Source of the DNA: a bacterium
GTDB taxonomy: Bacteria > Actinomycetota > Acidimicrobiia > Spongiisociales > Spongiisociaceae
Assembly (NCBI GenBank): GCA_028820935.1
Contig: JAPPHZ010000009.1
Coordinates: 1-64,000, forward strand
Reading direction: 5' to 3'
Length of the DNA: 64,000 bases
Part shown: positions 1-64,000 of the stretch, piece after piece
How the letters are laid out: every line of letters starts with the position of its first letter
Position numbering within the stretch: the stretch's first letter is position 1
Notes under the pieces: generated by a model
What the model was told of the DNA's origin: nothing
Database searches by the model: none
What the model saw: the letters and a program-made list of their open reading frames with translations, nothing else
Program-made: the position numbers and the translations under genes

Positions 1-13
1 GATCACCCACTAA

Positions 14-292
14 CCAACCCCCACGAAACCGCGCAACTTTCAACCGGCCTTGACAGCGGCGGACGGCCCCTCTGTGGTCAAGTCCAGCAAGCCGATGCCA
101 TACCGATGCTACGACTGCCGTAGCTGGTTCTCCGTTAGAACCGGCACCGTTGTGAAGTCCAGCCGTGTGTCTCTGTGGAAGTGGCTGATCGCAATGTTCC
201 TCGCTACGACCGACCCCCTTGGCGTATCGTCCGTCAAGCTGGCGAAGGACATGGGTGTCCAGCACAAAACGGCCTGGTTCATGCTTGGCAGG
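14..292 (+). pseudogene. IS1595/ISXO2-type transposase, N-terminal fragment
   Basis: The reading frame is open from about base 14 and encodes the zinc-ribbon end and first helical part of an ISXO2-like transposase. The stretch MPYRCYDCRSWFSVRTGT, followed by GVSSVKLAKDMGVQHKTAWFM, is characteristic of the family. The first CxxC of the ribbon is not visible, and homology stops after residues WFMLGR near base 290, just before the stop codon of the converging integrase. The frame then runs on to 508 as antisense of the integrase. The DDE catalytic domain, about 200 residues, is absent, so this is a remnant truncated on both sides. The junction at about 293-302 is probably where the neighbouring integrated element begins. 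Confidence 0.75.
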
Positions 293-302
293 AGCGGAGG
301 CG

Positions 303-1469
303 TCACGGACTGGGTTCGGCATAAACGTACTCGCCCCATGCCTCCATTACGGGCTTGCGTAGATCAAGGAGGTCGGACCGGGCGTAGGCACCCTCGACGC
401 CGCCTACCGAATGGGCCAGTGCCTGTTCTGCCACTTCGCGGGGGACGCCGGTCTCGGAGCACCAGTCCCGAAAGCTCGATCGCAGTCCGTGGACGGTTCC
501 GATATTGAGCCGGCGGAACGTAGCGGCGAGCACCCCGTGGCCGGCCGGCTTGCCGCTTCTCCCGGGGAACAGCAACTCGCCATCGGTGTGCCGGTACGCC
601 TCGTCGAGCACACAATGCGCGGCGCTGCTGAGCGGTACCCGATGTTCGCGGCCTGCTTTCATCCGCTCGGCAGGGACCGTCCATACCCCAGCCTGGTGGT
701 CGATCTCCGACTTGGTAGCAAGCCTCACTTCTGTGGTTCTGGCTGCCGTTAGTGCTAGGAACTCGATGGCCAACCGAGTCGATGTGGCTACACCCGACTC
801 GCGGACCTTCCCCAGCGCGTCTGCTACTTCGGAGTGGTGGAGAGCCCGGTGGTGAGTCGTCGCGTTGGTGCGCTTGGGTAGAACCGCGGTGAGAGCCGGC
901 CCTGCGGCGTCGTCCGGCCGGTAGCCCTGCGCCACCGCCCAACGCATGACCTGGCTGATCCGTCGCCGTAGAGCCTCGGCTTGCCGCGGTGCCGCATGCC
1001 AAATGGGAGAGAGCACAGCCAACACATCCGCGGTCGTGATCACATCAACTCGTCTGTGACCAAGCTTCGGATATACGTGGCGGCTGAAACCGTTGCGCCA
1101 CGCTGACTCAGTTCGGCTACCCGGCTTCCAACCGTCGCGGTGCAGGGCAATGACCTTATCGGTGGCCCTCGCGAAGGTAGGAAGCCCCCCGCCTCGAGGA
1201 TCCCTACCCGCTTCGATCTCACGCCGGTTCTTGAGCGCTTTTCGTCGGGCCTCGCCGAGCGTGACGGTCGGATAGGTGCCCAGCCCGAGGTAGGTAGGTT
1301 TGCCACCGATTACAACCCGTTGGGCCCAAACTTTTGACAGCCGACCGTTGCGGGTTTGCTTGACTCGGAGGGTCAAACCGAAGCTACCGCGCCCGTCGCC
1401 GTAGGTTCCTGGCGTGGAAATGGTTTTGCAGAAGGCTGCAGTGAGTGTTTTGGGCCGCCGCATTCTCAC
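303..1469 (-). CDS. Tyrosine site-specific integrase
   Basis: A 388-residue phage/island integrase. Residues about 1-95 form a DUF4102-like arm-binding domain (GGKPTYLGLGTYPTVTLGEAR), followed by a core-binding domain and a C-terminal catalytic domain. The catalytic set is complete: R244 (TAARTTEVRL), K271, H327 and R330 (HGLRSSF), H353 and nucleophile Y362 (GAYARSD). The gene starts about 170 bp from the 3' end of a tRNA-Val gene and reads away from it, the usual placement for an integrase that uses the tRNA 3' end as its attachment site. The enzyme should recombine an element lying to the left of the tRNA, mostly outside this window. No other phage gene is visible here. Confidence 0.9.
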   Translation of the reverse strand: MRMRRPKTLTAAFCKTISTPGTYGDGRGSFGLTLRVKQTRNGRLSKVWAQRVVIGGKPTYLGLGTYPTVTLGEARRKALKNRREIEAGRDPRGGGLPTFARATDKVIALHRDGWKPGSRTESAWRNGFSRHVYPKLGHRRVDVITTADVLAVLSPIWHAAPRQAEALRRRISQVMRWAVAQGYRPDDAAGPALTAVLPKRTNATTHHRALHHSEVADALGKVRESGVATSTRLAIEFLALTAARTTEVRLATKSEIDHQAGVWTVPAERMKAGREHRVPLSSAAHCVLDEAYRHTDGELLFPGRSGKPAGHGVLAATFRRLNIGTVHGLRSSFRDWCSETGVPREVAEQALAHSVGGVEGAYARSDLLDLRKPVMEAWGEYVYAEPSP

Positions 1470-1638
1470 CTCGCATGTAGGGCTAGTCGGGCACGATGTT
1501 ACTTATGATGTTACATTTTCAATGGGATTATGTGAAACGAGGTGGGTGCCTCTGTAACCGTAGGTCCTGGGTTCAGGGACCAAATACCCTGATAGATGGC
1601 GGTTTTGAGGTACCCTGTGAATCCCTATGTAACCACTG
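1470..1638. other. Integrase promoter region and likely attachment-site flank
   Basis: 169 bp without a gene between the integrase start and the 3' end of tRNA-Val. It is less GC-rich than its surroundings and holds short repeats that could be integrase arm sites, for example GTAACC near 1554 and again near 1629. If the island uses the tRNA 3' end as its core site, one attachment junction lies near 1639. The matching copy would be outside the window, so this is inference. Confidence 0.35.
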
Positions 1639-1712
1639 TGGGCGTTGACGGGCTCGAACCGCCGACCTCTTCCTTGTAAGGGAAGCGCTCTCCCAAGCTG
1701 AGCTAAACGCCC
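1639..1712 (-). tRNA. tRNA-Val (anticodon TAC)
   Basis: Read on the minus strand, a full cloverleaf can be drawn. The acceptor stem GGGCGTT pairs with AACGCCC, the D arm is GCTC...GAGC, the anticodon stem CTTCC/GGAAG closes loop CTTACAA with anticodon TAC, and the T arm contains TTCGAGC. The discriminator is A and CCA is not encoded. It is 74 nt long and decodes GTA. The integrase gene lies next to its 3' end, making it the likely insertion target of the left-hand element. Confidence 0.93.
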
Positions 1713-1766
1713 TGGGAACGCTGCATTGTAGAAGAACCCCAGGTGGAGCGACCAGCCCCCGGTGCC

Positions 1767-3275
1767 CTACGCCGGATCATCACCGTTGGGGAGCCGTACC
1801 CGCCAGCTGTCGCCCCGGCTAGACAGCAGGGCATCGGCTTCCCGGGGACCCCACGAGCCCGCCGGGTAGGGGGCAGGCCGGAGACCCGCCTCGAGTAGCG
1901 GTGTGTAGAGCCTCCACGCCTGCTCGACTTCGTCGGATCGGACGAACAGGGTGCGGTCGCCGCACATGACGTCGTACAGCAAGGTCTCGTAGGCGTCGGG
2001 AAGGTCTCCGAACGCCTCCTCGTAGGCGAACGACAGCGGCTTGGTGGCCAGCTCGGGATGGTCGCCCGGTACCTGGACATCGAATAGCAGCTCGAAGCCC
2101 TCGTGAGGCTGGAGGCGGACGAAGAGGACGTTTCCCTGGTGTCGGCTCCGGTCGAAGGACTTGAAGAGCGGCACCGGCAGCTCGCGGAATGTGACCGCCA
2201 CCTGCGTGAGGCGGGTCGCCAGTCGCTTCCCGGTCCGCAGGTAGAAGGGCACCCCGTGCCAGCGCCAGCTGTCGACGAAAACCCGCAGCGCCGCATAGCT
2301 GGCGGTGCCCGAGTCATCGACCACCCCCGGCTCCTCCCGGTAGCCGCGCACCCTGCGTCCGTCGATCCGGCCGGCGGCGTACTGGCCCAGCACCACGTCG
2401 TCGGGCGTGAGCGCCCGGATCGACTGCAGCACCTTCACTTTCTCGTCGCGTATCGCCTCGGCGTCGAACGACACCGGCGGCTCCATCGCCACAAGGCTCA
2501 GGACCTGGGTCAGATGGTTCTGGACCATGTCGCGGAGCGCTCCGGACCGGTCGTAGTAGCCCGCCCGGGATCCGATGCCGACATCCTCGGCGACGGTTAT
2601 CTGGACGTTGGAGATCCGATCCCGATTCCACACCGACTCGAACAGCGGGTTGGCGAACCGGAACACCAGGAGGTTCTGGACGGTGGCCTTGCCGAGGTAG
2701 TGGTCGATCCGGTAGATCCGGCTCTCGTCGAAGGTCTCGTGAAGGATGGAGTTCAGCGCGACCGCGGACTCCAGGTCGACCCCGAAAGGCTTCTCCACGA
2801 CAAGACGGGTCCAGCCCTCACCGGCGGCCAGGCCTGATGCGCCCAGGCCCCTTACGGTGGGGCCGAAGGCCGCCGGGGGCAGGGCCAGGTAGAAGATCCG
2901 GTTGCCCGGCAAGCCGTGGTCTCGCTCGAGGGCCTCGATGCGGCGCCTCAACCCGTCGTATCCGTCCGCGCCGAGCTGGTGGTAATGCATCACCGCGTCG
3001 CACCACTCGGCCGGACGGCCGCCGGGCGTGTCCAGCAGCATCTGGCCGGGCGAGGCCTTCTCGATGGCGTCGCGGGACCGGGTCCGGAACTCCTCGTCAC
3101 CGAGGGCCGAGCGGGAGACGCCGAGGATGAGGCACCGATCGACGAGTCCGTACTGACGGACCAGGTGATAGAGGGCCGGCGCCAGCTTCTGGTAATACAG
3201 GTCTCCGGTGGCGCCGAACACCACCAGCAGGTGCCGGTCAACCGCTCGGGATCCGATCGTCGGCAGTGACTCCAC
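1767..3275 (-). CDS. zwf: Glucose-6-phosphate 1-dehydrogenase
   Basis: A 502-residue enzyme that oxidises glucose 6-phosphate to 6-phosphogluconolactone with NADP, the first step of the oxidative pentose phosphate pathway. The Rossmann signature GATGDL is near residue 21, the substrate-binding EKPFG motif near 161, and the active-site RIDHYLGK at 189-196. Length matches the family. It lies 6 bp downstream of pgi on the same strand and is almost certainly co-transcribed, linking the two fates of glucose 6-phosphate. The usual actinobacterial partners opcA, tal, tkt and gnd are not in this window. Confidence 0.97.
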   Translation of the reverse strand: MESLPTIGSRAVDRHLLVVFGATGDLYYQKLAPALYHLVRQYGLVDRCLILGVSRSALGDEEFRTRSRDAIEKASPGQMLLDTPGGRPAEWCDAVMHYHQLGADGYDGLRRRIEALERDHGLPGNRIFYLALPPAAFGPTVRGLGASGLAAGEGWTRLVVEKPFGVDLESAVALNSILHETFDESRIYRIDHYLGKATVQNLLVFRFANPLFESVWNRDRISNVQITVAEDVGIGSRAGYYDRSGALRDMVQNHLTQVLSLVAMEPPVSFDAEAIRDEKVKVLQSIRALTPDDVVLGQYAAGRIDGRRVRGYREEPGVVDDSGTASYAALRVFVDSWRWHGVPFYLRTGKRLATRLTQVAVTFRELPVPLFKSFDRSRHQGNVLFVRLQPHEGFELLFDVQVPGDHPELATKPLSFAYEEAFGDLPDAYETLLYDVMCGDRTLFVRSDEVEQAWRLYTPLLEAGLRPAPYPAGSWGPREADALLSSRGDSWRVRLPNGDDPA

Positions 3276-3281
3276 CAGTGC

Positions 3282-4928
3282 CTACCTTCTCATCAAACCG
3301 GCCACCGTCTCGAGCGCGGAGCGCGGGTCACCGCTGAGCCCGATCCGCAGCACGCGGCGGTCCCGGCCGGACAGGGCCTGGTAATCGCCGGCCGCCTGGC
3401 CCTTGAGCAACTCCCCGAAGCTGAAGTCTGTCTCCGGAACATCGACGTCCAGACCCGGCGAATCCACCAGCTGGAGAAACACCCCGTTGTTGGCGCCACC
3501 CTTGTGGAGCTGGCCGGTGGAGTGGAGAAACCGGGGCCCGTAGCCGAGCGTGACCGGCACCCGGTACCGATCCCGGAGAAGCGGTACGAGCGACTCCAGA
3601 ACGGGTGTGGCCGGACCGTCCATGGGGAGGTACGCGTGTACTCCGACGTAGTCTCCCGGCTCGATCATCGCCGCCCAGTCCCCCAACGCGCCGGCGAGCC
3701 GGGGGGAGTCGCAGAGAATCTCCTCGACACTGCCCTCCAGACCCCCGGGCGACATGGCTTGGCGGGCCAGGTCCTTGGCCACCTGGACATCGGGCTGGTT
3801 GAAGGGGTTGATACCGAGAACGGATCCGGCGGACGCCACCGCCATCTCGCTGCGGAACATCTCCGCCCCCAACTCGTCCAGGTGGTGAAGCGTTATGCCG
3901 ACGATCGGATGGCCGCGACGTCGCAGCCCGGCCTGGGCCGCCTCCCACTCGGAAGGCTCATCGCCCTCGAGGGCCATGAAGACGAAAAGCCGATCCCGCC
4001 CGTAGCTCGCCGGATCACCCAGGGGCTCACCGGCCACCGGAACGATGCCGGTGTTGTTCTTACCCGTACTCTCCGCCACCAGCTGCTCGACCCAGGCTCC
4101 GAACCCGGCAACCGCCGGTGAGCAGATGTACGTGAGCTTGTCCCGGCCGGCCAGCGCCGACTCGCCCATGACCGCTCCCAACCGGAGTCCCGGGTTGGCG
4201 GCCACCGGCCGGTCCGGCCCGCACTCCTCGGCCATAACGCGCGCCTTCGCTTGAAGGCTCTCGATGTCCATACCGATCAGGGCGGCCGGAACCAGACCGA
4301 ACGGCGTGAGCGCCGAGTAGCGCCCCCCGACCTCTGGCGGAGTGGAGAAGACCCGGCGGAATCGCCGCTCGCGGGCCAGGGCCTCGAGGCCCGAGCCCGG
4401 ATCGGTCAGGGCTACGAAACGGTCGCCCGGGCGATCATGGACGCTCGACACCATCCCCCAGAAGTAGCGGAACAGTGACAGCGTCTCGATGGTACCTCCC
4501 GACTTGGAGGCCACCAGGAACAGGGTCCGGGACGGATCGATGCCGGCAGACACCGCCCGCACAGCCTCGGGGTGGGTGCTGTCCAGGACGGTCAGCAAGG
4601 GATGGCCGGGGGCGCTCCCGAACGTCTTGGCGAATACCTCCGGCGCCATGCTCGACCCGCCCATCCCGAGCAGCACCACCCGGTCGGCGGCGGCGCACAC
4701 TTCCTCGGCGAAGGCCCTCATAGCGGCCAGCTGCTCGGTCTCGTAGGGCAGCCGGAGCCACCCCAAGCGGTTGGTGAGGTCAGGTATGTCCTCAGCGGAC
4801 CACAGGGCGTGGTCCCTGTCCCACATCCTCACGGCGTAGCTCTGTTCGTCCCATGCGGCCAACCGGCAGTGAACCCGATTGGTCAGGCTTCCCAGGGCAA
4901 AAGAGTGCGTAGGAAGATCAGGCATCAT
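3282..4928 (-). CDS. pgi: Phosphoglucose isomerase, resembling the isomerase half of Tal-Pgi fusions
   Basis: A 548-residue protein with two SIS-type sugar isomerase folds. GMGGSSMAPE is near residue 90 and the phosphate-binding SKSGGTIET loop near 160, as in phosphoglucose isomerases. The N-terminal half looks more like the isomerase domain of bifunctional transaldolase/phosphoglucose isomerase proteins than like E. coli Pgi, but the transaldolase part is absent. It should interconvert glucose 6-phosphate and fructose 6-phosphate. It is the first gene of a two-gene operon with zwf. The 190 bp upstream contain no further gene and no tal remnant that I can recognise. Confidence 0.88.
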   Translation of the reverse strand: MMPDLPTHSFALGSLTNRVHCRLAAWDEQSYAVRMWDRDHALWSAEDIPDLTNRLGWLRLPYETEQLAAMRAFAEEVCAAADRVVLLGMGGSSMAPEVFAKTFGSAPGHPLLTVLDSTHPEAVRAVSAGIDPSRTLFLVASKSGGTIETLSLFRYFWGMVSSVHDRPGDRFVALTDPGSGLEALARERRFRRVFSTPPEVGGRYSALTPFGLVPAALIGMDIESLQAKARVMAEECGPDRPVAANPGLRLGAVMGESALAGRDKLTYICSPAVAGFGAWVEQLVAESTGKNNTGIVPVAGEPLGDPASYGRDRLFVFMALEGDEPSEWEAAQAGLRRRGHPIVGITLHHLDELGAEMFRSEMAVASAGSVLGINPFNQPDVQVAKDLARQAMSPGGLEGSVEEILCDSPRLAGALGDWAAMIEPGDYVGVHAYLPMDGPATPVLESLVPLLRDRYRVPVTLGYGPRFLHSTGQLHKGGANNGVFLQLVDSPGLDVDVPETDFSFGELLKGQAAGDYQALSGRDRRVLRIGLSGDPRSALETVAGLMRR

Positions 4929-5154
4929 CCGTCCCGGTCCGCGTACTCGATGCTCCGACGTTACCCGGATTCTCCGGGCTCACGGCCATCCTCCAGGCGC
5001 TCCATCCAGTCCGGAGGCGACACCGAGGTAACGCGTCACCCCCACCGTTTGCAATCGCGCCACTCATCGAGGCGACCGAAAGAGAGGTGACTCGCTGGAA
5101 CCTCTCGAAACAGGCCTCTTGACTCTAAGCATCGTTGAAGGTAGTCACTATGGT

Positions 5155-5406
5155 ATGGGAACCACAGCGGCGATTCTCAAGGCCATGCGCAAGAACCCGA
5201 CGGGTGTCCGGTTCGCCGACCTTGCCAAGGTGTGTGACGAGCATTTCGGACCACCACGGCAGACCGGCGGCAGTCACCGGGTATACCGCACACCTTGGTC
5301 GGGAGATCCGCGGGTGAACATACAAGGCAGCCGAGGTATGGCGAAGGCTTACCAGGTGCGACAGGTCCTCAAGGCGATCAGAAAGTTGCAGGAGCATGGC
5401 TACTGA
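5155..5406 (+). CDS. HicA-type mRNA interferase toxin
   Basis: A small basic protein of 83 residues. The central GSHRVYRTPW, with its expected HicA histidine, is followed by VNIQ and a C-terminal AYQVRQVLKAI helix, as in HicA/YcfA double-stranded-RNA-binding-fold toxins that cleave mRNA. I chose ATG 5155 because GAAGG lies about 13 bp before it and the protein then has typical HicA length. The frame extends to a TTG at 5119, but those bases look more like a -35 element (TTGACT). The stop overlaps the start of the partner antitoxin by 11 bp, in toxin-first order as usual for hicAB. Confidence 0.75.
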   Translation: MGTTAAILKAMRKNPTGVRFADLAKVCDEHFGPPRQTGGSHRVYRTPWSGDPRVNIQGSRGMAKAYQVRQVLKAIRKLQEHGY

Positions 5407-5614
5407 CCACTACACATACCGGGTGATCTGGTCTCCAGAAGACGGGGAGCACGTCGGTCTCTGCGGTGAATTCCCGTCGCTTTCCTGGTTGGCACCAACA
5501 ATCGACGAGGCAATGGCCGGAATTCGTCGGCTTGTCGGCGAGGTCTCCGCCGATATGCAAGCCGCCGGCGAGCAGCCTCCCACCCCCACCGCGATGGTTC
5601 GACCAGCCGTGTAG
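5396..5614 (+). CDS. HicB-type antitoxin (short form)
   Basis: A 72-residue acidic protein with the HicB partial RNase-H-like fold: YRVIWSPEDGEHVGLCGEFPSLS, then a helix beginning TIDEAMAGIRRLV. It should bind and neutralise the overlapping HicA-type toxin. Many HicB proteins carry an extra ribbon-helix-helix or HTH domain that represses the operon. Here the protein ends right after the core, so autoregulation would need another factor. The 11-bp overlap suggests translational coupling. Confidence 0.7.
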   Translation: MATDHYTYRVIWSPEDGEHVGLCGEFPSLSWLAPTIDEAMAGIRRLVGEVSADMQAAGEQPPTPTAMVRPAV

Positions 5615-5658
5615 CGGAAGCCGGCCACCGGGCCATCTGGACACTCTATAGCCCCGAG

Positions 5659-5672
5659 CGAACATGTGTTCG
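5659..5672. promoter_or_regulatory. LexA-binding SOS box
   Basis: CGAACATGTGTTCG is a perfect 14-bp palindrome and an exact match to the Gram-positive/actinobacterial SOS box pattern CGAAC-N4-GTTCG. It lies immediately upstream of a TATACT -10 element and 19 bp before the ATG of the radical SAM gene, a position where LexA would block transcription. Its overlap with an upstream in-frame ATG at 5664 argues against that ATG as the start. Confidence 0.82.
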
Positions 5673-5674
5673 TC

Positions 5675-5680
5675 TATACT
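5675..5680 (+). promoter_or_regulatory. -10 element of the SOS-controlled promoter
   Basis: TATACT lies three bases after the SOS box. Transcription would begin around 5687, only a few bases before ATG 5691, so the message is nearly leaderless. No clear -35 hexamer is visible. Confidence 0.5.
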
Positions 5681-5690
5681 GCCTTGGTCC

Positions 5691-6704
5691 ATGGCAGAAC
5701 TTCGCTGGACCACGACCGACGCGCCCGGCAACAAGAGCGCATTGTTCGACGCGGTGGTCGAGCGGCGGATCGGTCGGGGCGCCTACACGGGACTCGAGTT
5801 CCTCCACGTTGAGTCGCGCACCATCATCAACCGGGTACCGCAATCTTCGGCATTGCCATTCGAGTACACCATCAACGCCTACCGCGGTTGCAGCCATGCC
5901 TGCACCTATTGCTTCGCCCGACCCACCCACGATTATCTGGGCCTCGGCATCGGGCGCGACTTCGACACCAAGATCGTGGTCAAGATCAACGCACCCGAGG
6001 TCCTGCGCCACGAGACCGCCCCGCAGCGCTGGGCGGGCCATCCGATCGCGATGGGAACCAACACCGACCCCTACCAGGCGGCCGAGGGCAAGTACAAGCT
6101 GACCCGCCAGATCATCGAGATACTCGCCGAACGGGGCAACCGGTTCTCGATCCTCACCAAATCGCCCCTGGTTCTCCGGGACCTGGACGTCCTGACCCGG
6201 GCCGCCAGGACCGCCGAGATCAGCGTCAACTTCTCGATCGGAACCCTCGACACCGATGCCTGGTCGCGCTCGGAGCCGGGAACGGCCCACCCCCGCAAGC
6301 GTCTCGACGCGGTCCGGCGGCTCAACGAGGCGGGCATTTCCTCCGGGGTGCTCATGATGCCCATCCTTCCCGGAATCTCCGACCATCCCAAGCAGGTGGA
6401 GGAGCTGGTCAGGGGAGCCGCCGAGGTCGGGGCACGGTTCATCATGGGCGGATACCTGCATGTACGGGGACCGCTCAAGGACCATGTGTTGGAGTGGATA
6501 GACCAGGACTACCCCCACCTGTCACGGTTCTACCGGCACACCTACGGAACCAGGTCCTACGCTCCCCCGGCCATGCGCCGGCGGCTCGGGGGCCTGATCC
6601 GGCGCTCGAAGACGGCCCATGGCGCTCCAGGCGGGGAACGTCGGCAGCCCCGTGATCCGGCACCCGCGAAGCAACCCGACCCCCAGCTCACCCTGTTCGC
6701 CTGA
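5691..6704 (+). CDS. Rv2578c-family radical SAM protein (SplB-like)
   Basis: A 337-residue radical SAM protein. The cluster motif CSHACTYC lies near residue 71 inside INAYRGC, as in Rv2578c-like and spore-photoproduct-lyase-like proteins. GTNTDPYQ and FSILTKS follow at positions usual for the fold. It should bind a [4Fe-4S] cluster and cleave S-adenosylmethionine; the substrate is unknown. Control by a perfect LexA box suggests a role in DNA damage. My recollection is that the M. tuberculosis homologue Rv2578c also belongs to the SOS regulon, but I could not check this. The start at 5691 follows from the promoter elements overlapping the alternative ATG at 5664. Confidence 0.88.
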   Translation: MAELRWTTTDAPGNKSALFDAVVERRIGRGAYTGLEFLHVESRTIINRVPQSSALPFEYTINAYRGCSHACTYCFARPTHDYLGLGIGRDFDTKIVVKINAPEVLRHETAPQRWAGHPIAMGTNTDPYQAAEGKYKLTRQIIEILAERGNRFSILTKSPLVLRDLDVLTRAARTAEISVNFSIGTLDTDAWSRSEPGTAHPRKRLDAVRRLNEAGISSGVLMMPILPGISDHPKQVEELVRGAAEVGARFIMGGYLHVRGPLKDHVLEWIDQDYPHLSRFYRHTYGTRSYAPPAMRRRLGGLIRRSKTAHGAPGGERRQPRDPAPAKQPDPQLTLFA

Positions 6705-6714
6705 TCGGATCCTC

Positions 6715-6750
6715 GGTCCGACCGCGGGAGGAGTCCCGAGCGGCCGGACC
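6715..6750. terminator. Hairpin between convergent genes
   Basis: Nested inverted repeats GGTCCG/CGGACC, CCGC/GCGG and GGGA/TCCC can form one stem-loop. It lies between the stop codons of the converging radical SAM and TrpB-like genes and may act in both directions. There is no T-tract, so intrinsic termination is only likely, not certain. Confidence 0.4.
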
Positions 6751-6761
6751 GGACCGCACTA

Positions 6762-8123
6762 TCAGGCGACCACCGGCACCTCCGCCAGCGCCGCGGCGAT
6801 AGCCTCGGACGGGTACTCGTAGTCGTGGAGTTCGCCGGACAGGAAAGTGTCGTAGGCGGCCATGTCGAAGTGGCCGTGGCCGCAAAGCGCGATGAGGATC
6901 ACCTTCTCCTCGCCGGACTCCCGGCACTGACTGGCCTCCCGGAGCGCCCCCGCTATGGCGTGGGTGGGCTCGGGGGCAGGGATGATCCCCTCCGTCCTTG
7001 CGAACTGCAGGGCGGCTTCGAAGCATTCCACCTGGCCGATCGCTTCCGCCTCCATCAGCCCGAGTTCGACGATGTGGGAGACCAGCGGTGACATCCCGTG
7101 ATACCGCAGCCCGCCCGCATGGATCGGATCCGGCACGAACCCGTGGCCCAGGGTGTGCATCTTGATGAGCGGTGTCATGCCGATGGCGTCCCCGAAGTCG
7201 TAGCGGTACTCTCCCTTGGTTATCGAGGGGCATGCCGCCGGTTCCACCGCCCGGATGGTGGGGTTGATGTTCCCGGCCAGCTTCTCCCGCAGGAAGGGAT
7301 AGGACAGGCCCGAGAAGTTGGAACCGCCCCCCGTGCAGCCGATGATCACATCCGGGGTCTCGTCCACCTTGGCCAGCTGGGCGGCAGCCTCCTGGCCGAT
7401 CACCGTCTGGTGCAGGAGGACGTGGTTCAGCACCGAGCCGAGTGAGTAGTTCACATCCTCGTTGGTGGCCGCCACCTCGACCGCCTCTGAGATGGCGATA
7501 CCGAGGCTGCCCGTGCTGTTGGGATCCTGGGCCAGAATGGCCTGGCCCGCATTGGTCACCTCCGAGGGACTGGAGTGGACCGCGGCGCCCCACGTCCGCA
7601 TCATGGAACCTCGATAGGGCTTCTGGTCGAACGAGGCGGCTACCTGCCAGACCTCGCACTCGAGGCCGAACATCCGGCACGCCAGGGCGAGCGCGCTCCC
7701 CCATTGACCGGCGCCCGTCTCCGTGGTCAGCTTCCTTACGCCTGCTTGAGCGTTGTAGTAGGCCTGGGCAACCGCAGTGTTCGGCTTGTGGGATCCGGCC
7801 GGGCTGGCACCCTCGTACTTGTAGTAGATGCGGGCCGGCGTATCGAGCTCCCTCTCCAACCGGTGGGCCCGGTACAACGGGGTGGGCCTCCACAGGCGGT
7901 AGATGTCCCGCACCGGCTCGGGGATCTCTATGTAGCTGTCCTGCGAGACCTCCTGGAGGATGAGGTCCATCGGAAACAGCGGCGCCAGATCACCAGGGCC
8001 CACCGGCTCGAGGGTTCCGGGGTGGAGCACCGGAGGGGGCGGCGCCGGCAGATCGGGGATGATGTTGTACCAATGGGTCGGGATATCCGACTCGTCAAGC
8101 AGAATCTTGGTCGGTTCCGTCAT
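6762..8123 (-). CDS. TrpB2-type tryptophan synthase beta-like PLP enzyme
   Basis: A 453-residue fold-type II PLP enzyme. The internal aldimine lysine is K113 in GSHKPNTA, followed by [12 protein letters not shown] and the phosphate-binding [10 protein letters not shown]. The long N-terminal segment (about 70 residues before the RPTPL motif) and overall length mark it as the TrpB2 subgroup rather than classical TrpB. These enzymes condense indole or phosphoserine-derived intermediates with serine, and many stand apart from trpA. No trpA or other trp gene is near. It is transcribed alone and converges with the radical SAM gene. Confidence 0.9.
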
Positions 8124-8297
8124 CGACTACTCCTCCGCCTAGCCAACCTAGGCTCGATCGCGGGTACTGCCGGAACGCAGAACGGTACTCGCTCGCGCCG
8201 CCCGATGCCCACAGCCGGCCTGCGAGTTCCGGCCCCGATCCGAGAACCGTGTCACATGGGAGGCACCCTGCTTTCGCCCGAGTCTCCGCCTGCCACA

Positions 8298-9524
8298 ATG
8301 AGACCTGTAGCCGCCTCAGGAAGACCGTTGAGTACCACCACTTCACCGGCCAACCGGCCGGCCCCGCCCGACCCGAAAGACTTCCTCGGCTTGGACCGTC
8401 TCCTCGATCCTGAGGAACGCCTGCTTAGGGACACGGTTCGCCGGTGGGTGGGCGATCGGGTACTCCCGTCGATCGGCGACTGGTTCGTCGAGGGGATCCT
8501 GCCCAGGGAGCTGGCCACCGAGTTGGGCGGGCTGGGCCTGCTGGGGATGCACCTGGACGGCTACGGGTGCCCGGGCGCGTCCGCGGTCGAGTACGGATTG
8601 ACCTGCCTCGAACTCGAGGCGGGCGACTCGGGACTCCGCAGCATGGTGTCGGTGCAGGGTTCGCTGGCCATGTTCCCCATCCGGGAGTACGGGTCGGAGG
8701 ATCAACGCCGGGAGTGGTTGCCACGAATGGCTTCGGGCGAGGTCCTGGGGTGTTTCGGCCTCACCGAGCCCGATTCCGGCTCCGATGCCGCCTCGATGCG
8801 CACCACCGCACGCCGAGACGGTCCGGATTGGATCCTCAACGGCACCAAGACCTGGATCTCCAACGGGTCGGTGGCGGACGTGGCCATCATCTGGGCCCGA
8901 GCCGAGGATGGAGTGCGAGGGTTCATCATCCCCACCGATACTCCGGGATTCGCAGCCCGCGACATCCCGCGCAAGCTCTCACTCAGGGCCTCCCATACCT
9001 CCGAGCTGACCCTCGACGACGTACGGCTTCCGAGAGAAGCGGCGCTGCCCGGCGTATCCTCGATGCGTGGCCCGCTGTCCTGCCTGACCGAAGCCCGGTA
9101 CGGCATCGTCTGGGGAGCGATGGGCGCCGCCCGCTCGTGCTACGAGGCGGCGCTCGACTACGCCACCACCAGGCAGCAGTTCGGCCGGCCGATCGGCGCG
9201 TTCCAGCTCACCCAGCGCAAGCTGGTGGAGATGATGGTCTCCGTGAACCGGGGACTGCTGCTCGCCCTCCATATCGGACGCATGAAGGATCGGGGTCGGG
9301 CCGGCTCCGAGCACGTGTCTCTTGGCAAGTTCGACAACGTCCGGATGGCGCTGGATGTCGCCCGGACCGCCCGATCCGTGCTGGGAGCGAACGGCATCAC
9401 CCTCGACTACCCGGTAATGCGCCACATGAACAATCTGGAATCGGTGATCACCTACGAGGGCACCAACGAGATCCATACCCTGATCCTCGGCCAATCCCTC
9501 ACCGGATTCCAGGCCTTCACGTAG
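8298..9524 (+). CDS. Acyl-CoA dehydrogenase, glutaryl-CoA dehydrogenase-like
   Basis: A flavoenzyme of 408 residues from ATG 8298. Acyl-CoA dehydrogenase signatures are clear: GCFGLTEPDSGSD in the middle, GTKTWISNG, RQQFGRPIGAFQL, and the catalytic glutamate in YEGTNEIH near the C terminus. The pattern is closest to glutaryl-CoA dehydrogenases, which oxidise and decarboxylate glutaryl-CoA to crotonyl-CoA in lysine and tryptophan breakdown. No strong Shine-Dalgarno decides the start; ATG 8256 would add 14 residues. The frame is open further upstream, but that part is antisense of the TrpB-like gene. A thiolase gene 1 kb downstream would complete a plausible catabolic route. Confidence 0.87.
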   Translation: MRPVAASGRPLSTTTSPANRPAPPDPKDFLGLDRLLDPEERLLRDTVRRWVGDRVLPSIGDWFVEGILPRELATELGGLGLLGMHLDGYGCPGASAVEYGLTCLELEAGDSGLRSMVSVQGSLAMFPIREYGSEDQRREWLPRMASGEVLGCFGLTEPDSGSDAASMRTTARRDGPDWILNGTKTWISNGSVADVAIIWARAEDGVRGFIIPTDTPGFAARDIPRKLSLRASHTSELTLDDVRLPREAALPGVSSMRGPLSCLTEARYGIVWGAMGAARSCYEAALDYATTRQQFGRPIGAFQLTQRKLVEMMVSVNRGLLLALHIGRMKDRGRAGSEHVSLGKFDNVRMALDVARTARSVLGANGITLDYPVMRHMNNLESVITYEGTNEIHTLILGQSLTGFQAFT

Positions 9525-9544
9525 GAGGGCCGCGGCCACCCCCG

Positions 9545-10369
9545 ATGACCATCTTCATCGGCCTCCTCGCCCCACTGTCCATCGGGCTGGCCGATCACAT
9601 CGGAACCAACGTGGGCCGGCGCGGGCGCCTTCTGGCCACAGTGCTCGCGATCTACGTTTTCACCCTGCTGTCGACGCTGATCCTGGCGGTCTGGTGGGGC
9701 GGAAGCCCCACCGTTCCCGACCTGGTGCTCGGCGGCTGCTCCGGCGTGTCCTCCGGAATGGGTCTAATCCAGCTCTACCGGGGCTACACCACCCGGGGCA
9801 CGGGAATAGTGGGGCCGGTGGCCGCGGTAACGGGAGCGGCGGTCCCGATCGGGGTGGACACCATCGTGTCGGGCCTCCCCTCGATGGTGGTCGGCTCGGG
9901 ACTGGTGGTGGGCCTTATCGGTGTCTGGCTGATCGGCATGAAGGACCCTGGAGCGGAATGGGATCTCATCGCCATGAAACACGGCCTGACCTCAGGTGTC
10001 CTGTTCGGCATCACCGCCACATTGCTGGGCTTGACCGGCGATGACGCGGGGACCTGGCCGGTGGTGCCGGGGAGGGTGGTGGCTGTGGCATTCGTCCTGC
10101 TGCTGATCCTCATCCGCAGGGAGGCGACGTGGCCCCACCGGGGCACTACTCCTCAAGCCGTCATGGTGGGCATACTGGGCGGGATCGGGCTCGCGACCTT
10201 TACGCTGGCCGCCCAGGTCAACCTGGCCGTGGCCGGCCTGTTCTTCCAGATGGCCTACGGTGTCACGGTCCTCTTCCAGGTCCTCTTCTCCGGAGAGCGC
10301 ACCACCCGTATCCAACAGGCCGGATTCGGGGTAGCGGTGGTTGCCCTGGTGCTGATCATCCTGGGTTAG
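9545..10369 (+). CDS. DMT/EamA-like membrane transporter
   Basis: A very hydrophobic protein of 274 residues with about nine to ten predicted membrane segments and two similar halves, as in drug/metabolite transporters of the EamA type. The second half begins near MKHGLTSGVLFGITATLLGL. The substrate cannot be read from sequence. It starts 20 bp after the acyl-CoA dehydrogenase and may be co-transcribed with it, so export of a related metabolite is possible but unproven. Confidence 0.75.
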   Translation: MTIFIGLLAPLSIGLADHIGTNVGRRGRLLATVLAIYVFTLLSTLILAVWWGGSPTVPDLVLGGCSGVSSGMGLIQLYRGYTTRGTGIVGPVAAVTGAAVPIGVDTIVSGLPSMVVGSGLVVGLIGVWLIGMKDPGAEWDLIAMKHGLTSGVLFGITATLLGLTGDDAGTWPVVPGRVVAVAFVLLLILIRREATWPHRGTTPQAVMVGILGGIGLATFTLAAQVNLAVAGLFFQMAYGVTVLFQVLFSGERTTRIQQAGFGVAVVALVLIILG

Positions 10370-10441
10370 CGGTCTGCGGGTGCAGGCTGTTTCCCGCCGG
10401 GTAAGCGGACGGCAGGCGCCCAAGTAGAATGCGGGAGGCTC

Positions 10442-10514
10442 GGGGGTGTAGCTCAGTCGGCAGAGCACCTGGTTTGCAACCAGGAGGTCGTCGGTTCGAA
10501 TCCGATCACCTCCA
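10442..10514 (+). tRNA. tRNA-Ala (anticodon TGC)
   Basis: A complete cloverleaf: acceptor GGGGGTG pairs with CACCTCC through one G-T pair, D arm GCTC/GAGC, anticodon stem CCTGG/CCAGG with loop TTTGCAA (anticodon TGC), and T arm with TTCGAAT. The discriminator is A and CCA is not encoded. It decodes GCA. It lies between the transporter and the thiolase on the same strand. Confidence 0.93.
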
Positions 10515-10567
10515 CCGGTCGCCGGGTTGGGGACTCTGAGGTCATCCGCATACGAGGGGAGACAGGC

Positions 10568-11746
10568 ATGCACCGGGCAGTCGTCGTCGACGCAGTGAGA
10601 ACACCCACCGGCAAGCGGAACGGCCGCCTACAGGGCTACCACCCGGTCGACCTGGCCGCCATCCCGCTGCGAGCCCTCGTGGAGCGCAACCAACTCGACC
10701 CGGCCCTGGTGGATGACGTGATCATGGGATGCGTGACGCAGACCGGTGAGCAGGGCTTCAACGTGGGTCGGAACGCGGCGCTCGCGGCCGGCTTCCCCGA
10801 GGACGTGGTGGGCACGACCGTCGATCGCCAGTGCGGCTCGGCACAGCAGGCCTCCCACTTCGCCGCCCAAGGAGTGATGGCCGGTGCCTACGACGTGGCG
10901 ATCGCGGCCGGCGTGGAGTCGATGAGCCGGGTGCCCATGGGAATCACCGCCCAGCAAGGACCGGGACGGCCGTTCGGGCCACGCATGGTTGAGCGCTACG
11001 CCAACAGCCTCGTGCCCCAGGGGATCTCGGCGGAACTCATCGCCGAGAAGTGGGGCCTGTCTCGGGAACGTCTCGACCAGATCGCCTACCGCTCCCACAT
11101 GAGATCCGCGAGGGCCACCGCCGAAGGTCGGTTCGCCCGCGAGATCGTCCCGGTCGAGGTCAGCGCGAACGGCTCCGTGGAGACGATGACTATGGATGAG
11201 GGCATCCGTCCCAACACCACACCGGAGGTCCTGGCCGGGCTTCCACCGGTCTTCAAGGCGGACGGCGTGGTCACCGCCGGTAACTCATCCCAGATCTCGG
11301 ACGGGGCGGCGGCCGTGTTGATCATGTCGGAGCGGAAAGCCGGTGAGCTAGGACTGGAACCTAAGGCCTACTTCCTGCAATTCGCCGTGGCGGGCGTGGA
11401 TCCGGTCAGCATGCTCACCGGACCGATCCCGGCCACCGCTCGCGCCCTGGAGCGGGCCGGATTGGGCATCGACGACATCGACCTGTTCGAGGTGAACGAA
11501 GCCTTCGCCTCCGTGGTCGGGATCTGGCTGGCAGAGAACGGCGGATCCGACCCCGACGCCCTCTGGGAACGGACCAACGTGAACGGCGGGGCGATCTCCA
11601 CGGGCCACCCTCTGGGCGGAACGGGCGCCAAGCTGACCGCCACCCTGGTACACGAGATGGAGCGCCGGCAGTCTCGCTACGGACTCCAGACGATGTGCGA
11701 GGGCGGGGGCATGGCCAACGCCATGATTCTCGAGCGGGCCGCGTAG
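10568..11746 (+). CDS. Acetyl-CoA C-acyltransferase (thiolase)
   Basis: A 392-residue thiolase. The acyl-accepting cysteine is C89 in DRQCGSAQQA, the GHP loop appears in STGHPLGGTGAKL, and the second cysteine is in MCEGGGMANA near the C terminus. FEVNEAFA is also present. It either breaks down 3-ketoacyl-CoA or condenses two acetyl-CoA; sequence alone does not separate these roles. A purine-rich GAGGGGAGACAGG precedes ATG 10568. With the glutaryl-CoA dehydrogenase-like gene upstream it could serve a glutarate-to-acetyl-CoA pathway. Confidence 0.93.
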   Translation: MHRAVVVDAVRTPTGKRNGRLQGYHPVDLAAIPLRALVERNQLDPALVDDVIMGCVTQTGEQGFNVGRNAALAAGFPEDVVGTTVDRQCGSAQQASHFAAQGVMAGAYDVAIAAGVESMSRVPMGITAQQGPGRPFGPRMVERYANSLVPQGISAELIAEKWGLSRERLDQIAYRSHMRSARATAEGRFAREIVPVEVSANGSVETMTMDEGIRPNTTPEVLAGLPPVFKADGVVTAGNSSQISDGAAAVLIMSERKAGELGLEPKAYFLQFAVAGVDPVSMLTGPIPATARALERAGLGIDDIDLFEVNEAFASVVGIWLAENGGSDPDALWERTNVNGGAISTGHPLGGTGAKLTATLVHEMERRQSRYGLQTMCEGGGMANAMILERAA

Positions 11747-11810
11747 AACGCCGGCGAAGAGTACGGGATGGCGTTCTCAGGCCCCTACACCAACCGCTGA
11801 CCACTGAAGG

Positions 11811-12056
11811 ATGACGCTCCTCAACATCATCATCGCCGTGGCGATCGGCGCCGCCATCTGGACCGCCTCCATGGCGGTGATCCGGGCGGTGGCCAATCCT
11901 CCACCGGTAGTCGATCCCGATGATGTGGTCGAGACCCGCCGGCGCTTCCGGTGCAGCCTATGCGGCACCGAGGTGACGATGACGGTCACCAACACCACCG
12001 CATCCAACCCGCCGCGTCATTGCCGCGAGGAGATGGACGAGGTACCGGTCACCTGA
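11811..12056 (+). CDS. Small membrane-anchored zinc-ribbon-like protein
   Basis: An 81-residue protein of unknown function. Residues 3-25 form one membrane helix, a proline-rich linker follows, and the C-terminal part holds CSLCG near residue 48 and an HC pair near residue 69 (PPRHCREEM). This is the arrangement of a small zinc ribbon of the FmdB-like type. The tail would face the cytoplasm if the N terminus is outside. It follows the thiolase by 64 bp on the same strand. Confidence 0.65.
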   Translation: MTLLNIIIAVAIGAAIWTASMAVIRAVANPPPVVDPDDVVETRRRFRCSLCGTEVTMTVTNTTASNPPRHCREEMDEVPVT

Positions 12057-12090
12057 GCCCGCCGGGACGGGCGGCTCCCCGAGGCACCGA

Positions 12091-12110
12091 CTATCCACAG
12101 CCGTGGATAA
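12091..12110. other. Inverted pair of DnaA-box-like sequences
   Basis: CTATCCACA at 12091-12099 and, on the other strand, TTATCCACG at 12102-12110 each differ from the DnaA box TTATCCACA by one base. Together they form the perfect inverted repeat TATCCAC/GTGGATA with a 4-base loop, and GTGGAGAAC follows at 12115. It could be a DnaA-binding pair or simply a hairpin at the end of the preceding gene; there is no T-tract. Confidence 0.4.
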
Positions 12111-12146
12111 CTACGTGGAGAACTACAGGGCTGTAACTAGACCACT

Positions 12147-12309
12147 TGGTCTGTCTGCGGAACTGCGGTGTGGTAGGGCGTTGGCAGCGGTGTTCCTCGC
12201 AAGGCCCGCTGACGAAGGCGTACCCGCAGCGGTACGTTGAGGAAGCGGAACGCAGCGACGGGACACCGATGACGGCCAGAACACGCCTGGCTGTTTCGCA
12301 GACAGACCA
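12147..12309. repeat. 163-bp inverted-repeat intergenic element, copy A
   Basis: First of three copies of the same length (others at 16488 and 16656). The ends are TGGTCTGTCTG and its complement CAGACAGACCA. Inside, CGGTGTTCC pairs with GGGACACCG through one G-T, TTCCTCG can pair with a GAGGAA-containing segment, and CGTACC/GGTACG forms an apical hairpin with loop CGCAGC. The whole unit can fold into one long imperfect hairpin. Its length is not a multiple of three and no frame is conserved, so it is not a gene. Just left of it, AGACCA CT TGGTCT suggests the end of a lost neighbouring copy. The 120 bp that follow up to crgA hold nothing recognisable. Confidence 0.85.
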
Positions 12310-12430
12310 CCAGCCTCGAGGCAACGCTGGGCCAGTGCCCACACCACCTAAAGCAGCGCTACTCGCGTGTCAGCGGCGGGATGGCGTGCGCGGCACGGAG
12401 GAGCCCGGGAAGATCGGAACTGGCGGGGCT

Positions 12431-12679
12431 TCAGTGATAGTTGGTCGTCATCAGGAAGCCGCCGCCCATCGAAGCCAGCCCGACCAGCAACAACCACGAG
12501 GGCGTGTCTAGCACGTACCGGGTCACCACCATCAGAACCCCGAGAGCCATGAGACCGAACATCACGGCCACGTAGAGCTTCGATGATTCCTTGGCCTTCT
12601 TCCCCCGGCTCGCAGCGCTCTTGGGCGGTGTCGGACGACCCGCCGTCTTGCGCTTACGACGTCCCTTGGATTGCGGCAT
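12431..12679 (-). CDS. crgA: Cell division protein CrgA
   Basis: An 82-residue protein with a very basic N terminus (about residues 1-33), then two membrane helices separated by a short loop, ending in TTNYH. CrgA proteins end in a similar aromatic/His tail. CrgA is an actinobacterial divisome protein that binds FtsZ, FtsQ, FtsI and other septal proteins. The genomic place supports the call: in mycobacteria crgA also sits beside a trpG/pabA-like gene and the pknB-pbpA-rodA-pstP-fha cluster. Confidence 0.85.
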   Translation of the reverse strand: MPQSKGRRKRKTAGRPTPPKSAASRGKKAKESSKLYVAVMFGLMALGVLMVVTRYVLDTPSWLLLVGLASMGGGFLMTTNYH

Positions 12680-12770
12680 GTGGACCAGGCTACCACCGCC
12701 GGTTCCGAGCCGGACGGCCCGGTCCCGCTAGCGGTGTTCCGTACGAACGGTTCGGTAGGCTTGGCGGGCG

Positions 12771-13337
12771 ATGCGGGTGCTGGTTCTGGACAACTACGAC
12801 AGCTTCACCTTCAATCTGGTCCAGTATCTGGGCGAACTCGGCGCCGAGCCGACCGTGGTCCGCAATGACGAGATGGACGCGCCCGCCGCCGCCCGGTTCG
12901 AACCGGAACGGCTGGTCATCTCACCGGGACCGGGACGGCCCGAGAACGCCGGCTATACGGAGTCGTACATAGGACACTTCGCCGGACAGGTGCCCATCCT
13001 GGGCGTGTGCCTTGGTCATGAGGCCATCGTCACCTCGTTCGGCGGCGCCATCGACCTCGCCCCGCGGATCATGCACGGCAAGACCTCCTCGATCCGCCAT
13101 GACGGCAAGGACGTCTTCTCCGGTCTTGAGAATCCCTTCGTCGCTACGAGATACCACTCGCTGGCGGCCAGCGAATTGCCCGACGTGCTCGAGCCGTGCG
13201 CCTGGAGCGAGGACGACGTCATACAGGGAGTCAGGCACCGAGAGCTTCCCATCCACGGCGTGCAGTTCCATCCGGAGAGCGTGCTCACCGACGAGGGGAT
13301 GGCCCTGCTCGACAACTTCCTGACCGGCCGGTCCTGA
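12771..13337 (+). CDS. Glutamine amidotransferase, component II of aminodeoxychorismate/anthranilate synthase
   Basis: A 188-residue class I glutamine amidotransferase. The nucleophile is C80 in LGVCLGHE, and the VQFHPES motif near residue 165 supplies the catalytic His and Glu. It releases ammonia from glutamine for p-aminobenzoate (PabA) or anthranilate (TrpG) synthesis. The pabB/trpE partner is not in this window, so I do not choose between the two. It is divergent from crgA and convergent with the metal ABC ATPase gene. Confidence 0.9.
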   Translation: MRVLVLDNYDSFTFNLVQYLGELGAEPTVVRNDEMDAPAAARFEPERLVISPGPGRPENAGYTESYIGHFAGQVPILGVCLGHEAIVTSFGGAIDLAPRIMHGKTSSIRHDGKDVFSGLENPFVATRYHSLAASELPDVLEPCAWSEDDVIQGVRHRELPIHGVQFHPESVLTDEGMALLDNFLTGRS

Positions 13338-13342
13338 ATCAG

Positions 13343-13362
13343 GCCCCGGCAATCAGCCGGGC
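13343..13362. terminator. Hairpin between convergent genes
   Basis: CCCGGC and GCCGGG are separated by the 5-base loop AATCA. The stem lies in the 29-bp gap between the converging pabA/trpG and ABC ATPase genes, where a bidirectional terminator is expected. No T-run is visible. Confidence 0.45.
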
Positions 13363-13366
13363 GTGA

Positions 13367-14254
13367 TCAGTGATTGTGCTCGTCGTGGTGAAGGTCGGTC
13401 GGGTCAGACTCCAGATGGATGGATCGTTCGTGGGAGTGATGCCTATCCGTCTCGTCGTGATGAGGATCGTCGAGGAACAGGTGGGTGCCCTCTACGTTCA
13501 TCAGCCCCAAGCCGTAGGCGGCCGTCAGCTGCGATGCCGTGAGGACCTCGCTGGGCGGACCGGCGGTGACCACGCGCCCTGCCAAAAGGACCACGTAGTG
13601 GGCATCCCAGGCTTCGGCCAGGTCATGAGTGGTGACGATGACCGTGCATCCGTGAGCGTTCTCGGAGCGGATGGTGTCGCGGACCGCCTGGATGGACACC
13701 ACATCGAGGCCGGTGGCCGGCTCGTCGAGCAGCAGGATGTCGTGGTCCTGCGCCAGCCCTTGGGCCAGCAGCACCCGGTGGCGTTCCCCGCCCGAGAGCC
13801 GGGAGAGATGCCGCAAGGCGAGGTGGGTGATGTTGGTCCTCTCCATCGCCTCGTCGACCATCCTGCGATCCTCCCTGGTAAGAAGGCGCAGGGGCCGGCG
13901 GCCTGCGTAGCGGCCCATGCTCACCACCTCCCGAACGGTGACGGGTAGCGAGGGATTCACCTTCGTCTCCTGGAGCACGTAGGAAGTGCGGTAGGTCCGT
14001 CCGTTCCTGGACCCCACGGTGACGCTACCCGATGCCGGTTGGACCAGTCCGGCAAAGGCGTTGAGGAGCGTCGACTTGCCTGCGCCGTTGGGACCGATCA
14101 GCGCCGTGATCGATCCGGCGGGGATATCGACGCTGGACTGCTCTACGACCGTCTTCGAGCCATAGCGGAACACCGCGTCCCGGACTGTCACAGCCGGTCC
14201 ATGAGCCCCCATCGCGTCCGGGGTCGGAGCCTCGACTGATGACACGGCCGCCAC
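13367..14254 (-). CDS. Metal-type ABC transporter ATPase with His-rich C-terminal tail
   Basis: A 295-residue ATPase of the ZnuC/MntB type: Walker A GPNGAGKST, signature LSGGERHR, Walker B ILLLDEP, and the H-loop in VTTHD. After about residue 255 comes an unusual tail rich in His, Asp and Glu (DPHHDETDRHHSHE and a final LHHDEHNH), which probably binds Zn or another divalent metal. The start is GTG 14254, 8 bp after the pknB stop, so it is likely in the pknB operon. No permease or binding protein is adjacent. It may work with membrane subunits elsewhere, or the tail may act as a metal sensor; this is inference. Confidence 0.82.
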   Translation of the reverse strand: MAAVSSVEAPTPDAMGAHGPAVTVRDAVFRYGSKTVVEQSSVDIPAGSITALIGPNGAGKSTLLNAFAGLVQPASGSVTVGSRNGRTYRTSYVLQETKVNPSLPVTVREVVSMGRYAGRRPLRLLTREDRRMVDEAMERTNITHLALRHLSRLSGGERHRVLLAQGLAQDHDILLLDEPATGLDVVSIQAVRDTIRSENAHGCTVIVTTHDLAEAWDAHYVVLLAGRVVTAGPPSEVLTASQLTAAYGLGLMNVEGTHLFLDDPHHDETDRHHSHERSIHLESDPTDLHHDEHNH

Positions 14255-14262
14255 CTATTCGT

Positions 14263-16380
14263 CTACGACTCCGAGTTATCGCCCTCGGAGTCCACCACCG
14301 GGGCAGTGTAATCACCGAGTACCACCAGCACGGTCTCGCCCCGTAGGAACACCTCGCCCGGGCCGGGCGCCTGGCGGGCGATCCTCCCGTCCAACTCGGG
14401 CGCGTCGACCGCGGCCCTGGATGCGGCAACCTCCAGTATCAGACCCAAACCGGCCAGAGTCGCTTCCGCCTCCTCAGGAGTGGCGCCGGTGAGGTCGGGA
14501 ACCTCGACCAGATCCGGACCCGTGGATTCGTACAAGGTGATCATCTCGCCCACCGGCAGTTCCGTCCCCCCCGGCGGATCGGTGCGGATGACCACGCCCA
14601 CCTCATGGCTCGGGCTGGGCTCCTGAATGACCTGGACCTGCATGCCGGCCTCCCCGAGCAGGACGATCACATCAGCAACCGGTTGACCGGCCAGTTCCTC
14701 GAGTACGAACATCTCCGGACCTTCGGAGATGACCAACTGAACACTCCATCCGGGGTTCACGTCCGCTCCGGGAGCAGGCTCCTGGCGGGCCACCACCCCG
14801 GGCGGCACCTCGTTGCTGCGGGCCGAAGTGGTTGAGACCTCCAGGCCGAGCCCTTCGAGCATTCCCTCCGCTCGATCGCGGCTCAGTCCGATCACCCGGG
14901 GCATTTCGATCGGCTGTGGACCGGCCGAGATCACCAGCTCGACCACCGTTCCGACCTGGGCTTTGGCCTCGCCCGCCGGATCCTGACTGATCACCAGACC
15001 AACCCCTATCGTGTCGTGGCGGGCGGTGCGCTCCGTGAAGGCGAACCCTTGACCTCGGAGTTGCCCGATGGCGCGCTCCCTGGTGGAGCCGACCACGGTG
15101 GGAACCTGCAACAGGGCCGGGCCGTCGGAAACCACCATATTGACCTGCGACTCCTCCTCGGCGACCGTTCCAACCGCCGGCTCGGTCCGGATCACCGAGT
15201 CCTCCGGAGCCTCGCTGAACTCCCTGCTGGTCGTGACCAGGAATCCCGCCTCCTGGAGCACGATGCGCGCCTCCTCCTCGGATAGGCCTGTCACGTTGGG
15301 AATCGCAATGGTCACTACCGGCACGGTGGTGGACGGCGCCGGATCGTTCGAGAGGCTGTTGAGCAGGAGGTATGCGCCGAGCACCACGCCGGCGGCCAGG
15401 AGAACAGCGGTGAGGATGAAGGGAAGTTGCGAGGGCTGGCGGGGCTGGCCCCGCTGACGCCGGTAGGCATCGTCGTCTCGCGGCGGGGCAGGCGGCAGGT
15501 CCTGCGGGGTTGGGGCGCGGGCGGGAGGAGCGACCGGGGCCTGACTGACGGGCGAAGGCCGGCCCTGTAGCAGCACCAGCAGGTCATGGTGGATGTCGGC
15601 GGCCGTCCCGTAGCGTCGATCAGGGTCCTTGTCGAGAGCGCGCATGACCACGTTCTCGAGCTCCAGCGACACGTCGGTATTGAGCCTGCTCGGCGGAACG
15701 ACCTCGGCGGTGACGTGCTGGTATGCCACCGACACCGGGCTCTCCCCCCTGAAGGGGGGACGCCCCACCAGCATCTCGTAGAGCACCACTCCAAGGCTGT
15801 AGATGTCCGACCGTTCGTCGGCCGGGTCGCCACTTGCCTGTTCGGGGCTGAAGTAGGTGGCGGTTCCTATGACCGATCCCACCTTGGTCAGGCCTTCGGA
15901 AGCATTGCGAGCCCGGGCCACGCCGAAGTCGGTCACCTTGACGCTGCCGTCCGTGGTAAGGAGGATGTTGCCTGGCTTGATGTCGCGGTGGATGACACCG
16001 CTGCGGTGAGCGGCGTCAAGCGCCTTGGCGATTTCCGCTGCTATCTCGGTCGCTCGACGCGGCAGGAGCTTGCCCTCGGCCTGGATAATGTCGCGCAGGG
16101 ACCGCCCCTTGACCAACTCCATGACCATGAAGTAGGTGCCGTCCTCCTCGCCCCAGTCGTAGACCGACACCACGTTGGGATGGCTCAGGTTGGCGACCGC
16201 GCGGGCTTCCTTGCGGAATCGGGCCACGAAGGTGTCCGTCTCCGCAAACCGGTCGTGCAGTATCTTGACAGCCACCTTGCGGTCGAGGAGACGATCCCGA
16301 GCCTCGAACACATCCGACATGCCACCCCGCGCGATCTGCGCGGTCAACTCGTAACGACCCAGCGAGTTCGGAGCAACCAT
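14263..16380 (-). CDS. pknB: PASTA-domain serine/threonine protein kinase
   Basis: A 705-residue receptor kinase. The Hanks-type domain spans about residues 9-270 with K39 (VAVKIL), the HRDIKPGN loop with D133, and DFG at 151-153. A Pro-rich juxtamembrane segment follows, then one membrane helix at about 319-343. Outside the cell are five PASTA repeats (about 360-692), one more than the four of M. tuberculosis PknB; the fourth is the most divergent. PASTA repeats sense muropeptides or lipid II, and the kinase phosphorylates division and envelope proteins, reversed by the PstP-like phosphatase in the same cluster. No second kinase (PknA) is present. Two copies of the 163-bp repeat lie upstream of its start. 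Confidence 0.95.
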   Translation of the reverse strand: MVAPNSLGRYELTAQIARGGMSDVFEARDRLLDRKVAVKILHDRFAETDTFVARFRKEARAVANLSHPNVVSVYDWGEEDGTYFMVMELVKGRSLRDIIQAEGKLLPRRATEIAAEIAKALDAAHRSGVIHRDIKPGNILLTTDGSVKVTDFGVARARNASEGLTKVGSVIGTATYFSPEQASGDPADERSDIYSLGVVLYEMLVGRPPFRGESPVSVAYQHVTAEVVPPSRLNTDVSLELENVVMRALDKDPDRRYGTAADIHHDLLVLLQGRPSPVSQAPVAPPARAPTPQDLPPAPPRDDDAYRRQRGQPRQPSQLPFILTAVLLAAGVVLGAYLLLNSLSNDPAPSTTVPVVTIAIPNVTGLSEEEARIVLQEAGFLVTTSREFSEAPEDSVIRTEPAVGTVAEEESQVNMVVSDGPALLQVPTVVGSTRERAIGQLRGQGFAFTERTARHDTIGVGLVISQDPAGEAKAQVGTVVELVISAGPQPIEMPRVIGLSRDRAEGMLEGLGLEVSTTSARSNEVPPGVVARQEPAPGADVNPGWSVQLVISEGPEMFVLEELAGQPVADVIVLLGEAGMQVQVIQEPSPSHEVGVVIRTDPPGGTELPVGEMITLYESTGPDLVEVPDLTGATPEEAEATLAGLGLILEVAASRAAVDAPELDGRIARQAPGPGEVFLRGETVLVVLGDYTAPVVDSEGDNSES

Positions 16381-16487
16381 TCAGGAATGCACCACTTGAC
16401 CGCGCACGATGGGGCTCGGATGGTGGCCGACCAGTTTCATACCAGGTAGTTTGCCACGGGCGAGGCCCTTAGCGTTTGTTTGTCACG

Positions 16488-16650
16488 TGGTCTGTCTGTG
16501 GAACGGCGGCGTGGTATGGCGTCGGCAGCGGTGTTCCTCGCAAGGCCCGCTGACGAAGGCGTACCCGCAGCGGTACGTCGAGGAAGCGGAACGCAGCGAC
16601 GGGACACCGATGACCGCCAGAACCCGCCAGGTTGTTGCGCAGACAGACCA
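16488..16650. repeat. 163-bp inverted-repeat intergenic element, copy B
   Basis: Same family as copies A and C, with ends TGGTCTGTCTG and CAGACAGACCA. Here the terminal repeats are flanked by G and C, extending the match by one base each side. It lies upstream of pknB and is separated from copy C by only 5 bp. The apical hairpin CGTACC/GGTACG is intact. Confidence 0.88.
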
Positions 16651-16655
16651 CTTTC

Positions 16656-16818
16656 GCGTCTGTCTGTGGAGCGGCGGTGTGGTATGGCGTCGGCAGCGGT
16701 GTTCCTCGCAAGGCCCGCTGACGAAAGCGTACTCGCAGCGGTACGTTGAGGAAGCGGAACGCAGCGTCGGGACACCGATGACCGCCAGAACACGCCGAGC
16801 TGTTTCGCAGACAGACCA
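16656..16818. repeat. 163-bp inverted-repeat intergenic element, copy C
   Basis: Third copy, in direct tandem with copy B. The left terminal repeat is slightly worn (GCGTCTGTCTG), while the right end CAGACAGACCA is intact. In the apical hairpin CGTACC has become CGTACT, which still pairs by G-T, so the change preserves RNA folding. Right after it, TGGTCTGTC at 16822-16830 looks like the start of a further, lost copy. The remaining bases up to 16953 hold nothing recognisable. Confidence 0.86.
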
Positions 16819-16953
16819 CAATGGTCTGTCTTGAGATGTGGCCAGTGGCCGGTGAGATACCTGGAGGTAGTCAAGTTCAGTCAGTACCTCAACCCCGTTG
16901 GGTCGTACGTCTCAGTCCCGGTACACCATCTACTGACCAACGACTACTTGGAG

Positions 16954-18084
16954 CTATTCGTCTGAAGCGCTGGTCGGGATCATGCCGATCCAGGCGCCCA
17001 GCACGGCTCGACCGACGGAAGCCGCCGCCGCTCTGCCCGGCCCGCCCGCGCCGGGCCCGTCCGGATAGACGACCACCGCCACCACGATGGTGGGGCGGGT
17101 CGCGGGCCAGACGCCGAAGAACCACCCGGCCGGCTCGCCCGCACCGGTCTCGGTAACTCCCGAGTTGCCGACAGCCTCCGGCGGGCGGTCCTGCGAGGCG
17201 CCGCCGACCACCAGTGGGCGGCTCTCTCCGTAGAGCGACAGGGCTGCTTCGTAGCCGAAGGTATCGGCCATGGGTTCCGGGTCCGCTCGCGAGACCTGAT
17301 TGGAGTCGGCGTCGAACACCCGAGCGGTGACGTGCGGGCGCATAATCAGCCCGTCCTGCCCGGCGCCGGCCACCCGCGTGGCGATACCCAGCGCCGAAAG
17401 CGGATCCATCTCGTCGAGAGTGATCGTTCCCTCAGAGGTGAGGAGTCTGGGCAATGACCCTGCGATGGCCCGGTTGTCGAGGGGGCCGTCGGTGCTTTCC
17501 GTCAGGGCGTCCCACACCACCGCGGCGTTCGTTCCGACCAGGGAATTGGGATTGAATGACGGCGAGCTGACCATCGCCAGTACCTGACCGGTGGCAGGAT
17601 CCAGGGCAACCACCGCTCCCCGCCGATCACCCAGGGCTCGGGCGGCGGTCGCTTGAAGCTCGTGGTACAGCGTCAGCTGGATCGAACGGGGTCGCAGGTC
17701 GTCTCCGAGCAGCGCGTTGAGGATCCCCGAAGTCGTCAGGTCACGGCGCGACCTGAGAAGCGAGGCGTGGGCGGCCTCCACGCCCCGGTCCCCGAACAGC
17801 GCCGACGAGAAGCCGACTACGTGCGCGTATACCGACCCGTACAGGTACTCGCGCCGGTACGCGCCGGGATCGAGAGGATCGGGCACCGATCTGGCCAGCA
17901 CCACCGAGTCCGCGGAGAGGATCTCGCCGCGTTCCCGACCCGACCTGGTCAGCTCCACGCGCGGATTCCGCTGGTTCTGGCGCAGCCTGTCGGCGGCGAT
18001 GGCCTGCCAGTAGGTGAGGTCCACCACGAGAACCAGGAAGAGGACACCGAGAAGCAGGACCACCCGGCGGATCGGGCCGTTCAT
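16954..18084 (-). CDS. PbpA-like transpeptidase homologue, catalytically degenerate
   Basis: A 376-residue homologue of mycobacterial PbpA (which has about 490). It has an N-terminal membrane anchor (residues 7-24), a recognisable PBP dimerisation part (NPRVELTRSGRERGEILS) and the start of the transpeptidase fold (GAVVALDPATGQVLAMVSSPSFNPN). After NRAIAG at about 204-209 the expected PPGSTFK segment, with the SxxK nucleophile, and roughly 100 further residues including SxN are missing; the sequence resumes at IMRPHV. The KTG triad of strand beta-3 is N307-S308-G309. The frame is intact and the flanking parts are well preserved, so this looks like a retained pseudoenzyme rather than recent decay. 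It overlaps the rodA-like gene by 4 bp and probably partners with it. Confidence 0.85.
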   Translation of the reverse strand: MNGPIRRVVLLLGVLFLVLVVDLTYWQAIAADRLRQNQRNPRVELTRSGRERGEILSADSVVLARSVPDPLDPGAYRREYLYGSVYAHVVGFSSALFGDRGVEAAHASLLRSRRDLTTSGILNALLGDDLRPRSIQLTLYHELQATAARALGDRRGAVVALDPATGQVLAMVSSPSFNPNSLVGTNAAVVWDALTESTDGPLDNRAIAGSLPRLLTSEGTITLDEMDPLSALGIATRVAGAGQDGLIMRPHVTARVFDADSNQVSRADPEPMADTFGYEAALSLYGESRPLVVGGASQDRPPEAVGNSGVTETGAGEPAGWFFGVWPATRPTIVVAVVVYPDGPGAGGPGRAAAASVGRAVLGAWIGMIPTSASDE

Positions 18085-19367
18085 ACCCGTTCCTCATGAC
18101 TGACGCGGGCCAGCACGGCGAGAATGACGAAGCCGGCCATCGTCAAGGACACCCCGTACGACAGGAAAGGAATCGGCATGGCGGTACCGGGCAGGAGCCC
18201 CACCACCCCGGCCACGGACATCGCCGCCTGTCCACCAAGGAGCAGCGACAGCCCGCCCGCGAGGAGTTTGTGGAACACTTCCCTGGCCCGCAACGCGATA
18301 CCGAACCCGGTGACCACCATCAGGGCGTAAGCGGCCAGCACCACCACGGTCCCTGCGAGGCCCATCTCCTCGCCGACGGCCGCGAACACCAGGCTGGTGG
18401 TCGACTCCGGTATCAGGTCGGGGTCGCCAAGACCGAAACCCGTACCCGAAAGGCTGCCCGCCGCCAGCCCGAACAGGCCCTCGGCGAGCCGGTTACCCGG
18501 ACCCTCCGGTTGGGTCCATGGATCCGTCCATACCGTTATCCGGCTCTGGAGACCCTCCGACAGCCAGGGGCCGGCAACCAGCCAGAGGACGCCGGCGCCG
18601 AGCCCGCCAACCAGATAGGCGGACCGGTTGGTTGCCATGTAAGCCATCACGCAGAACATCCCCACCACGATCATGGCCGTTCCGGAATCCCGGACGGCGA
18701 TGCTGATCAGGACGACCCCCAGCAGGAGGATCGACTGCCAGACCGTCGTGACCCGGGCCGGGCGGAGCGGGGCTGTGTACCGACCCCCGGCGGAGAAGAA
18801 AGCCTGCCGCTCGGCCAGGAGGATGGCGAAGAGGGCCACCATCACCAACTTGACGATCTCGCCGGGGTTGAGAACCACCGCAGGAGCCGACCTCCACGCC
18901 ACCCAGGTCGTCCCACCATCCACGCCCAGGGAAGGGACCGCGACCAGCCCGGCCGCGAGGGCCAGGAGAGGCCACCAACCACCGCCCCGATGGCCCAGAC
19001 CCTTCTCCGAGACGGCGTAGAGCCAGAGGGCGGACATGGTGGCGCTGAGCAGCAACCACCAGCCATGAAGGCCCGCCAGGTTCTCGTCCAAGCGATAGAT
19101 CGTGACGAAACCCACCGCTGCGAGGATGGAAGCGGTGGGAATCAGGAGGGGGGTGGCGTCCGGCGCCCAGGCTCGCATCGCCACGAGGAGCAACCCGAAC
19201 GCCACGGCCAGCACCAGGAACGCCGCCAGTGCCGGCATGGCCCGGACCTCCTCCCGGGCCAGGTTGACGAGCACGACTCCGAAGGCGGCCAGGCCACCTG
19301 ACCCGCAGACGAATACGACTTCCGCCGGCCGGCTCATCGAGTCGGGCCGTCCGGACGTCCGCGCCAT
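18081..19367 (-). CDS. SEDS-family RodA/FtsW-like membrane protein with altered active site
   Basis: A 428-residue polytopic protein of the shape, elongation, division and sporulation family, with about ten to twelve membrane helices. E170 and K173 (NPGEIVK) and D227 (RDSGTA) match conserved residues of RodA. However, in the extracellular loop where E. coli RodA has PERHTDF, with catalytic D262, this protein reads PESTTSL, placing S325 at the catalytic position. The usual SYGGSS near the C terminus is SYGVSL, and the conserved glutamines after the DP motif are also changed. Active SEDS proteins polymerise lipid II into glycan strands, and this one probably cannot. Position in the cluster and the 4-bp overlap with the equally degenerate PbpA-like gene indicate a paired function. 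Confidence 0.85.
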   Translation of the reverse strand: MARTSGRPDSMSRPAEVVFVCGSGGLAAFGVVLVNLAREEVRAMPALAAFLVLAVAFGLLLVAMRAWAPDATPLLIPTASILAAVGFVTIYRLDENLAGLHGWWLLLSATMSALWLYAVSEKGLGHRGGGWWPLLALAAGLVAVPSLGVDGGTTWVAWRSAPAVVLNPGEIVKLVMVALFAILLAERQAFFSAGGRYTAPLRPARVTTVWQSILLLGVVLISIAVRDSGTAMIVVGMFCVMAYMATNRSAYLVGGLGAGVLWLVAGPWLSEGLQSRITVWTDPWTQPEGPGNRLAEGLFGLAAGSLSGTGFGLGDPDLIPESTTSLVFAAVGEEMGLAGTVVVLAAYALMVVTGFGIALRAREVFHKLLAGGLSLLLGGQAAMSVAGVVGLLPGTAMPIPFLSYGVSLTMAGFVILAVLARVSHEERV

Positions 19368-19404
19368 GCCCCACGGACCATCGGGAGCGGACGGGGTGAC
19401 CCCT

Positions 19405-20130
19405 TCAATCCCCGCTCGCTTCGTCCTCTGCGATCGCCACCACGATTACGGACACGTTGTCCACCCCTCCCGACCGGTTGGCGGCTTCGATCAGCGCCCA
19501 CACCGCCTCCGATGGCGCCCCACTCTCCAGGATGCCGGCGATCCGATCATCTCTGACCATCGATGTGAGACCGTCGGAGCACACCAGCAGGCGGTCACCT
19601 GCCGAGACCTTCAGTCGAACTCTGTCAACCTCCAGGCCAGGCTCGAATCCCAGTGCCCTCGTGAGGACGGACCGCTCGGGATGGTGGCGCGCCTGTTCCT
19701 GGGAAAGCCGTCCGGCATCGACCTCTTCCTGAACGAAGGTGTGGTCGATCGTGAGCTGCTTGAAGCGTCCGGCATGCCACCGGTAGGCGCGGCTATCCCC
19801 GACGTGCCCGAGGGTGACCTCGCCGTCAGGACGCAGTTCGGCGACCGTGAGCGTGGTGCCCATTCCGGCCAGCCGGGGATCCCCGAAAACCCTGGCCAGG
19901 ATGGCATCGTTGGCCGCCCGCACCTGATCCTCAGGTGTTCCGGCGGTCTCGACCACCGCCTTGATGGCCACGCTGCTGGCCACCTCCCCGCCGTGATGGC
20001 CCCCCATCCCGTCCGCGACCGCCACCAACAGCGAGCCGGATGTCCGACCGTCATGCTCCGGATGGATCGAGTCCTCGTTGTTGGGACGCTTGCGGCCCGT
20101 GTCGGTTCCGGCCGCCCAGACGAACCTCAC
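19405..20130 (-). CDS. pstP: PP2C-type protein serine/threonine phosphatase
   Basis: A 241-residue metal-dependent phosphatase with all PP2C motifs: NNED, VADGMGGHHGGEVAS, GDSRAYRW, CSDGLTSMV and GGVDNVSVIVV. These hold the two metal-binding aspartate clusters. It should dephosphorylate PknB and its substrates. Unlike mycobacterial PstP it ends after the catalytic domain and has no membrane helix or extracellular part, so it is probably cytosolic. It overlaps fhaB by 4 bp and lies 37 bp before the rodA-like gene. Confidence 0.92.
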   Translation of the reverse strand: MRFVWAAGTDTGRKRPNNEDSIHPEHDGRTSGSLLVAVADGMGGHHGGEVASSVAIKAVVETAGTPEDQVRAANDAILARVFGDPRLAGMGTTLTVAELRPDGEVTLGHVGDSRAYRWHAGRFKQLTIDHTFVQEEVDAGRLSQEQARHHPERSVLTRALGFEPGLEVDRVRLKVSAGDRLLVCSDGLTSMVRDDRIAGILESGAPSEAVWALIEAANRSGGVDNVSVIVVAIAEDEASGD

Positions 20131-20540
20131 TTCACCTCCAGCACGGTCTTGCCGATCTGGATGGAGTCGCCCCGGCTCAGCGCCACCACCGCGATCACCC
20201 GCTTCCCGTTCACGTAGGTACCGCTGGTGCTACCCAGGTCCTCCAGTGTGAGCGACTCCTCCTCGGGATCCAGGCGGGCATGGAGATCCGACGCGTAGGC
20301 GTCGTCGATGAGTACGTCCGCCTCGCTGCCGCTTCCCAGCACGATCGGGCGACGGACATCGAATTCCAATCCGCTCTGGGTATCGCTCCTGACCACGGTG
20401 AGCCCGGTACCGGGACCGCTCAGGACCCTCCAGGGCTTGGCGCCGACATGCTCGGCCACCGCGGTGGCCACCCGCCACACCAGCAGGTAGACGATGGCCA
20501 CGAAGATGAACTTCAAAGCGACCAGGATCGCCGCGGGCAT
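20127..20540 (-). CDS. fhaB: FHA-domain membrane protein FhaB
   Basis: A 137-residue protein with one N-terminal membrane helix (about residues 5-25) and a C-terminal forkhead-associated domain holding the GSGSEADVLIDD...S..HARL pattern and LGSTSGTYVNGKR. FHA domains bind phosphothreonine, here probably made by PknB. Mycobacterial FhaB (FipA) links the kinase to division. It is the first gene of the cluster as read on the minus strand. A 103-bp inverted-repeat element begins two bases upstream of its ATG, so promoter and ribosome-binding context may have been replaced by that insertion. No fhaA is seen upstream. Confidence 0.9.
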   Translation of the reverse strand: MPAAILVALKFIFVAIVYLLVWRVATAVAEHVGAKPWRVLSGPGTGLTVVRSDTQSGLEFDVRRPIVLGSGSEADVLIDDAYASDLHARLDPEEESLTLEDLGSTSGTYVNGKRVIAVVALSRGDSIQIGKTVLEVK

Positions 20541-20541
20541 C

Positions 20542-20644
20542 AGGAGGGTGCTGAAAAAGACGGGGATGGATCGGTTCGCGATCCCTTGACCTGGTGCTTC
20601 ATTGTCGGCTATCTGGCCAACTGGACATTTTTCAGTACCCTCCT
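20542..20644. repeat. 103-bp MITE-like element with 17-bp terminal inverted repeats, copy 1
   Basis: Starts with AGGAGGGTGCTGAAAAA and ends with TTTTTCAGTACCCTCCT; the two ends match as inverted repeats with one mismatch. A homologous 102-bp copy lies at 27483, sharing TTGACCTGG and GGCCAACTGGACA in the interior. It has no coding capacity. The ends suggest a non-autonomous derivative of an insertion sequence; I cannot name the parent. It abuts the fhaB start codon. Confidence 0.82.
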
Positions 20645-21080
20645 ATGAAACCATCCTCAGACGGCGCTCGACCACGCCGACGGGTGCCCGCGCCATCCGT
20701 GCCTCAGCATCCTCGGGGTCGCGCGCCGGTGCCACGCCGGTCAGTCTACGGCACCGGACAATCGCGCTCACCGGTAGCTCCCAACCCCCGTGAACGTGGC
20801 GCGCCGCCGGTACCTAGCCCTGATTATTCCTGTTCCCAGCACACCAATGCGGATCAGGCCACTTCAACCACATGGTTTGCACAAGCTGCCACCCTTCACC
20901 CTGCGGCTGATTCCGCACCGACCGGAAGAAGGGCTGTCAGACGGCCAAAACCCCAGGCCAAGGAGTATGGAGCATCCATTCTCGTCACCGGGACAAACCC
21001 CCACCATGAATAATCGGGGCTACGGCATGGAGCCGGGTTGTGGATCGTAGGCTGGTTGGGCACAATCGCGACCAGCGAGC
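20645..21080. other. Gap without recognisable gene
   Basis: About 430 bp between the MITE-like element and the PGDH-like gene. Open frames here are short and resemble nothing I know. It presumably holds the diverging promoters of fhaB, unless those lie in the element, and of the serA-like gene. A decayed fhaA was looked for on the minus strand, but no FHA motif is visible. Confidence 0.5.
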
Positions 21081-21095
21081 AGGGGAGTGGAGAAA

Positions 21096-22052
21096 GTGCC
21101 CGCAGGAACCCGACCCGTAGTGGTGATCGCCGAGGTGCTGGCGGCTAGTTGCGCGGAGTACCTGCGAGACACCTGCGAAGTGGTGGAGGCGGCCGGGGAG
21201 CCCAGGTCCCAACTCTTGGGCATGCTCTCGGACGCCGAGGGGTTGGTGGTCCGCAGCGGCACCAGGGTCGACCGGGAGCTCCTGGAGGCCGCTCCCCGGT
21301 TGCGCGTGGTCGGCCGGGCCGGCGTAGGCGTGGACAACATCGATCTCGACGAGGCCACCCGCCGCGGCATCCTGGTGGCCAACGCTCCACTAGCCAACAG
21401 CGTCTCGGCTGCTGAGCATGCCTTCGGGCTGATGCTCTCCCAGGCCCGCAACATCGCCCGGGCCGATGCCACCATCCGGGCCGGCAGGTGGGACCGGGCG
21501 GCCTTCCGCGGGGTGGAGCTCCACGGCAAGGTCCTAGGCCTGGTGGGTCTGGGCAGGATCGGTGCGCTGGTGGCGCATCGGGCTCTGGCGTTCGGGATGA
21601 GCGTGCTGGCCTACGATCCCTACATCACCGCGGACCAGGCCCGGCAGGCGGGAGGCGAGCTCCGGGACCTCGACTCGCTGTTGGCGGAGTCGGACTTCAT
21701 CTCCCTCCACCTCCCGAGGACCCCGGAGACCGAGAACCTGCTCGACGCAGTCGCCTTCGGCAAGGTCAAGCCGGGAGTGCGGATCGTCAACGCCTCCCGC
21801 GGCGGGATCATCGATGAGGATGCCCTGGCTGCGGCGATCCGCTCGGGACGGGTAGCCGGCGCGGCGCTGGACGTCTTCGCGACCGAGCCCCTGGTCGGCG
21901 GGCCGCTCGTCGAGCTTCCCCAGGTGGTGCTCACCCCCCACCTGGGAGCATCCACGGCCGAGGCCCAGGACAAGGCAGGTCTGCACATCGCCGAGTCGGT
22001 GGTGGCCGGGCTGATGGGCGAGCCGGTTCCTGCCGCCGTCAACCGGGTCTGA
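21096..22052 (+). CDS. D-3-phosphoglycerate dehydrogenase-like NAD-dependent 2-hydroxyacid dehydrogenase, short form
   Basis: A 318-residue protein with the catalytic and nucleotide domains of SerA: VVGRAGVGVDNID, GLVGLGRIGALVA (NAD site), RIVNASRGGIIDE with the substrate Arg in the usual helix, and LTPHLGAST with the catalytic His. It stops at PVPAAVNRV, the point where full-length actinobacterial SerA enters its ASB and ACT regulatory domains (about 200 residues missing). It should therefore lack serine feedback control, if it is a phosphoglycerate dehydrogenase at all. GTG 21096 is chosen because AGGGGAG lies 8-9 bp before it; GTG 21087 is the alternative. It precedes argC with the ArgR boxes in between. 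Confidence 0.82.
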   Translation: MPAGTRPVVVIAEVLAASCAEYLRDTCEVVEAAGEPRSQLLGMLSDAEGLVVRSGTRVDRELLEAAPRLRVVGRAGVGVDNIDLDEATRRGILVANAPLANSVSAAEHAFGLMLSQARNIARADATIRAGRWDRAAFRGVELHGKVLGLVGLGRIGALVAHRALAFGMSVLAYDPYITADQARQAGGELRDLDSLLAESDFISLHLPRTPETENLLDAVAFGKVKPGVRIVNASRGGIIDEDALAAAIRSGRVAGAALDVFATEPLVGGPLVELPQVVLTPHLGASTAEAQDKAGLHIAESVVAGLMGEPVPAAVNRV

Positions 22053-22071
22053 TCGCTCCGCCCTCCCGGAC

Positions 22072-22106
22072 TGTATTCTTATGCATCTTTTATGTATAAT
22101 CATGCA
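22072..22106 (+). promoter_or_regulatory. Tandem ArgR operator and promoter of argCBD
   Basis: Two ARG-box-like palindromes, TGTATTCTTATGCA (22072-22085) and TGTATAATCATGCA (22093-22106), lie 21 bp apart, the two-turn spacing expected for hexameric ArgR. The second contains a perfect -10 element TATAAT (22095-22100), so ArgR would sit on the promoter. ATG 22110 is just downstream, making the argC message leaderless. The same motif precedes argR in this window. Confidence 0.8.
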
Positions 22107-22109
22107 GTC

Positions 22110-23129
22110 ATGACAGCCAAGGTCGCGGTACTAGGCGCCTCCGGGTACGCCGGGGGCGAACTCATCCGGCTGGTGGACGACCATCCGGAGTTTGAGATCG
22201 CCTACCTCGGCGCGCATAGCCGGGCCGGATCCCGGCTGGGCGACGTCCATCCGCACCTTGGCGGCGCCGCCCGCCGGTTGGAGCCGATCCGCGCCGACCT
22301 CCCGGACCGGATCGACCTCGCCTTCCTCGCCCTACCGCACGGCTCGTCATGGGAGCCGGCCCATCTCCTGGCCGAGGCCGGGGTGGCGGTGTTCGATCTG
22401 GGGAGCGACTACCGGATGGACACGCCCGAGCGATACGAGGCCGCCTACGGGAGTCCTCACCCCCTTCCCGCCGAGTTGCCCGCCTGGCTGTACGGGCTGC
22501 CCGAGCTGTTCGGCGACACCCTTCCCGGCGCTCGCCGGGTGGCGGTCCCCGGCTGCTACCCGACCTCGGCGCTGCTGGGCCTGGCCCCACTCCTATCCGC
22601 CGGCCTGATCTCAGGTCCGATTGTGGTGGACTCCATGTCCGGGGTTACCGGAGCGGGGCGCGGGCTGAAGGCCGGGCTCCTTTACGGAGCGGTGGATGAA
22701 AGTGTCAAGGCGTACGGAGTGACCACCCACCGCCACCGGCCCGAGATCGAGATGGGGTTAGAAGGCGTCACCGGCGTCCCCGAGTCGGTGCAATTCACCC
22801 CCCATCTGGTACCCATGCAGCGGGGCATTCTCTCCACCTGTTCAGCCACGCTCACCCGGGCCGGGGAGGTCGACTCGACCCTCCGGGACGCCTATGACAG
22901 CTCCAGTTTCGTGGACGTGCTCGACATACCACCCCAGACCCGGTGGGTCGTGGGCTCCAACCGCGCCCTCATCTACGCAGCAGAGGACGAGCCCACCGGA
23001 CGCGCCATCATTACCGTCGCGATCGACAACCTCGGGAAGGGCGCCGCCGGCCAGGCCGTCCAGTGCGCCAACCTCGCCCTGGGGCTGCCCGAGGCAAGCG
23101 GACTGACCGCGGTCGGGTGGTTGCCGTGA
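22110..23129 (+). CDS. argC: N-acetyl-gamma-glutamyl-phosphate reductase
   Basis: A 339-residue enzyme that reduces N-acetylglutamyl phosphate to the semialdehyde with NADPH, the third step of arginine synthesis. The N-terminal GASGYAGGELIRL binds NADP, the catalytic cysteine is C149 in VPGCYPTSALL, and HRHRPEI and SMSGVTGAGR are typical. ATG 22110 is preferred over ATG 22092, since the latter lies within the operator. It overlaps argB by 4 bp. Confidence 0.95.
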   Translation: MTAKVAVLGASGYAGGELIRLVDDHPEFEIAYLGAHSRAGSRLGDVHPHLGGAARRLEPIRADLPDRIDLAFLALPHGSSWEPAHLLAEAGVAVFDLGSDYRMDTPERYEAAYGSPHPLPAELPAWLYGLPELFGDTLPGARRVAVPGCYPTSALLGLAPLLSAGLISGPIVVDSMSGVTGAGRGLKAGLLYGAVDESVKAYGVTTHRHRPEIEMGLEGVTGVPESVQFTPHLVPMQRGILSTCSATLTRAGEVDSTLRDAYDSSSFVDVLDIPPQTRWVVGSNRALIYAAEDEPTGRAIITVAIDNLGKGAAGQAVQCANLALGLPEASGLTAVGWLP

Positions 23130-24031
23130 CGACCGGCCACACAGCTCCCACCCCGCACCGCTCGCGCATCGCCTCCGCCATGGCCAAGGCCAAGGTCCTC
23201 ACCGAAGCCATGCCGTACATCCGGCAGTTCGCCGGCAAGACGCTGGTCATCAAGTACGGCGGCTCGGCGATGGTGGACGACACCCTCCGGTCGAGCTTCG
23301 CCCGCGACATCACCCTGCTGGGGCTGCTGGGCCTCCGGCCTGTGGTGGTCCACGGCGGCGGCCCTCATATCTCCAGAGCAATGGCTCGCGCGGGGATAGA
23401 GCCTCGCTGGGTGGACGGCCTGCGGGTCACCGACGAGAAGACTCTCGGCGTCGTCCGGGCGACGCTGGGGCTCGAGATCAACCCCGACATCGTCAGGCTG
23501 TTGGAAGATCACGGCGCCGATGCGAAGGGGTTCAGCGACCTCGGCAGCGACCTGCTGGTCGCTCGCCAACTCCATGCCGACCTGGGCTTCGTGGGTAAGG
23601 TCGTGGGCGTGAACACCGGCCCGATCCGCGGCCTGCTGAACCAGGGCGTGGTGCCCGTGCTGGCACCCCTGGCGCGCGGCAGTGACGGACACGACTACAA
23701 CATCAACGCGGATACCGCGGCCGGTGCGCTGGCCGCGGCGCTGGGAGCCCGCAAGCTCATCTACCTAACGGATGTCGAGGGGCTGTACCGGGACCTCGAT
23801 GACGAGGACAGCCTGATCGAGGCCATGTTCCTGGACGAACTACGGGAACTGTTGGGGAACGGTAGTGTCTCGGCCGGGATGCTCCCCAAGCTCAGGTCGT
23901 GTATCAGGGCACTGGAGGACGGCGTGCCCCAGGCCCACATACTCGACGGCCGGATCCAGCACGCCGTCCTCCTCGAAGTATTCACCCCGGAAGGAATCGG
24001 AACGATGATCACACCTGGAGGCAAATCGTGA
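23126..24031 (+). CDS. argB: Acetylglutamate kinase
   Basis: A 301-residue amino-acid kinase. KYGGSAMVD near residue 45 binds ATP, VVHGGGPHIS binds acetylglutamate, and NINADTAAGALA lies near the C-terminal half. It phosphorylates N-acetylglutamate. The N-terminal extension of about 20 residues ahead of MAKAKVL is compatible with arginine-sensitive, hexameric forms. GTG 23126 overlaps the argC stop by 4 bp. argJ, usually between argC and argB in actinobacteria, is absent here. Confidence 0.95.
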   Translation: MTTGHTAPTPHRSRIASAMAKAKVLTEAMPYIRQFAGKTLVIKYGGSAMVDDTLRSSFARDITLLGLLGLRPVVVHGGGPHISRAMARAGIEPRWVDGLRVTDEKTLGVVRATLGLEINPDIVRLLEDHGADAKGFSDLGSDLLVARQLHADLGFVGKVVGVNTGPIRGLLNQGVVPVLAPLARGSDGHDYNINADTAAGALAAALGARKLIYLTDVEGLYRDLDDEDSLIEAMFLDELRELLGNGSVSAGMLPKLRSCIRALEDGVPQAHILDGRIQHAVLLEVFTPEGIGTMITPGGKS

Positions 24032-25203
24032 CCAACCCTCTGACCATTTCCGAGCGGGAGGCCGCCTCGATCATGCAGACCTACGGCCGATCCCCGGTGA
24101 CCTTCGTGCGCGGCGACGGGTGCCGCCTGTACGACGAGGAAGGCACCGACTATCTCGACTGCCTGGCCGGGATCGCGGTGGCCTCCGTCGGGCATGCGAA
24201 TGCCGCGGTCGCCGCGGCCGTGGCGCGCCAGATGACCCGACTGGTCCACGTATCCAACCTCTACTACATAGTCCCGCAGGTCGAGTTGGCGGAGAGGCTC
24301 ACGGCCCTCTCCGGATTGGACCGGGTGTTCTTCGCCAACTGCGGCGCCACCGCCAACGAGACCGCCATCAAGCTCGCCCGGCGGTGGGGCCAGAAGACCC
24401 GTGGTCCTGACTGCTACGAGGTTGTCTCGTTGCTCGACTCATTCCACGGACGGACGCTCGCGGCCCTCGCCGCAACCGGTCAGCCCAAGAAGCAGTCGGT
24501 CTTCCAGCCCCTTCCCCCGGGTTTCATACAGGTACCGGCCAACGACATCGACGCCATGGCGGCGGCGGTCGGGCCGCAGACCGCCGCCGTGATGGTCGAG
24601 ACCACCCAGGGCGAGGGCGGCATTCTTCCTCTGGACGTGGACTACCTGCAGGCTGTGCGCGAGCTCTGCGACGAGCGCGACGTCCTGCTGATCCTCGACG
24701 ACGTGCAGGCCGGGATCGGGCGTACCGGGTCGTGGTTCTCCTGGCAGGACCTGGGGATCGAACCCGACATAGCCACCCTCGCCAAAGCACTGGCCAACGG
24801 CCTGCCGATCGGAGCCTGCCTCTCTACGGAGCGGGCGGCAGTGTTCGACTACGGGGATCATGGCACCACCTTCGGCGGCGGACCCGTGGTCACGACGGCG
24901 GCGATGGCCGTGCTGGACGAGATCGAACAACGCGATCTGCTCGCCAACTGCCACCAACGGAGTCGTCAGTTCGTTTCCCTCCTGAGTGAAGTGCCGGGAG
25001 TCAGTGCAGTCCGGGGTCGGGGGCTGATGCTCGGCGCAGTGCTCGACTCCCCACGGGCCGCCGAGGTCAACCAGGCAGCCCTGTCCAACGGGTTGCTGGT
25101 CAACAACGTGACCGCCGACACAGTGCGCTTCACTCCACCCCTGGTGATCACGGAGGACGAGACCCACGAGGCTGTCTCGAAGTTCGAGGCCTCGCTCGGG
25201 TAG
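24028..25203 (+). CDS. argD: Acetylornithine aminotransferase
   Basis: A 391-residue class-III PLP aminotransferase. FANCGATANETAIKLAR, SFHGRT, LDDVQAGIGRTG and the Schiff-base lysine in LAKALANGLPIGA are in place. It makes N-acetylornithine from the semialdehyde and glutamate. GTG 24028 overlaps argB by 4 bp. It is the last gene of the argCBD unit; argF is not here. Confidence 0.93.
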   Translation: MTNPLTISEREAASIMQTYGRSPVTFVRGDGCRLYDEEGTDYLDCLAGIAVASVGHANAAVAAAVARQMTRLVHVSNLYYIVPQVELAERLTALSGLDRVFFANCGATANETAIKLARRWGQKTRGPDCYEVVSLLDSFHGRTLAALAATGQPKKQSVFQPLPPGFIQVPANDIDAMAAAVGPQTAAVMVETTQGEGGILPLDVDYLQAVRELCDERDVLLILDDVQAGIGRTGSWFSWQDLGIEPDIATLAKALANGLPIGACLSTERAAVFDYGDHGTTFGGGPVVTTAAMAVLDEIEQRDLLANCHQRSRQFVSLLSEVPGVSAVRGRGLMLGAVLDSPRAAEVNQAALSNGLLVNNVTADTVRFTPPLVITEDETHEAVSKFEASLG

Positions 25204-25283
25204 GCCTCTCGGAACGCTCCACAATCCCCGGACCACCCTTCCTCGGTTTCTATCATTGCCGCGCCCAGGGGGAGGAGGAGACG

Positions 25284-26588
25284 ATGAGAGTCCGGTGGGT
25301 TGACACTCCGATGATGTCCAGGCTGGTGGCGGTCCCGCTGCTGCTCGCGCTCCTGGTGGCACCGGCTTGCACGGACGGGAACGAGGCTGAGCCCCATCTC
25401 GGTGACGGATCGCTCGGCCTCATCGAGGTGCTCAACGGCCAGCAGATACAGGTCCGGGCCTTCTATACCAACGGGGGAGACCTGTCCCTGTTCGGCAACT
25501 CGGCCGAACAGGCCATCGTGTTCGCCATCGAGGACTACGGCCCCATCAAGGGCCGTGAGGTCAACCTCGGGGCGGCACTCGACGATACCTGTACCTCCGA
25601 AGGCGGTCTCGCCGGAGCCCAGGTCATCGTCGCGCAGGGCGACGTGGCCGGGGTCATCGGGACCAATTGCTCGATAGCGGCGGCCGAGGCATCACCGCTC
25701 CTTACGAAGGCGGGGATGGTGCTCATCTCTCCCGGCAACACCGCGCCGTCGCTCACGTCCGACCTGGCCGGCAACGAGGGGATCGACCACTTCCCGGGCT
25801 ACTACCGGACGGCCCACAACGACCTCATCCAGGGCGAATCCGTGGCTAATTTCCTCTACGGAGAGGGCGTGATGACTGCAGGGGTGGTTCATGATGGCGG
25901 TCCCTACACAATGGGTCTGGCCGCCGCCTTCTCCAACGCTTTCGCAGAACACGGCGGTACGATCACCGGTACTTGGGAGGTGGACCGCGAGGACGAGGAT
26001 CTGGTCCCGGTTCTCACCGAGATAGCCGCCGGTGAGCCGGAGGCCCTGTTCTTCCCGATCTTCTGGCCGACCGGCCGTTACCTGGTGGAGCAGGCCGCGG
26101 AGATGCCAGGGTTCTCGGAGATGGTGTTCGCTACCGCCGACGGATTGCTCAACGACGACTTCCTGAGGCTGCCCCAGAGCGAGGGCACCTACGTCTCCGG
26201 TCCCGATTCCCGCTTCGGGGACAACACCAACCAGACCACCGGCCAGAGCGCTCCCCGCCTCCGGGCCCGGTACGTGGAGACGGCGGAAGGTTCGCCGACC
26301 GGTACATACTGGGGCCATGCCTACGACGCCACCGTCCTGCTCCTGGATGCGATCAGCGCGGCCTCCTACGTGAGGTCGGAGGATGGGGCCCTCGTGATCG
26401 ACCGGGCCGGAATACGGGAGTACCTCGACAACCTGTCAGGATTCCAAGGTATTACGGGAGTCCTCAGTTGCGACGAGTTCGGCGACTGCGGCGCTTCCCG
26501 GGTTGTGATCCATGAGCACCTCGACTCCACCGACATCGAAGCCACCCGCCAGAGCGTGGTCTACGAGGCTGGACCCGGCGACCGGTAG
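25284..26588 (+). CDS. Branched-chain-amino-acid-type ABC binding lipoprotein
   Basis: A 434-residue type-1 periplasmic binding protein of the LivJ/urea-binding superfamily. A signal peptide ends in the lipobox LVAPAC, so the mature protein is lipidated near residue 29. ALDDTCTSEGGLAGAQVIV and GVIGTNCS resemble the ligand-binding lobe, and HAYDATVLLLDAI is typical of the second lobe. ATG 25284 follows the strong site GGAGGAGGAG. No LivH/M/F/G genes are adjacent, so it is an orphan binding protein and the ligand cannot be predicted. Confidence 0.82.
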   Translation: MRVRWVDTPMMSRLVAVPLLLALLVAPACTDGNEAEPHLGDGSLGLIEVLNGQQIQVRAFYTNGGDLSLFGNSAEQAIVFAIEDYGPIKGREVNLGAALDDTCTSEGGLAGAQVIVAQGDVAGVIGTNCSIAAAEASPLLTKAGMVLISPGNTAPSLTSDLAGNEGIDHFPGYYRTAHNDLIQGESVANFLYGEGVMTAGVVHDGGPYTMGLAAAFSNAFAEHGGTITGTWEVDREDEDLVPVLTEIAAGEPEALFFPIFWPTGRYLVEQAAEMPGFSEMVFATADGLLNDDFLRLPQSEGTYVSGPDSRFGDNTNQTTGQSAPRLRARYVETAEGSPTGTYWGHAYDATVLLLDAISAASYVRSEDGALVIDRAGIREYLDNLSGFQGITGVLSCDEFGDCGASRVVIHEHLDSTDIEATRQSVVYEAGPGDR

Positions 26589-26652
26589 CACCGGCGCACC
26601 CTTCAGCAGAGCCCGGGAGGTAGCGGCGCTCCACTCTTGAGAAGAGAGATTC

Positions 26653-27471
26653 TCAGGCCGGGGCTCTTCGTTTGAATGCGAGCGCCAGTGCGAAAACCCC
26701 GCTCGCCACCAGGGTCATGGCGGGACCGGCCGACAGGTTGAGGTAGTAGGAGACATAGAGGCCTGTGACGGCGGCCGCGGCCCCCAAAGCCGCGGCGGTA
26801 ATCATGATCGAGACAAAGCGCCTCACCAACAGGTACGCGGTGGCGGCGGGTGTTACCAGCATTGCCAGGACGAGAACAATGCCCGCCGCCTGGATCCCTA
26901 TTACCACGACGAGGGCGAGCATGACCAGGAAGGCGTAGTCGGCAACGTTGGCTCGTGTGCTGTTTACCTGCGCTCCCAGGGGGTCGAAGCTCGCAAAGAG
27001 CAGCCAATGGTGGAGAGTGAACAGCCCCAGGATGACCACCACCGTTATCCCGAGGGACACATAGATGCCGGTGGGGGTTATTGCCAGGATCTGCCCGAGA
27101 AGCAGATCTTCTATATTAACCTTAATCGTCGTTGACCTTGCCAGCATCACTAATCCCAGCGCAAACATGGTCGCAAACAGAATGCCTATGGAAGTATCCG
27201 AGCTGAGGCCCGCACGCCGGCTCACGGTCCTGACCAGCAGGGCGACGGCGACCCCGGTCGGGACTGCGGCTATCGCCGGGTTGATGCCGACTATGTACCC
27301 GAGCACTATTCCCGGAAGCACGGCGTGGGCGAGCGCGTCGCCAATAAAGGCTAGGTTCCTGGTGACGGCGTACGCGCCGACCAGCGGACACATCACGCCC
27401 ACAAGGATCGCGCCGATAAGGGCTCTCACCATGAACCCGTGTTCTAGTGGCGCGACGACGAAATCAATCAC
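26653..27471 (-). CDS. Zinc/manganese ABC transporter permease (AztB/ZnuB-like)
   Basis: A 272-residue membrane protein with about eight to nine helices of the ABC-3 family. GDALAHAVLPG in the N-terminal third and the cytoplasmic ALVVVIGIQAAGIVLVLAML segment are family hallmarks. It should form the channel for zinc delivered by the AztC/D-like lipoprotein upstream. The start is GTG 27471 with no visible Shine-Dalgarno; ATG 27432 is an alternative. A 102-bp inverted-repeat element separates it from the ATPase gene. GC content is visibly lower than in the neighbouring arg genes. Confidence 0.9.
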   Translation of the reverse strand: MIDFVVAPLEHGFMVRALIGAILVGVMCPLVGAYAVTRNLAFIGDALAHAVLPGIVLGYIVGINPAIAAVPTGVAVALLVRTVSRRAGLSSDTSIGILFATMFALGLVMLARSTTIKVNIEDLLLGQILAITPTGIYVSLGITVVVILGLFTLHHWLLFASFDPLGAQVNSTRANVADYAFLVMLALVVVIGIQAAGIVLVLAMLVTPAATAYLLVRRFVSIMITAAALGAAAAVTGLYVSYYLNLSAGPAMTLVASGVFALALAFKRRAPA

Positions 27472-27482
27472 GTCGAGTTGTT

Positions 27483-27584
27483 AGGAGGGTGCTGAGAAAG
27501 ATGGGGACGGGTTGTCCCGCGACGTCTTGACCTGGGGTTTCGTTCCGAGTAGCGGGCCAACTGGACACTCTTCTGTACCCTCCT
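27483..27584. repeat. 102-bp MITE-like element, copy 2
   Basis: Homologous to the element at 20542: starts AGGAGGGTGCTGAGAAAG, ends TTCTGTACCCTCCT, with shared interior TTGACCTGG and GGCCAACTGGACA. It fills almost the whole gap between the aztA-like and aztB-like genes. Its right end supplies part of the TAG stop codon of the ATPase gene, and its left end lies 11 bp before the permease start. Confidence 0.82.
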
Positions 27585-28338
27585 AGCGCCCCCCTTCGGT
27601 CGTGAGGCGCACACCGTGGGCGCCGTACATCTGCTCCATGACCTCGGACGTGAAGACCTGCTCAGGAGGACCGCAGGCGCACACATGGCGGTTCAGGCAC
27701 AGCACCTGATCGAAGCGACCGGCCAGGTTGGTCAGGTCGTGCGTCGCCAAGAGCACGATTCGCCCTTCGTCCCGTAGGGTCTGGAGGACTCCGACCAGGG
27801 CTTCCTGGGCGGCGACGTCAACCCCGCTGAAAGCCTCGTCCAGCAGGAGCACGCTTGCCTCCTGGGCCAGCGCTCTGCCGACGAATACCCTCTGCTTCTG
27901 GCCTCCAGACAGCTCCGTCATCAGAGCGGAGCGATGATCCCACAGGCCGACGCGGCCCAGGCACGCCTTCACGATCTCTCGATCTCGCCTCCCGGGCCGC
28001 CGGAACCATCCCAGCCTGCAGCAACGGCCCATCATTACGACGTCCATCACGGTCACCGGGAGCCGCCAGTTGACGCTCTCTCGTTGAGGCACGTATGCCA
28101 ACCCTCCGCTCTCCTGTCCCGCACGGTGAAGGGTTACCGTGCCTTGGCGAACCGGAAGGAGGCCGGCAATAGCATTGAAGAGAGTGCTCTTGCCGGCTCC
28201 ATTAGGTCCTACGACGCCCATGAGGGTCCCCGCTTCCACGTCGAAGGTGACGTTGCTCAGGGCCAGGTGCCCGCCGATCTCCACAGACACGTCCTGAAGG
28301 GACATGCTCGCCCTGTGAGAGATCGGCGCGGCGATCAC
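27583..28338 (-). CDS. Zinc ABC transporter ATPase (AztA/ZnuC-like)
   Basis: A 251-residue ATPase: Walker A GPNGAGKST, Q-loop YVPQRESVNWRLP, signature LSGGQKQR, Walker B VLLLDEAFSGVD and H-loop ATHD. The QRESVNW pattern is typical of metal-type ABC ATPases. The start is GTG 28338, overlapping the stop of the binding-protein gene by 4 bp. The TAG stop is formed at the boundary with the MITE-like element. Confidence 0.92.
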   Translation of the reverse strand: MIAAPISHRASMSLQDVSVEIGGHLALSNVTFDVEAGTLMGVVGPNGAGKSTLFNAIAGLLPVRQGTVTLHRAGQESGGLAYVPQRESVNWRLPVTVMDVVMMGRCCRLGWFRRPGRRDREIVKACLGRVGLWDHRSALMTELSGGQKQRVFVGRALAQEASVLLLDEAFSGVDVAAQEALVGVLQTLRDEGRIVLLATHDLTNLAGRFDQVLCLNRHVCACGPPEQVFTSEVMEQMYGAHGVRLTTEGGR

Positions 28339-30758
28339 TTCAGTGCCTCAACGATGCGTTCCACGTTGCTCCGTACCATGCCGAGGTACGTGTCAGCGCC
28401 GCTGCCTTCCTCCCCGAGGGAGCCCGAGTAGAGCTGGACCACCGTCGCGCCGGTCTCCCTTGCTACAGCTTGTGCCAACTTGTCGCTGACTGTCGTCTCG
28501 CCGAACAGTGCCGGCACGTTGTGTTCCCGTATCACATCGACCAGTCCCGCAATGTGCGCCGCAGAGGGCTCCACATCAGTCGCCAAGGACGGTATGACCA
28601 GGCCGACTATCTCGAACCCGTAGAGCTCGGCGAAGTAGGAGAGGCTGTCATGCGACGTCACCAGCAGTCTGCGCTCCGGCGCCACCGCACTGACCTGCTC
28701 CTGGGTCCAGGCGTGAAGCTCGTCGAGCTTCTTCCCATACTCCGAGGCGTTCTGACGGTAGAAGTCCGCGTTCTCGGGGTCTATGGTCGCAAGCCGAGCG
28801 GCGATCTCGTTGACCGCGATCTTTACCCGGATCGGATCGAACCAGAAGTGCGGATCATGAGTGCCGTGATGGTGGTGAGCGTGGCCGTCTCCTTCGTCCG
28901 CGTGGTCATCGTGGTCGGCGTGATCATCATGATCATCCGCATGGTCATCGTCGTGGTCATCATGATCGTCGTGGTCATCGTGACCTTGATCGGGCGCGCC
29001 GCCCGAGTCGGCGACACCGACGAATGCCAGGCTCGACGGTGCGCCGCCGACGTGCCATTCCTCTTCGATCTCCATGTGCGTGAGATGGACCCCGAGGACA
29101 TGACCGCTGTTCGGGTCGGCGACGTACATCATGTCGCCGACGACGACCATCGCGGGTGAGGGACTCCCGAACACCATCTCGAACGGGTCGACCAACTGCA
29201 TGGTGCCTATCAACTCGCCGTCGTGAGCGTCGAAAGCGCGCAGAACGCCGTCAGCCGCGAGCATGTAGAAGGTTCCGCCGTCGCTCGAGAACGCAGCCGC
29301 AGCACTGGGCTCAGGGAACACCTCGCTCATTTCGCCGTGGCCCACGTCCACCAGCCAGACGCCGCCCTGGACACAACACTCTCCGCCGGGGAAGAGGGTC
29401 GATTGGCCGAAGAAGTGCTCGCTGTGATGGTGACCGAAGTACTGGCCGATCGCGAACTCTCCGTATTCACCGGCCTCCGGTGGATATGGGATGAGCTCAC
29501 GCTCGTACTCGCCGTCGTGCGCGTGCAGGAAGAGCGTCCCGTCCCAGCAGCCGAAGACGGCGCCGTGCGCGTTATGCGACTCGCCGTGCAGGCGATGGCA
29601 GGCCCCTGCGTCGAAGACGAGTTCGTTGTCAAACGTACGCACTTCAACACCTTCCGGAAGGATGTTCCAGAAGTTGGGGTTCTCGAGGTACTCGGGATGC
29701 GGAGTCGAGACGGCGACGTGTCCCTCAGAGATCACCAGGGCTGCGCCATGTTGCGGCCCGGCCTCTAGCACGATTGGTTCATAGTCGCCCGTCGAGCCGG
29801 CCAGATCTTGCTCGTTGATCAGGATCACGTGGCCGCTGGCGTCGGCGAAGATCGTGGTCCAGCCGTAGGTGTTGACGTAGTGGACCGGCATTTCCTCGAC
29901 GATCTCGAGCGAGTGGCGTGACACGGGTTCGGTGACCAGGTCGTAGTGATCGCCGTGTGGGACGAGGAACACACCGCCGTCGAAGACGTGGATCCGGTCG
30001 TCGCCGTCCTCCGGCCCTCGGGCCAGCACGATGCCGTATCGGTGGGTGGGGCTGGGGTACACGGTCGCGCCGGGGGCGGCGACCTCGAAGACTCCGCTGT
30101 CAACGTCATCGGTCGATAGATCGATGACGGAGAGGTGCGCTTCTGCCGAATCGGCAACGAGCAGGCGCCCCATGATCATCTCGCCATGGTGATCATCCGC
30201 GTGATCATCAGGATCATCAGCGTGATCATCATGATCGTCCATGTGGTCATCGGCGTGATCATCATGATCGTCGTGGTCGTCCGCGAACTCGATGGGATCG
30301 ACAACGTCACCGAGCGCGACTATCCGGGACTCATCCGCACTGGCGCTGTGTAAGAGATCCTCCAGCCAAGCGGCCTCGAGCTCGAGACCTACGGTGAACA
30401 CGACATCCGCATCCGCCACCCTGGCGACGTCGCGCGCTCCCGGCTGGAATGAGTGCGGATCGCCACCCGCCGGCAGCAGGCCGAAAACCTCTACCCTTTC
30501 TCCACCTACCTCTCGAACCCAGTCGGCCACGAAGTTGGTGGTTGCCACCACCTGGATCGGCGGCCCGGAGGGTGTGGCACCCTCCCCGGCAACCGTTGCG
30601 CTCTCCGCGGCAGCAGTCGGTTGTGAGGCTTCCGTTGTCGGCGTGTCCTGGTCACCTCCGCAGGCAACCAGTAAAGCCACACCGAACATGAGAAGGCCCA
30701 CAGTCAATGCCCGGGCCAGAGGTCCAAAACCTATGCTGCGATCTCGCACCGTCAACAT
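28335..30758 (-). CDS. AztC/ZnuA-type zinc-binding lipoprotein with an AztD-like chaperone domain inserted
   Basis: An 807-residue lipoprotein (lipobox LLVAC, Cys33). Residues about 67-157 are the N-terminal lobe of a cluster A-I zinc-binding protein with the first ligand H102 (GGDPHSFQPG). A His/Asp-rich tract (about 158-192) leads into a roughly 390-residue beta-propeller-like domain (about 196-585) that resembles AztD, the periplasmic zinc chaperone of aztABCD operons (RLLVADSAEAHLSVIDL at its start, VADPNSGHVLGVHL near its end). A second His/Asp tract (592-633) follows. The binding protein then resumes at HDPHFWFDP (H637), with H703 (TSHDS) and E754 (LFGETT) completing the site. ATG 30758 has AAAGGAA before it; the upstream ATG at 30812 lies in the operator. 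It is the first gene of the operon. Confidence 0.88.
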   Translation of the reverse strand: MLTVRDRSIGFGPLARALTVGLLMFGVALLVACGGDQDTPTTEASQPTAAAESATVAGEGATPSGPPIQVVATTNFVADWVREVGGERVEVFGLLPAGGDPHSFQPGARDVARVADADVVFTVGLELEAAWLEDLLHSASADESRIVALGDVVDPIEFADDHDDHDDHADDHMDDHDDHADDPDDHADDHHGEMIMGRLLVADSAEAHLSVIDLSTDDVDSGVFEVAAPGATVYPSPTHRYGIVLARGPEDGDDRIHVFDGGVFLVPHGDHYDLVTEPVSRHSLEIVEEMPVHYVNTYGWTTIFADASGHVILINEQDLAGSTGDYEPIVLEAGPQHGAALVISEGHVAVSTPHPEYLENPNFWNILPEGVEVRTFDNELVFDAGACHRLHGESHNAHGAVFGCWDGTLFLHAHDGEYERELIPYPPEAGEYGEFAIGQYFGHHHSEHFFGQSTLFPGGECCVQGGVWLVDVGHGEMSEVFPEPSAAAAFSSDGGTFYMLAADGVLRAFDAHDGELIGTMQLVDPFEMVFGSPSPAMVVVGDMMYVADPNSGHVLGVHLTHMEIEEEWHVGGAPSSLAFVGVADSGGAPDQGHDDHDDHDDHDDDHADDHDDHADHDDHADEGDGHAHHHHGTHDPHFWFDPIRVKIAVNEIAARLATIDPENADFYRQNASEYGKKLDELHAWTQEQVSAVAPERRLLVTSHDSLSYFAELYGFEIVGLVIPSLATDVEPSAAHIAGLVDVIREHNVPALFGETTVSDKLAQAVARETGATVVQLYSGSLGEEGSGADTYLGMVRSNVERIVEALK

Positions 30759-30792
30759 TCCACGTTTCCTTTCCAGTTCGTAGGGGAAAATG

Positions 30793-30815
30793 AAAATGAG
30801 AATCATTCTCATTTT
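30793..30815. promoter_or_regulatory. Zur/Fur-family operator
   Basis: A perfect 23-bp palindrome: AAAATGAGAAT, one C, then its exact complement. The core TGAGAATCATTCTCA resembles Zur and Fur boxes (pattern TGA-AAT-N-ATT-TCA). It lies 35 bp upstream of the zinc-transport operon start, and about 67 bp before the diverging sigma factor gene. Zinc repression of the transporter is the obvious reading; control of the sigma gene is possible. Confidence 0.82.
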
Positions 30816-30881
30816 AGCGTCCCCCGTAGTGCAGATCGAATCGATCTCACGAATCGCGAACCTCTACCGTTGAATAGGTAG

Positions 30882-31340
30882 ATGAACCTGCCTCCCTTCC
30901 AGACGCTCGTCGACGAGCACGCCAGGCCGCTCTATCGCTTCCTGTGCGGAATGGTCGGCCCGGTGGCGGCCGACGACTGCCTGCAGGAGACCCTTCTGGC
31001 GGCGTTGCGGGCCTACAACGGTCTGAGCCATGACGGGAATCTGAAAGGCTGGCTGTTCACGATCGCCCATCGCAAGGGCATCGATCACGTGCGGAGGTAC
31101 GCCAAGGAGATCCCATCTCCCTCTCCCCCGGACCGCGCCTCACCACCCCAGACCGTACGGGACACCGACCTCTGGAACCGGGTTGCCCGCCTGCCGCCCA
31201 AGCAGCGCACGGCGGTCACTCTGCGGTACCTGGGCGATCTGCCCTATGCGGACATAGCCTCGATCATGTCCACCAGCGAGTCGGCCGCCCGCCAAAACGT
31301 GCGCGCCGGTCTGGCCTCCCTTCGAAAGGACCTCACATGA
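30882..31340 (+). CDS. ECF-type RNA polymerase sigma factor
   Basis: A 152-residue sigma factor with region 2 (DDCLQETLLAALRAY, then LKGWLFTIAHRKGIDHVRR) and region 4 (LPPKQRTAVTLRYLGDLPYADIASIM followed by the HTH SESAARQNVRAGL). It should direct RNA polymerase to a small set of promoters. The gene overlaps the ogt-like gene by 4 bp, so the two are translationally coupled. No separate anti-sigma gene is present. It is divergent from the zinc operon with the Zur-like box in between. Confidence 0.9.
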   Translation: MNLPPFQTLVDEHARPLYRFLCGMVGPVAADDCLQETLLAALRAYNGLSHDGNLKGWLFTIAHRKGIDHVRRYAKEIPSPSPPDRASPPQTVRDTDLWNRVARLPPKQRTAVTLRYLGDLPYADIASIMSTSESAARQNVRAGLASLRKDLT

Positions 31341-31945
31341 GCAGAGTTGCCGACCGGATCAGAAACCTGCCATCGGACAATCACACGGCTCCTGTGAACC
31401 GTTTCGCGCGCCGGGCGGTCGAGGAGGGATCGGCCCGGGTCGCCTACAGCGCGGTGGAGTCTCCCATCGGTGATCTGACCGCCCTGGTAACTCCACGAGG
31501 CCTCCTTGCTCTCGCGTTCGAGACGGATGACCTGGATCGGATCATGGAGTCTGTGGCGACCAAGGTGTCCCCTCGCATCGTCCGGGCGCCGTCGGCGGTC
31601 GGGCGGGTGCGGTCCTGGCTCGACTCCTACTTCGACGGCCGTCCGCAGCCCGTGCCCGGCCTCGACCGCTCCCTGATCACCCCCTTCCAGGAACACGTGC
31701 TGACCGCCACCGCGGGCATCCCGCTGGGCGAAGTCCGTACCTACGGTCAGGTAGCGGCCCTCGCCGGAAACGCCAACGCGGCTCGCGCCACGGGTCGAGC
31801 GTTGGGCGCCAACCCGATCCCGGTGGTGCTTCCCTGCCACCGTGTGGTCGCCGCCGACGGCAGCCTCCACGGCTACGCCGGAGGTCTCGACCGCAAGCGA
31901 CTGCTCCTCGACCACGAGAACGCCATCGCCGCCGTCCGGACCTAG
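31337..31945 (+). CDS. ogt: Methylated-DNA-[protein]-cysteine S-methyltransferase
   Basis: A 202-residue repair protein that removes alkyl groups from O6 of guanine by self-sacrifice. The acceptor is C167 in VVLPCHRVVA, preceded by GEVRTYGQVAALAGNANAARATGRAL, the DNA-binding helix with its Arg finger, and followed by YAGGLDRKRLLL. An extra N-terminal segment of about 30 residues precedes the methyltransferase fold, and I cannot assign it. Coupling to the ECF sigma factor suggests control by alkylation damage. Confidence 0.93.
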   Translation: MSRVADRIRNLPSDNHTAPVNRFARRAVEEGSARVAYSAVESPIGDLTALVTPRGLLALAFETDDLDRIMESVATKVSPRIVRAPSAVGRVRSWLDSYFDGRPQPVPGLDRSLITPFQEHVLTATAGIPLGEVRTYGQVAALAGNANAARATGRALGANPIPVVLPCHRVVAADGSLHGYAGGLDRKRLLLDHENAIAAVRT

Positions 31946-31991
31946 TGACCAGCCTCCGGTGGACCGGTTGTCCGATCGTTACCCTTCCGCT

Positions 31992-32624
31992 ATGCGGCCT
32001 ACCGTCATCATGAAGGCGGCCATGACCCTGGACGGGCAGCTGGCTGCGGCGGACGGAACCTCCCAGTGGATCAGCTCGCCGGAGGCACGCCGGGATGCCC
32101 ACCGGCTGAGGGCACAGGTCGATGCCGTGATGGTCGGCGCCGGGACGGTACGGGCCGACGATCCCCGGCTGACCGTGAGGCTGGCGCCCGACGGCGGTCC
32201 GGACGTGAAGCAGCCGGTGCCCGTGATCGTGGCCGGGTCGGGTCCGCTTCCGGCCGGAGCGCAGCTGTTCCGCCGTGATCCCGTCGTGCTAGCGCCGAGG
32301 GATGTGGACCTACCGGGGCGCCTGATCGTGGCGCCCGACTCGACGGGTGCCCGCGTGGACCTCGCCAACGGCCTCGACCGGTTGGGCTCGCTTGGAATAG
32401 CGACCATCATGCTGGAGGGAGGGTCCGGCATGTTCCGCTCGTTCCTCGATGCCGGTCTGATCGAGCGGGCTGTCCTCTACTACGGCCCGCTACTGGCCGG
32501 AGGGATCGGTGCTCCCATGTTCGGCGGTCGGTGGGAGACCCTTGCGGATGGACGCGCCGTGCGCATCGGAGAAGTCCGCCGTCTGGGCCGCTCGATGCGG
32601 GTTGATATCGATCTGGCCTGCTGA
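31992..32624 (+). CDS. RibD C-terminal / dihydrofolate-reductase-fold protein
   Basis: A 210-residue reductase-fold protein. KAAMTLDGQLAAADGTSQWIS near the N terminus and DAVMVGAGTVRADDPRLTVR are hallmarks of the riboflavin-specific reductase domain, and IMLEGGSGMFRSFLDAGLIE is in the C-terminal half. As a single domain it may reduce 5-amino-6-ribosylamino-uracil phosphate or be a paralogue with another substrate. No deaminase domain and no other rib gene are in the window. ATG 31992 gives a normal length; the open frame extends upstream through ogt. Confidence 0.85.
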   Translation: MRPTVIMKAAMTLDGQLAAADGTSQWISSPEARRDAHRLRAQVDAVMVGAGTVRADDPRLTVRLAPDGGPDVKQPVPVIVAGSGPLPAGAQLFRRDPVVLAPRDVDLPGRLIVAPDSTGARVDLANGLDRLGSLGIATIMLEGGSGMFRSFLDAGLIERAVLYYGPLLAGGIGAPMFGGRWETLADGRAVRIGEVRRLGRSMRVDIDLAC

Positions 32625-32833
32625 GGGAGAATCGAAGTTTCCCACCTGCCGTCGAGCTATGGGCGAGCAACTCGTGCCGGCCGGCGAAGCCCGTCCCGAC
32701 CCCGGACTCCGCAGAGCACTGGCGCTCACCACCCTGTGCCAGGACCAACTCGACGATGGGACCGCACCCGGTACCGGGCCCGCGAACGCCGCCTCGCCCT
32801 TCCGGACCAGCAACCGCCCGATCCGGCCTATGT

Positions 32834-32911
32834 CGCTGGACCCTGCTGGACAACTTCGAGTGGAGCTTCGGTTATCCGCGCCGCTTCGGCCTCGGCCTAC
32901 CGTACCGGGAT
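32834..32911 (+). pseudogene. Remnant of a family 1 glycoside hydrolase
   Basis: In the 350-bp gap after the RibD-like gene one frame reads RWTLLDNFEWSFGYPRRFGL, which matches the very conserved C-terminal segment of GH1 beta-glucosidases. Nothing else of the roughly 450-residue enzyme is recognisable before or after, and the frame is broken relative to any start. It is a decayed scrap of a lost gene. The rest of 32625-32974 shows no other signal. Confidence 0.7.
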
Positions 32912-32974
32912 GTCATCGCCCCGAAACGCCGTCTGGCTCGACGCCCCTCCGCATCCCCGTGCCCTCCTGCTCGA

Positions 32975-35653
32975 CTACTCCGGAGCCCCCGACGCCCCGG
33001 TGCCGGCGGAGCGGTTGGAGCCTAGAGCGATCGTCGCGGCCCGGTAGGCCCCTGCCATGAACGAGGCCATCTGCTGACGGGTCGTGCAGGCATCGGGAGA
33101 GAAGGTGGTTCGCGACGTACCTTCCGTCAGGCCGAGACCGTAGATACGGGCGATGTCGCCCCGCAACGTGGCCTCTCCCCCGTCGAGATCTGTGAAGGGT
33201 GTCGGAACCGTGGGAGCCAGACTTCCCGTCACCACGGCGTGGAACCTGGCCAGGAGGGTCGCCATCCGGCCCCGGGTCACGCAGGCATCGGACGAGATCA
33301 TCGCGAACGGCTCGCTTGCGATGATGCCGAGCCCGTAGAGACGGCGGATGTCGTCCCTGTGGGCCTCCGGAGCCTCCCCGAGGTCCGTGAAAGGCGTCTC
33401 GGCCAGCGGAGCGTCACCGCCCTCCACGGCGGTGAACAGCCGGGCGAGGAAGGAAGCCGCCTGTGGCAGCGACACGGGCCTGCGCGGGGAGAAGGTGGTG
33501 TCCGAGGTGCCTGCCGTGATACCGAGCCGGTAGATTCGGTGGATGTCGTCGCGGTGGACGGACGAGGCGTCTCCGAGGTCCGTGAACGGCGTCTCGGCCA
33601 CCGGAGCCTCGCCCACCGCTTCCGGTCCGCCAACCGTGGGGTTCCTCCCGAGTTGCAGGCCTACGATCACGGGATCGTGATCCGACGATCGAAAGGCGTT
33701 GGCCTCGTAGGTCGGTAGCACAGTCGACTTCCGCTCGTAACCCCGCTCGCCCGGGTCTTGGACATCGTCGTTGTAGTCGAGCAGTGGCGGCTCGTCGGCG
33801 TTGATGTACCACCCGGCTACCCCGGTGACCTGGCGCAGCATTGACGGGCTGGCCAGGGCGTAGTCCAGGTATCCGAGCTGGCCGTCGAACAGGTACCCAT
33901 AGGCGTCGGTTCCCACGAACCGCCTGATCAGGTCGGTATAGCCGGCCGCTTCCAAGGCCCTGACCGGATCTTCCCGGGCGTAGGCGTTCAGATCACCGAT
34001 GATCAGGATGTCGGGATCCCCGCCGGCTGTCGGATCGGTGGCGAGGTACCGGGCGAGGGCTTCGGCGGCCGCCGTCCGGATGCCGTTGCAGTTGCCCTGA
34101 CCGTCCCGGAGATCCGGATCGCCCAGTTCCTCGCAGCTCGATCCCTTCGACTTGAGGTGGTTGACGGCGACCGTGAAGCGCTCTCCGCTCGTCACTTCCT
34201 CGAACGTCTGGATCAGACCGGGCCGGTTCTTCGTGTCGACGAAGCCCGCATCCACCGACGAGTCGATGATGGCGTGCGGCCCGGCGGGTGTCACCGACAC
34301 CGTCCGGTAGATCAGCCCGACCTTGATGACATCGCTCCCGATGATCCCCGTGTCTACGTAGGCAAACTCGTCAGGGCCCGCGGTGGCGTTGAGGCCGGCG
34401 ACCAGATCGGCGAGCGAAGCCGAGGCGTTGTTCTCGAGCTCCACCACCCCGAAGACATCCGCGTCGATCGCGACCATCGCGGCGACGATCTTGTCCCGCT
34501 GCCGACCCAGTTCCGCCACCGAGTGGGCGCCCCTGCAGCCGATGTCGCCGGCCGGCCCGCAGCGAGGGGTCCCGTCATCGATTGTGGTGAAGTAGTTCAG
34601 AACGTTGAAGCCGGCCACCTTGAGGCGGCCGCCCACATCGGCGGGAGCAGCGGGCCGTGGATTGTCCGCGGTGAAGGTGTAGCCGAACCGCTCGGGCACG
34701 GGCTGGATCCGCCACGCGTCGACTGCCCAGTGCATCACGCCACCCAAGCCGCTGATCGAGTCGCCACCCCGGAAGTGATTAGCGGTGCTCAGCCCGCCAG
34801 TCGGATACGGATAGGCTTCGTCCTCCCCCTGCGGCGGGAAGGTGGCATCGTTCTGGTCGCTGCTGCCGTCGTCGAGGATGATCCGCCTGGTGGCCAGGTC
34901 GGCCAGGAACGCGGAGTATCCGGCCACGCTCGGCGTGTGTCGATGAGTGAACTGGTACGGCCGGCGCCCTTCGGTGAGTACCAGCTGACCGTACCGGGCG
35001 AGCCAGTAGTACTCGCTGACCACCAGCTTGCCGGAGAACGTGACGATCATGCCTTCGACGTTCTCGAAGGTTCCCTCCGCCCGGGTACTGCCGGGGGCGG
35101 GAAGCGACAGTGTCGTAGCGGTCGGAAGATCGTTTCCCGATGAGCGGATCGCGACGCTGCCGGTGGACGCATTGATCTGGCTTGCGCCGGCGAACTCCCC
35201 CGCCACACCGACCACCGTCACGCGGTCGCCCACGGCCAGGCCGGCCGGGCACGCGGCCGAGCAGTAGACGAAGATGCCCTCGGAGGTCGCCGGGTCGCCG
35301 TCGCCGTCTACGTCCTCCTCCTGGAGGAAGAAGCCAGTCAGCAGGTCATCCCGCTCGAACAGGGACGTGACTGTCGCCTCGACCATGACCGGTCCTGTGA
35401 TCGCAACGGTCGCCCCGCTGCCCTGTATCTGCGAGATGCGCAGCAGTTCGGGCGTGGCTGCAGCAGTGGCCGGAGTGTCGGAGCGGCGCATCTGGTGGGC
35501 CGATGCCGGCCCGGATGCCTGGGCCGGTCCGGTACCGGCCGCGATCAACCAGGCAACGACGAGGACCAGTGCGGCCCGGGCGCCTGTGGACTGGCGTTTC
35601 AAGTCAGAGCCTCCCCGGCCGGCGTCTGTGAGCGTGGCTCGGATCGTAGACAT
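32975..35653 (-). CDS. Secreted ExeM/NucH-type endonuclease with three SLH domains
   Basis: An 892-residue extracellular protein. An N-terminal hydrophobic segment (about residues 27-46, ending QASG) is the export signal. Residues about 75-200 contain an OB-fold-like domain typical of ExeM/NucH nucleases. The endonuclease/exonuclease/phosphatase domain follows (about 345-685) with NVLNYFTT, FGVVELENN, VNHLKSKGSSC, IIGDLNAY and the final SSDHDPV holding the catalytic His. Three S-layer homology repeats (PFTDLGD..., PFTDLGE..., PFTDLDG...) close the protein and should anchor it to the wall. It probably degrades extracellular DNA. A 5'-nucleotidase gene lies immediately upstream on the same strand. 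Confidence 0.9.
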   Translation of the reverse strand: MSTIRATLTDAGRGGSDLKRQSTGARAALVLVVAWLIAAGTGPAQASGPASAHQMRRSDTPATAAATPELLRISQIQGSGATVAITGPVMVEATVTSLFERDDLLTGFFLQEEDVDGDGDPATSEGIFVYCSAACPAGLAVGDRVTVVGVAGEFAGASQINASTGSVAIRSSGNDLPTATTLSLPAPGSTRAEGTFENVEGMIVTFSGKLVVSEYYWLARYGQLVLTEGRRPYQFTHRHTPSVAGYSAFLADLATRRIILDDGSSDQNDATFPPQGEDEAYPYPTGGLSTANHFRGGDSISGLGGVMHWAVDAWRIQPVPERFGYTFTADNPRPAAPADVGGRLKVAGFNVLNYFTTIDDGTPRCGPAGDIGCRGAHSVAELGRQRDKIVAAMVAIDADVFGVVELENNASASLADLVAGLNATAGPDEFAYVDTGIIGSDVIKVGLIYRTVSVTPAGPHAIIDSSVDAGFVDTKNRPGLIQTFEEVTSGERFTVAVNHLKSKGSSCEELGDPDLRDGQGNCNGIRTAAAEALARYLATDPTAGGDPDILIIGDLNAYAREDPVRALEAAGYTDLIRRFVGTDAYGYLFDGQLGYLDYALASPSMLRQVTGVAGWYINADEPPLLDYNDDVQDPGERGYERKSTVLPTYEANAFRSSDHDPVIVGLQLGRNPTVGGPEAVGEAPVAETPFTDLGDASSVHRDDIHRIYRLGITAGTSDTTFSPRRPVSLPQAASFLARLFTAVEGGDAPLAETPFTDLGEAPEAHRDDIRRLYGLGIIASEPFAMISSDACVTRGRMATLLARFHAVVTGSLAPTVPTPFTDLDGGEATLRGDIARIYGLGLTEGTSRTTFSPDACTTRQQMASFMAGAYRAATIALGSNRSAGTGASGAPE

Positions 35654-35750
35654 GTCGACATGCCGTCGATCCCGACCGCGGACGGAACAGCCCTGGTCTC
35701 ATCATCGCTTGAAGGTCCTCCGACGGACGGTCCGGTAGTCCGGGAGGGCT

Positions 35751-37703
35751 CTACATGGCAGGTATTTTCAAGACCCAGCCGATGTGGATCAGATCGGGGT
35801 TGGTCAAGGACCGGCCGTCGGCCTGGATCTGCCCCTGGTTGAGGGCGAAGATCTCGGGCCAGCGGTTCTCGTCCCCGAGGTGGGTCATGGCGATCTTCCG
35901 CAGGGTGTCGCCCGCCCGGACGGTCACCCCGGTGGTCTCGGGCTCGGGCTCGGGCTCGAGAGCGACGATCCTGCCCCCGCCGCCGGCGGGGTAGTCGGCG
36001 GCCGTTATCTTGCCCTCGAGGTCGATCGATATGTAGTTGGCCAGCGCCTGCTGGTAGCTGACGCCCAGCTTGGTGAAGGCGATGTCGCCCAGCGGGTAGC
36101 AGTCCCCGCCGTTCGCCAGGAAGTCGATCGTGGCCAGAACGACCGGACCTCCGGCAACCACCTGCCCATCGCTGACGATGACCGTGCCGTCGTCGAGGAC
36201 GACTTCCCTAACCCGCTCCCCGGGGTTGCCGACCAGCGAGCAATCGCCGTCGCGGGCGATCTCCCTGGCAGGAGCCGATGGATCGTACGTCAGCGTGAAT
36301 CCCGACACCTGGGCGAACTGGCCCCCGGCGCCGGGCAGGCGGTCCAGTCCCTGCTCCAGCAGGACGTGGAAGGTCTCGCGCGAGACCTCGGCCACCACTA
36401 CGAAGTTCCTGAACGGTGCAATGTCCCAGGTGGTCCCGGTGGTGATATCACCCGGCGGGATCAGCGAGCTGTTGCGGATGCCGCCGCCGTTCTGGATCGC
36501 CACGTTTGCGACCGGGATACCGAACGAGCCGGCCAGGTTGGCAGCGGTGGCTCGTAGCGCGTCGGCCATCAGGTTGCCCTCGTTGGTAGCCATGATGCGG
36601 ATCTGCGGTCGGCGGCCGTCCAGCGCCACCTCGCTGGTTCCGATGACCTCGGCGTCGATCAGCGCCACCGCCGCCGACAGTGGCTCGATGACCTCGGCCT
36701 GCACGGTGGGATCGGGCTCCACGTCGAAGCCCACCCCGACCGACCGTCCTACCGCCGCGGTCACGTTTCCGGCGGCGTCGAAGGTGACGTTCAACTCACC
36801 GATGCAGCGGTACCCGCCCGGGGCGGTGATGACCGGCACCATCGTCCCTGACGCATCCTCGGCCATGATCGGGTAGGGCGCCACCGCTTCCTCTTCGGCC
36901 AGACAGGTGTCTCCCTCGTTGCGGAGCAGGTCGTCGCCACCTCCGGCGATCACCACGTCGACTCCGGAAAGGCTCCCGACCAACTCGATCTCCTCGGCCA
37001 CATCCTGCAAATGGCTGACCAGGATGATCTTGTTGACTCCCTGACCGGTCAGGCTCTCTACCGCCGCCGCCACCGCCGGCAGCACCGGTGAAACGACTGC
37101 GTTCCGCGGAGTGGAGATGTTGGGCAGCATGGGGGTGACGGCACCGATCACGCCGACCCGCTCGCCGCCTGTCTCGATGATCGTGCTACCCGCGATGAGG
37201 CCCTGGTCCACCAGCGCCTGCAGCATGGGTTCTCCGGAGAAGTCCACGTTGGCGGACAGGAAGGTCACCGGAGGGGTGAATCCGGTCACGAACCGGGCGG
37301 TCACCTCCGGGCCCAGGTCGAAGTCGTGGTTGCCGAGGGCCATGGCGTCGTAGATGCCGCTGAGGGCGATCGAGTCATAGAGAGCACCCTCCCGGGCCAG
37401 GGATACCCCCAGCTCCTGGGAGGCCAGGAAGTTGTCCCCCGAGGTAAGCGTGACCAAGCCCGTACCGGAAGCCGCGGCCTGCAGTTGCTTCATGAGGGCC
37501 ACGAACCGGGCTACGCCGGGATCGGCGTTCTCGTCCGGAAGGAGCTTCGACTCGCCGTCGTTGTTGTGCAGGATGGTGAGGGTGAAGCCCTCGTCGCCCG
37601 TATCCTGCGCTATCGCGGCCGAGGGTGTTGACACCATGATCCCGGCCAGCAGCGCAAGCCCGGCAAGGATCGCCCAGCCTCGCCTACGTCTTACAACCGT
37701 CAT
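35751..37703 (-). CDS. Secreted 5'-nucleotidase/metallophosphatase with C-terminal LysM
   Basis: A 650-residue protein with a signal peptide (RRRRGWAILAGLALLAGI...AIAQ). The metallophosphoesterase domain has ILHNNDGESKLLPD, TSGDNFLAS, MALGNHDFD and SHLQD. Where most family members have a GHTH metal motif, this one reads AGGGDDLL, a variant that may mark a subfamily. A 5'-nucleotidase C-terminal domain follows (NGGGIR and FLANGGDCY), then a LysM repeat over the last 55 residues (VRAGDTLRKIAMTHLG) for peptidoglycan binding. ATG 37703 is chosen because AAGGAG lies 9 bases ahead of it; the longer GTG start at 37724 would contain that site. It should release phosphate from extracellular nucleotides. 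Confidence 0.9.
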   Translation of the reverse strand: MTVVRRRRGWAILAGLALLAGIMVSTPSAAIAQDTGDEGFTLTILHNNDGESKLLPDENADPGVARFVALMKQLQAAASGTGLVTLTSGDNFLASQELGVSLAREGALYDSIALSGIYDAMALGNHDFDLGPEVTARFVTGFTPPVTFLSANVDFSGEPMLQALVDQGLIAGSTIIETGGERVGVIGAVTPMLPNISTPRNAVVSPVLPAVAAAVESLTGQGVNKIILVSHLQDVAEEIELVGSLSGVDVVIAGGGDDLLRNEGDTCLAEEEAVAPYPIMAEDASGTMVPVITAPGGYRCIGELNVTFDAAGNVTAAVGRSVGVGFDVEPDPTVQAEVIEPLSAAVALIDAEVIGTSEVALDGRRPQIRIMATNEGNLMADALRATAANLAGSFGIPVANVAIQNGGGIRNSSLIPPGDITTGTTWDIAPFRNFVVVAEVSRETFHVLLEQGLDRLPGAGGQFAQVSGFTLTYDPSAPAREIARDGDCSLVGNPGERVREVVLDDGTVIVSDGQVVAGGPVVLATIDFLANGGDCYPLGDIAFTKLGVSYQQALANYISIDLEGKITAADYPAGGGGRIVALEPEPEPETTGVTVRAGDTLRKIAMTHLGDENRWPEIFALNQGQIQADGRSLTNPDLIHIGWVLKIPAM

Positions 37704-37724
37704 GCTCTTCCGCTCCTTGTCCAC

Positions 37725-38180
37725 TACTTTCTCGCAAGCCTAGGTGTCACTGCGAATAGTGGAGAATCGATGAAGGGAGTCACGCCGGGTGATCGTGGAA
37801 CCGATCCGCCGCCCCGTGATGAACCAAAGGTCCATCCGCTCCGAGGACGGAGCAGGCCGATGAGCCTGCCCGTCCGGTAAGGGACCGTCGGTACCGGGTT
37901 GGTGGGCATCGAACGCATCTGACCACGAGTCGGCTAGCGCGACAGGGCCGCAGGGCTAGGCCGGCTGCGACACGTAAGGGCCGGTAAACGCACAATTTGC
38001 TCCCGAGAGCGACAGGGCGGGAGAATCGGTTGGGACAGGTCGTCGATATAATCCGGCGGACCGGATCCGATCGCACGCCCGCCGATTTCTCCGCCGCGCT
38101 CTGAGGCCGGCGAGACCCTTCAAGCCCGACATCACGGTGGTGGACGCGCCTCGACCCCGACCGATCAGGAGAACGTAGAA
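37725..38180 (+). promoter_or_regulatory. Intergenic region with ahcY promoter
   Basis: A 456-bp gap between divergent genes. A perfect TATAAT is at 38047-38052, giving an ahcY leader of about 120 nt. A -35 element is not clear (AATCGG at 17-bp spacing). The leader was inspected for an S-adenosylhomocysteine riboswitch, but the conserved core was not found. AGGAG at 38168-38172 is the ribosome-binding site for ATG 38181. Nothing else is recognised. Confidence 0.6.
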
Positions 38181-39650
38181 ATGATGGAGAACCGCGAGGG
38201 AGCGCCGCTCGAATACAAGGTCCGCGACCTCCGCCTGGCAGGGCAGGGTCGGCGGGAGATCGAGCTCGCCGAACACGAGATGCCCGGGCTGATGGCGCTC
38301 CGGGAACGGTACGGAGCCACCAAACCGCTGACCGGCGCCCGCATCTCCGGCTCCCTGCACATGACGGTCCAGACCGCGGTGCTGATCGAGACCCTGGCCG
38401 AGCTGGGGGCCGAGGTTCGGTGGGCGTCCTGCAACATCTTCTCCACACAGGATCAGGCGGCAGCCGCGGTGGTGGTCGGGCGGCCCGAGACGGGCGGCAC
38501 CCCCGAAGACCCGCGCGGCATCCCGGTCTTCGCCTGGAAGGGCGAGACCCTCGAGGAGTACTGGTGGTGCACGGATCGCATGCTGGCCTGGGCGGGTTCG
38601 GACGGCCCCTCCCTCATCGTGGACGACGGCGGGGACGCCACGCTGCTGGTCCACAAGGGGGCGGAGTACGGTCGCCTGGGCGCCGTGCCCTCCTTCGATC
38701 CGGACGGCGAGCCCGAGGAGTGGGGGGTGATACTCGACCTGCTCCGCGGCCGGATCGCGGACGATCCCGACTACTTCATCCGGATGGCGGAGTCCGTTCG
38801 CGGCGTCAGCGAGGAGACCACCACGGGTGTCCATCGTCTCCACGAGATGCAGACCATGGGACAGCTGCTCTTCCCGGCCATGAACGTCAACGACTCGGTC
38901 ACCAAGTCCAAGTTCGACAACGTCTACGGATGCCGGCACAGCCTGATCGACGGCCTGAACCGCGCCACCGACGTAATGCTCGGAGGCAAGCTGGCGCTCG
39001 TGGCCGGCTACGGCGAGGTGGGCAAGGGATGCGCCGAGGCCCTCCGCGGCCAGGGGTGCCGGGTGGTCATCGCCGAGATCGACCCGATCTGCGCCCTGCA
39101 GGCGGCCATGGACGGATTCGAGGTCAACACCATCGAGAAGGTGGTGGACACCGCCGACATATTCATCACCGCCACCGGCAACCGCGACGTGATCACCCTG
39201 GAGCACATGTCCCTGATGAAGGACAAGGCCATCGTCGGCAACATCGGTCACTTCGACAACGAGATCGACATGGCGGCTCTGAAGTCCGCCGACGGGGTGG
39301 CGCGCCGCAACATCAAGCCCCAGTACGACGAATTCGTGTTCCCGGATGGCCACGGCGTGCTGATTCTGGCCGAGGGCCGGCTTCTCAACCTCGGCTGCGC
39401 GACCGGACATCCGAGCTTCGTCATGTCCACCTCGTTCACCAACCAGGTGCTGGCCCAACTCGACCTGCACGACAACGCCGACGAGTACGAGGCCGAAGTG
39501 CTGCGCCTGCCGAAGTACCTGGACGAGGAGGTGGCCCGGCTACACCTCGACCATCTAGGGGCGGAGCTGACCGAGCTGACCAAGGACCAGGCCGACTACA
39601 TAGGCGTTCCGGTGGACGGTCCCTACAAACGGGACGACTACAAGTATTAG
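38181..39650 (+). CDS. ahcY: Adenosylhomocysteinase
   Basis: A 489-residue NAD-dependent enzyme that cleaves S-adenosylhomocysteine to adenosine and homocysteine, keeping methylation running. [14 protein letters not shown] near residue 85, the NAD loop [35 protein letters not shown] and the C-terminal YKRDDYKY, which reaches into the partner's NAD site, are all present. The insert of about 40 residues around [15 protein letters not shown] is typical of actinobacterial and plant-type forms. It is monocistronic with its own TATAAT promoter. Confidence 0.97.
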
Positions 39651-39753
39651 TTGCTAGTTTCTATTGGACTCAACTGCTTATTAACCACTGGCCACACTGT
39701 CCTTTGTCGGCCTCCGTCTCGGTTTCGGCAACCCGGTGGGTTCCGCACTTGCT

Positions 39754-39787
39754 TGCATAATCATGCAAGCAAGTGCATACTTGTGCG
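39754..39787 (+). promoter_or_regulatory. Tandem ArgR operator upstream of argR-argG-argH
   Basis: TGCATAATCATGCA (39754-39767), a perfect palindrome outside its central four bases, and TGCATACTTGTGCG (39774-39787) lie 20 bp apart. The first is nearly identical to the box upstream of argC. CATACT within the second could serve as -10, putting the start of transcription just ahead of ATG 39792. ArgR would thus repress its own operon. Confidence 0.78.
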
Positions 39788-39791
39788 GGAG

Positions 39792-40241
39792 ATGAGCACG
39801 GAGGCGCGCCGGAGAGCGGTGCGGAACATCCTGTCCGAACAGACCGTAGCGAGCCAGGCCGACCTGGCCCGACTCCTGGCGGAGCAAGGGTTCCAGGTCA
39901 CGCAGGCCACGGTTTCGCGGGACCTCTGGGCGGTAGGCGCGGTCAAGGCGAGGACGGCGGATGGTTCGTTCCGGTATTCCTGGGAGCCCGGTAACGCCCG
40001 GGATGCCCTGGCGATGACCCTGTCCACCTACGTGGCTTCGGTCCGGTCGAGCGGGAACCTGGTGGTGATAAAGACTCCTCCGGGAGCGGCCCACGTGGTG
40101 GCGGCCGCTATCGACGATGCCGGCATCGAAGGGATCCTGGGTACCGTGGCCGGAGACGACACGATGCTGGTCGTGGCCGGGGAAGAGACCGGCGGGCCGG
40201 CCGTAGCGCAATTGATAGAAGAGCTGGGAGTGAGCGAATGA
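39792..40241 (+). CDS. argR: Arginine repressor
   Basis: A 149-residue ArgR. The N-terminal winged helix is seen in [24 protein letters not shown] followed by [17 protein letters not shown]. The C-terminal oligomerisation and arginine-binding domain holds [13 protein letters not shown] with the expected Asp pair. ATG 39792 is chosen because the open frame upstream runs through the operator. The stop overlaps argG by 4 bp. It should bind the two ARG-box pairs described at 22072 and 39754 when arginine is plentiful. Confidence 0.95.
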
Positions 40242-41443
40242 GCCGGGTGGTGCTGGCGTACTCGGGAGGGCTGGACACGTCCGTCATCCTGAAGTGGCTG
40301 ATCGAGGAGCGTGGCTACGAGGTCGTCTGCTACACGGCGGATGTCGGCCAGGGCGAGGAGGTCGAGGAAGCGGTCGCCAAGGCGTACGCGACCGGCGCGG
40401 TCGAAGCCGTGGCCGAGGATCTGCGCGAGGAGTTCGTGGACGAGTACGTGTGGCCGGCCATCCGGGCCAACGCGGTATACGAGAACTACTACCTGCTGGG
40501 CACCTCTCTGGCCCGGCCGGTGATCGCCAAGGGGCTGGTCCGGGCGGCCGAGGAGTACGGCGCGCAGGCCATCTCCCACGGCGCTACCGGGAAGGGCAAC
40601 GACCAGGTGCGCTTCGAGCTGTCCGCGTACGCGCTGAAACCCGACATCCGGGTGGTAGCCCCCTGGCGGGAGTGGTCGATGAGGGGTCGCGCCGACCTCG
40701 TGGCCTATGCCGACAAGCACGACATCCCGATCCCGGTCACACCCGAGAAGCCCTATTCCACCGATGCCAACCTGCTCCACATCTCCTACGAGGGCGGCGT
40801 GCTGGAGGATCCCTGGGTGGCGCCTCCGGCAGGCATCTTCCAGATGACCTGCGACCCCGAGGCGGCGCCCGACCAGCCCCAGGAAGTGGTCATCGCCTTC
40901 GAGCGAGGTACCCCCGTGGCGGTGGACGGAGTCCGGATGTCGCCGGCCGAGCTGTTGGGCCACTGCAACCGCATCGCCGGTGCTCATGGGATCGGTCGGG
41001 TCGATCTGGTCGAGAACCGCTACGTGGGCATGAAGAACCGGGGGGTGTACGAGACCCCGGGTGGCACCCTCCTCCATCACGCCCACCGGGCCGTGGAGTC
41101 CATCACCCTCGACAGGGAGCTGGCTCACCTGCGGGACCAGCTGATGCCGCGTTACGCCGAGATGGTCTACAACGGCTTCTGGTTCTCCCCCGAGCGGGAG
41201 GCCCTCCAGCGGTTCATGGACGGCATCCAGATGAACGTCACCGGCGAGGCCCGTATCCGGATGTACAAGGGCAATGCCGGCGTTATGGGCCGGCGCTCCG
41301 ACTCCCACACCCTGTACGACCAGGAGACGGTCACGTTCGAGGAGGGCGGGACGTACGATCAGTCCGACGCCACCGGCTTCATCCGGCTCAACGCCCTCCG
41401 CCTCCGCCTCCAGGCCGGCCGCGGCTCAGGGGTGATCCCGTGA
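40238..41443 (+). CDS. argG: Argininosuccinate synthase
   Basis: A 401-residue ATP-dependent ligase joining citrulline and aspartate. The PP-loop [11 protein letters not shown] is at the N terminus, followed by [15 protein letters not shown] and the citrulline-binding [10 protein letters not shown]. Length is normal. It overlaps argR and argH by 4 bp on each side, so argR-argG-argH form one tightly coupled unit. Confidence 0.97.
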
Positions 41444-42798
41444 CCACCCAGATGTGGGGGGGACGTTTCTCCGAGGGCCCCGACCGGGTCCTGTGGAACT
41501 TCACCGTGGATCATGCCGACCGGCGCCTGCTGCGGGAGGACCTCGCCGGATCCCTCGCCCATGTCGCCATGCTCGCCGAGACCGGCCTGCTGAGCGCCGA
41601 GGAGGCCGGCACGCTCACCAACGGCCTGCAGGAGATCGTGACCGAAGCCGACCGGAACGCCTTCCGGTTCCTGGAGAGCGACGAGGATGTCCACTCGGCG
41701 GTGGAACGGCGGCTGGGTGAGCTGGTCGGCGAGGTGGCCGGGAAGCTCCACACCGGGAGGTCCCGGAACGACCAGGTGGCGCTGGACCTCCGCCTCTACC
41801 TGCTGCGCTCCGCCGGAGCCAGGATCGATGGTCTCCGTGAGTTCTGCCTGGCGATGGTGGAGGCCGCTGAGAGAGTCGGGGATACGGTGGTGGCGGGCTA
41901 CACCCACCTCCAGCAGGCCCAGGCGGTCCCGCTGGCCCACCACCTGCTGGCGTACGTGTCGACCGCGCTAAGGGACATCGAACGGTTCGAGGACATGAGC
42001 CGCCGAATGGACGTCTCTCCGCTGGGCGCGGGCGCGCTCGGGGGGAGCAGCCTTCCGCTCGATCCGGACCGTTCGGCCGAGTTGCTGGGGATGGCCGGCC
42101 GCTTCGTGAACTCGATGGACGCGGTGGCGGCCCGGGATCACGTGTCCGAATACGCCTTCGCCTGCACCCAGGCGCTCGTCCACCTGTCGCGGCTGGCGAC
42201 CGAATGCGTGCTCTGGACCACCACCGAATTCGGCTGGGTGACCTTCGGAGACGCTCTCACGACCGGGTCGTCGGCCATGCCGCACAAGAAGAATCCCGAC
42301 ATAGCCGAGCTGACCCGCGGACGCGCGGCCACCGCCATCGGCTGCCTGACGGGCCTGATGGCCCTCCAGAAGGGTCTGCCCATGACGTACAACCGCGACC
42401 TCCAGGAGGACAAGGCGGCCCTGTTCTCCATCGACGACGCTCTGGCCGGCGCGCTGGAGGCGATGACGGCCCTGATCGGCAGCGCCGAGTTCCACCCAAC
42501 CCCGCCCGACCCGTCGGTGACCGCGCTCGACCTGGCGGAGGCTCTGGTCGAACGAGGAGTCCCGTTCCGCGAAGCCCACCGGGTGGTGGGCGCCCTGCTG
42601 GCGACGCTGGCCGGCGGGGGCAGGTCCCTTTCGGAGGCGACCATCGCCGATCTGGTGGAGGCCGACCCCCGGTTCGAGCCCGCCGACCTGTCCCTTACCG
42701 ACCCGGCCGGGTCGGTAGGCAGGCGCCGCTCGACCGGAGGGGCCGGCTTCGCCTCGGTGCGGGAGCAGCTCCGGACACTCAAGCGTCGCCTGGGCTGA
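41440..42798 (+). CDS. argH: Argininosuccinate lyase
   Basis: A 452-residue member of the fumarase/aspartase superfamily that splits argininosuccinate to arginine and fumarate. [26 protein letters not shown], the catalytic [11 protein letters not shown] loop and GYTHLQQAQ are all present. The start is GTG 41440, overlapping the argG stop. It is the last gene of the operon. Confidence 0.97.
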
Positions 42799-42883
42799 CC
42801 GGCGCCCGGTCCGCGCCTAGTGGTCTAGCACTTGCGGGTTACGTATAGTTCGCTCACGTCCGTCCCGACACCTGGAGGAGACC

Positions 42884-43546
42884 GTGGCCGAGCAGCCCGT
42901 AACCGTAACCGTCCGGCCCGACGGCCCGTACATAGTCTCTGGATCGGTGCCCCTGCGGGTCAGGAGCGCGGTGATGTCGGAACACGGCGAGCCCCTCACC
43001 TGGCGGAGCGAGGACGTGGCCGAGCAGAACCCTGTCTACGCGCTGTGCAGGTGTGGGGAGTCCTCCCGTAAGCCGTACTGTGACGGGACGCACGGCAAGG
43101 TGGGCTTCGACGGTACGGAAACGGCGCCGGCCGACTCCTTCAAGGAGCGCTGTGCCGATCTGGGCGGTACCGGGATCGAGGTGTTCGACGACCGCAGCAT
43201 CTGCGTGCACGCCGGCTTCTGCGGCAACCGCGTATCCAATGTCTGGAAGATGACTCCAGGCACTGATGACAGCGTGGTCCGGTCACAGGTGATGGCCATG
43301 ATCGAGCGGTGCCCCTCCGGCGCCCTCTCCTACACGGTCGACGGCACCGAGATCGAACCGGCCCTGCCCGTCGAGATCTCGGTCATCACCGATGGTCCGC
43401 TGTGGCTGACCGGCGGGATCCGGGTCGAGCGATCGGACGGCGAACCCTTCGAGGTCAGGAACCGCGTCACCTTGTGCCGGTGCGGGCACTCCGCCCAGAA
43501 GCCGCTCTGCGACGGATCACACAAGAAGGCCGGGTTCACCGGCTGA
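42884..43546 (+). CDS. CDGSH iron-sulfur protein with two CDGSH motifs and a central iron-sulfur domain
   Basis: A 220-residue protein with a first CDGSH-type motif (LCRCGESSRKPYCDGTHGKVGF), a central segment with Cys residues of the divergent 4Fe-4S mono-cluster type (CVHAGFC...ERCPSGAL), and a second motif (LCRCGHSAQKPLCDGSHKKAGF). Each CDGSH site should bind a [2Fe-2S] cluster through three Cys and one His. Such proteins are thought to act in iron-sulfur or redox handling; the exact role is unknown. GTG 42884 follows GGAGGAG. It is probably co-transcribed with the dehalogenase 27 bp downstream. Confidence 0.9.
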   Translation: MAEQPVTVTVRPDGPYIVSGSVPLRVRSAVMSEHGEPLTWRSEDVAEQNPVYALCRCGESSRKPYCDGTHGKVGFDGTETAPADSFKERCADLGGTGIEVFDDRSICVHAGFCGNRVSNVWKMTPGTDDSVVRSQVMAMIERCPSGALSYTVDGTEIEPALPVEISVITDGPLWLTGGIRVERSDGEPFEVRNRVTLCRCGHSAQKPLCDGSHKKAGFTG

Positions 43547-43573
43547 CCGGGAGCACTCCGGGCCGGAGGCGCT

Positions 43574-44464
43574 ATGAAGCTCGATAAACGATCGCGCCGG
43601 GTCTTCGACCTCGATATGGCGTACGTGGACGTGGGGTCGGGCGACCCGATCGTCTTCCTGCACGGGAACCCGACCTCTTCCTTCCTCTGGCGCGGCGTCC
43701 TCCCCCATGTCGCGGATCTGGGCCGCTGCATCGCCCCCGACCTGATCGGGATGGGCGACTCGGCCAAGCTGCCCTGCTCCGGTCCGGACGCCTACCGTTA
43801 CGTCCAGCACCGTCGCTACCTCGACGAGCTGCTACGCCTGCTCGGTGTGAACGAGAGGGTGACGCTGGTGGTTCACGACTGGGGCGCGGCGCTGGGCTTC
43901 GACTGGGCGGTACGCCATCCCGGCTCGGTGTCGGGCCTGGCCTACATGGAAGCCATAGTCACCCCCCTGAACTGGGAGGACTGGCCGGAGTTAGCCCGGG
44001 GGGTCTTCCGGGGGATGCGCTCGGAAGCCGGTGAGGACATGGTGCTAAGGAAGAACCTCTTCGTCGAGCGGATCCTGCCGGCCTCCGTGATGCGCGACCT
44101 GACCGAGGACGAGATGGACGAGTACCGGCGGCCCTTCCGCCGGCCCGGGGAGGACCGCCGGCCCACCCTCGCCTGGCCCCGACAGATCCCCATCGAGGGC
44201 CGGCCGGCCGATGTGCATGCCGCGGTCGCGAACTACGCGGCGCGGCTGGCCGGCTGGGATGTACCGAAGCTGTTCGTGAACGCCGACCCCGGCTCCATCC
44301 TGGTGGGCCGCCCCCGGGAGGTGTGCCGGTCCTGGCCCAACCAGACCGAGGTCACCGTGAGGGGAATCCACTTCGTCCAGGAGGACTCCCCGGACCCGAT
44401 CGGTGAGGCGCTGGCCGGCTGGCTTACCGCCCTACCCACGGGCGACCGGGCCCGCCCTCGGTAG
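43574..44464 (+). CDS. dhaA: Haloalkane dehalogenase
   Basis: A 296-residue alpha/beta hydrolase of haloalkane dehalogenase type. Nucleophile D102 in VVHDWGAALGF, the adjacent Trp and the Asn in HGNPTSS that hold the halide, E126 in AYMEAI and H266 in GIHFVQEDSP form the typical catalytic pentad of the HLD-II class. It hydrolyses carbon-halogen bonds in short alkyl halides, though natural substrates are often unknown. The nearby genes do not show a dehalogenation pathway. Confidence 0.9.
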   Translation: MKLDKRSRRVFDLDMAYVDVGSGDPIVFLHGNPTSSFLWRGVLPHVADLGRCIAPDLIGMGDSAKLPCSGPDAYRYVQHRRYLDELLRLLGVNERVTLVVHDWGAALGFDWAVRHPGSVSGLAYMEAIVTPLNWEDWPELARGVFRGMRSEAGEDMVLRKNLFVERILPASVMRDLTEDEMDEYRRPFRRPGEDRRPTLAWPRQIPIEGRPADVHAAVANYAARLAGWDVPKLFVNADPGSILVGRPREVCRSWPNQTEVTVRGIHFVQEDSPDPIGEALAGWLTALPTGDRARPR

Positions 44465-44474
44465 GCTCCACCCC

Positions 44475-45959
44475 ATGGACACCCCCTCCCTCCACACCGA
44501 GCGCCGGGAACGCCTCGCGGCCGTTATCGGTGACGGCATCGCCCTCCTACCCGCCGGCGCGGAGACCACCCGCAACCACGATGTGGAGCACCCGTTCCGC
44601 CAGGACTCCGCCTTCCATTACCTGACCGGATTCGACGAACCGGACGCCATCATGCTGCTCGACCCTCAGGCGGCCGACGAGCAATACGTCCTGTTCGTGC
44701 GCCCCAAGGACCGGGAGAAGGAGATCTGGACCGGCCTGCGGGCCGGAACGGATGGCGCCAGGGAACGCTACGGCGCCGACGCCTCCTACCCAATCGGGGA
44801 GTTCGACACGCTCCTCAGACAGAGGCTGGTGGGGCGCCGGACGGTGTTCCTGCCGTTCGGGAACCCGGGCTTCCACCGCCGGGTCTTGCGCCTGGCCCGG
44901 GCTGTCGCAGGGCTCGGCGAACGCTACGGAAGGGTCGTTCCGAGCGAGTTCAGGGACGTGCATTCCCTGGTCGGCGAGATGCGCCTCGTCAAGACCCCCC
45001 AGGAGATCGACCTGCTCCGCGCCGCATGCGAGATCACCGCCGAGGCCCATGCCGAGGCCATGCGGTTCGCCCGGCCCGGCCGGTACGAGTACCAGGTCCA
45101 GGCCGCTATGGAATACGTGTTCAGGATGCGAGGGGCGCGCCGCGACGGCTACCCGTCCATCGTCGCGTCGGGCGCCAACGCATGCATCCTCCACTACACC
45201 GAGAACGACCGGCGCATCGCGGAGGGCGATCTGGTGCTGATCGACGCCGGCGCCGAATACGGCTACTACTCGGCCGACATCACGCGCACCTTCCCGGCCG
45301 GCGGGCGGTTCACGGCGCCCCAGCGGGCCGTTTACGAACTGGTGCTGGGCGCCCAGCAGGCGGCGCTGGCCCTGGCCCGGCCGGGCGGAAGCCTGAAGGA
45401 GCAGCAGGCAGCCGCGAGCGGCCTCCTGACCGAGGGCCTGGTCGAGCTGGGCCTGCTGCCGGGTCCGGCCGGCGACGCGATGAGCATGCACCACTACCGG
45501 GAGTTCTTCATGCATGGCGCCGGGCACTGGCTGGGCATCGACGTCCACGATGCCGGCGCCTACCGGGTGGGGGGCGCGCCCCGACCTCTAGAGCCCGGCA
45601 TGGTGTTCACGGTCGAGCCGGGCATCTACGTCGATCCCGAGCGGGAGACGGTCGAGTTGGCGATGCTGGAGTTCGACATCGACGAACAGATGGAACGCCG
45701 CATGTTGCTCGGCCCGGCCAAGGCCCGCGAACTCGAGAAGAAGGAGCGCGACGACGCCCCCAAGGTGGCACATCCGATTCCCGAGGAGTTCCGGGGCATC
45801 GGCATCCGGATCGAGGACGATGTCCTGATCACGGGATCCGGCGGCGAGATCCTGACTCGCGGCGTGCCCACGGATCCGGACCGGATCGAGAGCCTGTGCG
45901 CCGAGGCGCCGCTGATGCCGTTCCTGGAGCCCTACCGGGCAGCGGCTGCAGGCGGCTGA
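44475..45959 (+). CDS. pepP: Xaa-Pro aminopeptidase (M24B)
   Basis: A 494-residue metallopeptidase. The N-terminal creatinase-like domain has HPFRQDSAFHYLTGF. The pita-bread domain carries LIDAGAEYGYYSADITRTFP, with two metal Asp residues, HGAGHWLGIDVHD with metal His, VFTVEPGIY with a metal Glu, and GIRIEDDVLIT with the last. It removes N-terminal residues ahead of proline. ATG 44475 gives a normal length. It is followed after 5 bp by an amidohydrolase gene. Confidence 0.93.
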   Translation: MDTPSLHTERRERLAAVIGDGIALLPAGAETTRNHDVEHPFRQDSAFHYLTGFDEPDAIMLLDPQAADEQYVLFVRPKDREKEIWTGLRAGTDGARERYGADASYPIGEFDTLLRQRLVGRRTVFLPFGNPGFHRRVLRLARAVAGLGERYGRVVPSEFRDVHSLVGEMRLVKTPQEIDLLRAACEITAEAHAEAMRFARPGRYEYQVQAAMEYVFRMRGARRDGYPSIVASGANACILHYTENDRRIAEGDLVLIDAGAEYGYYSADITRTFPAGGRFTAPQRAVYELVLGAQQAALALARPGGSLKEQQAAASGLLTEGLVELGLLPGPAGDAMSMHHYREFFMHGAGHWLGIDVHDAGAYRVGGAPRPLEPGMVFTVEPGIYVDPERETVELAMLEFDIDEQMERRMLLGPAKARELEKKERDDAPKVAHPIPEEFRGIGIRIEDDVLITGSGGEILTRGVPTDPDRIESLCAEAPLMPFLEPYRAAAAGG

Positions 45960-45964
45960 CAACC

Positions 45965-47518
45965 ATGCTCGACTGGCTGCTGACCTCAGGCACCGTCATC
46001 GACGGCACGGGCAGTCCCGGCATCCGGGCCGATGTGGGCCTGGCGGGCGGACGCATCGCGGCCGTCGGAGCCCTGGCAGGCCGCCATGCCCGCCGGACCG
46101 CAGACGTGGCGGGCTCGGTCGTGTGCCCGGGGTTCATCGACGTCCACTCCCACTCCGAGTTCTCACTGCTCAGGGGCGACGACACCGAGGCCCGGTTGCG
46201 GCAGGGGATCACCACCGACCTGCTGGCACCCGACGGGTTCGCCTACACGCCGGCGTCGCCATCCTGCACGGCGGACCTGCTCGCCTACCTGGACGTGTTC
46301 AACGGGCCGCCCGACGATGCCTGGGAGTGGTCGGATCCCGAACAGTACCTGGCCCTGTTCGACGGCCGGGCGGCCATCAACGTCGTGCCCCAGGTGGGCT
46401 TCCTCGCGATCCGGGCCGAGGCGGTGGGATGGGACCCCCGTCCTGCCGACCCGGCGGAGATCGAGCGCATGCAGGACCTCACCCGCCAGGGAATGGAGAC
46501 GGGCGCCTCCGGGATCCAGGTAGGCCTCGACTACTTCCCGGCCGGGCACGCGAGTACGGACGAACTGATCGCGGTGGCCCGGGCGGTGGCCGAGTACGGC
46601 GGCGTCTACTCATCACACGTCCGCGGAATCCGGGGCGACGTGGCCGCCGGGGTGGAGGAGGCCCTGGAGGTGGGCCGGAAGGCCGGCGTGCCGGTCCACG
46701 TCTCCCACCTGTTCGGCTCGGACGAGTTGTACCAACTCCTGACCGACGCCAGGGAGAGCGGACTCGATGTCACCTTCGATGCCTACCCCTACATGGCGGC
46801 CAGTTCCCACCTGGCCTTCTGCATGCCCCGGTGGTTCGACGACGGTCCTCCCGAACACCTCATCTCGAAGCTGGGTGATCCGGCGGTCCGGGCCGCCGTA
46901 GCGCCGCACATAGAGGAGTTCTTCCGCAACTACGTGCCGGATCCTGGGAACGCCTACTTCTCCGCCGTGCCGGACGGCCCGTACCAGGATCTCCAAGGAC
47001 GCCCCCTTACCGACGCCATCGGACGGGTCGGTCCCACCCTGGCCGAGGTGGTCTGCACCCTGCTCGCCGAGTGCCGGCTCCGCGTCCTGATGGTCTACCG
47101 ATGGGATGACGAGGCCAAGCTCCGGCGGGCCATGACCCACCCGCTGGGAATGGTCGGTTCCGACGGCCTCTTCCGGGGAACCCACCCCCACCCCAGGGGC
47201 TTCGGCACCCACGCCCGGGTGCTGGCGCACCTGGTGCGGGACCGCGGATGGCTGGAGCTACCCGATGCCATCCGGAGGATGACCTCCATGCCCGCCGACC
47301 GGTACCGCCTGGCCGATCGAGGGGTGATCCGCCCCGGCGCGGCAGCCGACGTGACCGTGTTCGACCCCGACCGTATCCGGGACCGGGCCACCTTCGACGA
47401 CGGCCGCGCAACCGCCGAGGGCGTCAGCCACGTATTCGTCAACGGCAAGGCCGCCATCGAGCACGGCCGGCTGTCCCACACTTCGGCCGGACGGGTCCTC
47501 CGGGCTTCCAACCGCTGA
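45965..47518 (+). CDS. N-acyl-D-amino-acid deacylase family amidohydrolase
   Basis: A 517-residue amidohydrolase. GFIDVHSHSEF, with its HxH metal pair, lies near residue 60, VYSSHVRG and VHVSHLFG carry further metal or active-site residues, and the C terminus shows the usual PGAAADVTVFDPDRI. Family members hydrolyse N-acyl-D-amino acids or D-aminoacyl peptides. With PepP directly upstream, peptide or amino-acid salvage is likely. The exact substrate is open. Confidence 0.88.
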   Translation: MLDWLLTSGTVIDGTGSPGIRADVGLAGGRIAAVGALAGRHARRTADVAGSVVCPGFIDVHSHSEFSLLRGDDTEARLRQGITTDLLAPDGFAYTPASPSCTADLLAYLDVFNGPPDDAWEWSDPEQYLALFDGRAAINVVPQVGFLAIRAEAVGWDPRPADPAEIERMQDLTRQGMETGASGIQVGLDYFPAGHASTDELIAVARAVAEYGGVYSSHVRGIRGDVAAGVEEALEVGRKAGVPVHVSHLFGSDELYQLLTDARESGLDVTFDAYPYMAASSHLAFCMPRWFDDGPPEHLISKLGDPAVRAAVAPHIEEFFRNYVPDPGNAYFSAVPDGPYQDLQGRPLTDAIGRVGPTLAEVVCTLLAECRLRVLMVYRWDDEAKLRRAMTHPLGMVGSDGLFRGTHPHPRGFGTHARVLAHLVRDRGWLELPDAIRRMTSMPADRYRLADRGVIRPGAAADVTVFDPDRIRDRATFDDGRATAEGVSHVFVNGKAAIEHGRLSHTSAGRVLRASNR

Positions 47519-47553
47519 GCGGAGCGTTCCGGACCGGCCGCTAGACCCTGCGA

Positions 47554-47572
47554 GGTTGTTCTGCAAACAACC
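47554..47572. promoter_or_regulatory. Palindrome upstream of the DUF6159 gene
   Basis: GGTTGTT and AACAACC flank a 5-base loop (CTGCA). The perfect 7-bp inverted repeat lies 22 bp before the ATG of the membrane protein and 36 bp after the amidohydrolase stop. It could be an operator or a weak terminator hairpin; no T-run follows. Confidence 0.4.
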
Positions 47573-47593
47573 GGACTCCGGTAGCATGGGCCG

Positions 47594-48415
47594 ATGTCAC
47601 GAATCGCCAATTCCTTCGCCCTCGCCAGGTCCTCCTGGCACGTACTCAAGGCCGACAAGGAGCTGATCCTGCTCCCCATCATTTCCGGGATCGCCTCCAT
47701 GATCGTCGCCGCCACCTTCATCGTTCCGATCTTCTTCACCGGACAGGGAGGCGCGACGATGGGCGGGTCCAGCCTGCTGGTGCTGCTCCTGATGTACTTC
47801 GTGCTGGCCTACATCACCATCTTCTTCAATGCAGCCTTGGTCAGCGCCGCCAACGAGCGGCTGGAGGGTGGGGATCCGACCATCGGGAGCGCCATCCGCG
47901 GCGCCGCCCGCCGGGCCGGAAAGATCCTTCCCTGGGCGCTGCTGTCGGCCACCGTATCGGTCATCCTGCGGGCCATCGAGGAACGGGTCGGACTGATCGG
48001 CCAGATCATCGTCAGCGCCCTCGGCCTGGCCTGGTCGGTGCTCACGTTCCTGGTCCTGCCGATCATCGTCATCGAGGGATCAGGTGCCGGCGCCGCCTTC
48101 AAGAAGTGCGGGTCGCTGCTCCGCAGCACCTGGGGCGAGAACCTGGCCGCGCAGGTCGGTATGGGCTTGGTGGGTTTCCTTCTGATCCTCCCGGGCGCGG
48201 CGGTGATCCTCCTGGGTATCTCGGCGGGGGGCACGATCGCGGCGGTGGCCCTGCTGATCGGCGTGATCTGGATAATCGTCGCCGCGGCATCGGTGGCGGC
48301 CTTGAGCGCCATCTACCAGACCGCGCTCTACCACTTCGCTGTGGCAGGCAGCGTCCCCTCCGGATACTTCGACCAAAACGCTATGCAGATGGCCTTCCGG
48401 AGGAGACGCCGCTAG
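47594..48415 (+). CDS. DUF6159-like membrane protein
   Basis: A 273-residue integral membrane protein with about six helices, opening SFALARSSWHVLKADKELILLP, a segment I associate with DUF6159 proteins. A conserved-looking region around ANERLEGGDPTIGSAIRGAARRAG lies between helices. The function is unknown. It is monocistronic, with a palindrome just upstream. Confidence 0.75.
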   Translation: MSRIANSFALARSSWHVLKADKELILLPIISGIASMIVAATFIVPIFFTGQGGATMGGSSLLVLLLMYFVLAYITIFFNAALVSAANERLEGGDPTIGSAIRGAARRAGKILPWALLSATVSVILRAIEERVGLIGQIIVSALGLAWSVLTFLVLPIIVIEGSGAGAAFKKCGSLLRSTWGENLAAQVGMGLVGFLLILPGAAVILLGISAGGTIAAVALLIGVIWIIVAAASVAALSAIYQTALYHFAVAGSVPSGYFDQNAMQMAFRRRRR

Positions 48416-48856
48416 CCCTCCGATTAACGACATTGGATCCGGTGTCCTGATTCGGTAATTCGCCACCCGTACCCACAAGACGAGAACGCGAAAAACGCCA
48501 CGACACGCCCCAACCCAGCGGGTCCATCCCCCAGCCACCACCTCCTTCGGTCCGAACGCGTTCCGTCATCCCCCGGCGGGTCCGCTCCCGAATTGATCCC
48601 GGTTCCGGTTTCCTCGACGTCCAAACAAGAAACCGGTGGTGCTTGTGACTGCCGGGCAGTATGCGGCGGGGCTGTGACACGTTCAACCCCCTCGTTAGCC
48701 CTGGGGTCTTTAGGTCTCCCGTCACACCGGTGGACGTCAGGCGCGTCAACCTCATGAATCGATGCCTGCCACTCCAAGACCGGGCAGGTGAAGGTCACGA
48801 GGCCGAGCGTACCTACCGGATGGCTCAAGCCCGGGTCAGAGTCCCGAGGCGGGAAG
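48416..48856. other. Gap without recognisable gene
   Basis: About 440 bp between convergent genes, lower in GC than its surroundings. Open frames of up to 134 codons exist on the minus strand, but their composition does not look coding and I find no motif. No tRNA or known structured RNA is apparent. It may be decayed mobile DNA. Confidence 0.45.
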
Positions 48857-49123
48857 CTAGCGCCTCCGGGCGGCCGCCCGGGCTCGGGCCTTGGCGGCTT
48901 CCACCTCCCGGTTCTTGGGCGCCGCCCTGGTCACGAGCGTGTCGACCAGCGTCCGGGTTTCCCGGGCGATGGCCTCCACGGCCCGATCGAACGCATCCTG
49001 GTTCGCGCGGGACGGTCGGGCCGAACCGGAGACCTTGCGCACGTACTGCAGGGCGGCGGCGCCGACCTCCTCGTCCGTGGCGGGCGGCTCGAAATTGTGC
49101 AGGGTTCTGATGCTACGACACAC
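48857..49123 (-). CDS. DUF2277 family protein
   Basis: An 88-residue protein. The opening MCRSIRTLHNFEPPATDEEV and the body ALQYVRKVSGSARPSRANQDAFDRAV are the DUF2277 signature, and a basic Ala/Arg-rich tail ends the protein. The function is unknown; a short helical, nucleic-acid-binding-like protein is plausible from charge. It lies 30 bp downstream of the DUF5671 gene. Confidence 0.88.
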   Translation of the reverse strand: MCRSIRTLHNFEPPATDEEVGAAALQYVRKVSGSARPSRANQDAFDRAVEAIARETRTLVDTLVTRAAPKNREVEAAKARARAAARRR

Positions 49124-49153
49124 AGCCTGCCAGGGTACCCGTCCCCGGACCGA

Positions 49154-50857
49154 TCACCCTTCGTAGGGGATGATCCCGACCCCGTCCTCGCCGGAGACGA
49201 TCAGCAGGTGTGACTCCGGGTGGTCATGGAGTAGCTCCAACACCTCATCCAAGGCCAGAGGACGCCCTTGGCCGTCCGTGCGTTCCAGGTAGCGCACCCT
49301 CACGGCAGTTTGCTGCGCCAGCGCTTCGGCCACCGGGCCGCTATCCCGCGCGACGAGAGTCAGCGATCTCGCCTCGGGAGGAACTTGGCGGCCGGTCTCG
49401 GGATCGGGCGCCTCCAGCAGGTCTGTCCGGCGCACCGTGCGGTGGTATGCGGCGGTGATCCCCACCGTCGCCGCCAGGGCGAGCGGCCATCGGACGGCGA
49501 GCACCACCTCCGTGCCCGTACCGGATCCCAATATCTGCTCCAGGGCGCTGTAGACCAGCACCAGCAGGCTCACCAGCGCCACCGCTCCGCCCAGCCCGAA
49601 CACGGCGATCAGGTAGATCCTGCGGGTGGGGGAGGCGACCTCGACCGGCGGGCGTTCGTTGCGGAACTGCTGGATCTTGGTCCAGTGGCGCCACCAGAGC
49701 GGTGCCCCTACCAGCAGGACGGTGACTGCTCCCACGAGTTCCGAACGATCGGAGGGATATAGAACGGTGGCGGGCGTCAGGGCCTGGATGACGGCTGCGA
49801 GCACGGCGGCCGCGCCGCCCACGGTGGCGACCAGGCCGACCCCGGCCACGAGGTAGTCATGGGCGCGATCCACCTCGGCGCGCTCGTCCGGCGCCGCCGA
49901 ACGCATGACGGCATCGTGATACCTCCACGCCGCCCCGCCCACGATGATCAGCGCCAGGGTCACGGGTAGCTCGCGGAAATGAAGGCCGGCGGGCCCGATC
50001 GGGTCTCCGAACCACCAGTCGAGGCTCAGGTATGCAAGGTTCCATACCCCGGAGAGAGCGGTGAAGAGGCCTCCCACCACGCCGGCCAGCAACACGTAGG
50101 CTCGCCAGGCGGTGGAACGTTCGAGGTGCTGCCCCAGCATCGCCCAGTAGCGCAGCCAGATGGCGCCGGCCACCACCAACTCGACTAGCGGTTGCCGGAG
50201 GGCCCCGGTGCCACGGGCGAGCACCGCCACGCCGGTCACGGAGTCATACGCCCGCTCGAAGATCGACGTCAGGATGAGGACTCCGAAGACCGCCCCGGTG
50301 GCCAGCCCGATGAGCGATCCGGCCAGGACACCGTACGCCAGCCCGCCGGTCCGTCCTCTCAGGCCTGCCAGGCGGTGGTGCAAGACCCAGACCGTGCCCC
50401 ATACCAGGGCCACGACGGCCGGAGCGATATCGAAGCGGCCCTCTAGGAGGCTCTCGCCCCACAGCGAAAGGCCGGTAGCCGCAGTCACCAGGCTGATCAA
50501 CTCCGCCAGGACGAGATACCCATCCCCACCGAAGCCGGGTCGTTCGTGGCGGTCACCACGGCGGCGCTCCCGGCGAGCCGCCAGGTGCAGGGCCGGGCCT
50601 CCCACGATGACGCACGCCAGCATGAAGGCCAGGTAACCGGGGCCGGCCACCACGTCAGGGTCGGCCGCGGACAGCAGACCTGACACCCCGGTCGCCACCA
50701 GGATCACCAGGGTCAGCAGCATCCCCTGCTGGAAGAAGCGCCGGAGGGTGGTCCCGATGTCGCGACGCGACCGGCGGGCCAGCACCGCGATCAGCCCCAC
50801 GAAGGCGCCACCCAGCAGCAGGATCGGGACAAGTAGCGCGAAGATGACTTCGACCAC
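49154..50857 (-). CDS. DUF5671-containing polytopic membrane protein
   Basis: A 567-residue protein with about twelve membrane helices arranged in repeated units resembling DUF5671 (LRRFFQQGMLLTLVILVATG; DYLVAGVGLVATVGGAAAVLAAVI). The last 120 residues or so are soluble and probably cytoplasmic (RSLTLVARDSGPVAEALAQQ... to IIPYEG). The function is unknown. The start is GTG 50857, 2 bp after the stop of the preceding small membrane protein gene, so the two are probably co-expressed. Confidence 0.75.
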   Translation of the reverse strand: MVEVIFALLVPILLLGGAFVGLIAVLARRSRRDIGTTLRRFFQQGMLLTLVILVATGVSGLLSAADPDVVAGPGYLAFMLACVIVGGPALHLAARRERRRGDRHERPGFGGDGYLVLAELISLVTAATGLSLWGESLLEGRFDIAPAVVALVWGTVWVLHHRLAGLRGRTGGLAYGVLAGSLIGLATGAVFGVLILTSIFERAYDSVTGVAVLARGTGALRQPLVELVVAGAIWLRYWAMLGQHLERSTAWRAYVLLAGVVGGLFTALSGVWNLAYLSLDWWFGDPIGPAGLHFRELPVTLALIIVGGAAWRYHDAVMRSAAPDERAEVDRAHDYLVAGVGLVATVGGAAAVLAAVIQALTPATVLYPSDRSELVGAVTVLLVGAPLWWRHWTKIQQFRNERPPVEVASPTRRIYLIAVFGLGGAVALVSLLVLVYSALEQILGSGTGTEVVLAVRWPLALAATVGITAAYHRTVRRTDLLEAPDPETGRQVPPEARSLTLVARDSGPVAEALAQQTAVRVRYLERTDGQGRPLALDEVLELLHDHPESHLLIVSGEDGVGIIPYEG

Positions 50858-50859
50858 GG

Positions 50860-51366
50860 CTAGTACTCCGGCTCAGGTTCTTTGTGGTCAACCGAGCACT
50901 CGTACCAGGGCCACTCCTGGTGGGTGATCCGCCATCCTGCGGGCTCCGGACTCAGTCGGAACTCGTAGGTCTCGGGACGGTACGAGTCGAAGATTCCCTG
51001 GGCGGACCGGGCCACAGACACAGTGACCCAGGCTGTTCCCCCGTCAACGGTCGTGTCGAGCCATTCGATCCGGAAGGCCTCGTCAACCAGATGGCGAGGG
51101 AAACGGGTGCCGCAGCCGTCGAGTTCGGACGCCAGGTAGGAGCGTGCCTCCGGCCGGTCGCCGGCTATCACCGCCCTCAGGTAGCGCTGAACAACTCCCT
51201 CCGGCGTGTCCGGGTCGAGTTCCGTGTCGCCGACGAACGAGAAGACCGCAGCCAGGATGATGAGTAAGGCCAGCACCGCCCCGGACCAGGCGAGGAGTCG
51301 GCGCTGCGAACTTCGATGCGCCCCGCGCGCATCGCCTGCGGGCTCACCTGTGGTCGGGTCGTTCAT
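50860..51366 (-). CDS. Membrane-anchored NTF2/SnoaL-like hypothetical protein
   Basis: A 168-residue protein from ATG 51366. One membrane helix (about residues 24-47) is followed by an outer domain with TPEGVVQRYLRAVIAGDRPEARSYLASEL, a pattern common to NTF2-like folds, and ends in an acidic tail. No catalytic residues can be assigned. The frame extends 13 codons further upstream, but that part is Gly-rich and has no better start. It is the first gene of a small operon with the DUF5671 and DUF2277 genes. Confidence 0.65.
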   Translation of the reverse strand: MNDPTTGEPAGDARGAHRSSQRRLLAWSGAVLALLIILAAVFSFVGDTELDPDTPEGVVQRYLRAVIAGDRPEARSYLASELDGCGTRFPRHLVDEAFRIEWLDTTVDGGTAWVTVSVARSAQGIFDSYRPETYEFRLSPEPAGWRITHQEWPWYECSVDHKEPEPEY

Positions 51367-51456
51367 GGGCGGCCAGCCTACTCCGACGCCGCTCCCCCGC
51401 CCCATGACATGCCGGCTGGATCGGATGCGCCGGAGCAGACGGTAACGTGGTTGCCC

Positions 51457-51957
51457 ATGAGCACCACATACGAAAGCATCCTGCGCCTCAGAGCAATCCG
51501 CAACTACGCCGATCGGCCCGTCGAGCCGGAGGACCTCCGCCGGGTTCTCGAAGCGGCTCGCTGGACCGGCAGCGCCAAGAACCGCCAGAACTGGTCCATC
51601 ATCGTGGTGGACGACCGCGAGCAGATGGACCGCCTGGCGGGGTGCGCCAGCTTCGCCGGTCCCCTGTCGAAGGCGCCGGTGGCGCTGGCCCTCGTGCAGG
51701 AGGGCAGTACCTACGGGTTCGACATGGGACGGATGGCCCAGAACATCATGCTGGCGGCGGCCGCCATCGGAATGGTCTCATGCCCGATCACCCTCCACAA
51801 CAACGAGAAGGCCCACGAGGTACTCGAGATCCCGGAGGGCCGGCGTTGCCGGTATGCCATCGCGCTGGGATACCCGTCGGCGGCCTCGCGCCCGGCCAAG
51901 GCGGGTGGCCGCAAACCACTCGAGGAGATCATCCACCGCAACTCGTACGGCGGCTAG
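51457..51957 (+). CDS. Nitroreductase family protein
   Basis: A 166-residue FMN-binding nitroreductase-fold protein. It has the N-terminal RAIRNYADRPVEPEDLRRVLEAARW, where the Arg cluster binds FMN phosphate, followed by SAKNRQNWSIIVV and a C-terminal AIALGYP. It is short for the family, resembling minimal F420/FMN nitroreductases. The substrate is unknown. It is followed by an M20 peptidase gene 60 bp downstream. Confidence 0.85.
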   Translation: MSTTYESILRLRAIRNYADRPVEPEDLRRVLEAARWTGSAKNRQNWSIIVVDDREQMDRLAGCASFAGPLSKAPVALALVQEGSTYGFDMGRMAQNIMLAAAAIGMVSCPITLHNNEKAHEVLEIPEGRRCRYAIALGYPSAASRPAKAGGRKPLEEIIHRNSYGG

Positions 51958-52017
51958 CGGCGCTCCCGCCGCAGCGCATGACGGATCGGGCTGTCGGCCG
52001 GGTGTAGTCTCGCGTCG

Positions 52018-53232
52018 GTGCGCTCTCTACTCCCGGAGGCCAGGTCCCTCCTCCCCCGAACGGTGGACCTCCGCCGCAGGCTCCATCGAAACCCCGAGCA
52101 AGGCAACCACCTCCCCCTCACCCGCGCCCTGGTGCTCGGCGAACTGGAGTCGCTTCCGCTCGAAGTCACCCAGCACCAGACCACCAGCGGGCTGGCGGCG
52201 GTGCTCCGGGGTGCCCGTCCGGGCCCGACCATCCTCCTCAGGGGCGACATGGACGCCCTCCCCGTTCCCGAGGACACCGGCCTGCCATTCGCCAGCGAGC
52301 GCGCCGGTTTCATGCACGCCTGCGGCCACGACATGCACGCCGCCATGCTCGCGGGAGCAGCCCGTCTCCTGGCATCCCGGCGGGACGAACTGGCCGGCTC
52401 GGTGCTATTCATGTTCCAGCCGGGAGAGGAAGGTTTCTTCGGTGCCCGGCTCATGCTCGAGGAAGGCCTCCTCGACACGGCCGGTGAGCGGCCTTCCGGG
52501 GCCTTTGCCCTGCACGTGTCCAACCTCTATCCGTCCGGCACGGTCTGGTTTCGCGCCGGGCCGCAGATGGCCGCCACCGACGAGGTCGCTATCACCATCC
52601 GTGGCAAAGGGGGTCACGCATCCGCTCCCCACCTGGCCTTCGACCCCATTCCCGTGGCCGCCGAGATCATCCTGGCGGTCGAGACAGCTGTAACCCGCCG
52701 CATCAACGTATTCGAGCCGGGCGTGATCACCTTCGCCAGGGTCGACGCGGGCACCACTCACAACGTGATCCCCGAAACAGCCCGGCTGCTCGGCACCGTC
52801 CGGGCTCTGTCTGAAACCACCCGGACCGAGCTCCACTCCATCCTCCACAGGGTCGCCGGCAATGTCGCCGCCGCCCATGGCGTCGAGGCGGAGGTCGAGT
52901 TCGGCGTCGGCTACCCCGTAACGGTCAACCACCCCGGCTACACGGCGTTCGTCCGCACCGTTGGCTGCCAGGCCCTCGGCGCGGACTCGGTCGGCGAGCC
53001 ACCGTGGCCGTCGATGGGAGGTGAGGACTTCTCGTACGTGCTGGACGAAGTACCGGGAACGATGGCCTACCTGGGCACCTGCCCGCCCGGGCTCGAGCCG
53101 GGCCGGGTTCCGGGCAATCACTCCAATCGGGTCGTCTTCGACGAAACCGCCATGGCCGCCGGGATGGCCCTACATGCAGCGGTGGCGTTGGCCCACGGCC
53201 GGGGTGGATTCGCCGACGGAACCAGCGCATGA
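52018..53232 (+). CDS. M20 family amidohydrolase (M20D type)
   Basis: A 404-residue zinc or manganese amidohydrolase: LRGDMDALPV, MHACGHDMHAAML with the metal-binding Cys and His, FQPGEEG with catalytic Glu, and GGHASAPHLAFDPI from the dimerisation domain. Family members release amino acids from N-acyl or N-benzoyl conjugates or from IAA conjugates. The start is GTG 52018. The stop overlaps the ABC exporter gene by 4 bp, so hydrolysis and export or import of a conjugate may be linked. Confidence 0.88.
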   Translation: MRSLLPEARSLLPRTVDLRRRLHRNPEQGNHLPLTRALVLGELESLPLEVTQHQTTSGLAAVLRGARPGPTILLRGDMDALPVPEDTGLPFASERAGFMHACGHDMHAAMLAGAARLLASRRDELAGSVLFMFQPGEEGFFGARLMLEEGLLDTAGERPSGAFALHVSNLYPSGTVWFRAGPQMAATDEVAITIRGKGGHASAPHLAFDPIPVAAEIILAVETAVTRRINVFEPGVITFARVDAGTTHNVIPETARLLGTVRALSETTRTELHSILHRVAGNVAAAHGVEAEVEFGVGYPVTVNHPGYTAFVRTVGCQALGADSVGEPPWPSMGGEDFSYVLDEVPGTMAYLGTCPPGLEPGRVPGNHSNRVVFDETAMAAGMALHAAVALAHGRGGFADGTSA

Positions 53233-55085
53233 CCGCGGACACCGTCATCGAGGAAGCCCGCCAGCCCGAGCGCAAGATCCTCGGACGCGGCTACCGCTTG
53301 ATAGTCGAACAGGTTCGCCGGGCACCCCGGGAGTTCGCCATCGGGTTCGGATTCACCGCCGTCCACTCGGTGAGCACCATCGCCTTCTCGTACGCGATCG
53401 GTTGGGCCACCGACAGCGTTCTGATCCCCGCCGCCCGCCGTGGCGACGTGACCACCGCCTCCCTGGTGGTGATGACGCTGATCCTGCTGACGTTGGGAGC
53501 GGTGAAGGGCACCGGCCTCGCTGTCCGCAGGTACGCCGCCTACTTGGCCATGTACCGGCTGGAGCAGCGCGACCGGGTGGATGTCACCAACCGTTACCTG
53601 GAGCTTCCCATCGAATGGCACCGCCGCCACCCCACCGGCCAGCTCCTCTCCAACGTGGGCTCCGACACAGAGGCCGCCGCCCAGATCGCGGCGCCCCTTC
53701 CCATGGCCTTCGGGGTGATGCTCATGCTGACGATCACCGCGGTCCTCCTCCTGCTTACCGACCCCTTCCTCGCCGTGGTCGGCTTCCTGATCGGGCCGGC
53801 GATCATGATCAACAACATCTTCTACCAGCGGAGGATGCGGGTTGCGGCCGCGGCGGCGCAGCGCACCCGGGCGGAGGTCGCCGAGGCCGCCCATGAGTCG
53901 TTCGATGCCGCCCTGGTCGTGAAGACACTGGGCAGGGAGGAGATCGAGACCAGCCGCTTCGGTGGCCTCGCGAACCGGCTCCGGTACGACATGGTGCAGA
54001 TGGGCCGGATACGGGCCGTCTTCGATCCCATCATGGAGGCGCTCCCCACCGTCGGCGTGCTGGCGGTCGCCGCGGTCGGGGCGTGGAGGGTGGACCAGGG
54101 GCTGATGACGGCAGGCACTCTGGTCACCTTCGCCTACCTCTTCCGTCTGATTGCCATGCCGATGCGTATCTTCGCCTGGCTGTTGGGCCTGTTGCCAGCC
54201 GCTGTGGTCGGGAAGCAGCGGATCAACGCGGTCCTCAACGATCCCGACACTTTCGTCTACGGCTACCACGATGGTCGGGGCAGCGGCGGCGCCTCCGCCA
54301 CCGCGCAGGAAGTCTCGTACCTGCACCCGGAGACCGGGTTGAGCGACCTCGGCGACCAACCTGTAGATGCGGGCTCACCGGAGCTTCCCCTGCCCGAGAA
54401 CGGCGACCGGCGGGGGGTGGAGGACATCTCATTCGTCACGCCCGCCGGCCAGACCGTCGCCCTGGTCGGCCCCACCGGTTCGGGAAAGTCGACCGTCGCC
54501 CAGCTTCTGGTGCGCCTGTTCGACCCGGACTCGGGCACCATCCGGCTGGACGGCGCGGCCCTCCCCGATCTGTCCCGGCAGTCCATGGCAGGCGGCGCCG
54601 CCCTGGTCTTCCAGGAGGCGTTCCTGTTCGATACGAGCGTCCGGGACAACATCACCCTGGGCGGCGAGTTCAGTGATGAGGAGGTCGAGTCGGCCTCCCG
54701 CCTCGCTCAGGCCCACGAGTTCATCCTCGATCTCCCCGAGGGTTACGACACCGAGGTCGGCGAGCGCGGAGCTGCCCTGTCGGGCGGCCAACGGCAACGG
54801 GTAGCCCTCGCCAGGGCGCTCGTCCGCCACCCGCGCCTCCTGGTGCTGGACGATGCCACCTCCGCGGTGGACCCCGCGGTCGAGGCCGCCATCCTCGCCG
54901 GCCTCTGGAGGATCGACACCACGGTCGTGATCGTCGCCTACCGCCGCACCTCGATCCTGCTGGCGGACGAGGTGATCTACATCGAAGGGGGCCGGGTCGT
55001 GGCTCGAGGTTCCCACTTAGACCTCTACGACCGCCTACCGAGTTATGGGGCCCTCATCAACGCCTACGACGTGGGTACAGCATGA
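53229..55085 (+). CDS. ABC exporter subunit 1 (degenerate ATP site)
   Basis: A 618-residue half-transporter: six membrane helices (about residues 30-330) and an ATPase domain. Walker A GPTGSGKST is near 414 and the signature LSGGQRQR near 517. Walker B ends in LDDATSAVD near 540, so the catalytic Glu is Asp, and the H-loop reads VAYRRTS with Tyr instead of His near 570. These changes are expected for the non-hydrolysing site of heterodimeric exporters. A linker of about 35 residues before the ATPase domain (YLHPETGLSDLGDQPV) is unusual. It overlaps both neighbours by 4 bp. Confidence 0.92.
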   Translation: MTADTVIEEARQPERKILGRGYRLIVEQVRRAPREFAIGFGFTAVHSVSTIAFSYAIGWATDSVLIPAARRGDVTTASLVVMTLILLTLGAVKGTGLAVRRYAAYLAMYRLEQRDRVDVTNRYLELPIEWHRRHPTGQLLSNVGSDTEAAAQIAAPLPMAFGVMLMLTITAVLLLLTDPFLAVVGFLIGPAIMINNIFYQRRMRVAAAAAQRTRAEVAEAAHESFDAALVVKTLGREEIETSRFGGLANRLRYDMVQMGRIRAVFDPIMEALPTVGVLAVAAVGAWRVDQGLMTAGTLVTFAYLFRLIAMPMRIFAWLLGLLPAAVVGKQRINAVLNDPDTFVYGYHDGRGSGGASATAQEVSYLHPETGLSDLGDQPVDAGSPELPLPENGDRRGVEDISFVTPAGQTVALVGPTGSGKSTVAQLLVRLFDPDSGTIRLDGAALPDLSRQSMAGGAALVFQEAFLFDTSVRDNITLGGEFSDEEVESASRLAQAHEFILDLPEGYDTEVGERGAALSGGQRQRVALARALVRHPRLLVLDDATSAVDPAVEAAILAGLWRIDTTVVIVAYRRTSILLADEVIYIEGGRVVARGSHLDLYDRLPSYGALINAYDVGTA

Positions 55086-56920
55086 TCATCGGCACGGAAC
55101 GCAAGGAGACGCGGGAGCGCGGCAGCACCGAGGCTTGGACCACCGTCAAGCGAGGCCTGAGCCTGTCGCCGGAGATCCGCACCGGGATGCTGTTCACCTT
55201 CGCGCTGGCGGCCGTCGCCACGGCGGGCCGGGTCATCATCCCCGTTGGGATCCAGCAGATCCTCGACGGGGGGCTCGCCGAGGGCGGGGCGGACATGACC
55301 TTCGTGGGCCGGATGGCGGTCGTCTCGCTCGTAGCGGTGGCGATCACCGCCGTCGCCACCGGCCTGATGCATCTCCGGCTGGCGGTCACGTCGGAGGTGG
55401 CTCTTTCCAACCTGCGCGTCCGCGCCTTCCGGCACATCCACGACCTCTCGATGCTCCACCAGGCGTCCGAGCAGCGGGGCGTGCTGGTGGCCCGGGTGAC
55501 CTCCGACATCGACCAGATCAGCCGGTTCATGCAGTGGGCCGGCCTGATGATCCTGGTCAACGGAGGCCAGGCGATCCTCGCCATGGTGGTGATGGCGATC
55601 TATTCCTGGCAGCTCTTCCTGACCGTGGTGGCCCTGCTGCCGGTGATCCTCTTCTCGATCCGCTGGTTCCAGAAGCGGCTGGCGGCCGCCTACCTGGTGG
55701 TGCGCGAGAAGGTGGGTCGGATGCTGGGCGCGCTGGCGGAGGCGGTTGCCGGCGCCTCGGTGATCCGCGCCTACGGCATCGAGGATCGGGTGCGCGCCGA
55801 CCTGGGCCACGTCATCGAGGAGCACCGGGCGGCGGCGGTCCGGGCCGGTGGGATGACCTCGGGTTTCTCCGGCGTGAGCGAACTGCTCACCTCGGCGGTC
55901 ACGGCGGCGGTGCTGGTGGTTGGCACCGTGCTGGCGGTGGGGGGAGACACCTCGGTCGGAACGGTGGTGGCCTTCATGTTCCTGGTCCAGTTGATGATCG
56001 TGCCCATCCAGTTGTTCGGCGAGGCCATCAACGAGGCCCAAGGGGCGGCGGCCGGATGGAAGCGGGTGCTGGACGTGCTCGACATCCCCCCCGACGTGGC
56101 CGATCCGGGCTCTGACGGGATCGACATTCCCTCCGGCTCGCTGGGTATCCGCTTCGTAGGGGTCACCTTCCGCTACCCGAGACCGGGCGAGGCCGCCCGC
56201 GATGCCACCGGCACCACCGCTCTGGAGGGTGTGTCGGTGGAGTTGGCCCCGCGCTCGCACGTGGCGGTGGTGGGCGAGACCGGGTCGGGCAAGACCACGT
56301 TCGCCAAGCTGGCCACCCGGCTGATGGACGCCTCGGAGGGAGTGGTGCTGCTGGGTGGCGTCGATGTCGCCCGGGTGCGGTTCTCGTCGCTCCGCCACCG
56401 GGTCGTCATGGTGCCCCAGGAAGGGATGCTCTTCCGCGGGACCATCCTCGAGAACGTCCAGATGGGCAAGCCGGGCGCGGCCCGGGCTGAGGTCGAGCGG
56501 GCCTTCGTGGGCCTGGGCCTGGCCGGCTGGCTGTCCGAACTCGGTCAGGGACTCGATACCCAGGTCGGCGAGCGAGGGTCGTCCCTATCGGTGGGCGAGC
56601 GGCAGCTGGTCACCCTGGTACGGGCCGCTATCGCCGACCCCGACCTGCTGGTGCTGGACGAAGCCACCTCGGCGGTCGATCCCGCAACCGAGGTCAGGTT
56701 ATCGAGAGCCCTCGACAGCCTCACCGAGGGCCGCACAGTCATCACCATCGCCCACCGGCTCTCGACGGCGGAGGCCGCCGACCGGGTGCTGGTCTTCGAC
56801 CTGGGCCGGATAGTCCAGGACGGCCCCCACCACCTGCTACGTGAGGAGGACGGCGCGTACCGGCACCTCCACGAGGCATGGCAACGAGGCACCGTCAAGC
56901 AGCCCTCCCGCTCCGGCTAG
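55082..56920 (+). CDS. ABC exporter subunit 2 (catalytic Walker B)
   Basis: A 612-residue half-transporter with six membrane helices and an ATPase domain: Walker A GETGSGKTT near 397, Walker B LLVLDEATSAVD near 522, H-loop IAHRLST near 556. The signature is LSVGERQ instead of LSGGQ. In the heterodimer this imperfect signature would face the imperfect Walker B of subunit 1, leaving one good and one poor ATP site, as in TM287/288 and BmrCD. The substrate is unknown. Confidence 0.92.
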   Translation: MIIGTERKETRERGSTEAWTTVKRGLSLSPEIRTGMLFTFALAAVATAGRVIIPVGIQQILDGGLAEGGADMTFVGRMAVVSLVAVAITAVATGLMHLRLAVTSEVALSNLRVRAFRHIHDLSMLHQASEQRGVLVARVTSDIDQISRFMQWAGLMILVNGGQAILAMVVMAIYSWQLFLTVVALLPVILFSIRWFQKRLAAAYLVVREKVGRMLGALAEAVAGASVIRAYGIEDRVRADLGHVIEEHRAAAVRAGGMTSGFSGVSELLTSAVTAAVLVVGTVLAVGGDTSVGTVVAFMFLVQLMIVPIQLFGEAINEAQGAAAGWKRVLDVLDIPPDVADPGSDGIDIPSGSLGIRFVGVTFRYPRPGEAARDATGTTALEGVSVELAPRSHVAVVGETGSGKTTFAKLATRLMDASEGVVLLGGVDVARVRFSSLRHRVVMVPQEGMLFRGTILENVQMGKPGAARAEVERAFVGLGLAGWLSELGQGLDTQVGERGSSLSVGERQLVTLVRAAIADPDLLVLDEATSAVDPATEVRLSRALDSLTEGRTVITIAHRLSTAEAADRVLVFDLGRIVQDGPHHLLREEDGAYRHLHEAWQRGTVKQPSRSG

Positions 56921-56933
56921 ACCCTCCGAGGTA

Positions 56934-57983
56934 TCAGGCGGAACGGGCCGCGGCCAGACGTTGCTCGGCTAGCCGGTTGGCCGCCCACGTGGTGGGCATG
57001 CCCTCGCTCCTCGACGCCTGGATGACCCGCTCCACCACGTCGTAGATTTGCTCCGTCTTCCTTCTGGCCACCTCCGGGTCGTAGGGCCTGCCAACCTCCA
57101 CGGACAGGTTGATGATGCCCCCGGCGTTGATGACGAAATCCGGTGCGTAGAGGATGCCCAGCCGGTGCAGCTCGTCGCCGTCGGCGGCAGTGGCCAGTTG
57201 GTTGTTGGCGGCGCCGGCCACTATCCGGCAGGTCAGGCGGGGGATGGTGTCGCGGTTGATCACGCCGCCTAGCGCGCACGGAGAGAAGATGTCGCAGTCC
57301 ACGTCGTAGATCTCCTCCGGCGCCACCACCTCGGCGCCCATGCTCCGGGCCTTCCGCAGTGTGCTGTCGTGAAGGGCGGTTGCCACCAGGTGGACGCCCT
57401 CGTCCAGCAGATGACGAGCGGCTTGGGTACCCACCTTGCCGAAGCCCTGCATGGCCACCCGCCGGCCCCGGAGGCTGTCGCTCCCCCAGACCACCTTGGC
57501 GCAAGCCTTCATGCCCACGTAGAGCCCCAGGCCGCTCATGATGGAGCTGTCCCCGCTGCCCCCCTGGGACACCGGCAGGCCCACCACATGGTCCGTCTCG
57601 CGGTTGACGATCTCCATGTCCCGGCCGGTCCCCCCCACGTCCGCGGTGGTCACGAAACGTCCATCCAAGGTGTTGAGGCAACGCCCGAAGGCCCGTAGGA
57701 GGGCCTCGCTCAAACCGGCGCGGGGGTCGGCGATGATGGCCGCCTTGCCGCCGCCGATGTCAAGGCCGGCCACCGCCGACTTGTAGGTCATGGCGCGTGC
57801 CAGCAGCAGGACGTCCCCGAGCGCCTCCTCCCGGCCGGCGTAGGGCCAGATGCGGGTCCCGCCGCAGGCCGGCCCCAGCGAGGTGTCATGGATCGCCACG
57901 ATGGCCCTGAGGCCCGCTTCCGCGTCGGTGAACACGGTCACCTGCTCGTAGCCGGAGCAACTCAGGTGGTCAACTACCAGCAT
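56934..57983 (-). CDS. Leucine/valine/phenylalanine dehydrogenase family protein
   Basis: A 349-residue amino-acid dehydrogenase. ACGGTRIWPY, MTYKSAVAGLDIGGGKA with two lysines of the active site, and VAMQGFGKVGTQAARHLL (NAD site) are clear. Such enzymes deaminate branched-chain amino acids to keto acids with NAD. The ATG at 57983 follows an in-frame GTG at 57986; either is possible. It converges with the ABC exporter pair. Confidence 0.92.
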   Translation of the reverse strand: MLVVDHLSCSGYEQVTVFTDAEAGLRAIVAIHDTSLGPACGGTRIWPYAGREEALGDVLLLARAMTYKSAVAGLDIGGGKAAIIADPRAGLSEALLRAFGRCLNTLDGRFVTTADVGGTGRDMEIVNRETDHVVGLPVSQGGSGDSSIMSGLGLYVGMKACAKVVWGSDSLRGRRVAMQGFGKVGTQAARHLLDEGVHLVATALHDSTLRKARSMGAEVVAPEEIYDVDCDIFSPCALGGVINRDTIPRLTCRIVAGAANNQLATAADGDELHRLGILYAPDFVINAGGIINLSVEVGRPYDPEVARRKTEQIYDVVERVIQASRSEGMPTTWAANRLAEQRLAAARSA

Positions 57984-58091
57984 CACCCTGGCCTGACCGG
58001 GCCAACCAATCCCCGACTAGGTAGCTCCCGTCGGCCGCCGCCCCGACCAATGTGACCGGGCGGTAACCAAGCCCGCCCGGTCAATCGGCGA

Positions 58092-58817
58092 TCAAGCGGT
58101 GGTGGCCAAGGAATCGCTCTTCCTGATGAACGCTATGCCTAGCAGGATGACCCAGGCGACTTGAACGAACACGGTGAGATTACCCAAGAGGTACAGCGTA
58201 AAGATGCTGCCTTCTATGAAGGTCGCGATGAACAGGAGGAAAGACCCGACAATCGCCGGGGCCACGCCCAGCCAGATCGCGAGGGGCTTGTCCGGACCGA
58301 TCAGGTCGACATTCATAAGGGACACAGCCCAGAATGCCACACCCACCAGGGCAAGTACCGTCGCGAAGAGACCGACTGCCCCTCCTATCACCGTGAATAT
58401 GACGGCTGTAGCGATGGATTCTCCCGATGCTATGCCCTCAGCCGGTGAATAGCTAAGCGTCACAGATGTCAAGAAGCTCATCGCAAGGGACACGGTACGC
58501 ACTGCCAATGCGATCGTGAGGAAAAGGAGACCGATCTTCCTCAGGTACCCTTCACTGCCCGTGTCCCCTAACACTTCCTTAACGCCCCAGAAACCCAGCA
58601 GCATCCCGAAGGCGGCTATGAATCCGATGTATGTTAAGAGACTCACCTGGGTACTATCCGGCACCATAGCCTGAATGGCAGCCTGCATTGCAGCTTGGAC
58701 TCCGTCAGGGTTTTCTCCAGGAAAACTGCCCGGCCGAATACTACTAACTACAACGTCAACCACAGGCCCTACGATCAATAGCCACCCCGTGATTCTGCCT
58801 AGTCTCGCCCGTGTCAC
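58092..58817 (-). CDS. Unknown membrane protein, atypical base composition
   Basis: A 241-residue protein with about six to seven membrane helices, loosely similar in layout to DUF4386-type proteins (N-terminal RITGWLLIVGPVVD and long hydrophobic segments separated by short loops). No functional residues are recognisable. GTG 58817 has GGGGG about 6 bp before it. The gene is far less GC-rich (about half G+C) than its neighbours and uses codons rare elsewhere in the window. It lies near tRNA-Lys, so recent acquisition is likely. Confidence 0.7.
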   Translation of the reverse strand: MTRARLGRITGWLLIVGPVVDVVVSSIRPGSFPGENPDGVQAAMQAAIQAMVPDSTQVSLLTYIGFIAAFGMLLGFWGVKEVLGDTGSEGYLRKIGLLFLTIALAVRTVSLAMSFLTSVTLSYSPAEGIASGESIATAVIFTVIGGAVGLFATVLALVGVAFWAVSLMNVDLIGPDKPLAIWLGVAPAIVGSFLLFIATFIEGSIFTLYLLGNLTVFVQVAWVILLGIAFIRKSDSLATTA

Positions 58818-59123
58818 TTTTGCCCCCTTCGTAGCATTGGTTTCCGTTGTCAGTAGGTAGGTTCACGTGCTGAAACCTACGGTAGCCTCAGATCACTTCA
58901 GGGTTCTCAGGACTTGGGTCCAGCATAGTTCTCCCCCACACTCGCGCAAGTCATATAAGCGTCGACGATGTGCATTCACCTGCCCGAGAATGTGTGGTCG
59001 CCGTGAATTGGCCCCGTTCCGGCACGTCGCACCTCCGGGAGCGGCTACGTAGATCGAACTTGGGCGAGGGAGAGACTCGGCGGCGGTTGGAGTCTCACCT
59101 GATCCCTTGGGACGAAGCCGCGG
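58818..59123. other. Gap with one inverted repeat
   Basis: About 300 bp between the atypical membrane gene and tRNA-Lys. GTAGGTT (58857-58863) and AACCTAC (58874-58880) form a 7-bp inverted repeat about 40 bp upstream of the membrane gene start; it may be an operator. No gene is recognised in the rest. Confidence 0.4.
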
Positions 59124-59196
59124 TGGGCCCGGCGGGAATCGAACCCGCGGCCTTCGGATTAAAAGTCCGCTGCTCTGCCTACTGAGCTACAGGCCC
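59124..59196 (-). tRNA. tRNA-Lys (anticodon TTT)
   Basis: Read on the minus strand: acceptor GGGCCTG pairs with CGGGCCC through one G-T, D arm GCTC/GAGC, anticodon loop CTTTTAA (anticodon TTT), and T arm with TTCGATT. The anticodon stem has one apparent mismatch at its outer pair (27-43). The discriminator is A and CCA is not encoded. It decodes AAA and AAG. Confidence 0.9.
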
Positions 59197-59270
59197 AACC
59201 GGCAGGGTAGCGACCACCAGGCCTTTCGTGAGCCTCGCTCCGCCCCGCTTTGGAGCGATAGGCTGGCTCG

Positions 59271-61076
59271 GTGATCACGTTCGGATACTCGGGGCTGCCT
59301 CCGCCGGCCATGGCGGATGATGAGTTCCTGGACGGGTTGTTGGAGCAGGGTTACCAGGCCTTCGAGTTGGCCTTTACGAGGTCCTTCCCGTGGAACGAGC
59401 GGCGCTGCAGCTCCTTCGGGAAGAAGGCGGCCGAACGAGGGATCCCGCTCTCCATCCATGCCCCCTATTTCGCGGTCCTCACCCTTACCGACGAGGACCG
59501 GGCGCGGAGATGCCGGGGAGCGATCGAGCACACGATGAAGCTGGCCGCCGAGATGGCCGCTCGGGTGGTGGTGGCCCATCCGGGCGGGCGGCGCAAGGAG
59601 GAGCCGGGCTTCCTGATGGACACCATACGGCACCACCTCGATCAGCTGGCGACCAAGGTGTCCGACCTAGGGGTCGGCCTGGGCCTCGAGACCACGGGGC
59701 GGGCCTCCCAGATGGGCAGCCTCGGCGACATCGCCGTCCTCGGGGCGGAGTATCCGTTCGTACGGCCGGTCATCGACTGGGCCCACGTCCATGCCATCAG
59801 CGGAGGAGGCCTCCGGTCGGTCGAGGCGTTCGAGGCGGTGCTCGGGTTCCTTCGGGAGAACTTCGCCGGGTGGAAGATCGATCCGCTCCACACCCAGTTC
59901 AGCGATGTCCTGTACGACGAGACCGGCGAGATCCGCCACCTCCCCTACGGCCGGGGCGACCTCCGGATCACACCCCTGGTCGAGGCGGCCCACCGGGCCG
60001 GATTCCGGATGACCGTCATCTCCGAGTCCCGCGACGAACCGTCCCACCACATGATCCAGACCGAGATCAACAAGGCCTTGGCGTCCGTGACCGCGCCGGA
60101 ACCGCCCGGACGGCCCGCCGCGAGCGGCCGCGTCTCCTTCCCGACCGTACCCAGGGCCAAGGAGACCGAGCAAGGATACGCCCTGGCCGGCTACGACGAC
60201 CCCCTGCGGCTCTCCAACCTCGACAAGCAGTTCTTTCCCGACGGCTACACCAAAGGCGACCTGATCTCCTACTACGCCTCCGCCGCGCCGATGTTGCTTC
60301 CCCACCTGGAGGATCGGGCGATTGTCATGGCTCGGTTCCCCGACGGTGCCGAGGCCGCCTTCTTCTACGAGAAGCAGGCCCCCGGCCATCAGCCGGCCTG
60401 GATGCCGCTGGTCCCGATCGACTCGGCCCATCGGGGCGCGGTGATCGAGTACGTGACCGCCGACCGGCCCGAGTCCCTCATGTGGCTGGCCAACATGGGT
60501 TGCATCGAGGTCCACCCCTGGCTCTCGCGGGTCCGGTCCCTCCATGCCCCCGACTTCGCGGTGTTCGATCTCGACCCCGCCGCGGGCTCGAGTTGGGACC
60601 AGGTGGCGGCTGTCGGCGGCCTCCTCCGCGAAGCCCTCGGCCACCTGCGGCTGAGGGGCTATCCGAAGACTTCCGGATCGAGAGGCATCCACGTCTACGT
60701 ACCTCTCGACCCGGTCCACGACTACGCCCGGGTCAGGATGTTCGTACAGCGGATCGGACATCTGCTGGCCGCCGCCAACCCGGAGAACGTGACCATGGAC
60801 CGCCACATTCCCAACCGTGCGGGGAAGGTGTACATCGACTCCGGGCAAAACCGGGCCGGCGCCACCATCGCGGCGGCCTACTCGGTGCGGCCCCGCGCCG
60901 GCGCGCCGGTCTCCACGCCGCTCCGGTGGGACGAACTGGATTCCATCGATCCGACGAGCTTCACCATCACCACCATCTGGGACCGGATCTCCCGCTACGG
61001 AGACCTGTTCGCGCCCGTGCTCCTGGGAGGCCAGCGGCTCGACCGGGCCGAGGAGGCGCTGGGAATACCCGGCTGA
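59271..61076 (+). CDS. Endonuclease IV / LigD-type polymerase fusion protein
   Basis: A 601-residue two-domain protein. Residues about 1-275 are a TIM-barrel AP endonuclease of the archaeal/thermophile Nfo type. The metal ligands are visible: H63 (LSIHAPYF), H103 (VAHPGG), E140 (GLETTG), D169 and H172 (IDWAHVHA), H207, H223 (RHLPYGRGD) and E252. After a linker, residues about 308-595 form a LigD primase-polymerase domain: LSNLDKQFFPDGYTKGDL, catalytic D433 and D435 (FDLDP), SGSRGIHVYVPL with H474, and KVYIDSGQNRAGAT with D523. No ligase domain is present. It could cut at abasic sites and fill the gap. GTG 59271 has no strong ribosome site. Confidence 0.9.
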   Translation: MITFGYSGLPPPAMADDEFLDGLLEQGYQAFELAFTRSFPWNERRCSSFGKKAAERGIPLSIHAPYFAVLTLTDEDRARRCRGAIEHTMKLAAEMAARVVVAHPGGRRKEEPGFLMDTIRHHLDQLATKVSDLGVGLGLETTGRASQMGSLGDIAVLGAEYPFVRPVIDWAHVHAISGGGLRSVEAFEAVLGFLRENFAGWKIDPLHTQFSDVLYDETGEIRHLPYGRGDLRITPLVEAAHRAGFRMTVISESRDEPSHHMIQTEINKALASVTAPEPPGRPAASGRVSFPTVPRAKETEQGYALAGYDDPLRLSNLDKQFFPDGYTKGDLISYYASAAPMLLPHLEDRAIVMARFPDGAEAAFFYEKQAPGHQPAWMPLVPIDSAHRGAVIEYVTADRPESLMWLANMGCIEVHPWLSRVRSLHAPDFAVFDLDPAAGSSWDQVAAVGGLLREALGHLRLRGYPKTSGSRGIHVYVPLDPVHDYARVRMFVQRIGHLLAAANPENVTMDRHIPNRAGKVYIDSGQNRAGATIAAAYSVRPRAGAPVSTPLRWDELDSIDPTSFTITTIWDRISRYGDLFAPVLLGGQRLDRAEEALGIPG

Positions 61077-61123
61077 CCGTATCGAAGCCGAAGATGCGAG
61101 CAGTCACTCCTAGAGTGGGCGCT

Positions 61124-61864
61124 ATGGCTGGCGACGCTACGGCATACCGGGTGGAGCACCTGGCCGCCGCGGCCGGGGTCGGGGTCGATACCATCCGCTA
61201 CTACCAGGGGATGGGCCTCCTCCCCCCCACCGACCGGGATGGTCGCTCGGTGGTGTACGGGAACGCCCACCTGACCCGGTTGCGAACCATCCGAGCCCTC
61301 GCCGATGATGGCTTCACCCTGGCCCAGATCAAGCGCCTCCTGGACGAGTCCGGGCATCCGCTCCTGGAATCGCTGGCCGGGGCCACAGTCGGCCTGGAGC
61401 GGGCCGAACTCGCCGAGCGATCCGGGCTTCCCCCCCATCTGGTGGACATTGCGGTGTCGGCCGGTCTGATCCAGCCACTCGGCGACGGTGCGGAGGAACG
61501 ATTCGCTCCCGACGTGGCACCGATGCTGGCCGCAGGTATGTCGCTGCTGGAGGCCGGGTTCCCCCTCGACAAGCTGGCGGCCCTGGCGGCCCGGCACGCC
61601 ACATCGGTGGAGAGCGTGGTGGACGCCGCCATCGACTTGTTCAACGACCACATCCGCGACAACCAGCCCCACGGGGCCGTCGAGACGGCCGAGATGTTCC
61701 GAACCCTCGTGGTCCACGTCACCCGTCTGGTGGCGCAGCACTTCCACCACACCGTGGTCACCCGGGTGAAGGAGCGGCTGGACGAGTCGGAGGACGCGGC
61801 CCTGGTCAAGGCACTCGAGGACATCGAGGAACGCCAGATGGTGATCCACACCGAGTGGCGATGA
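61124..61864 (+). CDS. MerR family transcriptional regulator
   Basis: A 246-residue regulator with an N-terminal MerR winged helix (HLAAAAGVGVDTIRYYQGMGLLPPTDRDG, then LTRLRTIRALADDGFTLAQIKRLL). A long C-terminal helical domain of about 165 residues follows, with a repeated HTH-like part (LAERSGLPPHLVDIAVSAGLI). No metal-binding cysteines are visible, so it does not look like a metal sensor. It overlaps menF by 4 bp, so it may control the menaquinone genes, though this is inference. Confidence 0.88.
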   Translation: MAGDATAYRVEHLAAAAGVGVDTIRYYQGMGLLPPTDRDGRSVVYGNAHLTRLRTIRALADDGFTLAQIKRLLDESGHPLLESLAGATVGLERAELAERSGLPPHLVDIAVSAGLIQPLGDGAEERFAPDVAPMLAAGMSLLEAGFPLDKLAALAARHATSVESVVDAAIDLFNDHIRDNQPHGAVETAEMFRTLVVHVTRLVAQHFHHTVVTRVKERLDESEDAALVKALEDIEERQMVIHTEWR

Positions 61865-63237
61865 CCCGTCACTCGCTGTTGGAGCAACGTATCGCCCGCG
61901 CCGCCGCCCGCGCCGCCGTTTCGGGGCGTCCCTCGGTAGTCACGCTGGCGGCGCCCGCGCAGGACAGCGATGCGCTCGCCATAGCGTTGGAAGCAGGACC
62001 GCCTTTCGCCTACTGGGAAGTGCCGGACCGGGGCCTCGCCATGGCCGCCGCCGGTGAGGCGCACGTCATCCGGACCCCGGCGGACGCCGCACGCTTCGGC
62101 ACCGCCTCGGCCGCCGTGCGGGACCTCGCGAGCCGGACCCACCAGGCGGCGCTCGACGGAGCAGAGCGGGCGCCGCTCCTGGTCGGGGGCTTCTCGTTCG
62201 CGCCGTGCGGCGCCTGGCCGGGATTCCCGGCGGGGCGTCTCGTGCTTCCCCAGCTGGCCTACATCCAGCGGGACCCCGGCAACCGGGTGTGGATGGCGGC
62301 AACCGAGGTTCTCGCCGGCGCGGATCCGGCCGCGGTCGCCGGCAGGCTGATGGCGCGGATCCGGTCCGCCCGCCGCATGGCGCCGGCGCCGGTCGCTCCC
62401 GGGGTGACGGACCACCGGCGCGCCCGCGACATCGACCTGAGCGATCCGGGATACCTGGCCGGCGCCGGGGACGCGATCCGGTTGATCCGCGACGGAGACC
62501 TGACGAAGGTGACCCTGGCCCGCAGGCTGGATGTCGGTCACCGGCCGGATCTCGGCCCATTCCTCGCCTCCCTGCGCCGGATCCACGGCGGCTGCGTCAT
62601 CTTCGCGTTCGCCCGACCCGGAGGCGCGGTGTTCTGTGGCGCCACTCCCGAGCTGCTGGCTCGGGTCGAAGGATTGACGGTCAGGACGCTCGCCCTGGCC
62701 GGAACCGCGCCGCGGGGCTCGTCCGGGTCGGAGGACCGGCGCCTGGCCCGCCTCCTCCTGTCCGATTCGAAGGAACTCGAGGAACACGCCCACGTCCGCT
62801 CCGAGCTCATGAGCCGGCTGTCGGACCGGGGTTTCGCGCTGGACCCCCCGGAACGGATCGCCGTGCTCGAGTTGCCCGGCATCCTCCATCTCGCCACCCC
62901 GATCAGCGCGGTGGCGCCGGTCGGAACCGGCGTTCTGGACGTGGTGGGATCCCTCCACCCCACACCGGCAGTGGGCGGCCTGCCCCGGGACCGGGCCACG
63001 AACTGGATCACGGCCCGCGAGCCCTTCGACCGCGGTTGGTACGCCGGGCCGGTGGGCTTCTGCGACCTGTCCGGTAACGGGGAGTTCCATACCGCCCTGC
63101 GGTCCTGCCTGATCGAAGGCGACCGGACCAGCCTCTTCGCAGGCGCAGGTATCGTCTCGGCATCGCAACCGGAGAAGGAACTCCTGGAGACCGATCTGAA
63201 GCTGGGAGCGCTGCTCCCGTCTCTCACTCCGGTATGA
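61861..63237 (+). CDS. menF: Isochorismate synthase
   Basis: A 458-residue member of the chorismate-utilising family. The conserved core is TKVTLARRL, AGTAPRGSSGSEDRRLARLLLSDSKELEEH, VVGSLHPTPAVGGLPRD, GWYAGPVGFCDLSGNGEF and GAGIVSASQPEKELLETDLK. The TLAR and HPTPAVGG segments are typical of isochorismate synthases. It starts menaquinone synthesis from chorismate. ATG 61861 overlaps the regulator stop, and the stop overlaps menD by 4 bp, consistent with a menF-menD unit. Confidence 0.92.
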   Translation: MTRHSLLEQRIARAAARAAVSGRPSVVTLAAPAQDSDALAIALEAGPPFAYWEVPDRGLAMAAAGEAHVIRTPADAARFGTASAAVRDLASRTHQAALDGAERAPLLVGGFSFAPCGAWPGFPAGRLVLPQLAYIQRDPGNRVWMAATEVLAGADPAAVAGRLMARIRSARRMAPAPVAPGVTDHRRARDIDLSDPGYLAGAGDAIRLIRDGDLTKVTLARRLDVGHRPDLGPFLASLRRIHGGCVIFAFARPGGAVFCGATPELLARVEGLTVRTLALAGTAPRGSSGSEDRRLARLLLSDSKELEEHAHVRSELMSRLSDRGFALDPPERIAVLELPGILHLATPISAVAPVGTGVLDVVGSLHPTPAVGGLPRDRATNWITAREPFDRGWYAGPVGFCDLSGNGEFHTALRSCLIEGDRTSLFAGAGIVSASQPEKELLETDLKLGALLPSLTPV

Positions 63238-64000
63238 CCGATCACCGGCGGCGAGCCTACGCCACCGCCGACACCCTGGCTGCCGCCCTGGTCGAGGGAG
63301 GCGTGGCCGGGGTGATCATCTCTCCGGGTTCCCGTTGCACACCACTGGCGCTGGCTGTGAGCGACGGTGGCCCGCCCTCCGAGGTGGTGCTCGATGAGCG
63401 CTCCGCCGGGTTCACGGCCCTGGGATTGGCCAGGGCGACCGGCAAGCCGGCCGCGGTGATCTGCACCTCCGGTTCGGCAGCCGCCAACTACCTACCGGCC
63501 GTGGTGGAGGCCGACCGGGGCCGCGTACCGCTGGTGGTCGTCACCGCCGACCGTCCGCCCGGTTTCCTCGATCGCGACGCTCCCCAGACCATCGACCAGA
63601 TCGGGCTCTACGGCTCGGCGGTGCGCGCCTCCGCCAACCTTCCGGTGGCGCACGAGAGTGATCGCGAGTGGACAGCCGGTGAGGTGCTCCGGGTGCTGGG
63701 GGCCGCCTACCCGCCCAACGCCGGCCCCGTTCATCTGAACGTCCCGTTCGACAAGCCCCTGGAGCCACCGGAGTGGCGCGACACCGCACCGTCGTTCGAG
63801 ATGTCGCTCCCCGAATCCCGGGACGAGAGGGTGCTCGGGCCGTCGGTGGAGACGCTGGAAGGTTTCATGGACCGGGCCGATAACGGCGTAATGGTGGTGG
63901 GTCCCAGACAGACCGGGCAGGCCGAGCGGGACGCCGTTTATCGATTGGCGGCGCGGTCCGGATGGCCGATCCTGGCCGACGGGATGTCGGGACTGCGCAG
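63234..64000 (+). CDS. menD: 2-succinyl-5-enolpyruvyl-6-hydroxy-3-cyclohexene-1-carboxylate synthase, N-terminal part
   Basis: The frame opens at ATG 63234 and is still open at the end of the window after 255 codons. The thiamine-diphosphate pyrimidine-binding domain is plain: GGVAGVIISPGSRCTPLALAV, DERSAGFTALGLARATGKPAAVICTSGSAAANYLPAVVEA, VVTADRPPGFLDRDAPQTIDQ and PVHLNVPFDKPL. MenD condenses isochorismate with 2-oxoglutarate. It is directly coupled to menF. The C-terminal cofactor domain lies beyond the window. Confidence 0.93.
   Translation, partial: MTDHRRRAYATADTLAAALVEGGVAGVIISPGSRCTPLALAVSDGGPPSEVVLDERSAGFTALGLARATGKPAAVICTSGSAAANYLPAVVEADRGRVPLVVVTADRPPGFLDRDAPQTIDQIGLYGSAVRASANLPVAHESDREWTAGEVLRVLGAAYPPNAGPVHLNVPFDKPLEPPEWRDTAPSFEMSLPESRDERVLGPSVETLEGFMDRADNGVMVVGPRQTGQAERDAVYRLAARSGWPILADGMSGLR

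Follow-up and report, generated by a model that had tools for sequence, protein, structure and literature searches.

The question raised by this locus is what a single protein would do that joins a domain resembling endonuclease IV (EndoIV, Nfo) to a primase-polymerase of the LigD type and carries no ligase. The locus lies in a window of 64,000 nucleotides, the whole stretch of DNA analyzed here, which is part of contig C9 of a 3.3 Mb genome in 51 contigs. The named relatives of this genome are metagenome-assembled Acidimicrobiia. The original prediction read the chain as a one-protein enzyme for the incision and gap-filling steps of base excision repair (BER).

The fusion protein and its neighborhood

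The gene occupies window positions 59271–61076 on the forward strand as a single uninterrupted frame, stop codon included, that begins with GTG and encodes 601 amino acids. The ORF, the Pfam matches and the predicted structure define an EndoIV-like TIM barrel followed by a LigD-type primase-polymerase (Pol), all on the forward strand. The barrel spans residues ~1–275 (59271–60095) and is recognized by PF01261, by structural matches and by ligand mapping. An alignment places a linker with the semi-conserved motif GRxxASGxVxFP at residues ~276–304 (60096–60182), and the Pol domain comprises residues ~305–601 (60183–61073), as assigned from PF21686, TIGR02778 and structural matches to 5dmu and 6sa1. 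In the Pfam scan of the chain, AP_endonuc_2 covers residues 25–264 (E 1e-25) and LigD_Prim-Pol covers residues 327–580 (E 8e-86), whereas no ligase domain was detected in the Pfam or NCBIfam scans. The whole-chain model, obtained by AlphaFold2 with 27 homologues, has a pLDDT of 91.7 and a pTM of 0.84. The predicted union of endonuclease-like and LigD polymerase domains on one ligase-free chain is confirmed, with both Pfam domains present in a conserved fusion.

The upstream neighbor is a divergent tRNA-Lys(ttt) gene (59122–59196, reverse strand), which lies outside the system. Downstream, a MerR-family regulator (61124–61864, forward strand; PF13411, 2e-20) shows no sign of membership in it. 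A hydrophobic ORF of 241 residues with no Pfam match is located upstream of the tRNA gene (58092–58817, reverse strand).

No paper describing a fusion of an EndoIV-like domain with a LigD Pol was found in the open-access literature. PMC7719229 mentions 20 additional domains on Ku/LigD proteins, and an earlier notice of the architecture is therefore possible.

Conservation and evolution of the fusion

Relatives were found at seventeen loci of the genome-contig collection with 56–94% identity, mostly at full length. The original prediction held that other proteins of this architecture were worth seeking. When 395 genomes of the class were searched with a profile, the fusion was located in 92 of the 138 genomes of the window's order, in a few of them as contig-end fragments. 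The same search found no fusion elsewhere in the class, where the other orders gave Pol matches only. In a search of the phylum with the barrel alone as the query, the same TIM-Pol order was identified in two further families (f93 and f96); family f89 has the reverse order, Pol-TIM, and family f97 a barrel that stands alone. No viral homologues were found, and the defence-system models gave no match.

A sequencing error that joins two frames, which the original prediction had itself raised, is excluded by independent assemblies that carry the same full-length frame at 52–95% identity. Nor do we give any real weight to a fusion that arose by chance or recently and has no joint function, or to an assembly artefact. 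A few copies are broken by frameshifts or scaffold gaps, but dozens of independent assemblies from different families have the gene whole and both domain orders occur, and this conservation refutes the idea. That the two domains are naturally joined in either order argues strongly for an EndoIV-type nuclease and a LigD-type Pol working on one shared DNA intermediate; until now this nuclease–polymerase link was known from mycobacterial proteins that are separate chains.

The barrel tree pairs the two TIM-Pol groups as sisters and places the stand-alone and Pol-TIM barrels outside them. To give two opposite domain orders, the domains must have been joined twice or more, or else a rearrangement took place. 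For the Pol partner, single and repeated origins were compared with the fragment rows REV_L112 and REV_L109 left out, and neither topology was favored (AU p 0.20 and 0.48). Genus g31 has a Pol-only version in which the linker motif SVASGLxAFPE is kept (L062:1936-3270, L063:1940-2947). These genes probably lost the barrel, since they retain the fusion linker; their basal position within the clade of the order in the Pol tree means that the barrel-free Pol may instead be the ancestral state.

Two carriers have damaged copies. An apparent gene fission in genome G313 is an artefact, as both halves end at scaffold N-runs. In its contig C1 (L060, L061), nominally a single-contig genome, N-runs join distant pieces and cut the fusion in two, so the gene order of this genome is not trustworthy. 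The copy in G186:C81 (L064:1069-2857, the same record as L018) is frameshifted near residues 220–237 and is either a pseudogene or an assembly error.

The polymerase domain

The Pol domain scores 240 bits with TIGR02778 (NCBIfam ligD_pol; cut-off 214.7) and 288 with PF21686 (cut-off 27.4). Across 42 different fusions D433, D435, D523, H474, K466, R516, R540 and K328 are invariant, and N316 and K319 are kept in 41. The catalytic residues are D433, D435 and D523, and the 5'-phosphate pocket is formed by N316, K319 and K328; they align with the catalytic aspartates and the 5'-phosphate pocket of Mtb PolDom, which consists of Asn13, Lys16 and Lys26 (PMC8656161). E140 of the barrel and D433, D435, H474 and D523 of Pol, the residues singled out in the original prediction, are at the positions named, and all five are invariant across the 42 homologous fusions.

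The C-terminal half of the model matches the Methanocella NHEJ polymerase 5dmu (Z 36.9) and Prim-PolC 6sa1 (Z 36.2) equally well, and the closest solved sequence is the Methanocella paludicola Pol (5dmu, E 3e-52). The Loop 3 extension of Prim-PolC is absent: the end of the chain matches residue 308 of 6sa1, in which Loop 3 comprises residues 313–333. Short-gap specificity is credited to Loop 3, which the NHEJ enzyme Prim-PolD does not have (PMC5663958, PMC7442782). The fused Pol is not a Prim-PolC, as it has no C-terminal Loop 3 extension. The parallel with mycobacterial Prim-PolC drawn in the original prediction fails on this loop and on the presence of a separate Prim-PolC-like protein and LigC in the same genome. 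That protein, which has a C-terminal extension, is encoded on contig C45 near the LigC homologue (PRK08224, over the cut-off).

The EndoIV-like barrel

The likeness of the barrel to EndoIV lies in the TIM-barrel fold, the metal ligands and a conserved tyrosine. The best structural matches of the N-terminal half of the predicted model are with endonuclease IV (2x7v, Z 26.3, 2.8 Å over 266 residues; 4hno, Z 26.2), and epimerase-like structures come next with Z about 24–25, the ketose epimerases reaching about 24. When profiles were aligned with M. tuberculosis EndoIV and with the Nfo proteins found in the order, eight of the nine metal ligands proved to be present (H63, H103, E140, D169, H172, H207, H223 and E252) and Y66 to be the equivalent of EndoIV Tyr72. 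The ninth ligand, Asp229 in E. coli numbering, is replaced by I221; the adjoining E220 is invariant and could stand in as a metal ligand. The reference ligand list is that of an EndoIV in PMC13113976. All of the ligands present other than H207, together with Y66, are invariant in the 42 fusions, and position 207 is His in 31 of them and Gln in 11. The view that all visible metal ligands are in place is thus borne out for eight of nine EndoIV ligands; it does not extend to the Asp229 equivalent, and at H207 it does not extend to every fusion.

The barrel differs from EndoIV in sequence, being only about 16% identical to the solved enzymes. It scores 24.7 bits with the Nfo model, versus a cut-off of 129.65, and reaches the cut-off of no Nfo model; canonical Nfo proteins of the order are also mostly under 129.65 (60–143 bits). 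TIGR00587 is matched by 26 of the 27 members of the barrel family, and Nfo is the nearest named family. In the barrel tree a very long branch leads to the family, whose clade is distinct from that of the order's Nfo proteins, and a separate canonical Nfo is present in 76 of the 78 good genomes of the order. Since the barrel is below the cut-off, forms a separate clade and coexists with ordinary Nfo, we regard it as an additional, diverged EndoIV-like sister family that is not filed as Nfo and that may work like EndoIV.

This divergence bears on a reading in which Pol is the sole repair activity and the barrel serves as a scaffold that binds DNA or protein, or as a sugar-isomerase-like enzyme acting on small molecules. 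The low Nfo score, the replaced Asp229 and variable H207, the structural closeness of epimerases (Z about 24 versus 26), the phosphomannomutase and thioesterase genes adjoining stand-alone relatives, and the barrel-free Pol of genus g31 are all in keeping with it. A non-catalytic barrel in particular owes its place among the explanations to the loss of Asp229 and to those phosphomannomutase neighbors. We nonetheless consider this reading improbable, as seven ligands and Y66 are invariant in 42 fusions and the barrel is joined to a DNA polymerase in two domain orders.

Association with Ku, LigD and ligases

Ku is present in 57 of 61 fusion-positive versus 6 of 20 fusion-negative near-complete genomes of the order, counts that ignore kinship. 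By genus the proportions are 42/46 and 9/15 (p 0.01, in a test that likewise ignores kinship). Outside the order Ku is found in all ten fusion genomes tested, and three small Pol-TIM genomes, which have Ku, contain no LigD-type Pol other than the fusion. Four near-complete fusion genomes have no Ku; two of them represent one genus (G038, 100% complete; G062, 95% complete).

Full LigD was found in none of the 92 fusion genomes of the order. The full PE-Lig-Pol protein, in open frames of 833–936 residues, occurs in eight genomes, all fusion-negative and Ku-positive, and it adjoins Ku in the three loci read (L183, L184 and L189). This pattern is what would be expected if the fusion and LigD were alternatives serving Ku.

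In 10 of the 17 fusion genomes read, a stand-alone ligase adjoins Ku. Five of these belong to the order (G042 L180, G001 L181, G086 L187, G034 L185 and G237 L191) and five do not (Pol-TIM L204 and L205; f96 L206, L207 and L210). Two of the Ku-adjoining ligases were scored, and both are above the cut-off of TIGR02779, the LigD ligase domain. Ku has no adjoining ligase in the window's genome (L177), in G270 (L178), G013 (L179), G007 (L182) and G026 (L190) of the order, and in two f93 loci (L208 and L209). The fusion gene adjoins Ku in none of the loci read.

The PE domain is absent from 80 of the 92 fusion genomes, the window's own among them, and present in 12; replacement of PE is therefore not a sufficient account of the barrel in every genome. 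Some f3 and f4 genomes contain, beside the fusion, Pol-less PE-Lig proteins (L215:1089-2759, L216:611-2140, L217:799-2289 and L219:967-2418), a further split form of LigD.

The original prediction had pointed to the Ku and LigD ligase genes of the window's genome as informative. Ku is encoded there on contig C33, whereas the only LigC/LigD-type ligase is the C45 LigC homologue. A second ATP-dependent ligase is found on contig C30 and an ordinary Nfo at C9:227784.

Proposed function

The co-occurrence with Ku, never together with full LigD, suggests a role in end joining. We favor, at a probability of roughly one half (0.52), an enzyme whose two domains process DNA ends and fill gaps within a split NHEJ system that depends on Ku. 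Ku would hold the break, and the barrel would strip 3'-blocking groups, 3'-terminal residues or end-proximal abasic sites. This cleaning would supply a 3'-OH for Pol and a sealable nick for the ligase, which is the job of the PE domain of LigD. Pol would grip the 5'-phosphate, such that the barrel–Pol chain would form the processing half of LigD, and a separate ligase would seal. A second role in BER, on single-strand gaps and abasic sites, may exist. More tentatively, and with somewhat less confidence than in the enzyme's role, we suggest a distinct end-joining architecture of Ku, a stand-alone ligase and a bifunctional EndoIV-type nuclease/Prim-Pol in both domain orders, in which the barrel replaces the LigD 3'-phosphoesterase.

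Known systems provide precedents. The PE domain of LigD converts a 3'-phosphate to a 3'-OH and trims 3' ribonucleotides (PMC8656161). The fusion shares with LigD a homologous Pol with all catalytic and 5'-phosphate residues and the association with Ku, but its chain has an EndoIV-like TIM barrel instead of ligase and PE. NHEJ in which Lig, Pol and PE are encoded by separate genes is already known (PMC4797286). The split archaeal system of Methanocella paludicola resembles the present one in its Pol and its separate ligase; it differs in having a stand-alone PE, whereas here an EndoIV-like barrel is fused to Pol. In the mycobacterial Prim-PolC/LigC/EndoIV BER complex the same kinds of enzyme are paired outside LigD, yet EndoIV and Prim-PolC are separate proteins there. 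EndoIV, which likewise cleans 3' ends, was the best end-processing nuclease for a Prim-PolC/LigC reaction in vitro (PMC5663958).

That complex also lends plausibility to the one-protein BER enzyme of the original prediction, as EndoIV and Prim-PolC cooperate in mycobacterial BER and EndoIV co-purifies with mycobacterial LigC (PMC5663958). The barrel would then incise 5' of an abasic site or clean a 3' end, Pol would fill a gap of 1–3 nucleotides, and LigC or another ligase would seal. The conserved 5'-phosphate pocket fits this scheme, and B. subtilis LigD, together with an AP endonuclease, can contribute to the repair of AP sites (PMC4770248). The four Ku-less genomes that keep the fusion are consistent with it. 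They also count against split NHEJ, as do Ku without an adjoining ligase in the window's genome, the location of the fusion gene away from Ku in every locus read, and the changed metal ligand of the barrel. BER stays a serious rival because of the Ku-less genus (G038, G062) and that missing Ku-linked ligase. We nevertheless rank it as unlikely and not as the first choice: the fusion tracks Ku and excludes full LigD, a separate Nfo is nearly always available, the barrel is diverged, and the Pol domain has no Loop 3 in a genome with its own Prim-PolC-like protein and LigC.

If the Ku association is functional, the split, Ku-dependent NHEJ enzyme would constitute an alternative end-cleaning module for end joining and explain how Ku genomes without LigD can work. 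It would also offer a compact two-activity enzyme for asking whether BER and end joining share machinery. The close association of the fusion with the break-binding protein Ku suggests that, in this little-studied group of actinobacteria, it belongs to an alternative set of tools for repairing chromosome breaks by rejoining.

Stand-alone relatives of the barrel

Stand-alone relatives of the barrel lie in a tight gene row with phosphomannomutase (L104:5481-8051, L106:4083-6495), accompanied by a thioesterase-family gene where scanned, and their function in this row may differ. A further stand-alone relative, with 33% identity, is located on the unannotated 21.8 kb 'Klebsiella pneumoniae' plasmid NZ_CP061967.1 (L220:3968-4858), a record that may be misassigned.
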